Part shown: one piece after another, positions 1-64,000 of the stretch
How positions within the stretch are numbered: the first letter of the stretch is position 1
Layout: every line of letters starts with the position of its first letter
NCBI GenBank assembly: GCA_018066245.1
Contig: JAGHRT010000015.1
Location: forward strand, 1 to 64,000
Length of the DNA: 64,000 bases
Reading direction: 5' to 3'
Source: Candidatus Equimonas faecalis
GTDB taxonomy: Bacteria; Bacteroidota; Bacteroidia; Bacteroidales; Bacteroidaceae
The notes under the pieces: model-generated
What the model saw: only the letters and a program-made list of their open reading frames with translations
Database searches by the model: none
What the model was told of the DNA's origin: nothing
Position numbers and translations under genes: made by a program

Positions 1-27
1 TACCTCACCCGTTGCGTTTTTTCTCAA

Positions 28-90
28 GGAGCGCTGTAAGTGCGACATTATTCTCTACTTACTTGAAATAGGTCGCACTTACAGCGCTCC
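28..90. repeat. Perfect 19-bp inverted repeat
   Basis: The arm GGAGCGCTGTAAGTGCGAC (28-46) is exactly the reverse complement of 72-90, with a 25-nt AT-rich loop. There is no T-tract after either arm, so it is not a standard intrinsic terminator. It could be the end of a transcript upstream of the window or a palindromic repeat element. Confidence 0.8.
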
Positions 91-436
91 CATAAAGGGG
101 TGTTCCCAACAGATAGGGCTTCCGCCCCATCCTCCACCCTATCGCACCTTCGGCGCTTAATACTCTCCCCTCTCTCACTCTTACTACTCCATAGAGTAGT
201 CTTTCCTACAGTAGGGAGTAGTTTTCCCTACCCCTACGGGCGTTCCCGCCCGCCCATTCTCGACGTGACGCATTCGACGCACTCGACGCACAAAAAGTTC
301 AATCTGCCAAACACTCGGCAGGACACCGCGCGACGTTTAGCGCTTCATTCTGCCAACTTCGCCTGTCAAAAAATGGGGGGGGTAGATTTTTTCGCGCTTT
401 TTTCGCAAATTATTATCTCCGCTTGATAAATATATG

Positions 437-444
437 TACCTTTG
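437..444 (+). promoter_or_regulatory. Bacteroidetes -7 promoter element upstream of the giant glycosidase gene
   Basis: TACCTTTG fits the Bacteroidetes -7 consensus TAnnTTTG. No good -33 TTTG is visible at the expected spacing. It implies a start of transcription near 450 and a leader of about 200 nt. Confidence 0.5.
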
Positions 445-520
445 CATCCAAGTTAAAATCTTTTCATAAAGAAGGCAAATCCCAATTCGTGAGAACAAGA
501 AATGCCACAAAGGTTAGTCA

Positions 521-552
521 GATGGGCTACTGCTGTGAAGCACAGGCCCATC
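521..552 (+). other. Hairpin in the 5' leader of the giant glycosidase gene
   Basis: GATGGGC (521-527) pairs with GCCCATC (546-552), and inside it CTGTG (533-537) pairs with CACAG (541-545) around an AAG loop, leaving a TACTG bulge. It lies about 100 nt before the chosen start codon. I cannot match it to a known riboswitch. Confidence 0.5.
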
Positions 553-651
553 TTAAATGCCACTCCGCGCGTAGGCGCACACAACATAAATAAGGAATAT
601 CAAACAAAACCCATTACAATCAACATTAACCAACCTAACAAAAAAAGCAAA

Positions 652-3600
652 ATGAAAAAGATTCTTGCACTCTTAGTCTTTGCTCTCACGCTGCTCGTCC
701 CGAGTGCCGTGGCGCAAACGACTTATGAGCCTGTTGTGTACCCCGCACAGCAGACCGCTGTAGGAAACGCTGCTCTTAGCGTGAGCAACGGCACCTACAC
801 CTTCAGCAACAACCTTTTCTCTGCCTCATTCGTGCAAACAGGCGACCAAATCAAGTTTGGCGGCTGCTCCGCGATGAGTCTGAAAGCCGGTACGGAGCTC
901 TTCACCGTCACTTTCGGTGACGGCACCACCGTGAAGGCTTCCCAGCTGACCAGCCCCGTGGTAACCTCCGGTGACCTTACGGGCAACGACAAGGCAGTGA
1001 AAGGTTCCGACCATTACAACGGCAAGTATTTGCAGGCCGTTTACACCTACACGAAGGGCGAGGCTACCCTCACCCTGACATGGCGTGCCGAACTGCGCGA
1101 CGGTTCCCACTATTTGCGCACCGACCTCACCGTGCGTTCTAACAAGGACATCGCCATGAAGTCATTCGTTCCCATGCAGTACATCTACGACACCACCACG
1201 GGCGGCACCGCTCCCGAGAAATTGGGAAATGTCACCTATGGCAACCTGCTGATGAACGACAAGATCTTCGCCGGCCTTGAAACGCCTATGGGCAAGAACT
1301 CAGTGGGCGACAGCGACGGCGAAACCTACACGGCCTTCCCCAATGTGTCCGGCTGGACCAAGGACCTTATGACTTGGACGCCCAGCTCTATTCCCTCTGC
1401 ATTGCAGTCTCAAAATGGCGTGGCCTATACCGCTGCCAACTATTTGGGCACTCAGGGTCTCGTAACCTTCAGCACCTCCGGTTCCGTCACGGCCACTTTC
1501 CAATACCAGAACGGTGCCTGCGGCCTTTGGGTAGCCGGCATAGAACTTGTCAATCCCGAAACGGGAACGGTGGAAAGTTCCAACTACAACCTTCAGTTCA
1601 CCGGCGGTGGCAAGCAGCAGATTAGTTACACGCTCGCCAATGTTGTAGCTGACAAGGTTTACCTCATGCGCTTCTACTACGACAGCAAGAAGGAAGGTGC
1701 AGCCAACCGTAACACTTCCAACGGCAACATCACCTGGACTTCCGCTCCCACGGCTTATACGCCGACCGGAAGCGGTGCCGCCGACAAATACATCAAGGGC
1801 CTCTGGAGCCGCAACACCACGCTCTACGCCTATGCTCCCGATACGAACGGCGAGTTGGGCAAGGATATGGAATGGAATGTCAGCACCGTCGTGGGCCTCG
1901 TGAATCCCGCCCAGAAGCGCCGCTCCTACCTCGCTTATCACGAGCGTGAGCGTGCAGTGCCCTGGCGCCCCTTCCCCCTCTACAACTCTTGGTATGAACT
2001 CAATATCAACCGCAAGGATGCCGACGACCCTGCCAACAACATGACCACCGCTCAGGCCGTGGGCGTTGTCAATCAGTGGAAGGAACACATGTACAATGTC
2101 TATGGCGAGGGCATCCAGGCCTACGTCTGGGATGACGGCTGGGATCAGTACGGCACTTGGGAACCTCATGCCAACTTTACCAACGGCTTTGCGGAGACCG
2201 ATGCCATTGCCAAGACCATGAACACCGGTATCGGCTGCTGGCTCGGCCCCCGTGGCGGTTACGGCCACAGCGCCGACCTGCGCCGCAAATACTGGACCGA
2301 CAAAGGCAGCTCCCACCAGCTCTCGCAGCCCGATTTCTTCAAGGCCTTTATGAGCGCTTGCTCTGAGAAGGTGAAGAACTACGACTTCCGCTTCTTCAAG
2401 TTCGACGGCATCTCCACCCTCGGCACGGCCTATGGCCCCCAGAACGAAGAAGACGCCGAAGGCATCATCACCGTGGAGCGTCTGGCCCGCAAGATGAGGG
2501 AAGACCTCTTCTTCAACACCACCGTGGGCACATGGGCTTCCCCCTTCTGGTTCCACTTCGCCGATGCCATCTGGCGTCAGGAGAACGACCATGGCACCAT
2601 TGGCACAGGCGCCAACAACCGTGAGCAGTGGATTACCTACCGCGACAACTTGGTTCACACCATCTTCACGGCCCCCAATCCCTACTGCCCCATCAACTCC
2701 ATCATGACGCACGGATTCATCCTCTCCACGCATGGTGGTTCCAGCGACCGCTCTTACAACTCTGTCCTTAACGAGTTGCGCTGCGCATTCTGCAGCGGCG
2801 ATGCCATGGTTGAGCTCTATGCCGATGCCGACCTCCTGAACACCATCAACGGCGGCATACTTTGGGAAAAAATTGCCGAGTGCATCAAGTGGCAGAAGGA
2901 CAATGCCGACGTACTCCCCGACATCCACTGGGTAGGCGGCGACCCCTGGGACGGCTCCAACCATAACATCTACGGCTGGGCTTCCTGGAACGGCACAAAG
3001 GCCACCCTCACCCTCCGCAATGGCGACCCCAACGAGAAGACCTACACCACCACCCTCCGCGAGGCTCTCGACATTCCCAGCAGTTTCACAGGCAAGATTT
3101 ATCTGAAAGCCGCTTTCGGCGATCAGTTTGGCGCATTGAAGGAGATTTGTGACATCGACGACAACACGGCCATCGACCCCACACAGTCCATTACCTTCAC
3201 GCTTCCCGGAAGCAGCGTCTATGTCTTTAACGGCAAAGCCAATGCCCCTGTGGAGACCGTGCTCAACACCTACACCGTAACCACCACTGATATGCCCAAC
3301 GACGCTACGGTTACATACAAAGGTGCTGCCCTCGGTTCTTCCGTCAGCGCAGAGTATATCAATGAAGAAGACATCACAGTGACCGCTCCCACAGGATACA
3401 AATATACGGTCAAAGTGGACAATGTACTCCATACGGTAAAGGTTACCTTCATTGCTCCTCTCACCTTTGAAAGTGCAATCAAGGATGGTGCTACTTACGC
3501 TTTCGTAAACATCCAGCCTACGGATCCCCGCAAGACGTATTATCTCTATAGCGACGGTACAACCCTGAAAGCTACTTCTGCCGATGCTTGCAATGCCAAT

Positions 3601-6600
3601 ACTGAATGGCCTACCTCGGCACAGTTCGTGGCCATAAAGCAAGAAGGTGAAAATAAGTATGCCTTCAAGAATGTGGCTAACGACAAGTATCTTGCTTGGA
3701 ACGCCTTTGCTAGCGACATTAATACCGACCTCTCCGTATGGACGGCCCATGATGGTAAGCGCTCTTATTTCACCGACATCCACACCTTCTGGTTTGGTGT
3801 TAATAAGCGTAGCAGCGGCAGCAATCAAACAGGCACAATCATTCTCAAAAATGATGGTAATCTAGACAAATGCGAAGCTGTAGAATTTGACAAAAATACC
3901 ACTTACTCCAACAACTTCGGTCTCGTGCTGGTAGAAGATGTTCCTCTCACAGATATTGAGAAAGCCTTCAATTACACGACCAACTCAAACGTTACCGCCA
4001 CCCAGTTGGCAGGCTTGACCATCACCTTCACGGGCGACAACGCAGCCAATGTTAAGCTCAGTGCAACCCAGCACGTCGCTTACCTCACTCCGAAGGCTTC
4101 TACTCCCGCTCAGGTGAAGGCTCAGAACGGCAAGTTCAATGCTCCCCGCCTGAAGGCTGCCGGTGAAACACCCGAAGGCATCGCTGGCGAAATCACAGCC
4201 ACCGGCGAAACCGGTAAGTTCAGCATCGCCTTCCCCGAAGACCAGATAACGGAAGGCGACTATGAAGTAACCATCCCCGCCGGCACCTTCTATGTAGGCA
4301 CCACCGCACATCCCGTGGCTGAACTCAAGGCCAATTACACGGTAGAGGAGTCCGCTCCTGCAACTGAAACTGTTTTGGCTCGCATGACTGACCTTGTAGG
4401 CGGTGGTACTAACCACGACGGCGTTGTGTCCACTGAGTGGAGTACCGATGTTGAAAAAGGTGCCGTATATGACTTCACTGCTTCCAATTCCTATGTAGGT
4501 GCTATTAATAACAGCGCAATTGCTACAGCACTTAATGATGGGACAAATTACATAACCGTAGCTGCGTGGGTATATGGTAATGGTACGACCAGCCAGTCTA
4601 ACATATTTGGCTACGGTGGCGGTTCGAAAGGTGTAAAATTCAATATTAATGGATCTACACTTAAAACAACGACGAAGAATGTCAAGGATTTCCCCAATCA
4701 GGCTGCAAGTTTACAGGAAAATCAGTGGAACTTGATAGCTTACACAATTCCTGAGAAATCCAATACGTCTGCCACGCAGTATGCGTATTATGCTGGCACA
4801 TCAACTGGTACCAGATATTTGAAGGACGGCTATAGTAGTAGCAGCGGATGGGCATACAATGTTCCTGCCACCCAGCAATTCAGCATAGCCAGTGCAAACT
4901 GCGATGGAGCATCTGAATGTTACAGCGGCCTTATTGCTAATCTCACAGTCATTGAATCCAATGATTTTATGACTTATGAAAAGCTCTATTCTTTGGTTGG
5001 TCCCGCTCCTACGGCATCTGCTACTCCCGACCCCTACGACGGCAAGACCTTCATCATCCGCCACGCCAACCCTGCTCAGGCTACCAAGCACCTTGCAATT
5101 GCAGACGATGGCGAGAAGGTTGTATTCTCTACACGCAATGACGGACTTGAAGCCTGGACATTTGAAGCTACTGGCACTCCCGGTCAGTACAAGCTGAGTA
5201 ACCCCAATATCGGTTACCTCAAGAATACAGCTAACGAAACCGAGTGTACTCTTGACTTTACTACCGATGGTGAGGCAGCTGCCATTGTAGCGATTGCAGA
5301 CTATACGCCGACCTCTGGACAAGCTACGGCAGGTCTCACCGGTGTGGTTACCCTTACCAATACGGCTACCAACAAGCAGCTCTTCAATAACGCAGAAGCC
5401 AATGCCAAGGCCTATTTCGGCTACGGTGCTGCCACAGCCAGCAACTCATGGGGCTGCCAGTTCATCATTGAAGAATATGTAGCTCCTTCCGAACTTCTTC
5501 CCACTTTCGAAGCACAGGCTCCTAATGCAATTACGAGTGGCTGGTATCAGATTAAGTGGGATGATACGGACTCCGACAGTAAGACAGGCGTCGTATCCTC
5601 TCCTAATGGTAAGTTTGTGAAGAACTACGATACGGACATCACCGTGAGCGACAAAGCCTATCCTCTCTATCTTGATACTGAGAATGGTGTTCCCGCCACA
5701 GCAGATGAAAGTGCTAAGACTTATGTTTATGTAGATCGTGCAAATGCCAATGTAGGTACAGTGGCTAGCATCCGCAGTGCCAATGGCCATTACGTGTCTA
5801 TCGATGGTTCTGCTTCCATTGCGGAGGCAAAGAATCTCTATCTTATTTTCAGAAGTCAAGGAAGCAAGCCCAAAGGGACTGTAGTTAGCTCCGGAACAGG
5901 CGGTAACCGCAATTCCTGGCTGCCCATTGAAGAAAATGGGGATAAATATATAGGCCAGGGCTCTCAGAACAAGTTCCCTGTGGCTGAGTTCTCGCCCGTT
6001 GACCTTGCAACCATCGGCCTTACTGAATATACCGTGAATGTGGAAGGTACAACCTCACCTGTTCAGGTAAGCTACAGCGGTAGTGACAACAAGGGTCTGG
6101 ATAAGGTTTACGATAACGGCACCTTCTTCTTCACCACCGGCGCTACTCCTACAACTGAACAGTTCTCTGCTCCACAAGTTTCAGGTTCGTATGCCACCAT
6201 TACCGTTGATGGTACCAATCATACCATTACTGTAACATACAGTATTGTGGATGACATCACGGAACAGATTACCTATGATAGACTGGATGGAAACACTTGG
6301 ACAAAGTGGGCTGAATCTGCATGGGCCGGTAGTGTTCCTACAGATATTACCGCATTGGATAATACCAATTACACAGAGGCCAACCTCCGCGTCATCTCCA
6401 AGAAATACGAGTTTGAGGCAGGTGAGAACCTGCAAGCCACTTTCCAGTATGTAGCTGAAGGACACACCCAACGTACTGACATCGTAGGTGTGGATATTGT
6501 AGATGCAGACGGCAACGTGGTGTTGTCTGATTACCACAATGGCTATACGGGTGGACACCATTCTCTGAATGTCTATACCCTGAACAACATTCCTGCCGGT

Positions 6601-9303
6601 ATCTATACCGTACGCTACATCACTTCCGCACGATCTTCAGACGGAGCGAATATCAATACGGGCGGTACGATTACCAATGTCATAACTGTTGGCCAGATGC
6701 CCGTAGGAGGTCATGTATATACTATATATAATGACCATAGCGACGTAGCCTACTACCTCCAGAACAACACCGAAGGCTACACCCAAATCAGTACGGACGC
6801 TGCTGAAGGTGATGCCAACAAGTGGATTGTCTGGGGTGATAACACCACCGGCATTCAAATCTACAACCTTGCCAACAAACATTTGTTCACGACTAAAGAC
6901 GGAACACTCCTTGATATAAAGAATGTAAACGCTCAAGTAGGTGTTACAATCTATAATCATGGAACAAATACCACACAGGCTGGTAATAAAGCTTCAGGTG
7001 CATTACGAGTGAACGACCACTACACCAACGGCTACAAGGCTAATGAAGATAGAACGTACTCTACCGACTTCGTCTTCATCCCCACGGGTCAGTTTGCTTA
7101 TCATGTGGAAAGTTATGGCGAACTTACCGGTCTTACCGTCAATATTAAGGGCGTAAGTCATAATATCGGTGACTTCTACATAACCGACACCGAACTGACC
7201 GAAGCCGACCTTGAATCAGTTGGCGAGAACACCAAGGTTGTCCTCGACGGTTACGCTATTCGTCTTGACAAGAAGTGCACTTACAAAGTGAACATCACAG
7301 AAAACGAGAAAGGTGCCACCGCTGTGCTTTATAACGGAGAAAGTAAGAGCGATGGTACGACTTTCGAGGCCTTCATATCTGAAGTAAATGCAGAAAACTT
7401 TGAAACAGCCTACGACTACCTCTCTCAGACAACTGCTATCACGCCCAATACTACGGATGATGCAGTGGACTATGACGTAACAACTACCTACACCGTTCTC
7501 TACCATCCCACATGGCGTACCGACGGTATTGAAGGTCACGAAGGCGTTACTCGCGCCTTGAAACCGGATGGAGAAACAAAGTACATGATTTTCGATACGG
7601 CAACCCAAAACACAGACAACTGGGCAGGCTTCATGTATCCCAAGGGCAACAAAGTTGGGAAAACATCCCCCTGCACGCCGCTTGAGTACAAGGGTCCTGA
7701 GATTATGCTGTGGACAGTAGAGGATGCCAACGTTGAAACCGGTGACGGCTACTACCTCAAGAATGTGGGTACCGGCAAGTATTACGACGGCTATGGAAAC
7801 CCACACGATAGCAAGGAAGAATCCGCAATCATCTACATCCAGATGTTCCCCGAAGCTACAATGGCGACAGCCGACAGCACCGCTCACTCCGTCAATCGCT
7901 ACGAAGAACCTATCGTAGATATCAAAGATGACAAGGGTTGCTGGGCAATCGGCGCAAGCCGCGAGGCTATGACCGTAGTTGGCAACGGCCCCTGCTGGAA
8001 CGGCGGAAAGGCTGCCTTCAACGCATGGTGGTGCTCCTCTCCCTTCGCCTTCTATGAAATCTGCGAACTGGAAGACAACCTTAATAATACACCCGAGATA
8101 AAGGATGTCCTCATTGACTACTGTCAGTACTTTGAAGGTATGAATGACGACTCCCACGACTATCGCACGTACCAAGAGAAGGTTGAAGATGCAAGGGATC
8201 TTGATCTGAGCGGCTCTTTCACAGATTATGTGGCTATTCTCCGCGAAGAAAAGGATATGACAGTCAAGTATCCTCAGCCTGTTGAAATCGATGGTCAGAA
8301 ATACGGTCGCTTCATTACTGTCCGCAACGCTGTAAACCTTGACTATCTGAAGGGTAACAGCGTATCTATGGACCGTGCCGTGATGTGGCTGAATGCTGAC
8401 AACGAACTCGTATCTTACGACACGGGTCTGGGCTACAGCGGTACCGATGCTGCCACTGCCATCGCCGGCGGCAAGAACTTCTCTGTACTGACGCTCAGCG
8501 AGGTGAGTCCGACGCGCGGTACCCTCGTTGTGAAGACCAGCGACAACAAGTATCTGGCTTCCGGCGGCGACCGTGAACATGGTACATCCTACACTTCTAA
8601 GACAGAAGCCACCGCAACCAACGCTACCACCTGGTATGTGGACAACGCCGACTATGTAGTGGCCACCATCCCTGCCAGCGGCTACACCACATTCTACGCT
8701 CCCGTGCCTATGCAAGTTCCCGAAGAAGACGTAACGGCCTACACCATCGTTGCCGAAGAAGGCAAGGACGATAGTGGCCTGCACATCTGCACGCTTACGC
8801 TGACTACACTTGCAGGTGGTCAGATTCCTGCTGGAACCGCTGTTGTTCTTCAGGGTAATCAGGGCTCTACCAGAGTGGATGTAATCTATGGTGAGGAAGA
8901 TGGTAAGGTGGATGAAAGCACTTATGCCGATATCGCTTTCACTGGCAATAATGTTCTGAAGGGTTACGACTACACTTGCACGAACCCGCAGACTTCTGCC
9001 AGCGGCGGTGCAGGCGGCAAGTACATCTACACCCTCTCCAACGGCAAGTTCCAGTACTACACCGGTTCCACCATCAAGGCCTTCAAGTGCTTCCTCGAAC
9101 TCACGCAGGATTACCGTGCTGGCTATAACAGGGAAGGTGTCGCCACCAACCCCTTCCGTATCATCATCAACGATGAGACCACGGGCATCAGCGGCACCAA
9201 GACCAGCTCCGACAACAATGCCTTCGACCTCAGCGGTCGTCGCATCAACGTCCAGAGCGAGCGCGGCCTCTACATCCTCAACGGCAAAAAGGTGATTCGT
9301 TAA
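652..9303 (+). CDS. Giant secreted protein with clan GH-D-like glycoside hydrolase core
   Basis: The track ORF opens at 502, but ATG 652 gives a proper signal peptide (MKKILALLVFALTLL... ending AVAQ) and a 2883-aa product. After an N-terminal beta-sandwich (about 25-400), the catalytic region (about 430-900) holds 'LYNSWYELN', 'VWDDGW' (Asp494/495) and 'FFKFDGI' (Asp585). Their spacing recalls alpha-galactosidase-type (GH27/GH36) barrels, where a K-x-D motif carries the nucleophile; the exact family and substrate are not certain. The remaining roughly 1900 residues look like repeated beta-rich carbohydrate-binding modules, including a LamG-like stretch (about 1240-1400) and ricin/trefoil-like stretches. 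The C-terminus 'GLYILNGKKVIR' resembles a shortened T9SS sorting tail. A small peptide gene follows after 21 bp. Expected location is the cell surface or outside the cell. Confidence 0.75.
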   Translation: MKKILALLVFALTLLVPSAVAQTTYEPVVYPAQQTAVGNAALSVSNGTYTFSNNLFSASFVQTGDQIKFGGCSAMSLKAGTELFTVTFGDGTTVKASQLTSPVVTSGDLTGNDKAVKGSDHYNGKYLQAVYTYTKGEATLTLTWRAELRDGSHYLRTDLTVRSNKDIAMKSFVPMQYIYDTTTGGTAPEKLGNVTYGNLLMNDKIFAGLETPMGKNSVGDSDGETYTAFPNVSGWTKDLMTWTPSSIPSALQSQNGVAYTAANYLGTQGLVTFSTSGSVTATFQYQNGACGLWVAGIELVNPETGTVESSNYNLQFTGGGKQQISYTLANVVADKVYLMRFYYDSKKEGAANRNTSNGNITWTSAPTAYTPTGSGAADKYIKGLWSRNTTLYAYAPDTNGELGKDMEWNVSTVVGLVNPAQKRRSYLAYHERERAVPWRPFPLYNSWYELNINRKDADDPANNMTTAQAVGVVNQWKEHMYNVYGEGIQAYVWDDGWDQYGTWEPHANFTNGFAETDAIAKTMNTGIGCWLGPRGGYGHSADLRRKYWTDKGSSHQLSQPDFFKAFMSACSEKVKNYDFRFFKFDGISTLGTAYGPQNEEDAEGIITVERLARKMREDLFFNTTVGTWASPFWFHFADAIWRQENDHGTIGTGANNREQWITYRDNLVHTIFTAPNPYCPINSIMTHGFILSTHGGSSDRSYNSVLNELRCAFCSGDAMVELYADADLLNTINGGILWEKIAECIKWQKDNADVLPDIHWVGGDPWDGSNHNIYGWASWNGTKATLTLRNGDPNEKTYTTTLREALDIPSSFTGKIYLKAAFGDQFGALKEICDIDDNTAIDPTQSITFTLPGSSVYVFNGKANAPVETVLNTYTVTTTDMPNDATVTYKGAALGSSVSAEYINEEDITVTAPTGYKYTVKVDNVLHTVKVTFIAPLTFESAIKDGATYAFVNIQPTDPRKTYYLYSDGTTLKATSADACNANTEWPTSAQFVAIKQEGENKYAFKNVANDKYLAWNAFASDINTDLSVWTAHDGKRSYFTDIHTFWFGVNKRSSGSNQTGTIILKNDGNLDKCEAVEFDKNTTYSNNFGLVLVEDVPLTDIEKAFNYTTNSNVTATQLAGLTITFTGDNAANVKLSATQHVAYLTPKASTPAQVKAQNGKFNAPRLKAAGETPEGIAGEITATGETGKFSIAFPEDQITEGDYEVTIPAGTFYVGTTAHPVAELKANYTVEESAPATETVLARMTDLVGGGTNHDGVVSTEWSTDVEKGAVYDFTASNSYVGAINNSAIATALNDGTNYITVAAWVYGNGTTSQSNIFGYGGGSKGVKFNINGSTLKTTTKNVKDFPNQAASLQENQWNLIAYTIPEKSNTSATQYAYYAGTSTGTRYLKDGYSSSSGWAYNVPATQQFSIASANCDGASECYSGLIANLTVIESNDFMTYEKLYSLVGPAPTASATPDPYDGKTFIIRHANPAQATKHLAIADDGEKVVFSTRNDGLEAWTFEATGTPGQYKLSNPNIGYLKNTANETECTLDFTTDGEAAAIVAIADYTPTSGQATAGLTGVVTLTNTATNKQLFNNAEANAKAYFGYGAATASNSWGCQFIIEEYVAPSELLPTFEAQAPNAITSGWYQIKWDDTDSDSKTGVVSSPNGKFVKNYDTDITVSDKAYPLYLDTENGVPATADESAKTYVYVDRANANVGTVASIRSANGHYVSIDGSASIAEAKNLYLIFRSQGSKPKGTVVSSGTGGNRNSWLPIEENGDKYIGQGSQNKFPVAEFSPVDLATIGLTEYTVNVEGTTSPVQVSYSGSDNKGLDKVYDNGTFFFTTGATPTTEQFSAPQVSGSYATITVDGTNHTITVTYSIVDDITEQITYDRLDGNTWTKWAESAWAGSVPTDITALDNTNYTEANLRVISKKYEFEAGENLQATFQYVAEGHTQRTDIVGVDIVDADGNVVLSDYHNGYTGGHHSLNVYTLNNIPAGIYTVRYITSARSSDGANINTGGTITNVITVGQMPVGGHVYTIYNDHSDVAYYLQNNTEGYTQISTDAAEGDANKWIVWGDNTTGIQIYNLANKHLFTTKDGTLLDIKNVNAQVGVTIYNHGTNTTQAGNKASGALRVNDHYTNGYKANEDRTYSTDFVFIPTGQFAYHVESYGELTGLTVNIKGVSHNIGDFYITDTELTEADLESVGENTKVVLDGYAIRLDKKCTYKVNITENEKGATAVLYNGESKSDGTTFEAFISEVNAENFETAYDYLSQTTAITPNTTDDAVDYDVTTTYTVLYHPTWRTDGIEGHEGVTRALKPDGETKYMIFDTATQNTDNWAGFMYPKGNKVGKTSPCTPLEYKGPEIMLWTVEDANVETGDGYYLKNVGTGKYYDGYGNPHDSKEESAIIYIQMFPEATMATADSTAHSVNRYEEPIVDIKDDKGCWAIGASREAMTVVGNGPCWNGGKAAFNAWWCSSPFAFYEICELEDNLNNTPEIKDVLIDYCQYFEGMNDDSHDYRTYQEKVEDARDLDLSGSFTDYVAILREEKDMTVKYPQPVEIDGQKYGRFITVRNAVNLDYLKGNSVSMDRAVMWLNADNELVSYDTGLGYSGTDAATAIAGGKNFSVLTLSEVSPTRGTLVVKTSDNKYLASGGDREHGTSYTSKTEATATNATTWYVDNADYVVATIPASGYTTFYAPVPMQVPEEDVTAYTIVAEEGKDDSGLHICTLTLTTLAGGQIPAGTAVVLQGNQGSTRVDVIYGEEDGKVDESTYADIAFTGNNVLKGYDYTCTNPQTSASGGAGGKYIYTLSNGKFQYYTGSTIKAFKCFLELTQDYRAGYNREGVATNPFRIIINDETTGISGTKTSSDNNAFDLSGRRINVQSERGLYILNGKKVIR

Positions 9304-9324
9304 ACTCTTAAATCATTGACAGAA

Positions 9325-9498
9325 ATGAAAAAGATATATCAAGCACCCGTAGCCAAGAACGTTCTCCTCAACGGAGAGGAACTGATGCAAATCGTCGTCG
9401 GCAGCGAAGAATCCGGCGATATGGAAACCAAGAAGCAAGGTGCCGGCCCCTCCGGCAGCGGCATCTGGAACACTTGGACTTCCGAAGACGACAAGTAA
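9325..9498 (+). CDS. Small peptide, K-Y-x-P / acidic-Trp tail family, copy 1
   Basis: 57 aa from ATG 9325; the track extends it to a TTG at 9316, which I do not favour. It starts MKKIYQAPV, has a short hydrophobic middle (LMQIVVGS), then 'SGDMETK', and ends in a Gly/Ser-rich stretch and 'WNTWTSEDDK'. It lies 21 bp after the giant glycosidase gene and before a strong terminator, so it is probably the last gene of that unit. It aligns with the peptide at 10523 over 'VV-G-ES-DMET' and shares its general plan with the one at 15981. There is no signal peptidase site I would trust. Function is unknown; a secreted-peptide precursor, a small partner of the neighbouring large protein, or a leader-type peptide are all possible. 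Confidence 0.7.
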   Translation: MKKIYQAPVAKNVLLNGEELMQIVVGSEESGDMETKKQGAGPSGSGIWNTWTSEDDK

Positions 9499-9519
9499 AG
9501 ACCCCTACACACTCTCTAT

Positions 9520-9555
9520 AAAAAAAGGCCGCGCAGAAATGCGTGGCCTTTTTTT
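9520..9555 (+). terminator. Intrinsic terminator after the small peptide
   Basis: A7-GGCC-G-CGCA pairs with TGCG-T-GGCC-T7 around a GAAA-type loop. The A-tract and T-tract make it usable in both directions. Confidence 0.9.
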
Positions 9556-9620
9556 CAATAAAAATCAGGCGAACAGTCGTTTTTTCAGATTATTTAGCCA
9601 ACACTTTGAAAAATAATGCT

Positions 9621-9628
9621 TAACTTTG
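9621..9628 (+). promoter_or_regulatory. -7 promoter element of the Rpn-type nuclease gene
   Basis: TAACTTTG ends 21 bp before ATG 9650, so the leader is very short. No well-placed -33 TTTG is evident. Confidence 0.6.
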
Positions 9629-9649
9629 CAACGCAAATGGAATAGCACA

Positions 9650-10492
9650 ATGAACGCACCGCGGTATATCAACCCTCTGACCGACTTCGGCTTCAAGAAA
9701 ATCTTCGGCAACGAAGACGTGATGATAGCCTTCCTCAACGACTTGCTTGAACCCCAATCCCCCATTGCCCATGTTACTTTCATCGACAAGGACGAACTGG
9801 GCGTGACGAGGTACGAGCGCGGCGTAATCTACGACCTGCGCTGCAGGTGCGAGGACGGCAGCGAGGTAATCGTGGAAATGCAGAACAAGGGGCAGCTCAA
9901 CTTCTCCGACCGCATCCTGTACTACCTCTCCCGCAGCATAGCGTCGCAGGCCGAAAAGGGCAACACGGAGTGGGACTACAAGCTGACTCCCGTATTCGGC
10001 ATTTTCTTCATCAACTTCCATCTGCAAGGCTTCAAGCCCCAGTCGATACGGACGATACAGATGAAGGTCAATGAGACGGGCGAGGTGTTCAACGACAACC
10101 TGAAAGCCTTCACCCTGGAACTCCCAGACTACCGTAAGAGGGATGAGGCCGACTGCAAGACGTATATAGACTATTGGTTGTATAACCTGGCAAACATGGA
10201 AACCATGACGAAAGCAATTCCTTTCCAGACTCAGCGCCCTATCTTCGAGAAGGTAGGCAATATCTCCGAACTTGTCAATATGACGGAGCAGGAGCGCGAG
10301 ATGTACAACATCAGCCTTGACTCGTACCGCACGAACCTCTCCGTGATGAAGAACGAACGTGCCGAAGGACGCGCCGAAGGACGTTTAGAGGAACGCATGG
10401 CAAATGCCCGGAACCTGAAACGGCTGGGTGTGGATAATGCAACCATATCCCATGCGCTGGGCCTGACACTGGAAGAAGTAGAGAGCCTCTAA
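9650..10492 (+). CDS. Rpn/PDDEXK_2 family nuclease (putative transposase-like protein)
   Basis: 280 aa from ATG 9650; the track's TTG at 9626 overlaps the promoter element. The N-terminus 'INPLTDFGFKKIFG' and 'VIVEMQNKGQ' are hallmarks of the Rpn/PDDEXK_2 nuclease-fold family, which is often annotated as 'transposase' but whose E. coli members promote recombination and show DNase activity. The C-terminus has the usual 'EGRAEGRLEE' charged repeat and a short helix-turn-helix-like end ('ATISHALGLTLEEVESL'). Such genes are common and mobile in Bacteroidales. It has its own promoter after the terminator at 9520-9555. The next small peptide starts 30 bp downstream and may be read through from it. 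Confidence 0.9.
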   Translation: MNAPRYINPLTDFGFKKIFGNEDVMIAFLNDLLEPQSPIAHVTFIDKDELGVTRYERGVIYDLRCRCEDGSEVIVEMQNKGQLNFSDRILYYLSRSIASQAEKGNTEWDYKLTPVFGIFFINFHLQGFKPQSIRTIQMKVNETGEVFNDNLKAFTLELPDYRKRDEADCKTYIDYWLYNLANMETMTKAIPFQTQRPIFEKVGNISELVNMTEQEREMYNISLDSYRTNLSVMKNERAEGRAEGRLEERMANARNLKRLGVDNATISHALGLTLEEVESL

Positions 10493-10522
10493 ATAATCGT
10501 GTTTCTCCGATTACAATTCACA

Positions 10523-10699
10523 ATGAGAAAATCTTATAAAATACCAGAAACCTTTTGCTTGCCATTCTACGGCGGTGCCGTGATGCTCAATGTAGTGAGC
10601 GGTGAGTCCGAAGATATGGAGACAAGAACCATGGAACCGGATTTGCACGATGACTGGCAACACTTCCCTTGGGAAAAGGACACGAATGATGATTTATGA
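10523..10699 (+). CDS. Small peptide, K-Y-x-P / acidic-Trp tail family, copy 2
   Basis: 58 aa from ATG 10523 (MRKSYKIPE); the upstream ATG in the track would add eight residues unlike the other copies. The middle 'VMLNVVSGESEDMET' closely matches copy 1, and the tail 'DDWQHFPWEKDTNDDL' is Trp-rich and acidic. It ends 13 bp before the fimbrillin-like lipoprotein, so the two are likely co-translated. Function unknown. The matching start, core and tail in otherwise different peptides argue that it is real, not a chance ORF. Confidence 0.65.
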   Translation: MRKSYKIPETFCLPFYGGAVMLNVVSGESEDMETRTMEPDLHDDWQHFPWEKDTNDDL

Positions 10700-10712
10700 T
10701 TTTTCTACAACA

Positions 10713-12203
10713 ATGAAACATCTTCACAATACCTCCTGCCTCCTTATTTTACTTGCTCTCATGGCAGGCTGTGCCAATGACACCGACATCGACGAGCCCA
10801 TAGACCGTACCGTGATAACTTGTCAGGTGGATGCCTTCCAGTGGACAGGCACGCCTCAAATCGGCACGCGCAAGCTGACGCAGGCCCAACACAATGGAAG
10901 AGGGGGCATTTCCTTCATCTGGAACGCTACCGACACTCTGGGCATCTATCCCAATGCAGGCACGCAACAGGCCTTCTGCATAGGCGATGGTGCAGGAACT
11001 TCAACGGCCGTATTCGACGGCGGCGGTTGGAATACGAAGGCAGGTTACACCTACACGGCCTACTATCCCTACAGTAAATACAACTTTGACCGAAGCCGCA
11101 TCAACCTGATCTATGGCACACAGGAACAGAAGGGCAATGACAACCCCGACAGTCTGACACGCTATGACTACATCGTGTCGCAGGGCACTGCGCCTGCAGA
11201 CAACCGGCTCTCTTTCCAGTTCCATCATCTGGGAACTCTTGTGCGCTTTACGCTGACCTGCCCCGAGAGCGGGAGTTTCAACCATTTCTCTTTCAGCTGC
11301 GGCGAGGCACTCCTTCCTGTTCGTCAAATCCTCGACATCAGCGGAGACGAGCCTGTACTGACTACGGAACAATGGACTTCCCACTTCAACATGAACCTTT
11401 CCAACATCAGCGTGAACGCTGGCGACAATGTGGTGCTCTATGCCCTTCTGCCTGCTGCACAACTGGGTGGCCAAACGCTTACCGTCTCGCTCTACGGCGA
11501 TTACACCTGTACCGGACATATCGACGCTCAAAACATGGAAAGCGGCAAGGCTTACAGCTATTCCCTCAATATGACGAAATGTGAAGAAGGCCTGTGCAAC
11601 GGCTACGAATGGGTGGACCTCGGACTAAGCGTGAAATGGGCTACGGCGAATGTGGGAGCACTCTCTCCTGAACAGAGCGGGACCTACTACGCCTGGGGTG
11701 AAACGACACCGCAGGACCTCACTTTAAGCGATGCCTACAAATGGGGCAACTATTCGCTCTGTAATGGTACCTACTCGAAACTGCTGAAATACTGTACTAC
11801 GCCAGCCAACGGCTTTAGGGGATTTACCGACGGGCAAGTAACTTTGTTGCCCGAGGACGATGCGGCATCTGTCAATATGGGGCAGCCTTGGCGCACTCCC
11901 ACAGAGGCTGAGTTGGACGAACTCCGGAATAACTGCACATGGACTTGGACTTCACGGAACAGCGTAGCTGGTGCTTTGGTTACAAGCAACATCAACGGCA
12001 AGAGCATCTTTATTCCCGCTGTAGGGTATTACAGTAGCCCCACCCTCTCCAATGCCGGTAAGTTCTGCGACTTGTGGTCAAGCACGATATATGCTGATTA
12101 TCCCATTAACGCCTACACCCTCCATCTGGAATCTACTTTGTCTGACTGGAAATTCAACCATGGTCGTGCTCAGGGCCGCCCCGTACGCCCCGTATTGCCA
12201 TAA
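10713..12203 (+). CDS. Fimbrillin-like lipoprotein with C-terminal FISUMP domain
   Basis: 496 aa from ATG 10713, chosen because it gives a lipoprotein signal (LLILLALMAGC, Cys about 18); the longer track start has no signal. The N-terminal half has the fimbrillin/Mfa-like pattern, with 'SFIWNATDTLGIYPN' and 'YTAYYPYSKYN'. The C-terminal part starts at 'GYEWVDLGLSVKWATANVG' and contains 'YAWGETT' and 'PWRTPTEAE', typical of the FISUMP (Fibrobacter succinogenes major paralogous) domain; 'GRPVRPVLP' closes it. Likely an outer-membrane surface lipoprotein used in adhesion or pilus-like structures. It forms a pair with the small peptide just upstream. Confidence 0.88.
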   Translation: MKHLHNTSCLLILLALMAGCANDTDIDEPIDRTVITCQVDAFQWTGTPQIGTRKLTQAQHNGRGGISFIWNATDTLGIYPNAGTQQAFCIGDGAGTSTAVFDGGGWNTKAGYTYTAYYPYSKYNFDRSRINLIYGTQEQKGNDNPDSLTRYDYIVSQGTAPADNRLSFQFHHLGTLVRFTLTCPESGSFNHFSFSCGEALLPVRQILDISGDEPVLTTEQWTSHFNMNLSNISVNAGDNVVLYALLPAAQLGGQTLTVSLYGDYTCTGHIDAQNMESGKAYSYSLNMTKCEEGLCNGYEWVDLGLSVKWATANVGALSPEQSGTYYAWGETTPQDLTLSDAYKWGNYSLCNGTYSKLLKYCTTPANGFRGFTDGQVTLLPEDDAASVNMGQPWRTPTEAELDELRNNCTWTWTSRNSVAGALVTSNINGKSIFIPAVGYYSSPTLSNAGKFCDLWSSTIYADYPINAYTLHLESTLSDWKFNHGRAQGRPVRPVLP

Positions 12204-12287
12204 AGCCCTTGTACAAAGGGGTATTGGGCTGAAAGGTTCTTGCTCTGGCAAGCGTCCCTGCGGGCCGAGCGGCAATGGGTATATCAC

Positions 12288-12361
12288 GGCTCGTCATCCT
12301 ACTGTGTGGGGGCCTACACCTACGGCGGCGCTCCCGACGGTCGCTCTGCCGCAGGCTATAC
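12288..12361 (+). repeat. Dispersed repeat, copy A
   Basis: About 74 bp starting GGCTCGTCATCCTACT and containing 'GGTCGCTCTGCCGCAG', matched with few differences by 31903-31978. Both copies continue a little later with 'CCCAATGCCA'. Confidence 0.85.
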
Positions 12362-12656
12362 AACGTAGGGCCTTCAGCCCAATGCCACCCCGACGCGCGT
12401 GCGTAAATTATGAATATGGTGGATGCAGGCCGCTGTATCATCCCTCGGGATGCCGTCCGTCCGCTACGATGTCCAGCCATTACGCTCCGCTCATGGCTGG
12501 CTACCATTGTCCAATCCCTACGGGATTTTTCTTTTGGCATAAATGGGCCGAAGGCCCTATGCCCCCATATCCCTACGGGATGTCCCCTTTCCTCATTTCC
12601 TAATTCCCGCATTTCTTCATGGAACAGGGGCTTTGCAGCTTTTGGGACAGGAAAAA

Positions 12657-12688
12657 CTTGGCAATACAGTAAATAATTCGTAATTTTG
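12657..12688 (+). promoter_or_regulatory. Promoter of ruvX
   Basis: CTTG (12657-12660), 20 bp, then TAATTTTG (12681-12688); start codon at 12715. Confidence 0.75.
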
Positions 12689-12714
12689 CAGGCGATAAGA
12701 ATTTACGTCTGCAA

Positions 12715-13137
12715 ATGAGCCGCATACTTGCTATAGACTATGGAAAGCGCCGCACGGGGTTGGCCGTGTCGGATCCGCTGCAAATCATAGCGGGAGGGTT
12801 GTGTACCGTGGAAACGCCCCAGCTGATGGCCTACCTCCAAAACTATATGGCCCGCGAGGAGGTGGAGTGCGTGGTTGTGGGCCTGCCCACGCAACCTAAT
12901 GGGCAGCCCTCGGAGAACCAAGCCCGCGTGCGGGAATTTACGGGTCGGCTGCGCAAGGCTTTCCCCACGCTCAACGTGTGCTTTTGGGATGAGCGTTTCA
13001 CCAGCGTCATGGCCCACCAGACCATGCTCCAAAGCGGCATCGGTCGGAAACGCCGCCAAGACAAGGCTCTTGTAGATGAGATTTCTGCCACCATCATCCT
13101 CCAGTCCTTTATGGAAAGCCGGAAAGAAACCCTCTAA
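12715..13137 (+). CDS. ruvX: Putative pre-16S rRNA nuclease / Holliday junction resolvase-like RuvX (YqgF)
   Basis: 140 aa, the normal length for YqgF. The N-terminal 'LAIDYGKRRTGLAVSD' is the RNase H-fold signature with its catalytic Asp; 'DERFTSV' and the C-terminal 'DEISATIILQ' carry the other acidic residues. Known members finish the 5' end of 16S rRNA in the cytoplasm and were first proposed as resolvases. It has its own promoter and lies 83 bp before def, with AT-rich repeat units between them. Confidence 0.95.
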   Translation: MSRILAIDYGKRRTGLAVSDPLQIIAGGLCTVETPQLMAYLQNYMAREEVECVVVGLPTQPNGQPSENQARVREFTGRLRKAFPTLNVCFWDERFTSVMAHQTMLQSGIGRKRRQDKALVDEISATIILQSFMESRKETL

Positions 13138-13160
13138 ATCTCCATAGGGAGACTTTCCAT

Positions 13161-13211
13161 TTCCTCATTCGCTAATTCTCTAATTTGCTAATTTCCTAAT
13201 TTGCTAATTAC
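13161..13211. repeat. TTTGCTAATTT-type intergenic array, copy 1
   Basis: Five to six degenerate units of the form 'TTNGCTAATTT' stand directly before def. The same motif occurs at 19108-19154, 42265-42337, 46008-46156 and 50229-50261. Confidence 0.8.
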
Positions 13212-13220
13212 AATCCCAAT

Positions 13221-13778
13221 ATGATTCTTCCCATCTACATTCTTGGTCAGCCTGTGCTGCGGCAGCAGGCGCAAGACATTCCTGCCGATTATCCCGACCT
13301 GAAGCAACTCATTGCCGACATGTTTGAGACTATGTACCGCAGCAACGGTGTGGGACTGGCTGCTCCGCAGATAGGAAAGCCCATTCGCGTGGTGGTCATC
13401 ACGCTGGACTGCCTGGCTGAAGACTTTCCCGAGTACAAGGGCTTCAACGCGGCCTATATCAATCCGCACATTGTGGAGGTGGACGACACCGAGACTGAAG
13501 TCCTTGAAGAAGGTTGCCTGTCTCTTCCGGGCATCCATGAGCCCGTGAGAAGGCCCAAGCGCATCCGCGTGCAGTGGCTTGACGAGGATTTGCAGAGCCA
13601 CGACGAATGGGTGGACGGCTATTTGGCCCGCGTGATGCAGCATGAGTTTGACCACCTTGAAGGCAAGGTGTTCACCGACCGTATATCCCCCCTGCGACGC
13701 CAACTCATCAAGCGCAAACTGCAAGCCTTGCTCCACGGCCAGGTGTCGTGCGACTATAAGGTGAAACTTCCCCGATAG
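13221..13778 (+). CDS. def: Peptide deformylase
   Basis: 185 aa, usual length. It removes the formyl group from nascent N-terminal Met at the ribosome exit, using a metal ion. All three family motifs are present: 'GVGLAAPQIG', 'EGCLSLPG' (metal Cys) and 'QHEFDHLEG' (two metal His and the catalytic Glu). It follows ruvX and precedes the cyclo-ligase fusion by 23 bp, so the three are probably a unit. The genus-typical AT-rich array provides the upstream spacer. Confidence 0.97.
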   Translation: MILPIYILGQPVLRQQAQDIPADYPDLKQLIADMFETMYRSNGVGLAAPQIGKPIRVVVITLDCLAEDFPEYKGFNAAYINPHIVEVDDTETEVLEEGCLSLPGIHEPVRRPKRIRVQWLDEDLQSHDEWVDGYLARVMQHEFDHLEGKVFTDRISPLRRQLIKRKLQALLHGQVSCDYKVKLPR

Positions 13779-13801
13779 CCCATACCCATCCATAGGCTGC
13801 C

Positions 13802-15307
13802 ATGACCAAAAAAGAACTGCGCCGCCAGCTTCGTGCCCAGCCGCTATGTCCTGCCGTGCTCCGTGATGACCTCCTGCCGGCAGGCCATTGTGTGATGCTG
13901 TTCTGGCCGCTCCCTGATGAAGTGGACACGCGCCCTTTCATCCGTCAGCTTCATGCGGCGCAGGTAGAGGTGGTGCTGCCTGTTGTGGTGGGCGACGACA
14001 TTGAACTGCGCCGCTATGAGGGGGACGACAGCCTCCGCCCGGGGGCTTTCGGCATTCTTGAACCGCAGGGCAAGCCTTTCTGCAACTTGGGGCGGATAGA
14101 GCGCATCTATGTGCCAGGCATGGCCTTCACGCCCGACGGCAGGCGCATCGGGCGAGGGCGTGGCTATTACGACCGCTTTCTCCAGCGCCTTGAAGCCGAA
14201 GGCTACTGCCCCGAACTGGTGGGCGTGTGTGCTCCCGACCGCCTGCTTCCCGACTTGCCCACCGAGCCCCACGACCGCAGGGTACACCGTGTGCTGCAAG
14301 GCCTATTGTCGTTTTTTCTCCTGCTTGTGCTTGGCACGGGACTGATGGGCAGTTGCAAGCGCCGGCCCGCTCCCGAAAATCCCGTCTTCGCCCAAACGCT
14401 TGACACTACGGGTGCCGCCGACCCCTATATCTACGAGGGCGATTCGGCCTACGATGAAGCCATTGCCATCCATCGGGTGCAGGACAACTGGCGGCTGCGC
14501 CAACAACGCCACCGGCGCGTGCGTGCACCTTATATCAACAAGGAAAAAGGCATTATATCGGCCTACGATGACCTGTTCAAGGAGGTGGCCGCGCAGACTG
14601 GTTGGGACTGGCGGTTGATTGCTGCCCAATGCTATCAGGAAAGCGGTTTTGACCCCGAAGCCCGCTCAGGAGCGGGTGCCCGCGGCCTGATGCAGATTAT
14701 GCCTGCCACGGCCCGTCAGTTGGGTCTGAGCATGGCCGACATCCATAAGCCTGCTGCCAATATGCAGGCGGCGGGACGTTATCTGCACTATCTGAGCGGG
14801 CTGTTTCGGGACATACGCTCCGGTGAGGAACGCACTCACTTCGTGCTGGCGGCCTACAATGGCGGCTACAACCACATACGTGATGCCATGGCGCTGTGTA
14901 GGAAATACGGCGGCTCAGCGCAACGCTGGCAGGACGTGAGCCGCTATGTGTTGGGTTTGCAACAGCCGCGCTACTACCGCGACCCTGTGGTGAAGCACGG
15001 CTACATGATAGGCAGTGAGACGACAGGTTATGTGGCCAACATCGTGCAGCGGGCACGCCAATACGGAGCTAATCTCGCTTCAGTCAGCCTTCCTCCCGGG
15101 TGGAAGGCGTTCAGCCTGGGTGGGAAGCCGCACAAGGACAAAGGCGATGAACAGGCTGCCGAGGACGTGCGCCGACGGCCCACCAACAGGTTTACGCGAG
15201 GAAACTCCACCGTGAAACGCCCCGAAGAACTGGAAAAAAGCGTGGAAAATCCCGCTGAATTGCAAAAACCTAGCCAAAAGCTTGGCCAAGTCAGTGAAAA
15301 ATCGTAA
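13802..15307 (+). CDS. In-frame fusion: 5-formyltetrahydrofolate cyclo-ligase + lytic transglycosylase lipoprotein
   Basis: 501 aa. Residues about 1-163 are a 5-formyltetrahydrofolate cyclo-ligase: 'KKELRRQLRA', 'WPLPDEVDT', 'LRPGAFGI' and the signature 'GRGRGYYDRFL'. The domain looks about 20 residues short after the first helix. It runs without a stop into 'LLSFFLLLVLGTGLMGSC' (lipobox Cys185) and a MltF/SLT-type transglycosylase domain: 'YQESGFDP' (catalytic Glu280), 'GARGLMQIMP' and 'LAAYNGGYNH'. One half is a cytoplasmic folate enzyme and the other a periplasmic murein-cutting enzyme. It may be a true fusion anchored by the internal segment, or two products with an internal GTG (14291) or TTG (14306) start. 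I see no frameshift signature. The C-terminal about 60 residues are charged and low in complexity. Confidence 0.88.
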   Translation: MTKKELRRQLRAQPLCPAVLRDDLLPAGHCVMLFWPLPDEVDTRPFIRQLHAAQVEVVLPVVVGDDIELRRYEGDDSLRPGAFGILEPQGKPFCNLGRIERIYVPGMAFTPDGRRIGRGRGYYDRFLQRLEAEGYCPELVGVCAPDRLLPDLPTEPHDRRVHRVLQGLLSFFLLLVLGTGLMGSCKRRPAPENPVFAQTLDTTGAADPYIYEGDSAYDEAIAIHRVQDNWRLRQQRHRRVRAPYINKEKGIISAYDDLFKEVAAQTGWDWRLIAAQCYQESGFDPEARSGAGARGLMQIMPATARQLGLSMADIHKPAANMQAAGRYLHYLSGLFRDIRSGEERTHFVLAAYNGGYNHIRDAMALCRKYGGSAQRWQDVSRYVLGLQQPRYYRDPVVKHGYMIGSETTGYVANIVQRARQYGANLASVSLPPGWKAFSLGGKPHKDKGDEQAAEDVRRRPTNRFTRGNSTVKRPEELEKSVENPAELQKPSQKLGQVSEKS

Positions 15308-15312
15308 TTTTG
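15281..15312 (+). promoter_or_regulatory. Promoter of tRNA-Ser
   Basis: CTTG (15281-15284), 20 bp, TAATTTTG (15305-15312). It overlaps the last codons of the upstream fusion gene. Confidence 0.8.
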
Positions 15313-15351
15313 CACTCGCAATCGCCCGAAAAGATCAGGTAGAGCGCACAT

Positions 15352-15439
15352 GGAGAGGTGCTCGAGTGGTTTAAGAGGCACGCCTGGAAAGCGTGTATAC
15401 CCCTAAAGGGTATCGAAGGTTCGAATCCTTTCCTCTCCG
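15352..15439 (+). tRNA. tRNA-Ser (GGA anticodon)
   Basis: Acceptor arms GGAGAGG and CCTCTCC pair fully, discriminator G15439. The anticodon loop reads CTGGAAA (GGA). A long variable arm (ACCCCTAAAGGGTA) and the TTCGAAT T-loop are as expected for a serine tRNA. CCA is not encoded. Confidence 0.96.
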
Positions 15440-15447
15440 CAAAGTAG

Positions 15448-15480
15448 TCAGCAAGTAGCCCATCGCTGCTTGCTGATTGT
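15448..15480 (+). terminator. Terminator-like hairpin after tRNA-Ser
   Basis: TCAGCAAG (15448-15455) pairs with CTTGCTGA (15469-15476), followed by a short T-rich run (TTGTCTTTATT). Confidence 0.55.
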
Positions 15481-15679
15481 CTTTATTATGGGAGGCTGTA
15501 CCGCCTGCGTGGGCACTGCGGAAACCATTCTCCTTATTAATATACGCGTGCGTGCGCGGAGTTTGGGAAGCTGCCGTAAAGGGGGCTGGATGTGGCTGCT
15601 GTTTCATTTTATTGTTACGGTTGCGTATGCGTGGCCAGCGGCCTATGCCGCAGGTGCGGCAACCGACTTCTCTTTCTTA

Positions 15680-15742
15680 GTCCTGCGATAGGAAAAAAAA
15701 GTCCACCGATAGAAAGAAAAAGTCCTGCGATAGGAAATAACA
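15680..15742 (+). repeat. Three tandem 21-bp repeats
   Basis: Units begin GTCCTGCGATAGGAA (15680), GTCCACCGATAGAAA (15701) and GTCCTGCGATAGGAA (15722), with exact 21-bp spacing. They lie about 150 bp upstream of the promoter for the peptide-3/giant-protein unit and could be repeated protein-binding sites on one DNA face. Confidence 0.7.
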
Positions 15743-15887
15743 AATTTGCCGATAATCCGAATAAAAACGGTGTTAGTTTTGGAGGTTCCTATGATGGCCG
15801 AGGAAAGTCCTGCCGTTTTTTTGTAAAAACTCACATTGCAAAATGCGGTAGGGTAAAACGCACTTTTGCGATATTTTTTAAGTTTTT

Positions 15888-15919
15888 TTTGTTTAGTTTG
15901 GAAAAAAATCCTACATTTG
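15888..15919 (+). promoter_or_regulatory. Promoter of small peptide 3 and the giant secreted protein cluster
   Basis: TTTG (15888-15891), 20 bp, TACATTTG (15912-15919), a full Bacteroidetes consensus. Leader to ATG 15981 is about 55 nt. Confidence 0.8.
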
Positions 15920-15980
15920 TGGCGGAAAACACCTTTTCTGATAGAAGGTATTTAGCAACAGTTGTATTATAATCTGTATT

Positions 15981-16175
15981 ATGAAGCAAGTTTATACTAT
16001 TCCGAGTGTTGCCGTAGTGGCGGCAATGAGTGCGCAGATGCTGGCCTTGTCCGCTACTACGGGCGGTTGCGGCACCATTGGCGGTGGCGGTAATGCCTCC
16101 GAGAGTGGAAATCCTCCTCTTGACACCCGTCGTCAGGACCTGTGGGGTAATGACTTTGATTGGGAGGACGAGTAA
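15981..16175 (+). CDS. Small peptide, K-Y-x-P / acidic-Trp tail family, copy 3
   Basis: 64 aa: MKQVYTIPS start, an Ala/Val/Met-rich hydrophobic middle, 'TTGGCGTIGGGG', and the tail 'RRQDLWGNDFDWEDE'. The start and the Trp-acidic tail match the plan of the peptides at 9325 and 10523; the middle differs and has a Cys after a Gly-Gly. It stands 33 bp before the LRR protein gene and directly behind a strong promoter, so it is the first gene of the unit. The Gly-Gly could be a leader cleavage site, but that is only a guess. Function unknown. Confidence 0.72.
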   Translation: MKQVYTIPSVAVVAAMSAQMLALSATTGGCGTIGGGGNASESGNPPLDTRRQDLWGNDFDWEDE

Positions 16176-16208
16176 TTGTTGAAAATATAACTTTAATACA
16201 TTATAATT

Positions 16209-19106
16209 ATGAAAAAGATTCTTTTCATTATGGCCGCTCTGCTCGTGGCAGGTGCCGGCGCAGCAATGGCTCAGGAGAGCGGTACGCCTAATACCGACCT
16301 GAGCAGTATCGTAACAACGGCGGGCGATGTGCAAATTGTCAGCATTACGAATGATGCGGTGTATCCTTGGTATGTGGAGGACGGCGCCGCCAAGAGTGCT
16401 AACAGCAAGTCCAATGTGAGATGTACCTCTGGCTTTACCATTAAGTTTAAGTGTGAAGGTCGCGCTTACTATCGTTACGAATACACGCACGAAAGTTACA
16501 GCAGTTGGGACTATCGTAAAGTTTTTCTCGACGGCGTGCAGAAAATGAATGAATGGAATTACAAGCCTTCGTGGACTGGCGTTGGGGAGTTTGTCGTCTT
16601 TGAGCCAGGAGAACACGAATTGACATTCCAGTTGGAACATTACGGTTGGACGGATGACAGTCGATCTCAGATATTTGCTGTCAAGGATGTCCAGATTTAT
16701 ACGGCCGAGAGCCAGTATATGGACATAGAACTGAGCGAGGCCGGCACGCTGGGCGTGGAAGCCCTGTCGCGCGTCAATACCTTGCCCGATATGCACTACC
16801 TGCGCCTTACCGGCTCGCTGAACGCCAACGACTGGAGTACCATCTCCAAGATGACGGGCCTCTATGGCATAGACTTGCAGAATACGACCGTGACGGACAT
16901 TCCCGCCAATGCCTTCGTAAACTGCCCGTTGCGTTATCTGGACCTTCCGAAGAACTTGAAGACCATCGGCGAGAGGGCTTTCTACGACCGCTATCTTACC
17001 GGTGTGTTAGCGTTGCCCAGCACTTTGGAGAGCATAGGCGCGTCTGCTTTCTATCGCAACTATATCACAGAGGTTACCTTCCCCGCCAGTCTCACTTCCG
17101 TGGGGACTTACGCCTTTGAGGACAATAATTATCTAAAGAGCGTGACCTTCGGTGGCGGTTTGAAGGAAGTGCCCAACTATATGTTTGACAATTGCGACAT
17201 ACTGTCCGAGGCGCATAATTGCGCCGGCATAGAGACCGTGGGGTCTTATGCTTTTTGCAATTGTCCCTATCTGGTTACCGCAGAAGGGATGCAGCCCGTC
17301 TCTGTGGGCAGTTATGGCTTCCAGGCCTGCCGTCGTCTGGCAGACATTGACCTCAGCAAGACCGTCAGCATAAGCAATTCGGCCTTCAACGACTGCGACT
17401 CGCTGAAGACCCTTGACCTCGCCAGCCTCACCTCGCTCGGCAACTACGCCTTCGACTATTGCGACGGCTTGACCTCCGTGCGCTTCAACGACAAAATCAC
17501 GACCATCCCCAACGGCGCCCTCCGCTACTGCTCCAATCTGGAGGAAATCGTGCTGGGCAGTTCCGTCCGCACCCTTAACGGCGACTCTTTCTATTGCAAC
17601 CCCTCAAAGATAAAGCGCGTCTATGTCAATGCCCCCGCGCCTCCCACGGTGGGCTCTACGCCTTTCTACACCCGCTCGGGCATTACGCTCTATGTACCGG
17701 AGTACGCTATGATGAGCTACAAGCTGGACAGCTACTGGAGCCAGTTCACCAGCGTGGAGGCTAACCCCAACCCCGTGAGCGAAATCACGCTCTACGGCAA
17801 CCTGGAACTCGCCAGCAATGTGCGCATCCCCGGCAGTCCCAAAATCACGATGGGCTACAGCAGCACCAACAGCGCCGGCAGCAGTTTCGTGGTGAACGGC
17901 AACAACGCACAGGAACTGGGCGACTTCGCACAGGTTGTGGCGTGGGGCACTTACAGTCCCAGCCTCATCAGCCGCTGCAACACTATGACGAGCACGAGCA
18001 GCACCGTGCGTTTCCACATCCCCAACGCCTCCACATATTGGTATTATGTGACGATGCCTTACGATGTGCAGCGCAGCGCCATCACCGCCACCGACGATGC
18101 CGCCTTCGCCGTGCGCTACTATGACGCCGACCATCGCGCCTCCAGCGGTGCCAGTGGCAGTTGGACCAATGTGGCCGACGATGCCACCCTCAAAGCCGGA
18201 CAGGGCTATATCTTCTGTGCCAGCAAGGCTTGCTATATCTGGCTGCCCGCCGTCGAAGGCCAGCAGAACCAGCTCTTCACCTCCACGGCCATCAACACTC
18301 CCCTTGTGGCTCACACCTCCACGGTGAGCAACGATGCCGACTGGAACCTTGTGGGCAATCCCTATCCCGCCTTCTACGATATCTACTATATGGACTATAC
18401 GGCTCCCATCACCGTGTGGAACACCACCAACAAGACCTACACCGCCTATAGCGTGGCCGACGACAACCTCGCCCTCTATCCCCTCCAGGCCTTCTTCGTT
18501 CAGAAACCCGAACAGGTGGATGCCATCACTTTCCAGACCGCAGGCCGCCAGATAAGTAATGTCATTGACCACAGCGCAGCCACCCGCAGTCAGAAGGCCG
18601 GAGCCTTTGGCCAGCGCAGCGTCATCAACATCACGCTGAGCGACGGCGCAGGTACCGACCGCACCCGCATCGTGGTGAATCCCGCCGACACCGACGACTT
18701 CTGCGCCGACACCGATGCCAGCAAGATGCTCGCCAACGAAGGCACACCGCAAATCTACACCCTGCGTGGCGAGGACATCTACGCCATCAACGAAGGCCCG
18801 CAGGCTGACGGCACCGTAAGCCTCGGCCTCATCCTGTCCGCCGACGGCACCTACACCCTCGACCTCGACCGCGCCGACATTCCCGTCACACTCCTTGACG
18901 ACGGTGCCGCCGTGGAAATGCCCTACACCTTCCAGGCCGAAGCCGGAACATTGGAAGGACGCTTTATGATTAGTCTGCCGACGACGGGAATTAAGGCCCT
19001 CTCCACCTCCCCCAACGGCGAGAGCCGCTACGACCTGCAAGGCCGCCTCGTAAAGGGCCAGGCCAGTGGCGTCAGCATTCAGAACGGAAAGAAAGTGATA
19101 AAATAA
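16209..19106 (+). CDS. Secreted BspA-type leucine-rich repeat protein
   Basis: 965 aa with a clear signal peptide (MKKILFIMAALLVAGAGAAMAQ). An N-terminal sugar-binding-like beta domain (about 35-175) is followed by LRR_5 (BspA/TpLRR) repeats from about 195 to 430, seen as recurring '...IGERAFYDR', 'IGASAFYRN' and 'VGTYAFEDN' units. The rest is a long beta-rich region ending 'GVSIQNGKKVIK', the same tail type as its neighbours. BspA-like proteins act in adhesion and protein-protein binding at the surface. Probably co-transcribed with the peptide upstream and the two giant genes downstream (52- and 56-bp gaps). Confidence 0.9.
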   Translation: MKKILFIMAALLVAGAGAAMAQESGTPNTDLSSIVTTAGDVQIVSITNDAVYPWYVEDGAAKSANSKSNVRCTSGFTIKFKCEGRAYYRYEYTHESYSSWDYRKVFLDGVQKMNEWNYKPSWTGVGEFVVFEPGEHELTFQLEHYGWTDDSRSQIFAVKDVQIYTAESQYMDIELSEAGTLGVEALSRVNTLPDMHYLRLTGSLNANDWSTISKMTGLYGIDLQNTTVTDIPANAFVNCPLRYLDLPKNLKTIGERAFYDRYLTGVLALPSTLESIGASAFYRNYITEVTFPASLTSVGTYAFEDNNYLKSVTFGGGLKEVPNYMFDNCDILSEAHNCAGIETVGSYAFCNCPYLVTAEGMQPVSVGSYGFQACRRLADIDLSKTVSISNSAFNDCDSLKTLDLASLTSLGNYAFDYCDGLTSVRFNDKITTIPNGALRYCSNLEEIVLGSSVRTLNGDSFYCNPSKIKRVYVNAPAPPTVGSTPFYTRSGITLYVPEYAMMSYKLDSYWSQFTSVEANPNPVSEITLYGNLELASNVRIPGSPKITMGYSSTNSAGSSFVVNGNNAQELGDFAQVVAWGTYSPSLISRCNTMTSTSSTVRFHIPNASTYWYYVTMPYDVQRSAITATDDAAFAVRYYDADHRASSGASGSWTNVADDATLKAGQGYIFCASKACYIWLPAVEGQQNQLFTSTAINTPLVAHTSTVSNDADWNLVGNPYPAFYDIYYMDYTAPITVWNTTNKTYTAYSVADDNLALYPLQAFFVQKPEQVDAITFQTAGRQISNVIDHSAATRSQKAGAFGQRSVINITLSDGAGTDRTRIVVNPADTDDFCADTDASKMLANEGTPQIYTLRGEDIYAINEGPQADGTVSLGLILSADGTYTLDLDRADIPVTLLDDGAAVEMPYTFQAEAGTLEGRFMISLPTTGIKALSTSPNGESRYDLQGRLVKGQASGVSIQNGKKVIK

Positions 19107-19107
19107 G

Positions 19108-19154
19108 GAAATTAGCGAATTAGCAAATTAGTAAATTAGCAAATTAGCGAATTG
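19108..19154. repeat. TTTGCTAATTT-type intergenic array, copy 2 (reverse orientation)
   Basis: Five units reading 'AAATTAGC(G/A)AATTAGC' fill nearly the whole gap between the 965-aa and 1445-aa genes. Confidence 0.85.
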
Positions 19155-19158
19155 TCCT

Positions 19159-22100
19159 ATGAAAAGATATCTATATAAAATCCATACCCCATCTTCCCCC
19201 CTTGGGGGGATAAGAGGGGGGCTGTTGCTCTTGCTGTTTGTCCTTACGGCAGTAATGGCTCGCGGCCAGGGATTCAATCCCGACAGTCCTGCGGAGCCTT
19301 CGTCGCGCTATCGCCTCAGCGTGGCGGCGCAGCCTCAGGAAGCGGCCACCGTGACGGGCGGCGGACTCTATGCCGTGAACACCAATGTCACGGTGAAGGC
19401 CACAGCCACCGACACGAAGTGGCAGTTCACGGGCTGGACAAACAGCGAAGGAACCGTGGTGAGCACCAGTCTCAATTACAGTTTCCGCACCACCAACAAG
19501 AACGAGACCCTTACGGCCCACTTCGAGGAGGTACGCACCGGTACGCTCACCGTGGCCTACGACCCCGCCAGTCTGAAGGCATCCACCTCCACCGTCTATA
19601 AGGAAGGTACCTCCGTCACTCTCACTGCCGGTGGCTACAACTACTACGTGTTCCAAAACTGGACGGACAAGAACGGCACCGTGGTGAGCACCACAGCCAA
19701 GTTCAACTATGTCACCACCGGTGAGGACCAGACACTCACGGCCCACTACCGTTTCGACCCGTCGGCTCCCGCAGAACCTTCCTCCACGAAGCCCAAGCAC
19801 AAAGTCTATTTCACCGCCGACCCCTCCGGCACCTGCTCGTTCAACCAGACCAACGGCTTCCAGGTGGCAGAAGGCAGCACCTTCTCCGTGAAGGCCACCC
19901 CCTCTACGGGTTATGTGTTCCAGAACTGGACACAGGACGATGTCGTGGTGGGTACCAATGCCACATATAGCGGCACTATGGGTACGGAGGATGTAACCCT
20001 TGTGGCCCACTTCGCTTTCAACCCCGGTGGTCCCGGCGAACCTTCCGCCGATACCCGCGAGCATTATTCGCTCTATCTCCCCACGCTGGAAATGTACCGG
20101 GGGGAAACAGCCTTGCTGCCTGTGTCGCTGGAGAACACTGGCGATGTGAAGACGCTCAGTTTCACAATCCTTCTCCCCGAAGGCGTTACCGCCGATGCCA
20201 GTGCCTTGCAGACCACTCTCCGCACCTCCGCCTACACGCCGACTGCCACCCTTGACGGCCAGACGCTCACCGTCAGCCTCACGGGCGGCACGCAGATAAG
20301 CGACCGCAACGGCGTGGTGGTGCGCATCCCCTTGTTGGTTGATAGCAGTGCGCAGATTGCCGACGGCGAGTATGGCATAAGCCTCACCAACTGTTCAGTG
20401 ACAACAGACAACGGACAACAGACAACAGTTACCGCCCGCAACGGCCGTCTCATAATCAGCACCCTTGAAGAGGGCGACCTCCAGGCCTCCTTCTCCGTGG
20501 ACCGCTATATGAACCGTGCGCAGTTCACCAATACCAGCACGGAGAGCGCCCGCAGTTTCGTGTGGGACTTCGGCGACGGCACCACCAGCACCGAGGTCAG
20601 CCCGATGCACATCTATGCCACTCCCGGCACTTACACCGTACACCTCACTGCCAAGGCTATCGTCAAGAGCAGCGAGGCCGAGCAGACCATCGTGATAAAC
20701 CCCGCCAGCACCTGGATTGCCGACGGCGACTTCACCCTTGATGCCAATGGCACCGGTGCCCGCAACTTCACCTCACTGGAAGAAGCCTTCACGCTACTGG
20801 CACAGTGCCAGACCTTCGGAAATATCGGAATCAGCGTAGTGGGCAGCGAGACATACGCGTGTCAACTGACAACAGACGAAGGACAACCGACGGCAGTCAA
20901 TACACCCCTCTCCGCAATCGTCAATCAGTTGGAAGATAACAACCTGACGCTTCACTACTCCTCCGAAGCCACTGAGGACGGTACTCTCAACTTCGTCAGC
21001 AGAGCAAACGACCTGACGCTTATAGGTCGCCTGTTGGCCCATATCACGACCGACAATGTGGCCGTGAAGGTCAACGGCGTTCTTCTCAACCCCGCCGCCC
21101 TGACAACGCATACGGCGCAGACCGTGTGTGCCGGAGTGGCGACGCAGAAGGAAAGCCTCTCCAATATCTCCGACAGCGACCGCGTGCAAGTGTCGTGGGT
21201 GGTGAGTGTGAGCCCGAACTGCCACCTCTCCGGCTATGCCACCAACGGCAACGGCGACCTGCCCGCAATGACAGTCGGCGGTACGGCCCAACATACGGCT
21301 GTGGAAACACTGTCCTACCACATCACCGTGAGCCTGGACGGCGCCACGCTCTATACATATTTATATAATGTGTCCGTGAAGCCCTTGCTGGCTAACCGCA
21401 CCTTCACCACCAGCGGACCCGCTGACGGCTCCACGGTGCGTGCCGCCAGTAAGACATTGAGTTGGAGCAATATCGCCGACCCCAAGCAGGGCTATACGCT
21501 GTATCTGAAACGCACACTGGAGAATGTGGTGACTACCGACACCTTGGAACTCACCTCCACGAGTTACTCCTTCTTCGCCGCCGCCGGTGCCACCTACTCC
21601 TGGAAGGTGACGGCCTACGGAGAGTGCGACGCCGTGACAAGTGCCGAGAAGACCTTCTCCGTGGAGGAATACGCCGACCTCACCGTGGTGGCCCTCGACG
21701 GAGTGCCCGAAGCCACGACCAGCGGAAGCCCTCTCACTCTCACCGCCACTATCCGCAACATAGGAAAGGCCGTGACGGCTGTGACGAACTGGACGGATGC
21801 CCTCTATTACAGCACCGCTCCCGATGACTTCGCCCACGCGGTGCGCCTCGCCTACACCAACCACAGCGGTGCGCTGGTACCTTATGATGAGGAACAACCG
21901 GCAGTTGGACAATATCAGGTAACTTGGAACATTACCGTGCCGATGACGGATGCCACGAACATTTACTTCTATGTGATGACCGACTCCGGCAACAGCGAGA
22001 CGGAAGCCTCCGAGACCAACAACACCATTGCAAGCGCCGCCGTGGAGATGGTGACGGCATACGTGGATGACGACGATTATGCCGCCCTCTGTCTGCTCTA

Positions 22101-23496
22101 CAACGCACTGAACGGCGAGGTGTGGACGAAGCCGTGGAAAATCAACAATTCCGCCATCACCACGACGGCTTGGCCCGGCGTGACATTCAACACCGAAGGT
22201 CGCGTGACGGCTATCAGCCTGCCGAACAACAACCTCGCCGGCACTCTGCCCACCGAGGGCTTCTCCCTGCCTTACCTCGAAACGCTCAACCTGAGCAGCA
22301 ACGACATAAAGGGCGACCTCGCCGCGTTCTGCGAGGCACTTGTGGGAGGAAGGAACGAAAACGAAGACGAAAACGAAAACGAAAACGAAAACGGAATACT
22401 GAAAACGCTCAACCTTTCCTACTGCAACCTGACGGGACTGACGGGTGTGCTACCCGCCAGCATCACCTCGCTCAACCTTGGTTATCAGCAGAACGTATAT
22501 CCCCTCTCCGCCTTTACCAAGCAGGAGTGGACGATGGGCAGCAGTGAGGCGGAGGTGGCTCTGGGCTCCCTTGTCGCCTACAACCACGCGGCGCAGGACT
22601 TCTCCGCCCATCCTAAGCTCCAGCTCCGCACGGCCGACACGAATACTTACGTGGGCCAGATGGTGTGGAACGGTGAATACTATGCCTTCTCCCTCTCTGG
22701 CGACTACAAGATGGCCAGCGGCACGGAATACCTCGTGCAGCCCACCGAAGGACCTGCGGCTTATTGTAAGTTGCGTGCTACACTGGACTGGATTCCGGGC
22801 GATGCCAATGTGGACGCCAGCGTGGATGTGCTCGATGCCCAGCACACTCTGAACTATATATTGGCCCGACAGAGCGGCAGTTTCAACTTCCTCGCTGCCG
22901 ACACCTATGCGACTGGCACGATAAATGTGCAGGATGTGGTGGCTACGATAAATCTGTTTATTGAAGCCCCCTCCCCGCTCCCCCTTTGGGAGAGAGCTTC
23001 AGAGAGCGATTTGGCTTTCTCCAATCCCGCCACATCCCCCCAAAGGGGGACTTGGGGGGCTGGCTGTCTGTTTAGTCAAGATGGCGGTCTGTGGCTTCGC
23101 ACGACGGAACCTGTGGCTGCGTTGGACTTCACACTTGAAGGCGTGAGCGGTAGTCAGGTGAGCCTGATGCTGAACCGCAAGCGCTATCAGATGACGACAC
23201 ACGACACCGGTACGGGAGTGCGCATCGTCATTATCAGTACGGCCGGTGATGAGATAGTCGCCGGCGACACGCGCCTGCTACGCCTCGGTGCAGAGGCCGA
23301 AGTCACCCGCGTGGTGGCTGCCGACATCGACGCACAGCCCGTGATGATAGCCTGTGGACAACAGACGGAAGGCCTCCCCCCCAGCCCCTCCCTGATAGAA
23401 ATGGGAGACCGTAGCGTGTTTGACCTGACGGGCCGACGCATTAAGACCGGTACAACTGGCGTAAGCATTCAGAATGGAAAGAAAGTGATAAGATAA
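19159..23496 (+). CDS. Giant secreted multi-domain protein (InlB-like repeats, cohesin-like, PKD, CARDB, LRR, dockerin-like)
   Basis: 1445 aa. The signal region is odd: 'MKRYLYKI' is followed by a repeat-encoded 'TPSSPLGGIRGG' before the hydrophobic 'LLLLLFVLTAVMARGQ'. Domains in order: three InlB B-repeat-like units (about 50-285, 'FTGWTN', 'FQNWTD', 'FQNWTQ'); a cohesin-like domain (about 293-430); PKD (about 438-512, 'FVWDFGDGTTS'); beta-rich region; CARDB (about 840-960); a short LRR (about 1000-1120) interrupted by an Asn-Glu tract; a dockerin-like module (about 1210-1270, 'GDANVDASVDVLDA'); and the tail 'GVSIQNGKKVIR'. Right after the dockerin a captured inverted repeat encodes about 33 residues (22964-23064). 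Probably cell-surface or secreted. No enzyme domain was recognised. Confidence 0.88.
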   Translation: MKRYLYKIHTPSSPLGGIRGGLLLLLFVLTAVMARGQGFNPDSPAEPSSRYRLSVAAQPQEAATVTGGGLYAVNTNVTVKATATDTKWQFTGWTNSEGTVVSTSLNYSFRTTNKNETLTAHFEEVRTGTLTVAYDPASLKASTSTVYKEGTSVTLTAGGYNYYVFQNWTDKNGTVVSTTAKFNYVTTGEDQTLTAHYRFDPSAPAEPSSTKPKHKVYFTADPSGTCSFNQTNGFQVAEGSTFSVKATPSTGYVFQNWTQDDVVVGTNATYSGTMGTEDVTLVAHFAFNPGGPGEPSADTREHYSLYLPTLEMYRGETALLPVSLENTGDVKTLSFTILLPEGVTADASALQTTLRTSAYTPTATLDGQTLTVSLTGGTQISDRNGVVVRIPLLVDSSAQIADGEYGISLTNCSVTTDNGQQTTVTARNGRLIISTLEEGDLQASFSVDRYMNRAQFTNTSTESARSFVWDFGDGTTSTEVSPMHIYATPGTYTVHLTAKAIVKSSEAEQTIVINPASTWIADGDFTLDANGTGARNFTSLEEAFTLLAQCQTFGNIGISVVGSETYACQLTTDEGQPTAVNTPLSAIVNQLEDNNLTLHYSSEATEDGTLNFVSRANDLTLIGRLLAHITTDNVAVKVNGVLLNPAALTTHTAQTVCAGVATQKESLSNISDSDRVQVSWVVSVSPNCHLSGYATNGNGDLPAMTVGGTAQHTAVETLSYHITVSLDGATLYTYLYNVSVKPLLANRTFTTSGPADGSTVRAASKTLSWSNIADPKQGYTLYLKRTLENVVTTDTLELTSTSYSFFAAAGATYSWKVTAYGECDAVTSAEKTFSVEEYADLTVVALDGVPEATTSGSPLTLTATIRNIGKAVTAVTNWTDALYYSTAPDDFAHAVRLAYTNHSGALVPYDEEQPAVGQYQVTWNITVPMTDATNIYFYVMTDSGNSETEASETNNTIASAAVEMVTAYVDDDDYAALCLLYNALNGEVWTKPWKINNSAITTTAWPGVTFNTEGRVTAISLPNNNLAGTLPTEGFSLPYLETLNLSSNDIKGDLAAFCEALVGGRNENEDENENENENGILKTLNLSYCNLTGLTGVLPASITSLNLGYQQNVYPLSAFTKQEWTMGSSEAEVALGSLVAYNHAAQDFSAHPKLQLRTADTNTYVGQMVWNGEYYAFSLSGDYKMASGTEYLVQPTEGPAAYCKLRATLDWIPGDANVDASVDVLDAQHTLNYILARQSGSFNFLAADTYATGTINVQDVVATINLFIEAPSPLPLWERASESDLAFSNPATSPQRGTWGAGCLFSQDGGLWLRTTEPVAALDFTLEGVSGSQVSLMLNRKRYQMTTHDTGTGVRIVIISTAGDEIVAGDTRLLRLGAEAEVTRVVAADIDAQPVMIACGQQTEGLPPSPSLIEMGDRSVFDLTGRRIKTGTTGVSIQNGKKVIR
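19192..19216. repeat. GC-rich palindrome inside a signal-peptide region
   Basis: TCCCCCCTTGGGGGGA is a perfect palindrome around 19195-19210, followed by another G6 run. It encodes 'SSPLGGIRGG' of the 1445-aa protein and resembles the inverted repeat later in the same gene. Confidence 0.75.
22353..22392 (+). repeat. Hexanucleotide tandem repeat (GAAAAC)n in coding sequence
   Basis: About six copies of GAAAAC, one changed to GAAGAC, encode an alternating Asn-Glu tract in the middle of an LRR. Copy-number change keeps frame, so length but not expression could vary. Confidence 0.9.
22964..23064. repeat. Inverted-repeat element inserted in-frame in a coding sequence
   Basis: The left arm AGCCCCCTCCCCGCTCCCCC and the reverse complement of the right arm AGCCCCCCAAGTCCCCCTTT match closely, with about 45 bp between. 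The element encodes Pro/Trp/Ser-rich text ('PSPLPLWERASES', 'NPATSPQRGTWG') unlike its surroundings. Confidence 0.8.
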
Positions 23497-23552
23497 AGAC
23501 GCTGGAATTTCTAGATTTTCTATATTTTCTAGACCCTCACAATCCAAGACAA

Positions 23553-26500
23553 ATGAAAATACAACGATATATAATATGTTTGGCCCTGAGCCTTGTGGGG
23601 CTTATGGCGGGTGCACAGAACACGCTGTCGGTGCCCGACCTCGTCGGTGGCAGCGGCAAGGAAGTGAGCGTGCCCGTCAATATGACGAACACCGACGAGA
23701 TTGTGGCGGTGCAGTTTAACTTGCATCTGCCCTTCTCGCTGGCTTCGGGCAAGAGTCCCGTGCTCAACAGCAGCCGAAACACGGCAGGCCATACCATCGC
23801 CGTGCGCTCTCTCGGTGGCAATGTCTATACCATTGTTATCGTCAATATGAGCAACAAGCCCCTGGCAGGTAGCGACGGCACCCTGCTCACCTTCCCTATG
23901 AAAGTGGCCTCAAACCTTGAAGGCGGTGCACAATATGAGATGACCGTCAGCGATGTGGTGCTCACCAACCGCCACGGCGACAATATTCAGACGGGCGCCA
24001 CGGGCGGCACCTTCACCGTGCAGCGCGAGGACAGCCCCGACCTCGAAGTGAGCGACGTGCATATAGTCCCCACCGCAGGCACCGACTTCGTGCCGGGAGA
24101 GACGGTTGATGTCAGTTGGCGCGTCAGCAACATCGGCAATGCCGACACCCGCAGTGGCTGGACGGAGAAAGTGTATCTCGTCAGCACCCTGACGGAGGAG
24201 AGCGTCTATGTGGGCAACGCCTACTTCAACTATGTGCTCCTCAAAGGCGGCTATACGGCCCGCAATGTGGCCTTCACCTTGCCCGAAGCAGCAGGAATGG
24301 AGGGCGAAGTGGTCGTGAAGGTTGTCGTGGAGCCCAACAGCGGTACGGGTGAATACCTTGCCGACCGCGGTAATAACACCGCCACGGGCGATGTCCTCAC
24401 GCTGGCCTCGCGCCTCTTCCTGAAAGCCCCGGCTGAAAAGGTAGCCGAAGGCGGTGCGCTGCGTTTCACCCTCTTGCGCAGTGGAGACCGCAGTCTTGAA
24501 GAGACGTTCAGTCTTTCATCCTCGCTGCCCCAGCGTGTCACGCTGCCCGCCACCGTGACGATACCTGCCGGACAGGCCTCTGCCAGTTTCAATGTGCAGG
24601 TACCGCAGAACGCACTTGTCAATGACTACACCACGGCCACCGTCAGCGTGGCTCCGACGGGAGAATACACGCAGGGCGTCAGCGCCTCGTTCATCATCGA
24701 GGACGACGAACTCCTGCCCCTCACACTCTCCCTCGACAAGACGGAATACAACGAGGGCGACACGATGCACCTCACCGTCAGCGTGCCCTACCGTATCGGC
24801 GACCAAGAACTCACCGTGTTCTTCGGCATAGAGCAGGCCAAGCGCTTCTCTCTGCCCAAGTCCGTCACGTTCGCTCCCGGCGCCACCTCCGCTGAAGTGG
24901 AAATCCCCATCAAGCAGGACAACACGCCTGCCAATGTGGCCACCATCCAACTAAACGCCTCGGCGGAGCACCATCTGTCGGCTTCTGCGCTCTTCGTCCT
25001 CAACGACGATGATGTGCCCGCCATCGACCTTGCCCTCACGCCCACCGTCATCAGTGAGGCCGCCGGCGGCAACGCCATCTATGGCACCATCACCCGTCAG
25101 GAGGCCACCAACAGCAAGATTACGGTGAAACTCTCCGACGACTCCGGCGGCGCTCTCTACTACACCTCCACCCTGACTATGCCCGAAGGCACCACCAGCA
25201 TCTCCTTCCCCATCGGCGTGAAGGACAACCAGCGTGTGGACGGCACCCGCCCAGTGAAACTCACTGCTGCCGTCTATATCACCGACTGTGGCTGCTCCGC
25301 CATCGGCGACAAGCAGACTTCCGTGGTGCGTGAGATAGAAATTACCGACAACGACGGCCCCACGCTTTCCATCACGGCCAACAAGACCACCGTGCTCGAA
25401 GGCAACGCCGAGGGCACCGTGCTGACTATCAGCCGTAACGATGGCACCGACTCTGCCTTGCCCGTCACTCTCGCTTGCAATGCCAGCGATGTGAATATGC
25501 CTTCCTCCGTCACCATCCCGGCTGGCCAGGAAAGCGTCACTGCTGTGTTCAAGGCCCTGAGCAACGCCACGCAAGAGGGCAACCGCACCGTGAGCATCAA
25601 GGCCGTAGCCGACGGCTATGCCTCCGGGTCAATGTGGCTTCTCATCTCCGACCAAACTCTGCCCGACGCCGTACTCGACAAGGTGGAGGCTCCCGCTTCC
25701 GTGGAGGCCGGACAGCGTCTCAATGTCCGTGTGACGCTCTCCAATATCGGTGCCGTGGCACTCCCCAAGAATACCGACGTGAAGCTCTCCTTCGGCAACC
25801 AGAAGACCCTCGTCACGCTCAACGAACCGCTGGAAGCGGGTGCTACGCGCGAAATGCCTTTTGAACTGGAAGCCCCCATCGTGCCGGGTTCCTACACCCT
25901 CACGGCAAAGGTGAACCCGTCGGGCACCATCACCGAACTCCAGCTCCTCAACAATGAGGCTGCGCAGACCATCAGCGTGACATCATCCTACGACTTCACC
26001 GTGCAACCCGATGCAGCCCGCTACAAAGCCGGCGACACCGTTCATCTCTCCGGTACGGTACAGACGAAGGGTGGACAACCCGCCGCCGGCATCGCCGTGG
26101 AGCCCTATGTTATCTATGCCGGGTCGCGCACTCCGCTGACGGCAACCTCCGACGACGAGGGACACTACACCGCCGACTTCGTTATTCCCGAAGGAATGGC
26201 GGGTACTTTCACATACGGCGTCTGCAACCCTGACGAGAAACTCTTCACGGAGAAGGGCACCTTCAAGGTGTATGGCTTCACCCGCGCTACCTATGACTAC
26301 CTCACGCATAAGGTGTTCGTAGGTGAGCCCTACGCTGGCACTGTCAGCCTGAAAAACCTCTCCGACCTGCCCCTTCACAACATTCGCGCCACCTACGACG
26401 CCACGGAGGGATACACCCTCGTGGTGAATGAGATACCTCTCCTTGAAGGTAACGCCACTGTAGAACTTCCCTACGCCATCCTGGCATCACAGACCTCGAA

Positions 26501-29500
26501 GACCCCCGACTGGGACCGTATCAAGATACACCTCTCCTGCGACGAGGGCGCTACGCTCGACCTCATTACTTATAATTACGCGCAGACGCATACGCCGACT
26601 CTCGTGGTGGGCACTAACAGCATCAACACTTCCGTGACGAAAGGCAAGACGCGCCTCGTGCCGCTCACCCTCACCAATACGGGTCTGGGCGAGACGGGCA
26701 AAATTTCCGTGCTGCTCCCCTCCGGTATGGGACGCTTCGTCACTCTTGCCACGCCCGCCGAGATGCCCAGTCTCGCCACGGGCGACAGTGCCACCGTTAT
26801 GCTCCGCTTCGACGGCACGGGCTACGATGTGAACCTCATCCAGAAGGGCAGCATCGCCATCAACTGTGAGAAAGGCAACGGCAAGGCTGTCTATTTCAAT
26901 GTGAAGGTGGTCAGCGAGGACAAGGGTAATCTCCTCGTGCGTGTGGCCGACGAAGCCACGCAGTATGGCGACAAGGACGGCAACCGCCCCTATGTCAGCG
27001 GTGCGACGGTGAAACTCACCGACTACAACACCGGTGCCGTAGTGGCCACCGACGTGACGGGTGCCGACGGCAGCCTGCTTCTTGAAAATATCGCCGAGGG
27101 CTACTACCACCTCAATGTGTCGGCACCCAAACACGACACCTACGACCAGAACGTCCTCATCTCGCCGGGCGAGACGACGGACCTCACGGCCTACATTTCG
27201 TATCAGGCCATCAGCGTGAAGTGGGATGTGGTGGAGACGGAAATTGACGACGAATATGAGATTGTCACCTCCCTCACCTATGAGACGCAGGTGCCTGTGC
27301 CGGTGGTGGAAATCACGGCGCCGGACACCCTTCTATTAGAAAACATAGAGCGGGGCAAGAGTACGCTGATGAACGCCGTGCTGCGCAATCGCGGCCTTAT
27401 CACGGCGGAGGATGTGAAGTTTACCGTGCCGGAGGCCAAGGGCTTCGTGTTCCGTCCCCTCGTGCCGGTCAGTGGATTTGAACTGGCTCCCGAACAGAGT
27501 TATGTTATCCCCATACTGGTTTATCACGAAGAAGACGACTTCTTCAACGATGCCGAGGCGCGCCGTCAGGTGAAGCGCAAGGCGGACAAGCCTAACTGTA
27601 ACGGTAAGTTTGGCGGCGAGTATAAGTGGCCCTGCGGCCCCGACAGTAAGTTTGCCTGGCTGGAGAAACCCATCCAGTGGGCCACCGACATTAAGTGTGC
27701 CAAGGGCGGTGAAAAAGCCAAGACGGGCCCCGGCCACAACACTCCGCTGGGCGACCCCAATTCGGCGGGCGGACTGGGCCTCCTCCACATCGGCCCCGGT
27801 GGCGACGCCGTGTTTGCCGCTATGGTGGAGTTCCTCTGCCGTATGTGCGACTGCTTCTGCGTTGACCCCGTCTCCGACCTTAAGGACGGCCACAAGACGC
27901 TCAACGGCTGCGGCGGTTCCAGCGGTCCGAGAGGAGCCTTCAATGTTGCAAACTATGTTGTGACCGGCGACCGCTCTTCGCTGCAACCTTTCAAGGACTG
28001 CGCCGCCGGTGCCGCCAAGTTCGCGGCCGGAAAACTCCCCGTGCACCTCGACTGCCTCATCAATCCCTTCATCGACGAAATGAGCAAGGCGCCCCGCCGC
28101 AAGGCGCAAAGCAAAATGCCCGACCTGCTGGAGAGCGCCGGAGAAAAAGAGGTGCTGTACCTCTACCATTGGGCTTTGTTCTACGACTATCTGAAAGAAA
28201 TGACCGATGCCCCCGTGGCCTGCGACACGCTGGCCAATATCGATGAGTTCGTCATGGCCCTCGAGGACGTGGAGCGCATCGTTGAGCCTATGTGGGAGGA
28301 CGGCTCTCTCCACGATTTCGACTTGACCTCCATCCCCAATGCGGTACAAGGAAACTACACCACCTCCGACGGTATTGGCCTCTATCTCGCCTCCCTTATG
28401 CCGCAGGGACAGACTATACTTTACGACTTCGACCTGCGCCGCTATGTGGAGCGCCTCCGTAACACCTGGGACCTGCAAGCCGGTCGTGAAGTAACCTCCG
28501 ACAACCACATCGACTTCCGCGTGATAGAGAAACTGGCCGCCCGTCAGGACTCTTGCGTGGCCAAAATGGTGGCCTACGGCTATCCTACGATGAACGATGT
28601 GCTCAACGGGGCGCAGAAGGACTGGCTGGAATACCACGAGAACGCCTCGAAAAACACCTGTGCCACCGTGAAACTGGAAATCAAGCAGAAACTTGTCCTC
28701 ACCCGTCAGGCTTTCCGTGGCACCCTTACCGTGGACAACGGCTCCGGCACGAAACTCACCGACATAGACCTCAGCGTGGATGCCATCAACCAGGCAACCC
28801 TCGCCGTGGCCACCGCCCACGAGATGCAAATCAATGTGGAGAGCATCGAAGGCTTCGCGGGCGACAAGGACGGCAAGTGGTCGCTGGAACCCGGACAGAC
28901 GGGCGTGGCCACCATACTCTTCATCCCCACGAAATATGCCGCCCCCGACACGCTGACGACATACAGTTTCGGCGGCACGCTGGCCTTCAACGACGGCACC
29001 ACCGTGCAGAGCCGCGCCCTCTATCCCGTCAGCCTGCAAGTGAAACCCTCGCCCGAACTGGACCTCACCTACTTCATGCAGCGCGATATCTATGGCGACA
29101 ACCCGCTGACAGAGGATGTTATCGAACCTGTCGTTCCCGCCGAGTTCTCCGTGCTCATCCACAACAAGGGCCGCGGCGACGCTACCAATGTGCGTATGCT
29201 CACGCAGCAGCCCGAAATCGTGGACAACGAGAAGGGCCTGATGGCTGACTTCGCCATCGTAAGTTCCTCTCTCAACGGCGGCGAGAAGGCTATGGCCCTC
29301 GACAGCGAGATTGCCACGCAGTTCGGCGACATACCCGCCGGCACCTGCTCCTACGCCACCTGGGACCTCACCTGCTCGCTCCTCGGCCACTTCACCGACT
29401 ACGATGTCTCCTACACCCATCTGACATCCTACGGTAATCCCGACCTCTCGCTCCTCGACAAAGTCACCATCCACGAACTCATCCACAGCGTCAATGCCCG

Positions 29501-31475
29501 CGTAGGCGACCAGACCTACCGTGCCTGGGTTACCAACGACTTCGCCGACGGTCACGATGAGCCCGACCATATCTATCTCGCCAACGGCACCGACGAGGAC
29601 CTCGTCACCCTCACCAATGTCACGGAGGTGGAGCCGCTGGGTAACTATCAGTACCGCATCAGCGTCACGGTGCCCCAGAAGGAGTGGTTCTACACCAACG
29701 TCAGCAACCCCGGCGGAGGATACTCCAAGATTCTCTACCTTAAAAACGAGGACACCGGCGAGGAACTCGACCCTGCCAACTTCTGGACCACCGACTACAC
29801 GATGCAGGACGGCTTCGACCCGCTGAAAGACTACCGTCTGCACCTCGCCGACCTCTCTTCGGGCCCCGGCACACGCCACTATATCGTGGAGTTTGAGCCT
29901 ATGCCCGAAGTACGCCTCAATGTCGTCAGCATAGAGACCGTGCCCGACGACGAAGACATCGCCGAGGCACCTATCGACGAACTCACCGTGACCTTCAACA
30001 AGGACATCGACCACACCACCTTCACCCGCGCCGACATCGTCCTGCGCTATGAAGGCGAGATTAAGGACATCGAACTGCCCATCACGCGCCTCAATGGCAC
30101 CAGCCAGCGTGTGTTCAAGATTGACACCAGCAGCCTCACCACCAACGGCTACTATGCCCTTCAGGTGAAGACCGACAGCATCACCGACCTCGAAGGCTTC
30201 CTCGGAGCCGAGGGCAGGCAGGTGCGCTGGATGCTTTTCAAGGACGGCCTCGTACACTACAATATCGATGTCTATCCCAGCACCGACTACGGGCACATAC
30301 AGACTTCCACCAACTTTACCGGTGGCGACCTGTCCTACGGTTCGCAGATTTCCTTCCACGCCGTCCCCACGACCGGCCACCGCTTCGTACAGTATAACTC
30401 CTGCACCTGCTACGCCGGCAACTCGGCTTGGCGCGTTCGCCGCCGCGACAAGGCCGCAGAATCTGACGACGAGATCGTCGTTCTCGGTACTGACCCCGAC
30501 ATCACTCTCGAAATGAACCAGGTACGCTACCTCCGCGCCGTATTCGAGCCCATCCCTTACAGCGTCACCGTCAGCTGTCCCGCCGAGCAAGGCACCCTCG
30601 CCACGCCCAGCGGCATTTACGACTACGGCACCGTGCTCACCCTCGATGCCCGTCCCGCTTCGGCTGACTACGAACTGCTGGGCTACAACGTCAACGGCAC
30701 CTTCGTGCCCGCCACCGAGCCTTACGCCCTCACCGTGGAAGGCAATACAACGGTGGAGCCCGTCTTCAAGAATCTGGCCCCCGTCAATGTCCTGCTCAAC
30801 GAGAGCGTGAACTGGACCGGCGAGGCCGTGGAACGAGCCAACGTGAACTTCTATCGTTCCTTCCGCAAAGGCACGTGGAACTCCGTCTGCCTCCCCTGCG
30901 CCGTGTCCGATATTGATGCCGCCTTCGGCTCCGGCACGCAGGTGGTGCGCCTCACCGGTATCGTAGGCACCGTGGCACAGTTCTCCCCCGTTACCGAGAT
31001 GGAGGCCAACGTGCCCTACCTCATCAAGCCCGGCGCCCTGAATGCCGCCTACTATGCCGACGGAGGACTCTTCACGCAGCTCTATGACCTTGGCCTCACC
31101 GCTACCGAAGAACCTGTCAGCGAAGAACCCACCGACACCCACGGCGACATATCCTACATAGGCACCTACACCGTGCATCCCATCGACAAGGACGCCGGCA
31201 ACTACTACATCAGTTCCGACCTCTTCTACTATGTCGATGCTGCCGCCAGCGTCAATACCGGTCGCTATCGCGGCTACTTCCACGTGGATGACGCCTCCGC
31301 CTCGCGCCTCTTCCTCGGCATCGGCACCGAGGGCATCGTGCGGCCGCGCCAGTGGGCCAACACCTCCGGCGTCTTCCGTCTCGACGGCGTACTCGTCCGT
31401 CCTGCCGGCACCTCGCTCGAAGGCCTTGAGTCCGGCCTCTACATCATCGACGGCCACAAAGTGCAAGTGCGATAA
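23553..31475 (+). CDS. Giant secreted protein (cohesin-like, CARDB, Calx-beta repeats, Cys/Gly core)
   Basis: 2640 aa with signal peptide 'IICLALSLVGLMAGAQ'. Order: a cohesin-like domain (about 22-170, 'VPVNMTNTDEIVAVQFNL'); CARDB-type domain (about 175-285); four or so Calx-beta-like units (about 290-700, recurring 'EGDTMHLTVS', 'VTIPAGQ(A/E)S'); another CARDB; carboxypeptidase-regulatory-like unit (about 1130-1210); a central Cys- and Gly-rich region (about 1345-1510, 'GLGLLHIGPGGDAVFAAM', 'CRMCDCFC'); further Ig-like domains; an InlB-like unit near 2250-2350; and an end 'GLYIIDGHKVQVR'. No catalytic motif was recognised. Last gene of the 16-31 kb cluster, closed by a hairpin. It may be a surface scaffold or adhesin; this is inference from domain types. 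Confidence 0.85.
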   Translation: MKIQRYIICLALSLVGLMAGAQNTLSVPDLVGGSGKEVSVPVNMTNTDEIVAVQFNLHLPFSLASGKSPVLNSSRNTAGHTIAVRSLGGNVYTIVIVNMSNKPLAGSDGTLLTFPMKVASNLEGGAQYEMTVSDVVLTNRHGDNIQTGATGGTFTVQREDSPDLEVSDVHIVPTAGTDFVPGETVDVSWRVSNIGNADTRSGWTEKVYLVSTLTEESVYVGNAYFNYVLLKGGYTARNVAFTLPEAAGMEGEVVVKVVVEPNSGTGEYLADRGNNTATGDVLTLASRLFLKAPAEKVAEGGALRFTLLRSGDRSLEETFSLSSSLPQRVTLPATVTIPAGQASASFNVQVPQNALVNDYTTATVSVAPTGEYTQGVSASFIIEDDELLPLTLSLDKTEYNEGDTMHLTVSVPYRIGDQELTVFFGIEQAKRFSLPKSVTFAPGATSAEVEIPIKQDNTPANVATIQLNASAEHHLSASALFVLNDDDVPAIDLALTPTVISEAAGGNAIYGTITRQEATNSKITVKLSDDSGGALYYTSTLTMPEGTTSISFPIGVKDNQRVDGTRPVKLTAAVYITDCGCSAIGDKQTSVVREIEITDNDGPTLSITANKTTVLEGNAEGTVLTISRNDGTDSALPVTLACNASDVNMPSSVTIPAGQESVTAVFKALSNATQEGNRTVSIKAVADGYASGSMWLLISDQTLPDAVLDKVEAPASVEAGQRLNVRVTLSNIGAVALPKNTDVKLSFGNQKTLVTLNEPLEAGATREMPFELEAPIVPGSYTLTAKVNPSGTITELQLLNNEAAQTISVTSSYDFTVQPDAARYKAGDTVHLSGTVQTKGGQPAAGIAVEPYVIYAGSRTPLTATSDDEGHYTADFVIPEGMAGTFTYGVCNPDEKLFTEKGTFKVYGFTRATYDYLTHKVFVGEPYAGTVSLKNLSDLPLHNIRATYDATEGYTLVVNEIPLLEGNATVELPYAILASQTSKTPDWDRIKIHLSCDEGATLDLITYNYAQTHTPTLVVGTNSINTSVTKGKTRLVPLTLTNTGLGETGKISVLLPSGMGRFVTLATPAEMPSLATGDSATVMLRFDGTGYDVNLIQKGSIAINCEKGNGKAVYFNVKVVSEDKGNLLVRVADEATQYGDKDGNRPYVSGATVKLTDYNTGAVVATDVTGADGSLLLENIAEGYYHLNVSAPKHDTYDQNVLISPGETTDLTAYISYQAISVKWDVVETEIDDEYEIVTSLTYETQVPVPVVEITAPDTLLLENIERGKSTLMNAVLRNRGLITAEDVKFTVPEAKGFVFRPLVPVSGFELAPEQSYVIPILVYHEEDDFFNDAEARRQVKRKADKPNCNGKFGGEYKWPCGPDSKFAWLEKPIQWATDIKCAKGGEKAKTGPGHNTPLGDPNSAGGLGLLHIGPGGDAVFAAMVEFLCRMCDCFCVDPVSDLKDGHKTLNGCGGSSGPRGAFNVANYVVTGDRSSLQPFKDCAAGAAKFAAGKLPVHLDCLINPFIDEMSKAPRRKAQSKMPDLLESAGEKEVLYLYHWALFYDYLKEMTDAPVACDTLANIDEFVMALEDVERIVEPMWEDGSLHDFDLTSIPNAVQGNYTTSDGIGLYLASLMPQGQTILYDFDLRRYVERLRNTWDLQAGREVTSDNHIDFRVIEKLAARQDSCVAKMVAYGYPTMNDVLNGAQKDWLEYHENASKNTCATVKLEIKQKLVLTRQAFRGTLTVDNGSGTKLTDIDLSVDAINQATLAVATAHEMQINVESIEGFAGDKDGKWSLEPGQTGVATILFIPTKYAAPDTLTTYSFGGTLAFNDGTTVQSRALYPVSLQVKPSPELDLTYFMQRDIYGDNPLTEDVIEPVVPAEFSVLIHNKGRGDATNVRMLTQQPEIVDNEKGLMADFAIVSSSLNGGEKAMALDSEIATQFGDIPAGTCSYATWDLTCSLLGHFTDYDVSYTHLTSYGNPDLSLLDKVTIHELIHSVNARVGDQTYRAWVTNDFADGHDEPDHIYLANGTDEDLVTLTNVTEVEPLGNYQYRISVTVPQKEWFYTNVSNPGGGYSKILYLKNEDTGEELDPANFWTTDYTMQDGFDPLKDYRLHLADLSSGPGTRHYIVEFEPMPEVRLNVVSIETVPDDEDIAEAPIDELTVTFNKDIDHTTFTRADIVLRYEGEIKDIELPITRLNGTSQRVFKIDTSSLTTNGYYALQVKTDSITDLEGFLGAEGRQVRWMLFKDGLVHYNIDVYPSTDYGHIQTSTNFTGGDLSYGSQISFHAVPTTGHRFVQYNSCTCYAGNSAWRVRRRDKAAESDDEIVVLGTDPDITLEMNQVRYLRAVFEPIPYSVTVSCPAEQGTLATPSGIYDYGTVLTLDARPASADYELLGYNVNGTFVPATEPYALTVEGNTTVEPVFKNLAPVNVLLNESVNWTGEAVERANVNFYRSFRKGTWNSVCLPCAVSDIDAAFGSGTQVVRLTGIVGTVAQFSPVTEMEANVPYLIKPGALNAAYYADGGLFTQLYDLGLTATEEPVSEEPTDTHGDISYIGTYTVHPIDKDAGNYYISSDLFYYVDAAASVNTGRYRGYFHVDDASASRLFLGIGTEGIVRPRQWANTSGVFRLDGVLVRPAGTSLEGLESGLYIIDGHKVQVR

Positions 31476-31483
31476 ATCCTTTT

Positions 31484-31538
31484 GTATCAGCAAAGCGCCT
31501 CGATCTTCACTACAGAAGTTCGGGGCGCTTTGCGATAC
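31484..31538 (+). terminator. Terminator-like hairpin after the giant gene cluster
   Basis: GTATC-A-GCAAAGCGCC pairs with GGCGCTTTGCGATAC around a 24-nt loop, 9 bp after the stop codon. No long T-tract follows. Confidence 0.65.
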
Positions 31539-31712
31539 GCTCGGCATGAGTATAATGCGAAGGGGGAGAGGCCGCTCTTTGAGCGGTGCTTTGCCATAAA
31601 CGACTACAAACCTAAAGACTTACAGCCCAATGCAAGCGGTATTAGGCTTTGCCACTATTTGTCATTTTCTGCTACACCCTCTACCCCCCTCTACCCCCCT
31701 GTGAGTCATCGT

Positions 31713-31794
31713 GCCACCTTGGTGGCATAAGCCTGTCACCTTGGCGACACGAGCCTGCCACCCTGGTAACACAAGTCTGCCACCAAGGTGGCAC
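31713..31794. repeat. Tandem 22-bp array of mini-hairpins
   Basis: Four units with 22-bp spacing: GCCACCTTGGTGGC, GTCACCTTGGCGAC, GCCACCCTGGTAAC and GCCACCAAGGTGGC, joined by 'ATAAGCCT', 'ACGAGCCT' and 'ACAAGTCT'. At least units 1 and 4 are perfect palindromes. Confidence 0.85.
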
Positions 31795-31902
31795 GACAAC
31801 GCATTGGGGATTACCAAGACTTCAGCGCCTCGAAAACAAGGCGTTTATCCCGAACCGAAGTGCTTTTTGACGACCGCCGCAACGCGGCAATGGATACGTC
31901 AT

Positions 31903-31978
31903 GGCTCGTCATCCTACTATGTGCGCGGCCACGCACCTACGGCGCCGCTCCCTACGGTCGCTCTGCCGCAGACTATAC
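31903..31978 (+). repeat. Dispersed repeat, copy B
   Basis: About 76 bp matching 12288-12361, beginning GGCTCGTCATCCTACT and containing GGTCGCTCTGCCGCAG. Confidence 0.85.
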
Positions 31979-32213
31979 TTCATCCCAATGCCAAGAGCAG
32001 ACGCCATTATTCAAAATCCCTTCCAGCACGAGCGGCTTGCGATTAGTGCTCTCTTTCCATTTGAGCAATGAATTGTAAATACTTCTCTTCATAATTTGCT
32101 CTATTTCTAAATCCGCACGCAAAAGCACACAAAATAAAGCAATTACGCAAGCATTTTACACTTTTATTGGGGAATATCGCGGCGAATCATAAGGAAGGAA
32201 AGTATAATGCAAC

Positions 32214-32251
32214 ACCAGCGGTATGCTCATGCAACGGGGCATACCGCTGGT
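32214..32251. terminator. Strong hairpin, probable terminator
   Basis: ACCAGCGGTATGC pairs perfectly with GCATACCGCTGGT around a 12-nt loop and is followed by TTTATT. Confidence 0.65.
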
Positions 32252-32438
32252 TTATTGGGAGGAAGATTACATTTTCCTGCGCCTATGGTCTCTTTTTTTT
32301 TCATAAAGCAATGCACCGAGGGCACAGTGCGCTCGACCGCTATCTCCGCAAGGTAGGCGCCCAGCGTCCCTCCTTCACCGCCACAAGCAAGCCCTGTCCC
32401 TGGCCGGACGAAGTCAAGTAATCCATAAATGGAAAGTA

Positions 32439-32485
32439 ACACGAAAATTCCCCGAAGGCACTATCGCCTTTGGGGGATTTCGTGT
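32439..32485. terminator. Hairpin downstream of the TerB operon
   Basis: ACACGAAAATTCCCCGAAGGC pairs, with small mismatches, with GCCTTTGGGGGATTTCGTGT around ACTATC. It lies about 75 bp past the end of the minus-strand operon and may end its transcript. Confidence 0.65.
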
Positions 32486-32558
32486 GAGCGGCATTGGCTC
32501 TATTACACGTTGTCTTCAAGTTTTCTTCAAACAAGTTGTGCGTATTTGGCAGGCAACG

Positions 32559-33416
32559 TTAGTTCAGGAAATTCTTGATGATTGTTTCAGTATTATCTAA
32601 GTTGGCATCTGTTTCAGAGATGACCACATTCTTAACTCCCATGGCTTGGAACCAATCCGTCATTACCTGCACCATCTTGTCACGATGCTGGGGTTGATAA
32701 GGATTAACTTCCAGCACCAGCACTTCAAGATTGTCAAGAGGCACATCTGTACGCCGTGCGATTAAAGAGGATTGTGGATTCTGTAATGTTTCCGGCAATA
32801 TATAAGAATAGGCATTACCTTCTTTTATTTTGTTATTGGCCTGGAATATATACCCGTCGCTCAAAATAATTAAGATATTGCGAGCATCTTTCTTCACACA
32901 TTGAGCATCAACCTTCTTGCTTGAGAAAAAATCCCAGATGTCGCAGCCTATCCAATTTTTTGCATTTACCGTTTGGTCATATATGTGAGCAAGATTCTCT
33001 TGAAATTGAGATTTCAACCCTTCAACGGCCTTTCGCCTTTCAACACCTTTCAGCGCACCGACATCAACACTCAAACCTTTTGCCACAGTAGCAATAGAAG
33101 CACATGACGGGGTGGGATAAAAGAACACCTTTATCTTATTTTCACTCTTTAGTATCTGGGGGCCAAGAGTCGCAGTCTTGAAATAGTCGCAGACCATTCC
33201 CACGATTGCAGTATCACGATAGGTTTGATTGGGTTGCATATTGCGAACAAGCCTATCCGACAAGTCCAAGAATATAGAGATATTCAATGACGGATTTTCC
33301 GATTTCTCTTCATCTTTGACAGAGCCGTTCTTAGTATCTCCGCCACAGGACAAAAGGCTCCATGCTGCGACAAAAAGGACACCAATTCCTAAAACACTTA
33401 ATATAGTTTTTTTCAT
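32559..33416 (-). CDS. VWA-like lipoprotein, third gene of the TerB operon
   Basis: 285 aa. The N-terminus 'VLFVAAWSLLSC' is a lipoprotein signal (Cys about 24). Then 'LNISIFLDLSDRLVRN' and 'NILIILSDGYI' look like strand 1 and a later strand of a von Willebrand factor A fold, but the usual metal motif DxSxS reads DLSDR, so metal binding may be altered. It starts 5 bp after the coiled-coil membrane protein, so translation is likely coupled. Visibly richer in A+T than the flanking regions. The orientation and lipobox suggest anchoring in the envelope while the TerB-like partner stays in the cytoplasm. VWA and TerB domains are known partners in Ter stress systems; the link here is inference. Confidence 0.72.
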   Translation of the reverse strand: MKKTILSVLGIGVLFVAAWSLLSCGGDTKNGSVKDEEKSENPSLNISIFLDLSDRLVRNMQPNQTYRDTAIVGMVCDYFKTATLGPQILKSENKIKVFFYPTPSCASIATVAKGLSVDVGALKGVERRKAVEGLKSQFQENLAHIYDQTVNAKNWIGCDIWDFFSSKKVDAQCVKKDARNILIILSDGYIFQANNKIKEGNAYSYILPETLQNPQSSLIARRTDVPLDNLEVLVLEVNPYQPQHRDKMVQVMTDWFQAMGVKNVVISETDANLDNTETIIKNFLN

Positions 33417-33421
33417 AGTCG

Positions 33422-34642
33422 TTATTTTATTAAATTCTGAATTTCTGCATCAAATATACTCTTTGCTAAAGTTTGATCTTGCTCAGACATTGATAGGACT
33501 GTCATCATCTTTACCCATCCTGCAAAGAAGTTATTCATTTCCGCACGAATCGCTGCATAATCAATAAAGGTCTCATGCCCGAGTTTTGACATCAGTTGAG
33601 AAACTTTATTCTTCAAACCTGCTATTGCTCCTTCCAACTTTTGTTTTTCCTCGCGCAATGCTTTCTTGTTTTCTTCTATACTCAGGATGTCTCTATCAAT
33701 TGCTTCCAAACGTGTCTTGCTCAAATCCAATTTATCATAAGCACTCATACACAAGTCAAAAACGATGCCCCAAATGATATAAACGATGAAACCACAGAAA
33801 ATCACGGCCCAGGTATTAGGATCACTAATGGCCATTGCCACAGAATACTCCTCGCCAACAGGTCTCGTGCCTATAATCACTTCCATTGAGTGAAGTTGCT
33901 TGCCAATAAGATAAGCCAAAATGCAGTCAAACATCACTGTTACAAAAAGAATTCCTCCCATTTTAACAAATTTGGCATAGCCTTTCTGCACAGAGAAGAA
34001 ATGCAAGCAGAAACCCAACCCTAAAAAGATAATTGGAGCGCTCATCACAAAGCATAATTCTGTGATACCGTCGTTGTAAGCATTTGACAACGCATTCGAG
34101 TCAAACATTGAGTTCATCACAGAGGTTATATTCTCCGGATTTCTAAAAAATGCGGAGTAAAATGTGGAACTATAGAACAAGAACAGGTAGAATGTCAGCG
34201 GAATAATAATGACAAGACCAATAATTAACTTTAGTTTCTCGTTTTTATTTACAAGGCTCTTGTTGTTCTCTATTTTATCTTTTTCCGCCTTTAGCTCTTG
34301 AATCTTTCCCTTCGCTTCTTCTATTTCAGACTCTTTGTCACGCACTTTCCCTTCAAGATTCTTGATATTGTCATTCGTCTGCTCTATCTCTGTCTCTGTG
34401 TTTTTACGAGCAGCCTCCTGGAGTTCAACGTTCTGGGCCTGCTCGTTATACATGGCATTATACACTTTGTGCAAATACGGAGGAAGTGCATGTAAACTTC
34501 CCTGCACGATGCCGCACATACGAACACCCCATTTCTCATAGGTTTCACCCTCACGCCTTGCTTCAGGGTTGTCAAGAATGACAGGCTGTGCTGCCACAAC
34601 CTCTGGCTCTTTGGATTTAAATAAATTCTTCAACTCAAACAT
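33422..34642 (-). CDS. Four-TM coiled-coil membrane protein, second gene of the TerB operon
   Basis: 406 aa, no recognised family. Residues about 65-135 are a long charged coiled coil ('NIKNLEGKVRDKESEIEEAK'). Four probable membrane spans follow near 138-160 ('LIIGLVIIIPLTFYLFLF'), 195-216, 225-247 and 280-302, then a second coiled coil (about 310-360) and a conserved-looking C-terminal helix region. It lies between the TerB-like and VWA-like genes with 12- and 5-bp gaps. The design suits a membrane hub that connects a cytoplasmic sensor or effector with an envelope lipoprotein, but no activity can be read from the sequence. Confidence 0.75.
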   Translation of the reverse strand: MFELKNLFKSKEPEVVAAQPVILDNPEARREGETYEKWGVRMCGIVQGSLHALPPYLHKVYNAMYNEQAQNVELQEAARKNTETEIEQTNDNIKNLEGKVRDKESEIEEAKGKIQELKAEKDKIENNKSLVNKNEKLKLIIGLVIIIPLTFYLFLFYSSTFYSAFFRNPENITSVMNSMFDSNALSNAYNDGITELCFVMSAPIIFLGLGFCLHFFSVQKGYAKFVKMGGILFVTVMFDCILAYLIGKQLHSMEVIIGTRPVGEEYSVAMAISDPNTWAVIFCGFIVYIIWGIVFDLCMSAYDKLDLSKTRLEAIDRDILSIEENKKALREEKQKLEGAIAGLKNKVSQLMSKLGHETFIDYAAIRAEMNNFFAGWVKMMTVLSMSEQDQTLAKSIFDAEIQNLIK

Positions 34643-34654
34643 AGCTTTTATACA

Positions 34655-35050
34655 TTAAGCGTTAACAATTGCTGCGATTGTATCTTTTTCACTCACATTC
34701 CCCTTTACTTGCTGAAGCATAAAATCTGCTATGCCTTCCGCATTTTCCTCTAAGAAACCAAGGCGCACGGCATACTTTATCAGCAGCGAACGCTCTGCCG
34801 GCTCAATTTCTCCGTCGGCCCAAGCTATCTCTGCCATTTCATACAAAATACTCACTCTGTCCTCCAATTTTGTTGGGGCTACGAATGATGTCCCCGAAGA
34901 CACCACAGCGGCATTAATCTCCTCAGAAGCGAGACCGTAGTTTTCCCTACCGATACGATAGAGCACCTCCAACTCTTTCGCATCTACTACACCATCAGCC
35001 ATTACCATACAATAGAGGCTGAGGAATCTGGATTTCAGTAATTCTTCCAT
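34655..35050 (-). CDS. TerB-like protein, first gene of the operon
   Basis: 131 aa. Two helical halves each carry the TerB/DjlA-type acidic motif: 'MVMADGVVDAKELEVL' (about 16-31) and 'IAWADGEIEPAERSLL' (about 74-89). TerB domains bind metal and sit in tellurite/stress-response clusters together with VWA proteins and membrane proteins. Here it leads a compact three-gene minus-strand operon behind a long structured leader. Cytoplasmic by lack of signal. The TerB assignment rests on the paired D-G-x-(I/V)-x-x-x-E motifs and overall size. Confidence 0.82.
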   Translation of the reverse strand: MEELLKSRFLSLYCMVMADGVVDAKELEVLYRIGRENYGLASEEINAAVVSSGTSFVAPTKLEDRVSILYEMAEIAWADGEIEPAERSLLIKYAVRLGFLEENAEGIADFMLQQVKGNVSEKDTIAAIVNA

Positions 35051-35132
35051 TTACCTGAAACTTTGTGCTGTCCTTCCTGCGCCCAAGGACAAGTCAATAG
35101 ATATGGAAAGCGTGGCGCCGACTATGCCACAC

Positions 35133-35259
35133 CGTAAACTGGAGGTCCTAGGAAAACCTTTACACAAGGGGTAGAGATAGCAGCCCACGCTATATGCGCA
35201 GGTAACCATCATGCTTCCTTCTTGTGTAAATTTGAAAATTTCCTAGGTTTTCAGTTTAC
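35133..35259 (-). other. Long hairpin in the leader of the TerB operon (possible regulatory RNA)
   Basis: The arm at 35133-35167 (containing GTAAACTGGAGGTCCTAGGA and TTTACACAAG) pairs with 35221-35259 (CTTGTGTAAA and TCCTAGGTTTTCAGTTTAC) apart from a few bulges; the loop is about 53 nt. It lies between the operon's promoter and its first start codon, so it should be transcribed as a structured 5' leader of about 260 nt. No match to a known riboswitch is apparent. Confidence 0.65.
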
Positions 35260-35322
35260 AAGATAAGCATAACGCTTCCGTTATTTTCAAATGTCTGCAC
35301 GCGCTCTCATGCGTATGCGCTG

Positions 35323-35354
35323 CAAAAGTACGAACTTTTCTCCATACAACCAAG
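35323..35354 (-). promoter_or_regulatory. Promoter of the TerB operon
   Basis: On the minus strand: TACTTTTG (35330-35323) with CTTG (35354-35351) 20 bp upstream. It predicts transcription starting near 35315. Confidence 0.6.
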
Positions 35355-35688
35355 CAGATGAGGAATAAATGCGTGCAAAATATTTTCTTGGCATTTTTAT
35401 TTTGCGCAGCAAGGTGCATAGGGCGGATTTGGGGACGGCAATGTTACTTTTTCTGCTACATTATTTCAATAAGTTCCAAGCCCATTCGGTTCCTTTTTTC
35501 AATAATACGCTATTTTTTTTGCTTTTAGCCTCGTTTTAAGGCTGATTTTTTACAAAATCCCCATTCACTCCGTATATCACAGTGAACAGGGAAAGAGTGA
35601 ATAGGGAAAGAATGGGAGAGTGAACAGAGCCGTGTTCCCGGCCTCGGCGGCATTACCTTGCCGGCACAAATCTTTTGTTTTACAAAGA

Positions 35689-35734
35689 TGTAACGCTTTT
35701 GCAATCATTCTGTAACAACAAGTTCGTTCCTTTG
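35689..35734 (+). promoter_or_regulatory. Pho-box-like array and -7 element before the porin remnant
   Basis: TGTAACG-CTTT-TGCAATC-ATTC-TGTAACA is a 7-4-7-4-7 arrangement like PhoB sites. A near-consensus -7 element TTCCTTTG follows at 35727. This fits phosphate control of the original porin gene. Confidence 0.55.
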
Positions 35735-35764
35735 CATCGTCATCGCAAATAATTAAACAACGGA

Positions 35765-35995
35765 TTGGATGGCCACAGCGACGGCAAAAGCGGTTTTGAG
35801 GAAACTGCGAATAAGCTTATCCTTACCGACACCCAGCGCCATCGCTTCACCGTCGGCCTCACCTTGCATCTCCGCAACCGCTATTTCCCTACCGACATCC
35901 GCCTGAACTACGAGAAGTACCTGTATCCTCATGGCAAAGCGCCCAAGGAGAGCGAGCAGGACAAAATAGCGGCAGAACTGATGATACGGTTCTAA
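35765..35995 (+). pseudogene. C-terminal remnant of a phosphate-selective porin (OprO/OprP type)
   Basis: Only about 76 codons remain, opening at a TTG without a proper start. 'HRFTVGLTLHLRNRYFPTDI' and 'ESEQDKIAAELMIRF' look like the last two or three strands of an OprO/OprP-family outer-membrane porin, ending in the usual terminal Phe. The signal peptide and most of the barrel are missing, while a promoter with Pho-box-like repeats survives just upstream. An internal deletion that joined promoter to tail explains this best. Not expected to make a functional channel. Confidence 0.7.
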
Positions 35996-36055
35996 ATCTC
36001 CCTACAGTGATGCGAGAGACGGTATAAAGCGATGGAAGCCGCAGTTTTGGCCGGC

Positions 36056-39000
36056 CTACATGAGCGGGCCGTGGCCGCCCTGACGGGGCATGGACTGGCG
36101 CATGATTTCGTGGGCTTCGTCGGCTCCGCGTCCGTGGCGGGCGGCTGCTTTCTGCGCCTTGGAGGCCTTGGAACCTTGTGCCTCGGTGTCGTCGGCGTGC
36201 TGACCGGAGAAGATGTTGAACTTGTAGATGACGTGGAGCATCATGTAGGAGTTCAGGGCCATGTGCCAGGAGTCGGAGCGCATCGTGGCGTTGATGGTGC
36301 GGGAAATGTTGCTCTGCTGGCCCAGTATGTCGTAGAACTGGAGCATCACGGTGAGGGGACGTCCTTTCAGGAAGCTTTGTGAAATCTGGGCATTCCAGAG
36401 GAGCTCGTTGGTGTTGAGCGACTTGGAGGAATAGCCCCTGCGTGAGTTCATGCGGATGTCGGTGGAGAAGGCAAAGCCGCAGTCGAGTGTTACGTTGCCC
36501 GACACGCCGTAGTCAAATCCCCAGGTGTCCATGTTGCCGTTGCTTTGGAGCTGGGAGCGGGAGTGCTGGTAGTTCACGCGTCCGTTGGCTGAGATGTCCC
36601 ACAGGCTCTGTCGGTAGCTCAGCGCGAGGCTTTCGCTGAGATTGGTGGTGCGGTTGATGTTTGTCTTGGCGTAGGGCAGGGCCTCGGCGAAGAAGCGGGA
36701 TATGCTTTCGTTGGTATAGATGGCGGGAATCACGATGCCCGCATCGGCATCGGTGCTGACGTAGGCCGTGCTGTGGTTGTAGCGGAAATTGGAGTGGGTG
36801 CTGATGTTCCAGAGCTTTTCGTAGCCCAGTGCCGAACTGAACATGAGGCCGAGGGCGGTGTTCCAGTGTCCCTTGATGTTTTGGGGAGAGGAGAAGGTGC
36901 GGCCCGTCTCGCGGTCATAGATGGACAGGGTGCTGATGGTGTTGCGCGTGTGCGAAAAGTTCCAGTTGGCGGCCCAAGACTGCTGGCGGTCGGCGTTGTA
37001 GTCGTTGAAGTTGGCGGAAAGGCTGGTGTTCCACGACGGTTTCAGGCCGGCGTTGCCGGTGGAGATGCGCAGGGGGTTGCTCGTGTCGATGACTTCGAGA
37101 AGATTGGTCATGGAGGGCTGGGAGCTGCTGCCTCGGAAGTTCAGTTCGAGGCGGCGGTTGCGGGTCATGTTCCAGCGGAAGCGCACCTGCGGAGCCACGT
37201 TGAACACGTTGCGCGTAACGAGTGTGTCGATTGCTCCCTTGGTGTAGTCCATGCGCGTGTGTTCGGGATTGAAGCTCACGCCGGCGCTGAGGCGGATGTC
37301 GCCTTCGTTGTAGCGCAGGCCGAGGTTGATGGAGTGGTTGTCGTACTTATAGGTGGCGTACTGCGAGTTTTGATTGTCGCGCAAGGCGGCCAGCACGTCG
37401 TCGGGGTTCATCAGGAGGAACTGGTTGAGGAGGTCGGTGGTGGGGATGTCCCGTTCGTCGCTGACGGAGCCCGTGTGCTTGATGCTTCCGGAGGGATGGA
37501 AGTAGGCGGCGTGCGTGGTGCCTTGATATTTGGCTACGATGCGGCCGATGCTCGTCTGGGGCTGTGCAAAGTCGTAGAGGTTCCAGAGGGTGCGTGTCTG
37601 GTCGTTGAAGCGGTGGTTGTAGGTGTAGCGCAGTTCGCCGTAGAGCTTGCCCACGATGGGCTCCACATAGCCGCCTCCCACGCTGACGTTCCAGTTGGTG
37701 GAGGGGGTGGTGGTGAACTGGTGGGTGGAGTTGTCGAGGTTGTGGGTGTAGCCCTGCTGCGGGTTGCCCTGTCGGGTGAGCACGTTGGCCAGGGAGTAGC
37801 TGGAGTTTCTGCTGTGGGAATAGTTGCCGCTGGCCTGGAAGGAAATGTTGCGGCCCTGCTTGCCCAGGAGGCGGCGCGTGGCGGAAAGGTTAGCCCCCAC
37901 GCTGTGGCTCTGGCTTTCGGAGCGCGAAGCGTTGTCGCGCAGGTTCACGAGGAAGTCGGCGTAGGCGGTGTCGGGCTTGATGGCGTGTGTCTGGGTGTTG
38001 AAGTAGTGGCCCAGGATGTCGTCGGCATCGCCGGCATCGGGGAACTGCTCGAAGGGGTCTTTGTCGAAGGTGGCGTTGATGGAGCTGTTGTGGCTGCGGC
38101 TCTTGCTCCAGGAGTAGTTGGGCCTGAAGGAGATGGAGGTGAGGCTGTCGGGGCTCCACTGGAGGCGCAAGTTGGCCTGAATGCCCTGCGCGAGGGAGCC
38201 GCCCCAGGAGTGGGAGTTGGAGAAGGAGCGGTCGCGGTTGGTGGTAAGGAAGGTTTCGCTGGAGGTGGTGCTTTCGGTGGTGTTTTCACGGCGCGTGTAG
38301 CGGGCACTTCCGCCCAGTTCCAGCTTGCCGCCCTCATATTTCTTGCGTCCGTTCTCCCAGTTGAAGTCCACGCCCACCATGGTGTTGATGTTTATGCCGT
38401 TGCCGCCGCCACCGCCGCCCATGCCGCGCGGGCCGCCGAAGCCGTTGTCGCCGATGTTGTTGTGGGAGGCCACGAGCGTGACGCGGCTATGGTCGGAGAA
38501 TCGGCTGACGAAGAGTTTGCCGCTGTAGAGCCCTCGGTCGTGGTAGTCCCAGCCGCCGGCGAGGTCTATGTTGCTAATCCACGATTCGTTGAGCTCGTGC
38601 TTCGTCATGATGTCGAGGACGAAGGAGTCGTTGCCGTCGTCGATGCCGGTTTGCTCGGCGTAGTCGCTCTTCTTGTCGTAGGTTTTTATTTTCTTTACCA
38701 AATCGACGGGCAGGTTCTTCATTGCCGTCTCGGTGTCGCCCTTGAAGAAGTCCTTGCCGTTGACGAGTATTTCGCTGACCTGCTTGCCGTTGATGGTGAT
38801 GGAGCCGTCGTCGCCCACTTCGGCTCCGGGGAGTTGCTTGACGAGGGCTTCGAGGGTGGCTCCCTCGGCGGTGCGGTAGGCGTCGGCGTTGAACATGGTG
38901 GTGTCGCCCACTTGCTGCACCTTGGCCACGGAGGCCCGCACCACGGCGGCGCGGAGCACGTATGTGTCGGAGTACATGGTGAGGTCGCCCAGCCGGAGCG

Positions 39001-39328
39001 TGTCGGTGAGCTGGCGGGCAGAGTCGGCAGGGGCTTCGGGAAGCGTGAGTTCCTGGTAGATACTGCGATAGCCTATGTAGGACAGGCGCAGGATATACTT
39101 GCCCGGTTTGGCTCCGCTCAGGACGAAGGTGCCGTCCTCCTCGGTGTTGGTGCCGGCTATCATGGTGCTGTCCTTCGGGGTCATAAGGCGCACGGTGGCG
39201 TAGTCGATGCCCATTTGGGCTTCGCGGTCGATAACTTTGCCTGTGAGCACGTAGGTCTGTGCGCCGGCGGCGAGGGTGGCAAGCGTCAGCAGGAGGCTGG
39301 CGGCAAGGCGGTGGGTGAGGGTTTTCAT
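36056..39328 (-). CDS. Outer-membrane beta-barrel protein (TonB-dependent receptor-like, OMP_b-brl_3 type)
   Basis: 1090 aa from the ATG at 39328 (MKTLTHRLAASLLLTLATLAAGAQ), preferred over the track start because it begins the signal peptide. Residues about 24-110 are a carboxypeptidase-regulatory-like domain ('VLTGKVIDREAQMGIDYATV'), about 125-225 a plug-like domain ('TLEALVKQLPGAEVGDDGSI', 'ILVNGKDFF'), then a long barrel rich in aromatic strands. A Gly-rich loop ('GGPRGMGGGGGGNG') lies near 300. The C-terminal end is charged and ends beyond the last strand, unlike a classic terminal Phe. No SusD partner is adjacent, so substrate is unknown. Divergent from the AAA ATPase gene. Confidence 0.9.
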   Translation of the reverse strand: MKTLTHRLAASLLLTLATLAAGAQTYVLTGKVIDREAQMGIDYATVRLMTPKDSTMIAGTNTEEDGTFVLSGAKPGKYILRLSYIGYRSIYQELTLPEAPADSARQLTDTLRLGDLTMYSDTYVLRAAVVRASVAKVQQVGDTTMFNADAYRTAEGATLEALVKQLPGAEVGDDGSITINGKQVSEILVNGKDFFKGDTETAMKNLPVDLVKKIKTYDKKSDYAEQTGIDDGNDSFVLDIMTKHELNESWISNIDLAGGWDYHDRGLYSGKLFVSRFSDHSRVTLVASHNNIGDNGFGGPRGMGGGGGGNGININTMVGVDFNWENGRKKYEGGKLELGGSARYTRRENTTESTTSSETFLTTNRDRSFSNSHSWGGSLAQGIQANLRLQWSPDSLTSISFRPNYSWSKSRSHNSSINATFDKDPFEQFPDAGDADDILGHYFNTQTHAIKPDTAYADFLVNLRDNASRSESQSHSVGANLSATRRLLGKQGRNISFQASGNYSHSRNSSYSLANVLTRQGNPQQGYTHNLDNSTHQFTTTPSTNWNVSVGGGYVEPIVGKLYGELRYTYNHRFNDQTRTLWNLYDFAQPQTSIGRIVAKYQGTTHAAYFHPSGSIKHTGSVSDERDIPTTDLLNQFLLMNPDDVLAALRDNQNSQYATYKYDNHSINLGLRYNEGDIRLSAGVSFNPEHTRMDYTKGAIDTLVTRNVFNVAPQVRFRWNMTRNRRLELNFRGSSSQPSMTNLLEVIDTSNPLRISTGNAGLKPSWNTSLSANFNDYNADRQQSWAANWNFSHTRNTISTLSIYDRETGRTFSSPQNIKGHWNTALGLMFSSALGYEKLWNISTHSNFRYNHSTAYVSTDADAGIVIPAIYTNESISRFFAEALPYAKTNINRTTNLSESLALSYRQSLWDISANGRVNYQHSRSQLQSNGNMDTWGFDYGVSGNVTLDCGFAFSTDIRMNSRRGYSSKSLNTNELLWNAQISQSFLKGRPLTVMLQFYDILGQQSNISRTINATMRSDSWHMALNSYMMLHVIYKFNIFSGQHADDTEAQGSKASKAQKAAARHGRGADEAHEIMRQSMPRQGGHGPLM

Positions 39329-39374
39329 CGTTGGGAAAAGGCGTTTTTGTGTAAGGGCCATAATTTTCAGGCTA

Positions 39375-39382
39375 CAAAGTTA
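39375..39382 (-). promoter_or_regulatory. -7 element of the outer-membrane barrel gene
   Basis: TAACTTTG on the minus strand, 46 bp from the start codon at 39328. Confidence 0.6.
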
Positions 39383-39476
39383 CGCAATATTTTTCATATA
39401 CATGCGCGTGGGAGCCCCCTTTTTGCCGTTTTTGCCGGCGGGCGGCGTGTTTTTTGCCAAAAATGCCGTCTGAATG

Positions 39477-39508
39477 CTTGCCCGATAGCGAAAAAGTATG
39501 TAACTTTG
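39477..39508 (+). promoter_or_regulatory. Promoter of the AAA-DUF4435 pair
   Basis: CTTG (39477-39480), 20 bp, TAACTTTG (39501-39508). Leader to ATG 39704 is about 190 nt. Confidence 0.7.
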
Positions 39509-39703
39509 CCCGGCAGCAGGTCTTCTCCCCGTCAGCGGAAGCCGCCGCCTCCGCCCTTGCTCCCGCAGGGTAAGGAATCCGCCCTTAAAGGCTGCGAGCG
39601 CCGTCCTATAGGCTGCGGAAAACTACTGTATATACTAGAAAAAACTAGTGTACAAACCAAGAAAAACCATCGGCGGACAGCGAAAAGCCGCCCCATAAGC
39701 CCT

Positions 39704-40531
39704 ATGCAAGCCAAGTATATCTCACGCATCGTCATCGACAGCCTGTGGCAAGGCCACAAGCACATAGACTGGGTTCTCCGCCCGGGAGTGAACGTGCTCA
39801 GCGGCAAGAACGGCGCGGGAAAGAGCACCATTCTGAACCGCATCGTCAGCCACCTCGCCGAAGTGCTGCCCCTCGAAGGAGCCCTCGCCAAGAGCACGGC
39901 GCCCGGCGGCGTAACGCTGGAATTCATGCCTGCCGAGGCCGACACCATCCGCTACGACATCGTGCGCTCCTTCGACCGCCAGCTCATCCGACTGGACAAC
40001 ATACTCAACTCCACGGAGGTGAAAATCCGCACAGAACTGGACTGGCAGCTCTACCAGCTGCAACGCCGCTACCTGGACTACCAGGTGAACGTGGGCAACC
40101 GCATGATTCAACTCCTCACCTCCGGCGACCCCACCGCCCAGCAGCAGGCCACGGCGGCGGCGGGGCAGAAGCGCCTGTTCCAGGACATGGTCGATGAACT
40201 CTTCCGCGACACGGCCAAGACCATAGACCGCAGTTGCAACGAGCTGCGCTTCCTCCAATATGGCGAGCCCCTCCTGCCTTATCTCCTCTCCAGCGGCGAG
40301 AAGCAGTTGCTCATCATCCTGCTCACCGCCCTCACCGAGGACGCACAGCCCTGCGTGCTCTTCATGGACGAACCCGAAGCCAGCCTCCACTTCGAGTGGC
40401 AGAAGGTGCTCCTGTCCATGGTTACGCGCCTCAACCCCAACGCCCAAATCATACTCACCACCCACTCGCCCGCCGTCATCATGGACGGCTGGGCCGACTG
40501 CGTAACGGAGGTGGAAGAAATAGAGCGATGA
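39704..40531 (+). CDS. AAA/ABC-type ATPase, PARIS AriA-like or OLD-like
   Basis: The track ORF begins at 36773, but its first 977 codons are antisense to the barrel gene. ATG 39704 (MQAKYISRIVIDS) starts a 275-aa ATPase. Walker A 'SGKNGAGKST' (about 33-42), signature-like 'LSSGEKQLLII' (about 194-204), Walker B 'VLFMDEPEAS' (218-227) and H-loop 'LTTHSPAVI' (about 250-258) are all present. The stop overlaps the next start as ATGA, so the two proteins are made together. Architecture fits the ATPase of PARIS-type or OLD/Gabija-like nuclease systems; at 275 aa it is shorter than the E. coli AriA I know of, so the exact subtype is open. Confidence 0.85.
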   Translation: MQAKYISRIVIDSLWQGHKHIDWVLRPGVNVLSGKNGAGKSTILNRIVSHLAEVLPLEGALAKSTAPGGVTLEFMPAEADTIRYDIVRSFDRQLIRLDNILNSTEVKIRTELDWQLYQLQRRYLDYQVNVGNRMIQLLTSGDPTAQQQATAAAGQKRLFQDMVDELFRDTAKTIDRSCNELRFLQYGEPLLPYLLSSGEKQLLIILLTALTEDAQPCVLFMDEPEASLHFEWQKVLLSMVTRLNPNAQIILTTHSPAVIMDGWADCVTEVEEIER

Positions 40532-41541
40532 GCCTGCAAAAGTACCTTTCGAGCGACTACATCAAGGCGGCCAACACCCTCAAGGGCGGGCGGCGTTGCA
40601 TTGTGGCCTATGTGGAAAGCTACGACGACGTAGCCTTCTGGAGCCAGGTGCTGCGCCAGTGGGAAACCCCCGACCGCTACTTCGAGGTGATGCTCCCCTC
40701 GCGCTCATCGCTGGCCAAAGGCAAAAAAATAGCCCTCAGCCACGAACTCGGCCCCGAACTCATCGCCTGCGTCGATGCCGACTACGACTGGCTCATGCAG
40801 GGCAGCACGCCCACCTCCAAGTTCCTGTGCGAAAGCCCCTACGTCCTCCACACCCACGCCTACGCCATCGAAAACCTGCAATGCTTCGCCCGAGGACTGC
40901 ACGAGGTGTGCGTCAAAGCCACGCTCAACGACCGCCACGTGTTCCCCTTCGCCCAATTCCTGACCGAATACTCCGAAACCGTGTGGCCCCTCTTCGTGTG
41001 GAGCGTCTGGGCCTACCGCTACGACAGGTACAAGCGCTTCTCACTCTCCGACTTCGCACGCATAGCCACCTCCCTGAAAATCGACGTGCAAGCCCCCCAA
41101 AAAGCCCTCGACGAACTCCGCAAACAAGTAAACAAGGCCGTAGCCCAACTCCAACACCGCTTCCCCGAAGGCCGCAAGACCTACGCCCCCCTGCGGCAGC
41201 AGATGCTCGACATGGGCATTACGCCGCAGGACACCTATTTATATATGCGAGGCCACGACCTCATGGACAATGTCATCCTGCCCCTCGTGGAGGACGTCTG
41301 CAACAGGCTCCGCCGGCAGCGGGAGCGCGAAATCAGCGCCCTGGCCTGCCACAGCCAGCAGAAACAGAACGAACTCTCGGCCTATCGCCGCGCCTGCGCC
41401 TCGCCGCAGGAAATGATACGCAAGTATTCGGGCTACACCGAAGCCCCCCCCTACCTCCTCATCTGCGCACAGGCCGCCCAACTCTTCGCAACCGACGAAA
41501 CCGACGGCGCAGCCCTGCCAAAAACAGAAGAAACCCGTTAA
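40528..41541 (+). CDS. DUF4435 protein, TOPRIM-like nuclease partner of the ATPase (PARIS AriB-like)
   Basis: 337 aa from ATG 40528, which overlaps the ATPase stop by 4 bp; the longer track ORF is out of register with this coupling. 'CIVAYVESYDDVAFW' (Glu30) and 'LIACVDADYDWL' (Asp83, Asp85) are spaced as the E and DxD of a TOPRIM fold, the metal site of DUF4435/AriB nucleases. 'HAYAIENLQCF' is also typical of the family. In PARIS, AriA holds AriB until a phage anti-restriction protein triggers release and toxic cleavage. Pairing and motifs support that class; function here is inferred. Confidence 0.85.
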   Translation: MSLQKYLSSDYIKAANTLKGGRRCIVAYVESYDDVAFWSQVLRQWETPDRYFEVMLPSRSSLAKGKKIALSHELGPELIACVDADYDWLMQGSTPTSKFLCESPYVLHTHAYAIENLQCFARGLHEVCVKATLNDRHVFPFAQFLTEYSETVWPLFVWSVWAYRYDRYKRFSLSDFARIATSLKIDVQAPQKALDELRKQVNKAVAQLQHRFPEGRKTYAPLRQQMLDMGITPQDTYLYMRGHDLMDNVILPLVEDVCNRLRRQREREISALACHSQQKQNELSAYRRACASPQEMIRKYSGYTEAPPYLLICAQAAQLFATDETDGAALPKTEETR

Positions 41542-41587
41542 AAAAACTTTAAATCCCCCTCCGCGCCGCAAATATCCCCGCCAGACA

Positions 41588-41619
41588 CTTGCCGAATCCA
41601 AAAACTCTGCGTAACTTTG
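41588..41619 (+). promoter_or_regulatory. Promoter of lemA
   Basis: CTTG (41588-41591), 20 bp, TAACTTTG (41612-41619); ATG at 41653. Confidence 0.75.
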
Positions 41620-41652
41620 CCCCGACACTAATCACTTAACCCTATAAACACT

Positions 41653-42216
41653 ATGACAACCGTTATCATCATCGTGGCCGCCGTCGTCGTACTCGGCCTC
41701 ATCGTAGCCAGCATGTACAACAGCCTCGTGGGCGCACGCAACAACCGCGAGAACGCCTTCGCCAACATCGACGTGCAGCTCAAGCAGCGCTACGACCTCA
41801 TCCCCCAGCTCGTGAACACCGTGAAGGGCTACGCCGCCCACGAAAAGGAACTGCTGGAAAAAATCACCGCAGCACGCTCCGCTGCCATGAATGCCACAAG
41901 CATCAACGACAAAATCAAGGCCGACAACGAAGTGAGCAACGCCCTCGCCGGCCTCAAGGTAAGCCTCGAAGCCTATCCCGACCTCAAGGCCAACCAGAAC
42001 TTCCTGCAATTGCAACAGGAAATAGCCGACATGGAAAACAAGATTGCCGCCACGCGCCGCTTCTTCAACAGCGCCACCAAGGAACTCAACACCCTCGTGC
42101 AGTCCTTCCCCCAGAACATCATCGCCGGTATGTTCGGTTTCCACACAGAGCCGATGTTCGAAGTGCCCGAAGCTGAGCGCCAAGCCGTGCAAAAGGCCCC
42201 CGAAATACAATTCTAA
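41653..42216 (+). CDS. lemA: LemA family membrane protein
   Basis: 187 aa, the usual length. One N-terminal membrane span (about 4-20, 'IIIVAAVVVLGLIVASMY') is followed by the helical LemA domain with 'YNSLVGARNNRENAFANIDV' and 'LKQRYDLIPQLVNTVKGYA', nearly invariant in this family. LemA proteins are of unclear function and are often found next to HtpX-like proteases, as here (139-bp gap filled with repeats). Confidence 0.95.
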   Translation: MTTVIIIVAAVVVLGLIVASMYNSLVGARNNRENAFANIDVQLKQRYDLIPQLVNTVKGYAAHEKELLEKITAARSAAMNATSINDKIKADNEVSNALAGLKVSLEAYPDLKANQNFLQLQQEIADMENKIAATRRFFNSATKELNTLVQSFPQNIIAGMFGFHTEPMFEVPEAERQAVQKAPEIQF

Positions 42217-42264
42217 GCGAAAGCACCGGCTCATTCACCCAATCGCCCCATTTACCCGTGCGAT

Positions 42265-42337
42265 AATTGGCCCATTCGCTCATTTGCCAATTTGCTAATC
42301 CGCCAATACGCCCATTTCCTCATTTGCTAATTTCCCC
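42265..42337. repeat. TTTGCTAATTT-type intergenic array, copy 3
   Basis: Degenerate units 'CGCTCATTTGCCAATTTGCT' and 'CCTCATTTGCTAATTTCC' fill the gap between lemA and the HtpX-like gene. Confidence 0.75.
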
Positions 42338-42355
42338 AACCTCCCCCCTCGCAAC

Positions 42356-43348
42356 ATGGCCTACATAGGAATGCACATGCAGCAGGCACGCAACAACACA
42401 CGCTCCCTGCTGCTACTGGCCTTTTTCCCGCTCATCGTGCTCGGTATGGTGTGGCTGTTTTTCTACATCCTCGCCACCGTGGGCAACAACGGCTACTACT
42501 CCACCGATGACCTCACCCTTATGGCCACCGACCAGTGGGTACAGGCCCTGCCGTGGGTGGTGGGTATCATCGGCATCTGGTTTGCCATAGCCTACTTCTT
42601 CAACGCGTCCATGGTGCGCCGAGCCACAGGTGCCCGCCCCCTTGAACGCAGAGAGAATCCGCGCGTCTATAACATCGTGGAGAACCTCTGCATGGCCTGC
42701 GGTATGGACATGCCGCAAATCAACGTCGTAGACGACCCGCAACTCAACGCCTTCGCCTCGGGAATCGATAAGGGAAGCTACACCGTAACCGTAACGACAG
42801 GCATTTGCCAGCGTCTAAACGACGACGAACTGGAAGGAGTCATTGCCCACGAGCTGACCCACATTCGCAACCGCGACACACGTTTGCTCATCATAAGCAT
42901 CGTGTTCGTCGGCATACTCTCCACCGTGTGCTCCCTGGCCATCCGTATGCTCTGGAACACCTTTATCTACGGCGGAGGCAACCGCCGCTCCAACGACCGT
43001 GAAGGCGGAGGCAACGTAGCCATCGCCGTGGTGTTTGCCATCGCAGCCCTGCTGGCCGCTATCGGCTATCTCTTTGCCCTTCTCACCCGCTTCGCCATCA
43101 GCCGCAAGCGCGAATTTATGGCCGACGCAGGCGGAGCCGAAATCAGCGGCAAGCCCTGGGCCCTCGCCAATGCCCTCCGCAAAATCAGCGGCGACCCAGG
43201 CCTTCAGGACGTAGAGCGCGAAGACATCGCCCAGCTATACATCGTACACCCACAGGCATTTGGCGGCGGATTCTCCAGCTGGTTCAACGGCCTGTTCAGC
43301 ACCCACCCCGACACGGCGGAGCGCATCCGCCTGCTGGAGCAGTTCTAA
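42356..43348 (+). CDS. htpX: HtpX-like M48 zinc metalloprotease
   Basis: 330 aa. Catalytic 'HELTH' at 165-169 ('VIAHELTHIRNRDTRLL') with the third ligand probably in 'REFMADAGGAE'. Two membrane spans come before the active site (about 17-38 and 62-82) and two after (about 180-200 and 217-240), as in HtpX, an inner-membrane quality-control protease. It follows lemA and is 7 bp before the radical SAM gene. I call it HtpX-like because M48B subfamilies overlap. Confidence 0.9.
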   Translation: MAYIGMHMQQARNNTRSLLLLAFFPLIVLGMVWLFFYILATVGNNGYYSTDDLTLMATDQWVQALPWVVGIIGIWFAIAYFFNASMVRRATGARPLERRENPRVYNIVENLCMACGMDMPQINVVDDPQLNAFASGIDKGSYTVTVTTGICQRLNDDELEGVIAHELTHIRNRDTRLLIISIVFVGILSTVCSLAIRMLWNTFIYGGGNRRSNDREGGGNVAIAVVFAIAALLAAIGYLFALLTRFAISRKREFMADAGGAEISGKPWALANALRKISGDPGLQDVEREDIAQLYIVHPQAFGGGFSSWFNGLFSTHPDTAERIRLLEQF

Positions 43349-43355
43349 ATTCCCC

Positions 43356-44585
43356 ATGCTGACCACACCTTTTTCCAAGCCCCTCTATGTGATGCTCAAG
43401 CCGGTGGGTGCCCATTGCAACCTCGCCTGCCACTATTGCTACTATTTGGAAAAGGCCAACCTCTATAAGGATGTCGCCACGAAGCACGTCATCAGCGACG
43501 AGCTTCTGGAGGAATTTGTGAAGCAATACATAGGAGCGCAGACCATGCCCGAGGTGCTCTTCACATGGCACGGCGGCGAAACGCTCATGCGCCCCCTCTC
43601 GTTCTACAGGAAGGCGATGCAGTTGCAACGCCGCTACGCCGGCGACCGCACCGTCGATAACTGCATACAGACCAACGGCACGCTGCTCACCGACGAGTGG
43701 TGTGAATTTTTCGCTGAAAACGGATGGCTGGTCGGCGTCAGCATCGACGGGCCGCAGGAGTTCCACGATGAGTTTCGCCGCACCCGCTCCGGCAAGCCTT
43801 CCTTCCGCGATGTGATGCACGGCATCAGCCTGCTGGAGAAGCACGGCTGCCAGTGGAACGCCATGGCCGTGGTTAATGACTACAACGCCGACTATCCGCT
43901 GGACTTCTACCGCTTCTTTCGCGACGAGCTCAAGTGTAAGTATCTCCAGTTCGCCCCCATCGTGGAGCGCGTCCTCCCCCGTGCCGACGGGCGGCACTTG
44001 GCGCACCTCCAGGACAGGGATGCGCCGCTGGCCGACTTTACCGTGCGTCCCGACCAGTGGGGCAATTTTCTCTGCACCCTATTCGACGAATGGGTACACC
44101 ACGATGTGGGCGAATTTTTCGTACAACTGTTTGATGCCACCCTATGCAACTGGTGCGGCCAGCAGCCGGGCGTGTGTTCGATGGCCGCCACCTGTGGCCA
44201 CGCAGCCGTGATGGAGTTCAACGGCGACGTGTACAGTTGCGACCACTTCGTTTTCCCTGAATACAAGTTAGGCAATATCCGCCAGCACACGCTTTATGAG
44301 ATGCTCCACGGCTCCCGGCAGCAGGAGTTTGCCCGCCTGAAGACGCAGCATCTGCCCCGCCAGTGCCGCGAATGTACCTATAAGTTTGCCTGCAACGGCG
44401 AGTGTCCGAAGAACCGCTTCGCCACCACCGCCGACGGGGAGCCCGGGCTCAACTACCTCTGCGCGGGCTACAAGCGCTTCTTTGCTCATGTGGCGCCCTA
44501 TATGGACTACATGAAAGCCCAGCTTGACCAGGAACTCCCGCCCGCCAATATCGTGGAATATCTCAAGACACACAGTTTAAGCTAA
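43356..44585 (+). CDS. Anaerobic sulfatase-maturase-like radical SAM/SPASM protein
   Basis: 409 aa from ATG 43356; the track start lies inside htpX in another frame. The radical SAM cluster is 'CNLACHYC' (Cys21, 25, 28), followed by 'YYLEK' and 'TWHGGETLMR', strongly like anSME enzymes that convert Cys or Ser in sulfatases to formylglycine. The C-terminal SPASM region has the Cys clusters 'CSMAATCG', 'CDHFVFPE' and 'CRECTYKFACNGECPKNRF'. No sulfatase gene is in the window, so its substrates must lie elsewhere. Cytoplasmic. Probably in one unit with htpX and the sugar symporter (15-bp gap). Confidence 0.92.
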   Translation: MLTTPFSKPLYVMLKPVGAHCNLACHYCYYLEKANLYKDVATKHVISDELLEEFVKQYIGAQTMPEVLFTWHGGETLMRPLSFYRKAMQLQRRYAGDRTVDNCIQTNGTLLTDEWCEFFAENGWLVGVSIDGPQEFHDEFRRTRSGKPSFRDVMHGISLLEKHGCQWNAMAVVNDYNADYPLDFYRFFRDELKCKYLQFAPIVERVLPRADGRHLAHLQDRDAPLADFTVRPDQWGNFLCTLFDEWVHHDVGEFFVQLFDATLCNWCGQQPGVCSMAATCGHAAVMEFNGDVYSCDHFVFPEYKLGNIRQHTLYEMLHGSRQQEFARLKTQHLPRQCRECTYKFACNGECPKNRFATTADGEPGLNYLCAGYKRFFAHVAPYMDYMKAQLDQELPPANIVEYLKTHSLS

Positions 44586-44600
44586 TCCATACACCTCTCC

Positions 44601-46031
44601 ATGCTTCGCCTTTCTGAAAAAATCGGCTACGGCCTTGGCGATATGGCTTCCAGCACTTTCTGGAAAATCTTCACCGCCTACCTCCCCTTCTTCTATGCCC
44701 AAGTGTTCCATCTCAGCCTGACGGCTACGGGTGTCCTTATGCTCGTTACCCGCATCTGGGATGCCGTGAGCGACCCCATGATGGGTATTGTGGCCGACCG
44801 TACACAGACGCGTTGGGGCAAGTACAGACCCTATCTGCTTTGGGTGGCCCTGCCTTTCGCCGTGGCAGGCGTGCTGCTGTTTACCGACCCGGGAATGGGC
44901 GAAACCGGCAAGACCGTGTGGGCCTTCGCAACGTACATTCTCATGATGACGGTTTACACGGCCATCAACGTGCCTTACGGATCCATGCTCGGCGTGATGA
45001 CGGACGACAGCGATGAGAAGACGGTGTTCTCCTCCTACAGAATGTTTTTCGCCTACGGCGGCTCGTTCATCATACTGGCCGTGTGGGAGCCCCTTTGCAA
45101 GGGCTTGGGCCAGCTTCTGGGCAGTCCCTCGGCACAGGCCGCCTATCTCAACCCCTCGGCGTGGCAAGCCGCCATGATTGTGGTGGGGCTATATGTGGCT
45201 GTCCTTTTTGTACTGACTTTTCTCCTTACGCGCGAACATATCCAGACACAGCCCAAGCTGACTTCCGTAGGGGCTGACCTCCGTTCCCTGCTGCACAACA
45301 GTCCGTGGTGGATACTTCTGGGCGGCGTGCTTACCATGAACTTCTTCAACGCCATACGCTACTCAGCCATACCCTTCTTTTTCGCCAGCGTGGTGCCTGC
45401 GGATGCGGAGCTGAACTTCCTCTCGTGGCATTTTCTCTTCTACGCAGGCTTCTTCCTCGCCGTGGGCGAAGTGGCCAACATGGCGGGCGTGGCCTGCACC
45501 CCTGCCCTGACGCGCCGTTTCGGCAAGAAGACCAGTTTCATCGCCTCGCTGCTGATTATTGCCGTGCTGTGCAGTCTGTTTTTCTTCATACCCACGCACA
45601 CCGCCACGGGCTACTGGCTGATGCTGGCCGTGCAGGTGGCCTTCTGCATCCTTACGGGCGTGATTTCTCCCCTCATATGGAGCATGTATGCCGACATAAG
45701 CGACTACGCCGAACTCAAATTCCACACCGCCTCCACGGGGCTGATATTCTCCTCGTCCAGCATGGCGCAGAAATTCGGCGGCGCCTTGGGCGGCGCAGGC
45801 GTGATGTGGTTGCTTCAAGCCTTTGGCTACGACACCGCAGAAGGCGTGGTACACCAGACTCCCGAAGCCATCGAGGGCATCCGCTACCTGATGAGCTTCA
45901 TTCCCGCCGCCATAGCCATCGTGTCCGCCCTGTTCATTGCAGCCTACCCGCTCACCACAAAACGTATGCGGCAGATTGACAGCGAGCTGAAAGGCTTACG
46001 CATTGGGAATTCAGCAAATTCGGAAATGTAA
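44601..46031 (+). CDS. GPH-family sugar:cation symporter (MFS)
   Basis: 476 aa with about twelve membrane spans. 'WDAVSDPMMGIVADRTQTRW' and 'GKYRPYLLW' form the hallmark of glycoside-pentoside-hexuronide (MelB-type) carriers; Asp residues in the first helices bind the coupling ion in MelB. The substrate cannot be read off. The last residues 'RIGNSANSEM' are encoded by the start of the intergenic array that follows, so the C-terminus is probably not native. Downstream of the sulfatase maturase, suggesting uptake of glycan products. Confidence 0.92.
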   Translation: MLRLSEKIGYGLGDMASSTFWKIFTAYLPFFYAQVFHLSLTATGVLMLVTRIWDAVSDPMMGIVADRTQTRWGKYRPYLLWVALPFAVAGVLLFTDPGMGETGKTVWAFATYILMMTVYTAINVPYGSMLGVMTDDSDEKTVFSSYRMFFAYGGSFIILAVWEPLCKGLGQLLGSPSAQAAYLNPSAWQAAMIVVGLYVAVLFVLTFLLTREHIQTQPKLTSVGADLRSLLHNSPWWILLGGVLTMNFFNAIRYSAIPFFFASVVPADAELNFLSWHFLFYAGFFLAVGEVANMAGVACTPALTRRFGKKTSFIASLLIIAVLCSLFFFIPTHTATGYWLMLAVQVAFCILTGVISPLIWSMYADISDYAELKFHTASTGLIFSSSSMAQKFGGALGGAGVMWLLQAFGYDTAEGVVHQTPEAIEGIRYLMSFIPAAIAIVSALFIAAYPLTTKRMRQIDSELKGLRIGNSANSEM

Positions 46032-46156
46032 CAGTCAGCAAATGCCGAGCATTCCCCTGATTTGCCGATTTCACCCTTTGCTAAGTTCCTCAATGTGCTA
46101 ATTTGTCAATCCCCCTCATTCGCTAATTTTTCCCATTTGCTAATTTGCTAATTTCC
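46008..46156. repeat. TTTGCTAATTT-type intergenic array, copy 4
   Basis: Units such as 'TTTGCTAAGTTCCTCAATGT' and 'TTTGCTAATTTGCTAATTTC' run up to the ribE start codon. The left end overlaps the last codons of the symporter gene. Confidence 0.75.
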
Positions 46157-46159
46157 CCC

Positions 46160-46777
46160 ATGTTTTCAGGAATCGTTGAAGCCACGGCCACGGTCGTGGA
46201 CATCAGGAAGGAGCAGGACAACGTCCACTTCACGCTGGAGTGCCCCTTCGCCCAAGAATTGCACATCGACCAAAGCGTAGCCCACAACGGCGTGTGCCTC
46301 ACCGTGGTTAGCCAGAACGGCAACCGCTACACCGTAACAGCCATACAGGAAACCCTGCGGCGCACCAACCTCGGCGACCTCCGCGTGGGCGACGAAGTGA
46401 ACGTGGAGCGTTCCATGCTGATGAACGGCCGCTTGGACGGGCATATCGTGCAGGGGCATGTAGATTTGGCCGCACGCTGCACGCAAGTAGTGGAGGCCGA
46501 AGGATCGTGGGAATTTACTTTCGCCTACGACATTCAGCCCGAACAGGTGCGGCGAGGCTATTTCTGCGTGGACAAGGGCAGCGTAACGGTGAACGGCGTG
46601 AGCCTCACCGTGTGCGAACCCACCGCCTCCAGCTTCAAGGTGTGCATCATCCCCTACACCTACGCCCACACCAACTTCCACGCCATACAGCCGGGTACGC
46701 GCGTCAATATAGAGTTTGACATACTCGGCAAATACGTAGCCCGCCTGCAAGAAATCGGGCAGGACAGTCGTAAATAA
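46160..46777 (+). CDS. ribE: Riboflavin synthase, alpha subunit
   Basis: 205 aa starting with the canonical 'MFSGIVE'; the track start five codons earlier lies in repeat sequence. It joins two lumazine molecules to make riboflavin in the cytoplasm. The two-fold repeat of the family is visible: 'HNGVCLTVV' in the first half and 'VNGVSLTVCE' in the second. No FMN riboswitch is apparent in the short upstream gap, which is filled by the AT-rich array. nth follows after 20 bp. Confidence 0.97.
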   Translation: MFSGIVEATATVVDIRKEQDNVHFTLECPFAQELHIDQSVAHNGVCLTVVSQNGNRYTVTAIQETLRRTNLGDLRVGDEVNVERSMLMNGRLDGHIVQGHVDLAARCTQVVEAEGSWEFTFAYDIQPEQVRRGYFCVDKGSVTVNGVSLTVCEPTASSFKVCIIPYTYAHTNFHAIQPGTRVNIEFDILGKYVARLQEIGQDSRK

Positions 46778-46797
46778 AGGAATTAGAACATCAGCAG

Positions 46798-47442
46798 ATG
46801 ACCCGCCAGCAACGCTTCGACCACGTACTCGCCTACTTCCGCGACCACTTGCCGCCGACGGAGACCGAGTTGAACTACACCACCCCCTTTGAACTGCTTG
46901 TGGCCGTAGTGCTTTCGGCGCAGTGTACCGACAAGCGCATCAACCAGGTTACGCCCGCTCTCTTCAAGGCCTACCCCACGCCGCAGGCCATGGCCGAAGC
47001 TTCGGCAGACGACCTGTTCGGCTTCATCAAGTCCGTAAGCTACCCCAACAACAAAGCCAGCCACCTTGCCGGCCTCGCACGGATGCTGGTGAGCGACTTC
47101 GGAGGAGAGGTGCCTTCCACGCTGGAAGAACTCACTCGCCTGCCAGGCGTAGGGCGCAAGACGGCCAACGTCATACAGGCCGTAGCCTTCGGCAAGGCGG
47201 CTCTGGCCGTCGATACCCACGTCTTCCGCGTCAGCCATCGCCTGGGGCTGGTGCCCAAAAGCGCCACCACACCCTACAGCGTGGAAATGGCCTTGCGCCG
47301 CTACATCCCCGAGGAGGAAGTGGCCGCCTCCCACTACTGGCTGCTCCTACACGGGCGCTACACCTGCACGGCACGCAAGCCCCATTGTCCCAACTGCCCA
47401 CTCGCCGCAATTTGCCCCAGCAGAGAGACCCCAGCCCCCTAA
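46798..47442 (+). CDS. nth: Endonuclease III (DNA glycosylase/AP lyase)
   Basis: 214 aa. The helix-hairpin-helix 'LPGVGRKTANV' carries the catalytic Lys, 'VDTHVFRV' the catalytic Asp, and the C-terminal 'CTARKPHCPNCPLAAIC' the C-x6-C-x2-C-x5-C iron-sulfur site. It removes oxidised pyrimidines in base excision repair. Probably co-transcribed with ribE. Confidence 0.97.
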   Translation: MTRQQRFDHVLAYFRDHLPPTETELNYTTPFELLVAVVLSAQCTDKRINQVTPALFKAYPTPQAMAEASADDLFGFIKSVSYPNNKASHLAGLARMLVSDFGGEVPSTLEELTRLPGVGRKTANVIQAVAFGKAALAVDTHVFRVSHRLGLVPKSATTPYSVEMALRRYIPEEEVAASHYWLLLHGRYTCTARKPHCPNCPLAAICPSRETPAP

Positions 47443-47502
47443 AGCCGCTAAAAGCACACCCGACAAACGAAAAACAAAGCATTAAACAACAAGTCCTACA
47501 CT

Positions 47503-48300
47503 ATGAAACACTCCGTACTCCTTGCCTCCCGCTTTCTGCTTCTTGCCCTCTGCCTCCTGCTGTCCACCGCGTCCCGCGCCGACAGCCCGCTGCGCATTGC
47601 CGTACTCGGCGACAGCTATTCCACCTTCGAGGGGAAAATGTGCCCTGCCATAAACGCCGTTTGGTACTACCCCGCCGAATCGTCGCACCACAACAAGGCC
47701 AACGACGTGGTCAGCGTAGAGCAGACCTGGTGGCACCAGACCGTGAGCCGGCTCGGAGCCACGCTCGTCCAAAACAACTCCTACAGCGGCAGCACCATCT
47801 CCTTCCAAGGCTATGTGCGCCGCAGCCCGCGCCAGAACGACGGCCAGAGCTTCCGCGCCGGCCAGCCGGCCGATGTCAGTCCCTCCAGTTTCATCACCCG
47901 CGCCGCCTGTCTGGGCGACTCCCTCGGAGGACCCAACCTCATCCTCGTGTTCGGCGGCACCAACGACTCGTGGGCCGGCACACCCGTCGGCACCTACCAG
48001 TGGGGCCAATGGACGCGCCACGACCTCTTCACCTACCGGCCCGCCATGGCCCGCCTGTGCCACGACCTGAGCCAGCTATACCCCACGGCACGCGTGCTCT
48101 TTCTCATCAACGACAATCTGCGCGACGACATTGTGGAAAGTACCCACACCGTGGCCGCCTACTATGGCATGGAGTGCCTCGACCTGCACGACATCGACAA
48201 ACAGAGCGGCCACCCTTCGCAGAAAGGCATGACTGCCATTGCCGACCAGCTTTGCAGCTATCTTCAGGCCACGCCCGCACCCGCCTCGTCCCAACAGTAA
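47503..48300 (+). CDS. Secreted SGNH/GDSL hydrolase
   Basis: 265 aa with signal peptide (LLALCLLLSTASRADS). 'IAVLGDSYSTFEG' is block I with the catalytic Ser, 'VFGGTNDSW' resembles block III (GxND), and 'HPSQKGM' near the end supplies the His of block V. Members cleave esters such as O-acetyl groups on glycans or lipids; the substrate here is unknown. Expected in the periplasm or at the surface. Separated from nth by 60 bp and facing the phosphohexomutase gene across a bidirectional terminator. Confidence 0.88.
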   Translation: MKHSVLLASRFLLLALCLLLSTASRADSPLRIAVLGDSYSTFEGKMCPAINAVWYYPAESSHHNKANDVVSVEQTWWHQTVSRLGATLVQNNSYSGSTISFQGYVRRSPRQNDGQSFRAGQPADVSPSSFITRAACLGDSLGGPNLILVFGGTNDSWAGTPVGTYQWGQWTRHDLFTYRPAMARLCHDLSQLYPTARVLFLINDNLRDDIVESTHTVAAYYGMECLDLHDIDKQSGHPSQKGMTAIADQLCSYLQATPAPASSQQ

Positions 48301-48345
48301 CCGCCACCAGTCCATACGCCTCCCGGCCTTCCCGTAGGGACACAA

Positions 48346-48391
48346 AAAACGATTGTATAGTGTAGCGCAAACTACCCTATACAATCGTTTT
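48346..48391. terminator. Bidirectional terminator between SGNH hydrolase and phosphohexomutase
   Basis: AAAACGATTGTATAG pairs perfectly with CTATACAATCGTTTT around a 16-nt loop, between convergent genes. Confidence 0.8.
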
Positions 48392-48405
48392 ACTTATCCT
48401 ATACG

Positions 48406-48436
48406 ACAGTTTGCACTGTCCTATAGACCCGTTCCG
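48406..48436. repeat. ACAGTTT/ACTGT palindromic repeat, copy 1
   Basis: 'ACAGTTTGCACTGTCCTATA' followed by GACCCGTTCCG; closely matched by 55224-55254. Both copies sit just after a terminator-type stem. Confidence 0.75.
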
Positions 48437-48458
48437 CTTATCGCAGGACGGGGATTCC

Positions 48459-50207
48459 TCAAAGCCCGAGTTCCTTGGCGATGGCCTCCACCTTCTTCTG
48501 GGCTTCGGCGCAGGCGGAGGGATAGCACTTGGGACAGGCCATCTCGCCCTTCACTTCCATGTAGAACTTAATCTTGGGCTCGGTGCCGGAGGGACGCACG
48601 CTCACCTTCGTGCCGTCGGCGGTGTACCACTGGAGGACGTTGCTGGTGGCGGGCATGTCAAGGTCGGAGGCACGGCCTTCGGCATCATACTGCTTCAGCG
48701 TGCCGAAGTCCTTGGCCAGCACCACGGGGCTGCCGCCCAGACTGGCGGGGCGCTGCTGGCGGAACTGTTCCATCATGGCCTTGATTTCGTCGGCGCCCGT
48801 CTTGCCGGGCTTCACCACGTTGATAGTCTGGTTGTAGGAGAAGCCGTAGTCCTGATAAATCTTCATGAGGAGGTCGTAAAGCGTCATGCCCTGGCACTTG
48901 GCCCATGCGGCTATCTCGCAAATGAGGCAGATGGAGGCGGGAGCGTCCTTGTCGCGCACTTTGTCGTAGGGCAGGAAGCCGAAGCTCTCCTCGCCGCCGC
49001 CTATGTACTTCTGCTTGCCTTCGCTGATGGCAATCTCGCGGGCAATCCACTTGAAGCCGGTGTAGCAGTCGCGGCACTCCACGCCGTTCTTCTTGGCCAT
49101 GTCCATGATGAGCTCGGAAGTAACGATGGTCTTCACCATGAAGTCGGTGGGGAGGAGCTGGCCCAGTTTCTTTTTGTTCTCGATAATATAGTAGGCGAAC
49201 ATGACGCAGGTCTGGTTGCCGTTGAGAATGGCCCACTCGCCCTTATCGTCGCGGCAGACGATGGCGAGGCGGTCGGCATCGGGATCGGTGGCCACCACGA
49301 GGTCAGCATTGAGCTTCGTGCCCAGCTTCATGCCGAGCGTCATGGCCTCGGCGTTCTCAGGGTTGGGACTGACCACGGTGGGGAAATTGCCGTCGATGAC
49401 CATCTGCTCAGGCACCACGTTGATGTTTTGGAAGCCCCAGGAGCGGAGGCACATGGGCACTATGACGCGGCCCGTTCCGTGCATGGCGCTATAGACTATG
49501 TTTAGGTCTTTCTGTCGGTTAATAGACTCCTGGTCGATGAGAGCGGTGTGTACGGCCTGCACGTAGTCCCAGTCCATCTCGCCACCGATAATCTGAATGA
49601 GATCGGGATTGCCCTGGAACTTCACGTCCTCCATGCGGACGGCATTTACTTCGTCGATGATGCCCTTGTCGTGGGGGGCGAGCACCTGTGCGCCGTCGCT
49701 CCAGTAGGCTTTGTAGCCATTGTACTCCTTGGGATTGTGGCTGGCCGTAACGTTCACACCGGCCACGGCACCGAGCTGGCGTATGGCGAAGCTGATTTCG
49801 GGCGTGGGTCGGAGGCTCTCGAAGAGGTAGGCCTTGATGCCGTTGGCGGAGAAGATGGCGGCTACGCTCTCGGCGAAGTCGCGTCCGTTGTTGCGGCAGT
49901 CGTGGCCTACCACAACGCTAAGCTCGCCGTCCTTTGCCTCGGGGAAAGCCTTGCGGATGTAGTTGGCGAAGCCCTGTGTGGCGGCGCCCACAATATACTT
50001 GTTCATGCGGTTAGTGCCGGGGCCCATGATGCCGCGCAGGCCGCCGGTGCCAAATTCCAATGTTTGATAAAATGCGTCGATAAGTTCGGTTTTGTCGTCA
50101 TTGTCAAGCATGGCACGCACGGCCTGCTTGGTCTCCTCATCGTAGATAGAGGAGGCCATCCAGGACTGAGCCACTTGCTCGCAGTGATTGAGAAGGGAGT
50201 TTTCCAT
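48459..50207 (-). CDS. Phosphohexomutase (phosphoglucomutase/phosphomannomutase family)
   Basis: 582 aa. 'FGTGGLRG' near the N-terminus, the active-site loop 'TASHNPKEYNGYKAYW' (phospho-Ser), metal loop 'DPDADRLAIV', sugar-binding loop 'GGEESFGFL' and phosphate loop 'RPSGTEPKIKFY' are in normal order. It interconverts hexose 1- and 6-phosphates in the cytoplasm. Last gene of the tyrA-nagA unit, 37 bp after nagA. I cannot tell from motifs alone whether glucose, mannose or another sugar is preferred. Confidence 0.95.
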   Translation of the reverse strand: MENSLLNHCEQVAQSWMASSIYDEETKQAVRAMLDNDDKTELIDAFYQTLEFGTGGLRGIMGPGTNRMNKYIVGAATQGFANYIRKAFPEAKDGELSVVVGHDCRNNGRDFAESVAAIFSANGIKAYLFESLRPTPEISFAIRQLGAVAGVNVTASHNPKEYNGYKAYWSDGAQVLAPHDKGIIDEVNAVRMEDVKFQGNPDLIQIIGGEMDWDYVQAVHTALIDQESINRQKDLNIVYSAMHGTGRVIVPMCLRSWGFQNINVVPEQMVIDGNFPTVVSPNPENAEAMTLGMKLGTKLNADLVVATDPDADRLAIVCRDDKGEWAILNGNQTCVMFAYYIIENKKKLGQLLPTDFMVKTIVTSELIMDMAKKNGVECRDCYTGFKWIAREIAISEGKQKYIGGGEESFGFLPYDKVRDKDAPASICLICEIAAWAKCQGMTLYDLLMKIYQDYGFSYNQTINVVKPGKTGADEIKAMMEQFRQQRPASLGGSPVVLAKDFGTLKQYDAEGRASDLDMPATSNVLQWYTADGTKVSVRPSGTEPKIKFYMEVKGEMACPKCYPSACAEAQKKVEAIAKELGL

Positions 50208-50228
50208 ATTTATAAGTTTTCTAAATTA

Positions 50229-50261
50229 CTGATTCACCAATTTGCTAATTCGCTAATTTTA
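50229..50261. repeat. TTTGCTAATTT-type array, copy 5, overlapping the nagA stop
   Basis: 'CACCAATTTGCTAATTCGCT' and 'AATTTTACC'; read on the minus strand it supplies the last codons 'KLAN' and the stop of nagA. Confidence 0.75.
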
Positions 50262-51396
50262 CCTCGCCCATCTGCATGACAAACGTCAGCTGCTGGTCTC
50301 TGTCAAACATAATTATGTCCGCATCCTTGCCTTTTTCAAGGGAACCTTTACGGTCGTAGATGCCCATAATCCTGGCGGGTGTCTCGCTAATCATGCGGCA
50401 GGCCACGTCCATGGGGAAGCCGGCCTGCTGTACGGCAGTGCGGACGAGGCGGTCCATCGTGGCGATAGAGCCGGCAAGAGCGGAGCGGTCGGCCAGCTTG
50501 CACACACCGTCTTCTATGATTTCGTTGTCGTTGAAGGTGCGGGTGGCATTGCTGCCTGCCACGGCCAGCGAGTCGGTGCAGAAGCACATGTGCTCCACAC
50601 CCTTGGCATTGTAAATCATGCGCATCACAACAGGGGGCACGTGGATACCGTCGGCGATGACCTCCACGGTGTAGTCAGGAATGCTGTACACGGCCTCAAC
50701 GACACCGGCCACCTTGAACTCGCGGTTTTTGTGGAGTGAGCTCATGGCATTGGTGAAGTGAGTGGCATGGCGTGCGCCGGCCTTGTAGGCCATTTCCACG
50801 TCCTCGGGAGCACCAGCCGTATGGCCGATGGAGGCCACGCAACCGGCAGCCACGCAAGCCTCGATGAACTCCTTGGCCCCTTCCAGTTCCGGAGCCACGT
50901 CCCAGCGCTTAATCACGCCGGTGGCAAGCATACGGTTGTAGTCGGCAGGGTTGGGAGGCGTAATCCATTCCGGGCGCTGGGCACCGGCCATCTTCTTACT
51001 AAAATACGGGCCTTCGAGGTGAAGTCCCATCACAGGGCTGTCGGGCTCCGCCATCAGCTTCTTGCAAGTTTGGATGCCGGCTTCGTACATTTCAGGGGTG
51101 GAGCAGCTCATGGTGGGATATATGGCCGTAGTGCCGTGCTGCATGTGTGCATCAACAGCTTGGCGGAAGGCCTTTTCCGTGCCCTCCATGAAATCCCGGC
51201 CACCGCCGCCATGGCAATGCAGTTCTATGCCGCCAGGCACGACATCGCAACCTTTGGCATCGATTATCTCGGCACCGGCAATGGGCAAGGCCGAATTGAT
51301 GACTTCCTTGATGCGGTTGCCCTCAACGACCACGCTGCCGCCTTCCAGCCAACCATTGGGCGTAAGAATGCGCCCATTGACAATTTGTTTAAGCAT
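50245..51396 (-). CDS. nagA: N-acetylglucosamine-6-phosphate deacetylase
   Basis: 383 aa. 'IELHCHGGGG' (metal site), 'HLEGPY', 'SIGHTAG' and 'HATHFTNAMS' are typical NagA motifs, with the catalytic Asp probably in 'FCTDSLA'. It removes acetate from GlcNAc-6-phosphate in the cytoplasm during amino-sugar breakdown or recycling. Its very last residues come from an intergenic repeat. It lies between tyrA (56-bp gap) and the phosphohexomutase. No nagB is present in the window. Confidence 0.95.
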   Translation of the reverse strand: MLKQIVNGRILTPNGWLEGGSVVVEGNRIKEVINSALPIAGAEIIDAKGCDVVPGGIELHCHGGGGRDFMEGTEKAFRQAVDAHMQHGTTAIYPTMSCSTPEMYEAGIQTCKKLMAEPDSPVMGLHLEGPYFSKKMAGAQRPEWITPPNPADYNRMLATGVIKRWDVAPELEGAKEFIEACVAAGCVASIGHTAGAPEDVEMAYKAGARHATHFTNAMSSLHKNREFKVAGVVEAVYSIPDYTVEVIADGIHVPPVVMRMIYNAKGVEHMCFCTDSLAVAGSNATRTFNDNEIIEDGVCKLADRSALAGSIATMDRLVRTAVQQAGFPMDVACRMISETPARIMGIYDRKGSLEKGKDADIIMFDRDQQLTFVMQMGEVKLAN

Positions 51397-51452
51397 AACT
51401 ATAGAGTTTTAAGGTGTTTCTTAAATATGAAATCCCCGTCTGCGAGTCTGCC

Positions 51453-52241
51453 CTATTGCGTACTCCTGTCGCGGATATTGTTACGAATGCGTGCCAAATA
51501 CCTGTCCAAAGCAGCCTCGTCCCTCTCGTCAATGATTTGGAGCAGGCTTTTGAGCTCATCACGTATGCGGCTCACCTGCGCTCCAGAACGCGGATTGAAC
51601 AGGATTTCCCTGAGCAGGCAATCATCCTCGCCCAGTACGCCTTTCGCAATGCGCATGTGCCGTTTGAAGGTCGTGCCGGGAGCCTCTTGCGGTTTCATGA
51701 CAGCGGCAAACACGAAAGTCGATACGAAGGGTATGCTCAGAGAGTAGGCCACAGTCTCATCGTGCTCATCAAAAGTAAACTCACTGATGTGGAGATCCAG
51801 CCGCCGGTAGAGATCGCGGAAGAAACTGCGTCCCTCACGGTCGCCCTCGCTAATGATAATGGCGTTCTCATCGGCCAGTGCCCCCAAATTGGCGAAAGTA
51901 GGGCCGAACATGGGGTGGGTGCTCACAAAGCGACGGCCACACGAGTCATAAAAAGCCTTGAGCCCCGTCTTCACACTGGCAATATCGCTCAGTATGCAGT
52001 CAGCCGGCAAGTAAGGCAGCAGTTGATGGAACACGCCGAGGGTATGCTTCAGCGACACGGCGTTGATGACCAGTTCCGGCTGAAACAGACGTATCTCGTC
52101 TGGCGTGGTAAAGCGCTCGCAGTTGTAGAGGAAGCGCAGGCGCTGCGGGTCATTGTCATAGACCGCCGTCCGGTGGTCAAACGACAGGAGGTCGGCAAAA
52201 AACGACCCCATTTTGCCTGCACCAAGTATAAGTATCTTCAT
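51453..52241 (-). CDS. tyrA: Prephenate dehydrogenase
   Basis: 262 aa from ATG 52241 (MKILILGAGKMGSFFADLL), preferred because the dinucleotide-binding motif should open the protein. 'ILSDIASVKTGL' and 'STHPMFGPTFANL' are family motifs, the latter with the catalytic His. The enzyme makes 4-hydroxyphenylpyruvate for tyrosine synthesis. No other aromatic-pathway gene is adjacent, so its place ahead of nagA is unusual. No ACT domain is visible. Confidence 0.92.
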   Translation of the reverse strand: MKILILGAGKMGSFFADLLSFDHRTAVYDNDPQRLRFLYNCERFTTPDEIRLFQPELVINAVSLKHTLGVFHQLLPYLPADCILSDIASVKTGLKAFYDSCGRRFVSTHPMFGPTFANLGALADENAIIISEGDREGRSFFRDLYRRLDLHISEFTFDEHDETVAYSLSIPFVSTFVFAAVMKPQEAPGTTFKRHMRIAKGVLGEDDCLLREILFNPRSGAQVSRIRDELKSLLQIIDERDEAALDRYLARIRNNIRDRSTQ

Positions 52242-52374
52242 CTGTACGGGAGTTTGGGGCACTCTCTCTGCAAGAAAGAAAGTGATGGGTAACGGCTACG
52301 CCCACAAGCGGAGTTCTGGCACACCCCGGCGTGCGGGCAGACCTGCAAAAGCCGATGCAGGGCATTTCTGCCTG

Positions 52375-52382
52375 CAAAATTA
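52375..52382 (-). promoter_or_regulatory. Possible -7 element for the tyrA unit
   Basis: TAATTTTG on the minus strand, about 135 bp before the tyrA start; no clear -33 partner. Confidence 0.4.
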
Positions 52383-52438
52383 CACAAACTTTTCGACACT
52401 GACACAATAAAATCCTAAAAAAAAAGTTTTAAAGGCAG

Positions 52439-54568
52439 ATGAAGCATATTCACTACCTCTTTATCATTCTGTTTACTTGCTTGTCCTGCGGTTCTCCTGA
52501 AAAAAGCGAGAAGCGGGGCGACTTCGCCATGGCCATCGGCGAATACTACGAAGCCGCCAACCGCTACAAGCAGGCCTATCAGCGCACGCCCAACAAGGAA
52601 CGCGAAAACCGCGGGCGGCGTGCCGTCAAGCAGGCCGAGGCATTCGCACGCTATGGCTACACGGCACGGGCGGCGGGAGCCTATCGCTCTGCCGTGCGCT
52701 ACGAAAGCAATGATTCTCTGCTCCTGCGTAAGCTTGGCGACATGCTACGTATGCAAGGAGACTACAAGTCGGCGGCTCAGGCTTACCGGCAGTATCTGGA
52801 CTCCGTACCCGGCGACACGCTCGCCCAAAAAGCCCTAAAAGGAGCCTTGGAAGCTCCAGAGCTCAAACAGAAGGGCAGTGCCTACACCGTGAAACAATCG
52901 CGGCTTTTCAACTCCAACCGTTCCGACTACTGCCCTGCCCTCACGCCCGACGGCGACCAGATATACTTCACCTCCAATCGCAATGCAGCCACGGGCAACG
53001 AACTCTCCAACATCACGGGCCAACTTCCCTCCGACATATTTTGTGCGCGAAAGGACGAAAAGGGCCGCTGGAAGCCTGTGGAACAGGTGGAAGGTGCACT
53101 CAACTCAGCCCTTGATGAAGGCGCACCCGCTTTCTCGCCCGACGGCAAGACCATGTACTTCACCCTTTGTGAGGAAGATGCCAACTATCCCCGCATGGCC
53201 AAGATAGCCACCTCTTCCCGTTCCGATGCCTCATGGGGAAAGCCCCAGGTTCTCAAGCTGACAAGCGACACCTTGTCGTCCTTTGCACATCCCGCCGTCA
53301 GCCCCGACGGACGTTGGCTCTATTTTGCCTCTGACATGCCGGGCGGCTACGGTGGCTTCGATTTGTGGCGATGCACCATAGGCAACAAGGAACAGGGCGT
53401 GGTGGAAAACCTCGGCCCCGGCATCAACACGGCAGGCAACGAGGAATTTCCCGCCTTCCGACCCACCGGCGAACTCTATTTCAGCAGCGACGGCATGGGC
53501 GGCATGGGCGGGCTCGACCTCTATCAATCCACCGAGGATTCCGTCAGCCACACTTGGCACACCGTCCATCTGCCTGCGCCCATGAACTCCCAAGGCGACG
53601 ATTTCGGCATCACATTCGAAGGGCTCCACAACCGGGGATTTTTCTCCTCAAGCCGTAGCACAGGCGGACGCGGCTGGGATAAAATCTACGAGTTTTCCTT
53701 CCCCGAAAACCTCCTCACCGTCAAAGGCTGGGTATATGAGCAGGACGGCTACGAACTCCCCGCAGCCACAGTTTACATGGTAGGTTCCGACGGCACTAAC
53801 GTGAAGACCGGCGTACGTGCCGACGGCTCCTTTGAGCAACCTCTGAAGCCAGGCGTGGACTACATCCTCCTCGCCACCTGTAAAGGCTACCTCAACATCC
53901 CCGAAAAGATCCACGCCGACACCGTGGAGGAAGAGCGGCAGTACGTCCTCCAATTCCCGCTGCCCAGCATCAGTATGCCCGTGCTCGTCCGCAACGTCTT
54001 CTATGAGTTCGACAAGGCCGACATCACGCCCGAGAGCGCAGAAGCACTCAACCGTCTCTCGCAGATGCTCAAGGAAAACCCCAACGTAACCATTGAACTC
54101 TCTGCCCATTGCGACTTCCGCGGCGATTCGCTCTACAACCGTCGCCTCTCACAGCGACGCGCCGAGAGCGTGGTGCGCTATCTCGTCAGGAGCGGCATCG
54201 ACAGCCTTCGCCTCACGCCGCTCGGCTATGGCAAGGACAAGCCCAAGACCATCAACAAGAAACTCACGGAAACCTATTCCTGGCTCCACGAAGCCGACAC
54301 CCTCACGCCTCAATACATACTTGCCACCGACAGCACCGGCCGTCCCCTTCTCGATTCCCTACAGCGCGAAGTGTGTCATGCCCTCAACCGCCGCACCGAG
54401 TTCCGCGTCCTGCGTACCACCTACGGCCTGTTCGATGCACAGGGCCGCCTCATACCCTCGGCCATCAAAATGCCCGTTCCGAAGCCAACCGATGACGTCC
54501 CCACAGACGACAGCTACGACGAAGGAGCCCTGACTGACGAACAAGAAGACGTAGAATTTGAGTTTTAA
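52439..54568 (+). CDS. porE: PorE-like T9SS lipoprotein (TPR, PD40 propeller, CRD, OmpA)
   Basis: 709 aa. Lipoprotein signal 'LFIILFTCLSC' (Cys about 17); TPR-like helices (about 20-135); PD40/WD40-like propeller (about 150-420, 'YFTSNRN', 'AFSPDGKTMYFT', 'YFASDMPGGYGGFDLW'); a carboxypeptidase-regulatory domain (about 430-510); and an OmpA peptidoglycan-binding domain (about 528-640, 'NVFYEFDKADITPESAEALN'). This domain order is that of PorE (PG1058 in Porphyromonas), which ties the type IX secretion machine to the outer membrane and murein. The acidic C-terminal tail is extra. Its presence supports T9SS export of the CTD-tailed proteins in this window. Confidence 0.9.
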   Translation: MKHIHYLFIILFTCLSCGSPEKSEKRGDFAMAIGEYYEAANRYKQAYQRTPNKERENRGRRAVKQAEAFARYGYTARAAGAYRSAVRYESNDSLLLRKLGDMLRMQGDYKSAAQAYRQYLDSVPGDTLAQKALKGALEAPELKQKGSAYTVKQSRLFNSNRSDYCPALTPDGDQIYFTSNRNAATGNELSNITGQLPSDIFCARKDEKGRWKPVEQVEGALNSALDEGAPAFSPDGKTMYFTLCEEDANYPRMAKIATSSRSDASWGKPQVLKLTSDTLSSFAHPAVSPDGRWLYFASDMPGGYGGFDLWRCTIGNKEQGVVENLGPGINTAGNEEFPAFRPTGELYFSSDGMGGMGGLDLYQSTEDSVSHTWHTVHLPAPMNSQGDDFGITFEGLHNRGFFSSSRSTGGRGWDKIYEFSFPENLLTVKGWVYEQDGYELPAATVYMVGSDGTNVKTGVRADGSFEQPLKPGVDYILLATCKGYLNIPEKIHADTVEEERQYVLQFPLPSISMPVLVRNVFYEFDKADITPESAEALNRLSQMLKENPNVTIELSAHCDFRGDSLYNRRLSQRRAESVVRYLVRSGIDSLRLTPLGYGKDKPKTINKKLTETYSWLHEADTLTPQYILATDSTGRPLLDSLQREVCHALNRRTEFRVLRTTYGLFDAQGRLIPSAIKMPVPKPTDDVPTDDSYDEGALTDEQEDVEFEF

Positions 54569-54570
54569 AC

Positions 54571-54601
54571 TTTGTCAATCCAAAATAAAATTGTAATTTT
54601 G
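54571..54601 (+). promoter_or_regulatory. Promoter of tRNA-Pro
   Basis: TTTG (54571-54574), 19 bp, TAATTTTG (54594-54601), full consensus, starting 3 bp after the porE stop. Confidence 0.85.
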
Positions 54602-54658
54602 CACCTGCAAGTTGGCCTCCTCCTCTTATCCCAATTTGCCAATTCACTTATTTTCCAG

Positions 54659-54732
54659 CGGGGCGTAGCGCAGTCCGGTAGCGCACCTGGTTTGGGACCA
54701 GGTGGTCGCAGGTTCGAATCCTGTCGCCCCGA
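54659..54732 (+). tRNA. tRNA-Pro (TGG anticodon)
   Basis: Acceptor arms CGGGGCG and CGCCCCG pair; anticodon stem CCTGG/CCAGG encloses TTTGGGA (TGG); T-loop GTTCGAATC is normal. CCA is not encoded. Confidence 0.96.
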
Positions 54733-54740
54733 CAAAATAG

Positions 54741-54785
54741 AAGAAAGGCTAAGATACCCATCCCCTTAGCCTTTCTTGTTTTTTT
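54741..54785 (+). terminator. Intrinsic terminator of tRNA-Pro
   Basis: AAGAAAGGCTAAG pairs with CTTAGCCTTTCTT and is followed by GTTTTTTTA. Confidence 0.92.
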
Positions 54786-54872
54786 ATATATTACTGAGTT
54801 CTCTTCACGGCTCAGTGGAAAAAAGCTGGGGGCAGATACTTGAAATCAGCGAAGATTGCGTACATTTACGCC

Positions 54873-55167
54873 ATGAATATGCTCGAATAACTCGCGCGTC
54901 TGGCTCTCCCGAAGGAACTCCTTGATTATTTCGATATTGTTAAGAGAGAGACCGAAGAGTCGGATAATCGGTACAATGAGCATGACCATCCATTTGGATG
55001 TGCGCATGAATGCTTATCTTCAGAAGTCAGAGGAATACGAATCAAAGGGGTTTATGGAGCCGATAAGCATAACCGACTTCTCCATTCACGACCACAAGGT
55101 AATTCTCCCCCTTCTGCGCCACTGGCGAGCCCTGCTTTTGACCAGACGGGAAGCAGGGCCGCCGTGA
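54873..55167 (+). pseudogene. Remnant of an ISAon1-type transposase N-terminal region
   Basis: One frame from ATG 54873 has an early stop, then 'LARLALPKELLDYFDIVKRE' up to about 54975; a second frame continues with 'IHLDVRMNAYLQKSEEYESK' and 'GFMEPISITDFSIHDHKVIL'. Together these resemble the short helix-turn-helix ORF of ISAon1-family insertion sequences ('ESKGF...ITDFPIRDHKV'). The break needs a stop and a frameshift to explain, and the downstream DDE transposase is absent. It sits next to tRNA-Pro, a common landing site. Confidence 0.7.
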
Positions 55168-55184
55168 ACTGGCGGCGGACTAAG

Positions 55185-55232
55185 AAAAACTGTCCTACAC
55201 TTGCGTCACAACGCTCGTATAGGACAGTTTTT
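55185..55232. terminator. Hairpin with flanking A/T tracts
   Basis: AAAAACTGTCCTA pairs perfectly with TAGGACAGTTTTT. It may end the tRNA side or the minus-strand lipoprotein transcript. Confidence 0.65.
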
Positions 55233-55254
55233 ACTGTGATATAGATTCGTTCCG
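55224..55254. repeat. ACAGTTT/ACTGT palindromic repeat, copy 2
   Basis: 'ACAGTTTTTACTGTGATATA' followed by GATTCGTTCCG matches 48406-48436. Confidence 0.75.
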
Positions 55255-55320
55255 TCCCTTAAAGGGTGAGGTTGCGCCGGAGTGTATTACCGGCCACGCC
55301 TCTCCCCGAGGACGGGCGAT

Positions 55321-56184
55321 TTACAGCTTCTCAAACTGGGCGGTCAGACCGAGGATGGTGCAATAAGCCACTTTACCATCCACGATGAAGGGGAGGCTGA
55401 ATGAGTGGGGGCCATCTTCTTCATAGAAGTGCGGGCTTCTCCATTCCATTTCTTCCTCATTGCGGTCGCGCCAGTCTTTAAAGAGCTGGTCGGAGTAGGG
55501 CGTGTCTCCCCTGTTGTCGCATACGAGAAACTTCTCCGCATTGAAGTTGAGTTGGCCATTGGCACCGCTGCTTACCGTGCCCTGATAGCGCTCGCCGTAT
55601 ATGGGGATAATCAGATCGAATTTATTGCCGGAGATTTCTATGTATATGCGTGTGTTTTTCGTATCGCCCACATACCAGATCCAACGGCCCTGCACGCTGT
55701 TCACGTCCACCTGAGCGTTCTGCTTGGTCATAAGCATTCTTTCGCCCATGAAGCCCTGTTCGTCCTGAGTCTCAATGACAATGGCCTTTCCACCTGCGAG
55801 TACGGAAATCCTGACGGTAGCGGGTTGCTTCATGTCCTCGTCAAGGGGGACTTCGATGATTTGATTGTTATTGTTGTAGTCGGGCTGATAGTTCTTCTGC
55901 GGAGTGAGAACGACGATGCCGTTTTTCTCGGTATAGGAGCCCACGACTTTGTGACGCATGAAGCGGTTGCCTTCGTAGTCCACGTCGCCATAGAGATAGG
56001 TGAACTCACGCTCAGTGAAGATAATCTGGGAGTAGTAGGAATCGGCGGCCATATCCCAGGAACCGATGAAAGCCTTGGTGCCGCCTTCCGAGTGAGAACC
56101 ATTGTCGGCCGCATCATCGTCGCCGCAACTGAACAGGCTGAATGAAACAAGAGCCGCAAAGGCCAAAAGCAAATACTTTTTCAT
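55321..56184 (-). CDS. Lipocalin-like lipoprotein of unknown function
   Basis: 287 aa. Signal 'LLLAFAALVSFSLFSC' with lipobox Cys about 20, followed by 'GDDDAAD', an acidic tail often seen after the Cys in Bacteroidetes surface lipoproteins. The rest is beta-rich with two similar halves, each opening with a Trp-containing strand ('FIGSWDMAAD' and 'VQGRWIWYVGD'), suggesting two lipocalin-like barrels. No enzyme motif. It starts 35 bp downstream of the 1511-aa secreted protein on the same strand, so the two are probably one unit. Confidence 0.75.
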   Translation of the reverse strand: MKKYLLLAFAALVSFSLFSCGDDDAADNGSHSEGGTKAFIGSWDMAADSYYSQIIFTEREFTYLYGDVDYEGNRFMRHKVVGSYTEKNGIVVLTPQKNYQPDYNNNNQIIEVPLDEDMKQPATVRISVLAGGKAIVIETQDEQGFMGERMLMTKQNAQVDVNSVQGRWIWYVGDTKNTRIYIEISGNKFDLIIPIYGERYQGTVSSGANGQLNFNAEKFLVCDNRGDTPYSDQLFKDWRDRNEEEMEWRSPHFYEEDGPHSFSLPFIVDGKVAYCTILGLTAQFEKL

Positions 56185-56219
56185 GTTTTTTTAGTGTTAA
56201 AGGGGTTTATGTAAGTGGA

Positions 56220-59200
56220 TTACTGTTGTGCTATCTTCCAGACGTAGCGCTGGCCGTCGGCATTGATGACGAAGATATGGGCTCCGGGGGCTTGCAGGGC
56301 CACGTTGAAGCGGTGGCCGCCGCCAAGTCTTTGCGACTGAAGTTCACGCCCGTCGATGCCGTACACCTTCATCGTGGCCTCCTTGACTTCGGAGGGCAGG
56401 ATGACCTCGTAGTTTCTGTCGCCGCTGTGGTTGAGCATGAAATCGCCCTTCACGGCCTCGATGCCGACAACGGGGTCGTACATCACGTCGCAGGCGCACT
56501 TCTCCGTTTCGGACAGGCCAACATGGTCGGTTACTATGGTGTAGAAGTAATAGTAGGTGTCGGGCTGCTTCTCCACAAGCGTGGATTCGCCGTCGAACAT
56601 CTCCTTGACGGGTTTGAAGTTCTGGTTGTCGGTGGACATATATACGTTGTACCAAGCCACGCCGGAGGATTCGTCGCTGCCGGACCACTGCACGAGGAGA
56701 TGGTTCTCGTCGTAGTTGCTCACCAGATAGGCGGCACTGGAAGGCAAGTCGGTGTCGATGGCATTCACGAAGGTGTTGGTGACGATGGGAGCGTTGCCGT
56801 CGAAGACGATGGAAGCCTTATTGGCTATTTGCGTGCGGGTGGCAAGGCCGGCCTTCTGGCCCACGATGAAGGACACGAAGCCTTCGCCGCGGTGGCTGTC
56901 GTCGTTGGGCGGCAGGAAGCCGAGGTCGGGGTCTTCCTCCTCATCGAGGGTTTCGGGATTGAGAGTGATGAACATCCAGTTTACCACGCCCGTCTCCTTG
57001 TCCAGCTTGCCCGTAGTGCGAACGATGTAGGGCTTGGCGGGACGCATGTCGATGTCGAGGGCAAACTCGCTGCGCTGCTCGCCCGGCACGCTGACGAGGG
57101 TGTCGCCCCAGCCCACGGTGGTGAAGGCGAAGTCATCCAAATCCATCTTGGCAAGATCGAGGGTGTCGGTGACGAACACGGTGTGGGCGGGAGCCGTGGC
57201 TTCCTTCTTGTTTTCAAACAGGATGGTGTAGGGCATATTGCGGCTGGGCGCAATCCAGTGTACGCTGTCGGCGTCCATATACTGCGAGGGGCCTATCATC
57301 TCGTTGGGGTCCCACGCTGAGGCTGTGGGGATGTTGGAGCTGTTTTTCGGTCCGCCCATGCAGCTCTTGCCGCCCAACACGGCTCCAGCCATGCTGGAAC
57401 CCATGCCGATAGAGGTGGCTGCAATATAGCCTATCTTGCCGATGGAGGAAAGACCCGCCGTGGCGCAGCTGAGACCGGTCATACCGAGGTTCATGGCAAG
57501 GTTGCCCCAACGGTCGTTGGCATCGTCGGTGCAAGCGCCATACACGGTTTTCAGAGTGCCCCAGGCACAGCCGCCGAAAGGTATGATGTCGATGACGGCA
57601 TCTATCACACCCATGCCGATGTTGCTTAGCAGACACTCGGCCTGGGCACGCTTGGCGGCACCTCCGGCCTTGGCCTTCACCTCGCCGCGTGCCATGCGCT
57701 TGGCGGCCATATCCTCGGCTTCGTCGCTGAAGTCGCCCCAGCCCTGGTCAGCCCAGTACTTGATTTGAATATCCTTGGAGGTCTTCAGACGAATGTGTAC
57801 ATCGTGGCTGCTGCCGGCCTTGATGATGGGCACCTGGAAGGGATAGTAGCGCCATTCCTTGCCGTCCTCGTCCTTCACGATGACATAGTCGCCGATGTCC
57901 TGCTTGAGCGTCTCGCGCACTTCGTCGAACATCTCGGGCGGTACGACTTCTTCGGTGAGGTTGGGCAGTTTGAAGTCAAAGTCTATGAGCTCCACTTCGA
58001 GGTCGGGATAGTGGGATATGAAGAAGTTCAGGGGCACGTTGTAGGCATCCACATTGCCCTTGTTGCCATACGACAGGGTGTGCGTGAGCCACTTGTTGTA
58101 GAGAATCTTGCCTCTGCCGCGAAATTCCATCCAGGGCTTTTCCTCGCGCGTCTCCTCAATGGTTACGGCATCGGCAAGCGTGGCATCGCCCACCTGGAGC
58201 GTCCAGCGACCCAGTTCGGCTTCCTCCACTTCAAACCATGCCTTCAGGATGCCGGGGCGTTCCTCCCATACCTGGCTGGCCTTTATGGTCTGGCCGTCAC
58301 GAGTGAGCATGGGTGTCTGCTTGGCACTGATGGCACCGCCGGTGATGGTAGCCAGAATCTTACCCGTGTTGCCTATGCGGCGAGGCTGGATGTCGGAGAG
58401 GCCGGCCACCGTTACGCTCTTGGCGGCAGAGGCATAGGTCGTGGCGTTGCATGCTTGGAGCGACACTTGGTATTCGCCGGGCTTGTTGTAGCGATGGGTA
58501 GGTTGGGCGAGCGTGGAGGAGGTGCCGTCGCCGAATGTCCAGAGGAAGGTATCGCAGTCGGTGGAATGGTTGCTGAGAACCACGTCGCCCGTCTCTGTGG
58601 TGCAGATGTCGAAGTCAGCTACGGGCACACGGATGTCGCTGTCGGCGAAATCCACATCGGCCATGCCGTAGCCGTCGTTGCCATTGCCCGAGAGGTCGAG
58701 CAGGGTGTCGTCGAAGCCCAGGTTTATCTTCAAGCCCTCGGCCTTCTCTATGTTCTTGTAAAGATTGGCCCTGATTTCTTCTTCCGGAAGGGCACGGTTC
58801 CACAGGCGGAAATTGTCGATGGCGAAGGCTGCGTACTTGGAACCCCATCCATCGGGATTGCCCAGCACAATGGGGTTCCAGCCCCAGCCTATGGCCCCGT
58901 AGAAGTCCTGTTCCTCGGCCAGCACACCGTTCACGAAGAAGCGGGCCTTGTGGGTGGCCTCATCGTAGGTGAGGGCCAGATGGTACCATTTGCCCATCGT
59001 CAGGGCGGCAGATTTGCAAGTAAGGGTGAGGCGGTCGTCCTTTTCGTTGATCAACTGTGCCGCGAAGAAGCGGTCTTCGCTCCAATAGTCCTTGCTCCAG
59101 CCCAGACCGGTGCAATATAAATCATCCTGGTTGCTGTCGTGGCTCAGGTAGGCCATCGTGCTGCCATTGTCAGCCTTGTCTATTCTTGCCCACATCTCCA

Positions 59201-60755
59201 TAGTCAGGGCTGTGCCGTGGAAGTTGCGGTTGTTCGGGATGACCACGCGGTTCTTGGCAAAGTCTTTATCCGTATAGGGAGCCACGGCGAGAACCTTGTC
59301 AGAATGACCGGGGGCGGACTCTGCCACTTCCCGACGATAAACTATTTCGTGACGCTCAGCACCATTGGAGCGATAGCGGATGAACCAGTGCGGCGTGCCG
59401 TTGCCGTCTATCTCCAAGTTTGTATAGAGGTTATTCCAAAAGCCCACGCCGTCAGGGCAGTGGGAGTCGTTGCACGACACCTCGTCGATGGTTTGGAAGC
59501 CGTCGGTCGTCTTCACCCACGAATAGTCGTTGCCGGCCAGCCAGATGGTGCGGCCTGTGGGGTCGGTGGGGGCAAAGCAAAGCGTGTAGTCGGAGATATG
59601 GCCGCGCTTGTGGATGGTCTCCGTCCAGTCGGTCTGGCAGGCGAAAGTCTCGCCGCCGTCGTGGCTGTGGAAGATGAGGTTGCGGATTTCATACTGGCCG
59701 TAGCCGCCTGTCTCCGTCAAAATATAGACATCGTTGCCCCTCACCTTGAGGTAGGCATGCGGATTAGATTTGGGCTTATACTGCTCTGTGCAGATTTGCT
59801 GCGCCGGAAGCCAGGTCTTTCCCCCGTCGGTGGAGCGATGAAGGGCCAGGTAGTAGGTGCCATCGTCCGCCGTGAGCTGTTCCTGGATTAGCGCATATAT
59901 GCTGCTGCCCTCTATGGCCAGACAGCTCAGAGGCTCGCAGGCACTGTAATCTCCAGCCACCGTATCACCCTTTCGATACACTTTTCCGTCACTCGTTGTC
60001 AGTTCCGTGGCAATCTGGGTGGTAGTGAAGGGTTCGCCCTCGGCGGAAGTTACCGTCCACACCATTCTGTTATCCAACCACCTGTCGTTCCAAATGGCCA
60101 TGGCGGCCATCTTTTCCCCGTCGAAAGCGAAGGACTGCAAATCGGCATCGTAGGTTCCTCCCTCATACCGGCAGGTGACGAGGGAATCGGCGAAGGTTTC
60201 GCCGCCGTCCGTAGAGTAGGCCACATGGAAGCCTGTCTCGCGCGGAAATGTCTGGTAGCACACGGCCACCTTGTTGCCCACGGCCTGCATGAAGGCGGCT
60301 CGCACGGAGTTCGTGGTTGCAGCCACTTGCTTCTTCTGGAACGACTTGCCGTCAGTCGAAGTCAGGCAGACAAGACCTTCCGCATCGCGGGCAACGATAT
60401 GCACCTTGCCACCCGACACGCTCATATACTTCCACATACGCGTGTCAGGATTCCCTTGTTGCTTGACACCGGCAAGGGCGTACAAATCCACGGGGGCTTC
60501 CCATGTCAGGCCGAGATCGTTGGAGCGCCGGTACCACAGTCTGCCGACTCCGTCCACCTCTTCATCCGCCCAAAGCAGATGCAGGGTGCTCCCGTCGAGG
60601 GCAGTTTCCACGCGGCGCATTTCCACGTCGCTGCCTACGCCTGATGCGGCAGAAAGATTCTTGTAGCCATAATTACTGAACAACGGCTCCTGGGCATGAG
60701 CCGGGAAGGCTACGACAAAAAGAACAGCGGCAACGAGAAATTTTAACGCTTTCAT
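56220..60755 (-). CDS. Giant secreted protein with Asp-box propeller, LamG and PKD domains
   Basis: 1511 aa from ATG 60755 (MKALKFLVAAVLFVVAFPAHAQ); the longer track ORF lacks a signal. Residues about 25-470 form a sialidase-like propeller with Asp-box motifs 'SNDLGLTW', 'STDGGETF', 'STDGGKTW' and 'SHDGGETF'. A LamG domain (about 490-680), PKD (about 715-785, 'FLWTFGDGTSS') and further Ig-like units follow. Around 1070-1170 is a Cys/Gly-rich, partly hydrophobic stretch ('GMGSSMAGAVLGGKSCMGG'), then 'SWDPNEMIGP', which opens a domain common in Bacteroidetes secreted proteins. The end 'MKVYGIDGRELQ...WKIAQQ' is a T9SS-CTD-like tail. Sialidase activity is not assured, as the Arg triad could not be confirmed. 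Confidence 0.85.
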   Translation of the reverse strand: MKALKFLVAAVLFVVAFPAHAQEPLFSNYGYKNLSAASGVGSDVEMRRVETALDGSTLHLLWADEEVDGVGRLWYRRSNDLGLTWEAPVDLYALAGVKQQGNPDTRMWKYMSVSGGKVHIVARDAEGLVCLTSTDGKSFQKKQVAATTNSVRAAFMQAVGNKVAVCYQTFPRETGFHVAYSTDGGETFADSLVTCRYEGGTYDADLQSFAFDGEKMAAMAIWNDRWLDNRMVWTVTSAEGEPFTTTQIATELTTSDGKVYRKGDTVAGDYSACEPLSCLAIEGSSIYALIQEQLTADDGTYYLALHRSTDGGKTWLPAQQICTEQYKPKSNPHAYLKVRGNDVYILTETGGYGQYEIRNLIFHSHDGGETFACQTDWTETIHKRGHISDYTLCFAPTDPTGRTIWLAGNDYSWVKTTDGFQTIDEVSCNDSHCPDGVGFWNNLYTNLEIDGNGTPHWFIRYRSNGAERHEIVYRREVAESAPGHSDKVLAVAPYTDKDFAKNRVVIPNNRNFHGTALTMEMWARIDKADNGSTMAYLSHDSNQDDLYCTGLGWSKDYWSEDRFFAAQLINEKDDRLTLTCKSAALTMGKWYHLALTYDEATHKARFFVNGVLAEEQDFYGAIGWGWNPIVLGNPDGWGSKYAAFAIDNFRLWNRALPEEEIRANLYKNIEKAEGLKINLGFDDTLLDLSGNGNDGYGMADVDFADSDIRVPVADFDICTTETGDVVLSNHSTDCDTFLWTFGDGTSSTLAQPTHRYNKPGEYQVSLQACNATTYASAAKSVTVAGLSDIQPRRIGNTGKILATITGGAISAKQTPMLTRDGQTIKASQVWEERPGILKAWFEVEEAELGRWTLQVGDATLADAVTIEETREEKPWMEFRGRGKILYNKWLTHTLSYGNKGNVDAYNVPLNFFISHYPDLEVELIDFDFKLPNLTEEVVPPEMFDEVRETLKQDIGDYVIVKDEDGKEWRYYPFQVPIIKAGSSHDVHIRLKTSKDIQIKYWADQGWGDFSDEAEDMAAKRMARGEVKAKAGGAAKRAQAECLLSNIGMGVIDAVIDIIPFGGCAWGTLKTVYGACTDDANDRWGNLAMNLGMTGLSCATAGLSSIGKIGYIAATSIGMGSSMAGAVLGGKSCMGGPKNSSNIPTASAWDPNEMIGPSQYMDADSVHWIAPSRNMPYTILFENKKEATAPAHTVFVTDTLDLAKMDLDDFAFTTVGWGDTLVSVPGEQRSEFALDIDMRPAKPYIVRTTGKLDKETGVVNWMFITLNPETLDEEEDPDLGFLPPNDDSHRGEGFVSFIVGQKAGLATRTQIANKASIVFDGNAPIVTNTFVNAIDTDLPSSAAYLVSNYDENHLLVQWSGSDESSGVAWYNVYMSTDNQNFKPVKEMFDGESTLVEKQPDTYYYFYTIVTDHVGLSETEKCACDVMYDPVVGIEAVKGDFMLNHSGDRNYEVILPSEVKEATMKVYGIDGRELQSQRLGGGHRFNVALQAPGAHIFVINADGQRYVWKIAQQ

Positions 60756-60832
60756 AGTCTTTGTCTTTTTAAGAGTTTTGTATTGGCGCAAGAAGCACCG
60801 TGAATAAAGTGGATAAATCCGTATTGACGCTG

Positions 60833-60840
60833 CAAAGGTA
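60833..60840 (-). promoter_or_regulatory. -7 element of the 1511-aa protein gene
   Basis: TACCTTTG on the minus strand, about 78 bp before ATG 60755. Confidence 0.6.
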
Positions 60841-61012
60841 CACTTTTTCACTCTCATAAAACTTCTCAAAAAGCATAAAGTGCCTGCCAATTCATACGAG
60901 CGACACTTTCATTTCGTACAAAACGACTCTCAAATCGTACAAAACGCCCACGCACAAGCCCTTCCGGACACTTTGTTTGCAAGGGAACAGCGGGCTTTCC
61001 GACAAAATACGC

Positions 61013-61020
61013 TAACTTTG
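61013..61020 (+). promoter_or_regulatory. -7 element of the membrane AraC gene
   Basis: TAACTTTG, 29 bp before ATG 61050. Confidence 0.6.
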
Positions 61021-61049
61021 CACCGCAAAACAACGGAAAGCCCCCACTT

Positions 61050-62123
61050 ATGCTCAAAACCCTTATCTGTTTCGTGCCCTTCGCAGTGTGCCTCTTTTGG
61101 TTTGCGGCCTTTGCCGCGTGCTACAGGAAGAGCGACGCGGCAAAGCGCACCCTCACATGGTTTCTCGCCACCTGCGTGGTGCTCTACTTCAACCACGGCT
61201 TATTCTTCACCGTGGGCATCCCTCAGAAGACGGAATGCGTGTGGGCCTTCTGTTCGCTGTCGGTGTATCCGCTATATTATATTTATATTTGTGCCCTCGT
61301 GTGCCGACCGCTGAAGGCCTGGCACAAACTGCTGTTCCTCCTGCCCGCCGCATTGGTAGCCGCAGCTATGCTGCTGACCGACGGACCGGCTCCGGAGACG
61401 GCCCGCAAGGTGATAAGCCTCGTCCAAATACCCCTCGTGTGCTATTTCGGATTTCGCAAGCTTCAGGCCTTCGACGCCAAACTGGCCGATACCTATGCCG
61501 ACACCGAGGAGCACAGCACGGGAGAAATAAAGGGACTGCTGCTGGCCTTCTTCCTCATCTCGGCGCTCTCCATCGTAGCCTCCGTGCTGGGCAGACAGTT
61601 CTTTGCCGAGACCAACTGGCCTTATCTCGTCACGGCCGCCCTACCCTTCTCCGTGTTGCTCTATGTGCTGGGCTTTATCGGCTTCGTGCGGCCGCACACT
61701 TCCTTACAGGATGACGATGAGAGCGCGGTACTTACGGCGCAGGACGAGGCCCTGCTGCCGGACTGTCAGCCAGAGGGACTGGGGGCGAAGATAGAGGCGC
61801 TGATGAGCGAGGAACACCTCTTCCTCATGAAAGGTCTGAAGATAGACGACGTGGCAGGCCGGACAGGTTCGTGCCGCACTTATGTATCCAATTATATCAA
61901 CCAGAAGCACGGCTGCTCCTTCTCCGACTATATCAACCGCCAGCGCATTGCCCACGCCAAGACGCTCATGCAGAGAGATGCCGGCGTCAAGATGTTGAGC
62001 GTGGCAATGAACTCCGGATTTTCCAGCGAGCAGTCGTTCTATCGCAACTTCCAGAAGTTTGAAGGCATGAAGCCCGCACAGTGGCAGCTACAACAGAGTG
62101 AATCAAGGGGTCAGACCCCCTGA
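61050..62123 (+). CDS. Membrane-anchored AraC-type regulator (multi-TM + HTH)
   Basis: 357 aa. The first about 215 residues contain some seven hydrophobic spans ('LICFVPFAVCLFWFAAFAAC', 'WFLATCVVLYF', 'LLFLLPAALVAAAMLL'). The C-terminal about 110 are an AraC DNA-binding domain: 'KIDDVAGRTGSCRTYVSNYI' (first helix-turn-helix) and 'VAMNSGFSSEQSFYRNFQKF' (second). A regulator that senses a signal at the membrane and binds DNA directly is the simplest reading. The last residues 'SESRGQTP' lie inside a terminator-like hairpin. It is divergent from the 1511-aa secreted protein and might control it. Confidence 0.88.
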   Translation: MLKTLICFVPFAVCLFWFAAFAACYRKSDAAKRTLTWFLATCVVLYFNHGLFFTVGIPQKTECVWAFCSLSVYPLYYIYICALVCRPLKAWHKLLFLLPAALVAAAMLLTDGPAPETARKVISLVQIPLVCYFGFRKLQAFDAKLADTYADTEEHSTGEIKGLLLAFFLISALSIVASVLGRQFFAETNWPYLVTAALPFSVLLYVLGFIGFVRPHTSLQDDDESAVLTAQDEALLPDCQPEGLGAKIEALMSEEHLFLMKGLKIDDVAGRTGSCRTYVSNYINQKHGCSFSDYINRQRIAHAKTLMQRDAGVKMLSVAMNSGFSSEQSFYRNFQKFEGMKPAQWQLQQSESRGQTP

Positions 62124-62128
62124 TTCAC
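62098..62128 (+). terminator. Hairpin overlapping the end of the AraC-type gene
   Basis: GTGAATCA-AGGGG pairs with CCCC-TGATTCAC; the stop codon TGA lies in the right arm. No long T-tract. Confidence 0.6.
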
Positions 62129-62164
62129 GTAAACAACCCGTGAACAGAGGGGGAGAGTGAATAG

Positions 62165-63004
62165 TCAGGGCTGGCGGGCGAGGACGAAGCGGGGACGGGA
62201 GTAGCAGTCGGGGATTTCCTCTACGCGGCAGAGCCCTGCGGATTGGAACAGACGGGCCACTTGGGCGGTGAAGGCGGTGTTGCACTCCACGGCTATTCCG
62301 CCGCCCGGCAGGAGCCCCCTGCGGGCAAGGCGGGCCAACGGGCGGTAGAAGCGCAGGGGGTCGTCGTCGGGCACGAACAGGGCCAAGTGGGGTTCGTGGT
62401 TCAGTACGTTGGGGTGCAGTCCGTCGCGCTCTGCCTCCAGAACGTAGGGCGGATTACTGAGAATGAAGGATATGGGGGGAGAGAGAAGGGTGTCGGGCAC
62501 GCGGGTAAGGTCCACTTCCCTGAATGTGGCTTCGAGGCCGTGGAGGCGAAAGTTATCCCGTGCCAGGCTAAGGGCTTGGGGCGATATGTCCCACGCTTCT
62601 ACGGAGATGCACGGGGCGCCGTGCTTGCAGGCGAGGGCTATGCAGCCGCTGCCGGTGCATACGTCAAGCACGCGTCCGTGGTCGGGAGCTTCGCGCAGGA
62701 AGATTTCCACGAGGCCTTCCGTCTCGGGGCGGGGTATGAGGGCTCGGCGGTCGGTGCGGATGCGGTGGCCGCAGAATGTGGTGCTGCCGAGTACGTACTG
62801 CACGGGCTCTCCGGCCTGAAGGCGGGCGGGAATGGTGGGGTCCCAATCTGACGGCACGCGGCCCAGAAGGATGTCGGCCTGGCTGAGGCCATAGCGTTCT
62901 TCAAACACGAGACGGGCTATGGCACGAGCCTCGGCGGCGCCGTAGAGGGGCGTAAGGGCGGCCTGTAGGCTGGCCGAAGGGCTTGGGCGTTCCGTCTTAT
63001 CCAT
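62165..63004 (-). CDS. prmC: Release factor glutamine methyltransferase
   Basis: 279 aa from ATG 63004 (MDKTERPSP); the track extends it through another gene. 'LDVCTGSGCIALA' binds S-adenosylmethionine and 'LSNPPYVLEAE' is the NPPY active-site motif; 'LIPRPETEGLV' is also diagnostic. It methylates the GGQ glutamine of RF1/RF2. The start overlaps the end of the upstream nuclease gene by 8 bp, so the two are translationally linked. Confidence 0.95.
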   Translation of the reverse strand: MDKTERPSPSASLQAALTPLYGAAEARAIARLVFEERYGLSQADILLGRVPSDWDPTIPARLQAGEPVQYVLGSTTFCGHRIRTDRRALIPRPETEGLVEIFLREAPDHGRVLDVCTGSGCIALACKHGAPCISVEAWDISPQALSLARDNFRLHGLEATFREVDLTRVPDTLLSPPISFILSNPPYVLEAERDGLHPNVLNHEPHLALFVPDDDPLRFYRPLARLARRGLLPGGGIAVECNTAFTAQVARLFQSAGLCRVEEIPDCYSRPRFVLARQP

Positions 63005-64000
63005 GGCAAAGGAGGTGGAAGGGACACTGGGCGCAGTGTTCGGTGTTGGGTGTGAATGGCTGTTCGGGATTGAGGATGTCGGCCACGACTGCAGACAGTC
63101 CTTTGAGGTAGTCCCCTGCCAGTGGGGCGAAGTCGGTGAGGGGGGATTGGCCCACCATGATGAGGGGCTCCTCCACCGGCCGGTTGAGAAAATAGAGGGC
63201 GGGAGCCACGGGCAGCGAGGCGGGCAGGAGCGTACTGGAATAGAGGAAAGTCTGGAGCAGATAGCGGGGGCGATTCTTGCCGGGCGTGAAGAGGGACGGG
63301 AGGTCGTCAGCAGATGCCAATGATTCGGCTTTTCCGCCTGTCTTGTAATCAACTACGCGGAGGATGCGCTGCCCGCCGACGGTTACTTCGTCGAGACGGT
63401 CGATGATTCCTCCCACCTGAACGGTGCGCCCGCTTCCGTCGGCACATTGCACGGCGAGTGTCTGGCTGTGCCACCCCTCCAAGCCGCGGATGATGATGGG
63501 CCCTTGCAGGGCCAGCTGCCGGTCGTAGCGCAGGAGCCGCTGCAAGTAGTGCTCCAGCACCTCGGCCACCACGCCGTTGTAATTGACGGGTGTTTCCATC
63601 TCGGCGAATGCCTGGCGGATGAAGCCGGCGATGAGGCTTTTCGCCTTCATGGCGTTGTCTATTTCAGAAGCCGTGATGGGGCGGGCGCAGTCGGCGGACA
63701 GGTGGCGGTAGAGAAGTTCGGCCAATTTGTGGAACAGCAATCCGAAGGTGTTTTCCGCGATGATGTCGGCGGGGTCGTCGGGCTTGCGGAGATGGCGCAT
63801 GTTTTGGTAATAGAACTTCAGGGGGCAGTCCAGATAGGTGTTGATGGCCGAGGGGGCGAGTTTCTTTATGTTGTCCAGCATTTCCGTGGTCTTCGGCTGA
63901 GGTTCGGGTCCGCGCGGCGGCATGGCGGGCATGGCCGTGAGGGTGAGATGGCGGATGGGAAGGGGGCTTTCAACCATAAGTTGCACCATGAAGCGCGACA
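62997..64000 (-). CDS. AddB-like PD-(D/E)XK nuclease, C-terminal part (runs off the window)
   Basis: Partial: the frame stays open to the window edge, and the ATG at 63989 is internal ('RFMVQLMVES'). About 334 C-terminal residues are visible. 'INTYLDCPLKFYYQNM' and the end 'CAQCPFHLLC' supply the spaced Cys residues of an AddB-type iron-sulfur nuclease domain, and 'LRVVDYKTGG' is the D-x-K part of the PD-(D/E)XK active site, with an upstream Asp in 'IIDRLDEV'. The family acts with an UvrD-like helicase in double-strand break repair. That partner would be expected outside the window. Confidence 0.85.
   Translation of the reverse strand, partial: SRFMVQLMVESPLPIRHLTLTAMPAMPPRGPEPQPKTTEMLDNIKKLAPSAINTYLDCPLKFYYQNMRHLRKPDDPADIIAENTFGLLFHKLAELLYRHLSADCARPITASEIDNAMKAKSLIAGFIRQAFAEMETPVNYNGVVAEVLEHYLQRLLRYDRQLALQGPIIIRGLEGWHSQTLAVQCADGSGRTVQVGGIIDRLDEVTVGGQRILRVVDYKTGGKAESLASADDLPSLFTPGKNRPRYLLQTFLYSSTLLPASLPVAPALYFLNRPVEEPLIMVGQSPLTDFAPLAGDYLKGLSAVVADILNPEQPFTPNTEHCAQCPFHLLCHG

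Follow-up and report, generated by a model that had tools for sequence, protein, structure and literature searches.

A predicted compact PARIS-family gene pair in the Bacteroidaceae core genome

Defence systems are generally seen as accessory and mobile. In a 64 kb contig stretch (here called the window, meaning the whole stretch of DNA analysed), a gene for a short ATPase is followed directly by a DUF4435 gene in a housekeeping setting. A preliminary description had noted the resemblance of the two genes to the anti-phage system PARIS, and had left room for a chromosomal relative with another role. The question was which of these descriptions fits the pair, named here ariA and ariB.

The gene pair and its place among known systems

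The features of the locus, in window positions, were as follows.

39478..39508, + strand: Bacteroidetes-type promoter motif TTG-N20-TAACTTTG upstream of ariA (pattern match, consensus only)
39704..40531, + strand: ariA, compact ABC/SMC-type ATPase (AAA_21) of 275 aa, predicted sensor and inhibitor subunit (profile and fold matches)
40528..40531, + strand: ATGA overlap of the ariA stop and the ariB start, read from the sequence (translational coupling inferred)
40528..41541, + strand: ariB, DUF4435 protein of 337 aa with TOPRIM residues E30, D83 and D85, predicted nuclease effector
41589..41619, + strand: separate promoter motif TTG-N20-TAACTTTG before lemA (pattern match), a unit boundary outside the ariAB unit

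The motifs and the overlap given in the preliminary description were all found on translation. AriA carried a Walker A motif (GKNGAGKST, residues 34-42), a signature (LSSGEKQ, 195-201), a Walker B motif (VLFMDEPE, 218-225) and an H-loop (TTHSP, His254), AriB carried Glu30, Asp83 and Asp85 at the TOPRIM positions, and the four bases 40528-40531 were common to both frames. This ATGA overlap was specific to the window genome; elsewhere the gap between ariA and ariB ranged from -4 to about 300 nt and was once 1.4 kb. A 1252-codon open frame (36773-40531, + strand), spanning ariA and the antisense of the neighbouring outer-membrane protein gene, is an artefact of high G+C, which inflates open-frame lengths.

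The published rule calls PARIS where a DUF4435 protein (27 bits) adjoins an ATPase that reaches the cut-off of AAA_15 (32 bits) or of AAA_21 (27 bits) (PMC9122126). AriA matched AAA_21 at 72.4 bits (8.9e-20) and AAA_15 at 58.5 bits, and AriB matched DUF4435 at 139.3 bits (2.2e-40), with the genes overlapping by 4 bases; the scores were far above the cut-offs, so the motifs were not due to chance. NCBIfam gave only ATPase matches, far below cut-off, for AriA and none for AriB. In PADLOC, a check proposed in the preliminary description, the 253-position AriA model PDLC04164 covered residues 1-274 of AriA (1.5e-48) and the AriB models PDLC02983 and PDLC04165 matched AriB (1.2e-51 and 5.1e-30 respectively), with the same outcome for relatives from Bacteroides ilei, Xylanibacter rodentium and a horse-gut MAG. 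The suggestion that the short ATPase marks a compact subtype gained support here: given the match to the compact AriA model, the shortness belongs to a described subtype and is no anomaly. The PADLOC compact models are sequence families, and they are silent on fixation in a bacterial family.

The folds predicted by AlphaFold from 67-69 homologues (mean pLDDT 90) were compared blind with 350,542 PDB chains using Foldseek. The best match for AriA was AriA of the PARIS complex (8v46_A, 5e-12), and the best solved counterpart was AriA both by fold (8v46/8ux9) and by profile. For AriB, the best match was 8ux9 chain A, which is AriB (5.6e-3, probability 1.00), all others being worse than 1, and no OLD or GajA structure was among the AriB fold matches listed. 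The full-length TM-score between AriB and 8ux9_A was low (0.37-0.40), indicating that domain placement differs from 8ux9_A. Sequence searches of the PDB with AriB did not reach the solved E. coli AriB chain and gave no direct alignment between the two, the match to this chain being one of fold only. By profile and by modelled fold, the two genes are members of the PARIS family and of a compact subtype, as the published rule, the PADLOC models and the best-matching solved structures concur. A placement outside the PARIS and OLD families, which the preliminary description had named as telling against its proposal, was not what the profiles gave.

The E. coli B185 prototype (PDB 8ux9 and 8v45-8v49) has the same composition, an ABC ATPase gene and then an adjacent DUF4435/TOPRIM gene, with the same motifs. 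Its AriA is longer (464 aa vs. 275 aa in the window), and Walker A (near residue 40) and the signature (near 366) stand about 325 residues apart in it, but only about 155 in the window protein; window AriA is thus without some 170 residues, about half, of this region, and the missing stretch is part of the middle region carried by longer relatives. A related ABC ATPase is also found in OLD, in Gabija (GajA) and in PtuA of Septu and retrons, and OLD and GajA have a TOPRIM domain as well. Both domains are on one chain in GajA and in OLD, where a single polypeptide defines class 1, whereas they are encoded by two genes in the window. Gabija adds an adjacent UvrD-like helicase (GajB), but the window has a beta-barrel-type protein gene and lemA/htpX at that place, and just 3 of 18 other loci had an SF1 helicase gene close by, either set apart from the pair or oriented divergently. 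Septu pairs PtuA with an HNH nuclease (PtuB), whereas the partner in the window is a separate DUF4435 gene, with no HNH family among its Pfam matches.

Distribution, inheritance and genomic setting

An AriB homologue was found in 194 of 201 sampled Bacteroidaceae genomes and in 127 of the 131 high-quality ones, nearly always in single copy (counts which include genomes of genus g8, whose pair belongs to another lineage). The family is taken in the GTDB sense, and the close AriA relatives bear the names Bacteroides, Phocaeicola, Prevotella, Paraprevotella and Xylanibacter. AriA was present in all 19 high-quality genomes of the window's genus. Outside the family, about 29 of 147 genomes of the order had DUF4435, as did 8 of 245 of the phylum; many frames elsewhere in the order were about 520-545 aa long with DUF4435 at the C-terminus and are probably fused AriAB proteins. 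Universal conservation and essentiality in the order had been named in the preliminary description as an outcome that would refute its proposal; near-universality was found for the family, but neither universality in the order nor essentiality was borne out.

ariA and ariB were adjacent in practically every locus compared, and the 4 AriA loci without a complete AriB were all at or close to contig ends. At one locus an arginine deiminase/amidinotransferase-like gene (L100:4883-6130) lay between intact ariA and ariB. An AriB-AriA fusion considered in one genome (G011) was rejected, as the frames overlap.

The family sequences, with genus g8 left out, formed one clade (support 95/95 for AriB and 92/95 for AriA). 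Of the 13 RpoB splits with good support, a joined AriA and AriB tree of 29 genomes recovered 10 and strongly contradicted none; 12 of 26 splits were common to both trees (mean 0.28 and maximum 3 with shuffled labels), and the distances were correlated (r = 0.79 vs. a permuted maximum of 0.28). This agreement with RpoB indicates, at the level of sequence, that the pair was inherited vertically from the Bacteroidaceae ancestor and is part of the core genome of the family. Such a distribution differs from the patchy, mobile occurrence that is typical, though not defining, of PARIS, and from E. coli PARIS, which is carried by P4/P2 elements. It is what is new in this work: a search of the literature outside subscription papers found no paper calling the pair core or vertical. 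Rst_PARIS in human gut genomes was counted as one more defence system (PMC10924106), vertical core inheritance not being mentioned in the passages of that study considered here. A PARIS system, not necessarily the window pair, was also named among the transcribed systems in a study of a Bacteroides host (PMC12135933).

Neither ariA nor ariB was present in three genomes (G163, G135 and G121; completeness 99%, two of them closed) of genus g3, whose synteny is Bacteroides-like; this argues that the pair was lost as a unit and is dispensable there. The emptied site kept its MscS and DMT-transporter flanks, with genes for aconitase, isocitrate dehydrogenase and citrate synthase between them; a defence gene in this site was rejected, this operon being found there. 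At least three genomes of genus g8 had another PARIS-type pair in place of the core one (L235:7381-9585 and L180-L182), with an AriA of about 370-390 aa and an AriB 32-33% identical. A solitary AriB-like protein was seen in one genome (L236:8335-9423, - strand, in G312; AriB model 7.3e-47), with the TOPRIM residues kept, no AriA beside it, and a ClpB-like and a phenylacetate-CoA-ligase-like gene as neighbours.

The neighbours of ariAB in the window were a gene for an outer-membrane beta-barrel-type protein and lemA/htpX. The latter adjoined the pair in the window alone and were absent from all other loci compared, and the commonest neighbour in other genera was a divergent DMT transporter; on the loci compared, the chromosomal site of the pair has moved between genera despite vertical inheritance. 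lemA/htpX were rejected as functional partners, both because they adjoin only in the window and because lemA has its own promoter motif (41589..41619), from which lemA-htpX may form their own transcription unit; the weight laid on this neighbourhood in the preliminary description was misplaced. A defence island or prophage setting was rejected, the neighbours in the loci inspected being housekeeping genes.

The motif TTG-N20-TAACTTTG was matched 7 times on the + strand and 3 times on the - strand of the window (0.55 per strand expected from shuffles), and 22 of 80 relatives had it in the 300 nt preceding ariA, vs. none of 76 controls. Its distance to the ariA ATG was 195 nt in the window but only 17-37 nt in most relatives. 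A sigma-70 promoter scan gave no match, as expected for the phylum Bacteroidetes.

Two Bacteroidaceae “plasmid” records with ariAB were present in PLSDB (NZ_OY725943.1 and OY726067.1). Plasmid carriage in the family was doubted: the first record, from B. finegoldii, has the chromosomal order meaB-DMT transporter-ariAB-MscS and is probably a mislabelled chromosomal contig, and the second, from P. massiliensis, has no annotation. Pairs resembling ariA-ariB were also seen on Rop-type plasmids of 4-5 kb, pSE11-5 of E. coli SE11 (annotated merely as an ATPase and a hypothetical protein) and pKp_SB61170_2 of K. pneumoniae. Unannotated PARIS-like ATPase and TOPRIM-type pairs were seen in Escherichia phage vB_EcoM-813R9 (L241:1987-4090, between tail genes) and Sinorhizobium phage Aussie (L242:566-2775).

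Conservation, proposed function and alternatives

Median dN/dS was 0.08 for AriA and 0.13 for AriB (49 close pairs), values which point to purifying selection on both genes and to a pair that is not decaying. AriA identity to the window protein was mostly 57-68% among relatives (56-73% for endonuclease III), so that, by sequence identity, AriA appears about as conserved as this housekeeping protein. AriB evolves faster than AriA and was least conserved in residues 166-225 (the helical middle) and at the C-terminus. In two Alloprevotella-type genomes (L103 and L104), AriA was 99% identical but AriB only 86% (dS 0.27 vs. 0.60), which suggests recombination or faster change of the effector.

Mutating the predicted catalytic residues abolishes PARIS defence in E. 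coli. In 69 AriA sequences, the invariant residues were G34, N36, G37, G39 and K40 of Walker A, L195, S196, G198, E199 and Q201, D222-E223-P224-E225, W232-Q233 and T253-H254-S255-P256; in 67 AriB sequences they were E30, D34, G65, K66, D83, D85, D87, E115, G242 and H243.

Our preferred reading, to which we give a probability of about 0.62, is that the pair, a fixed part of the Bacteroidaceae core genome, is a compact PARIS-family abortive-infection module that would answer a phage cue by cleaving RNA, probably tRNA. Subunit homology, invariant catalytic residues, gene pairing, joint loss, purifying selection and vertical inheritance were computed in this work; the hexamer, trigger sensing, release, tRNA cleavage and abortive infection are carried over from E. 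coli PARIS (PMC9122126, PMC11455837, PMC12409363), and by this analogy an anti-phage function is likely. As an ABC-type ATPase, AriA would form an assembly in which bound AriB stays inactive, and on sensing a phage-encoded cue would free AriB. The freed AriB would dimerise and, as a putative metal-dependent TOPRIM nuclease, would cut RNA. Like that of E. coli AriB, its target is most probably host tRNA, in favour of which speak the conserved catalytic residues and a basic patch described below; translation and growth would then stop and the phage cycle would not be completed. As the compact AriA is without much of the E. coli middle region, its sensing surface, or the way it reads the trigger, must differ.

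Against this reading, the pair is found in about 95% of the family, in single copy and vertically inherited, unlike the usual patchy and mobile defence gene; none of the loci inspected lay in a defence island or prophage, their neighbours being housekeeping genes; the compact AriA must have a sensing surface of another kind than E. coli AriA; and the full-length TM-score of the AriB model to 8ux9_A is low. The core status of the pair in the family lends some weight to the other role envisaged for a chromosomal relative, and a domesticated role is the chief rival to the anti-phage reading. A domesticated PARIS would sense an internal cue (translation stress, DNA damage or nutrient shift) and trim tRNA or another RNA as a regulatory or dormancy response, defence being secondary or lost. 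Near-universal, single-copy and vertical presence for the life of the family, conservation of AriA like that of endonuclease III, purifying selection on ariA and ariB and housekeeping neighbours would all fit such a role, but we regard it as rather unlikely: the outright loss of the pair in the three near-complete g3 genomes argues against an essential role there, the sister genus g8 has a different PARIS-type pair, as exchangeable immune modules do, and AriB changes faster than AriA, chiefly in its helical middle and C-terminal parts. With a similarly low probability, the Bacteroidaceae ancestor may have domesticated PARIS into a permanent, family-wide stress or immunity switch, which would act through RNA cleavage and answer a cue other than phage anti-restriction proteins.

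A defence module whose TOPRIM subunit cuts DNA like OLD/GajA, instead of tRNA, seems improbable. The E and DxD residues are common to OLD nucleases, which act on DNA (PMC10568477), but the sole near-significant solved fold match was AriB, a tRNase, with no OLD/GajA among the matches listed. AriB also has a basic patch, K64-G65-K66-K67, 34-37 residues past E30, in which K66 was conserved in 67/67 sequences and K64 and K67 were always Lys or Arg. The patch lies near the position at which E. coli AriB grips the anticodon loop with K60 and K64, its catalytic residue being E26 (PMC12409363); these lysines stand 34 to 38 residues past E26 vs. 34 to 37 past E30 in window AriB, a positional parallel between unaligned sequences. 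A guard against conjugative elements and plasmids, dominant in Bacteroidaceae gene exchange, instead of phages is very improbable: many integrative elements are exchanged in the family and a fixed immune module would pay under constant invasion, but the triggers known for PARIS are anti-restriction proteins of phages (PMC11455837).

Meaning for the Bacteroidaceae

A defence pair fixed in a whole family would be a warning that automated tallies of defence systems lump core genes together with acquired ones, and we infer that the core pair would account for surveys in which PARIS is present in a fifth of gut genomes but nearly absent elsewhere. The question is testable in genetically tractable Bacteroides, with the genera and strains naturally without the pair as controls. 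Fixed in one of the dominant gut families, a PARIS-type pair would give Bacteroides, Phocaeicola and Prevotella an immune trait that is built in.
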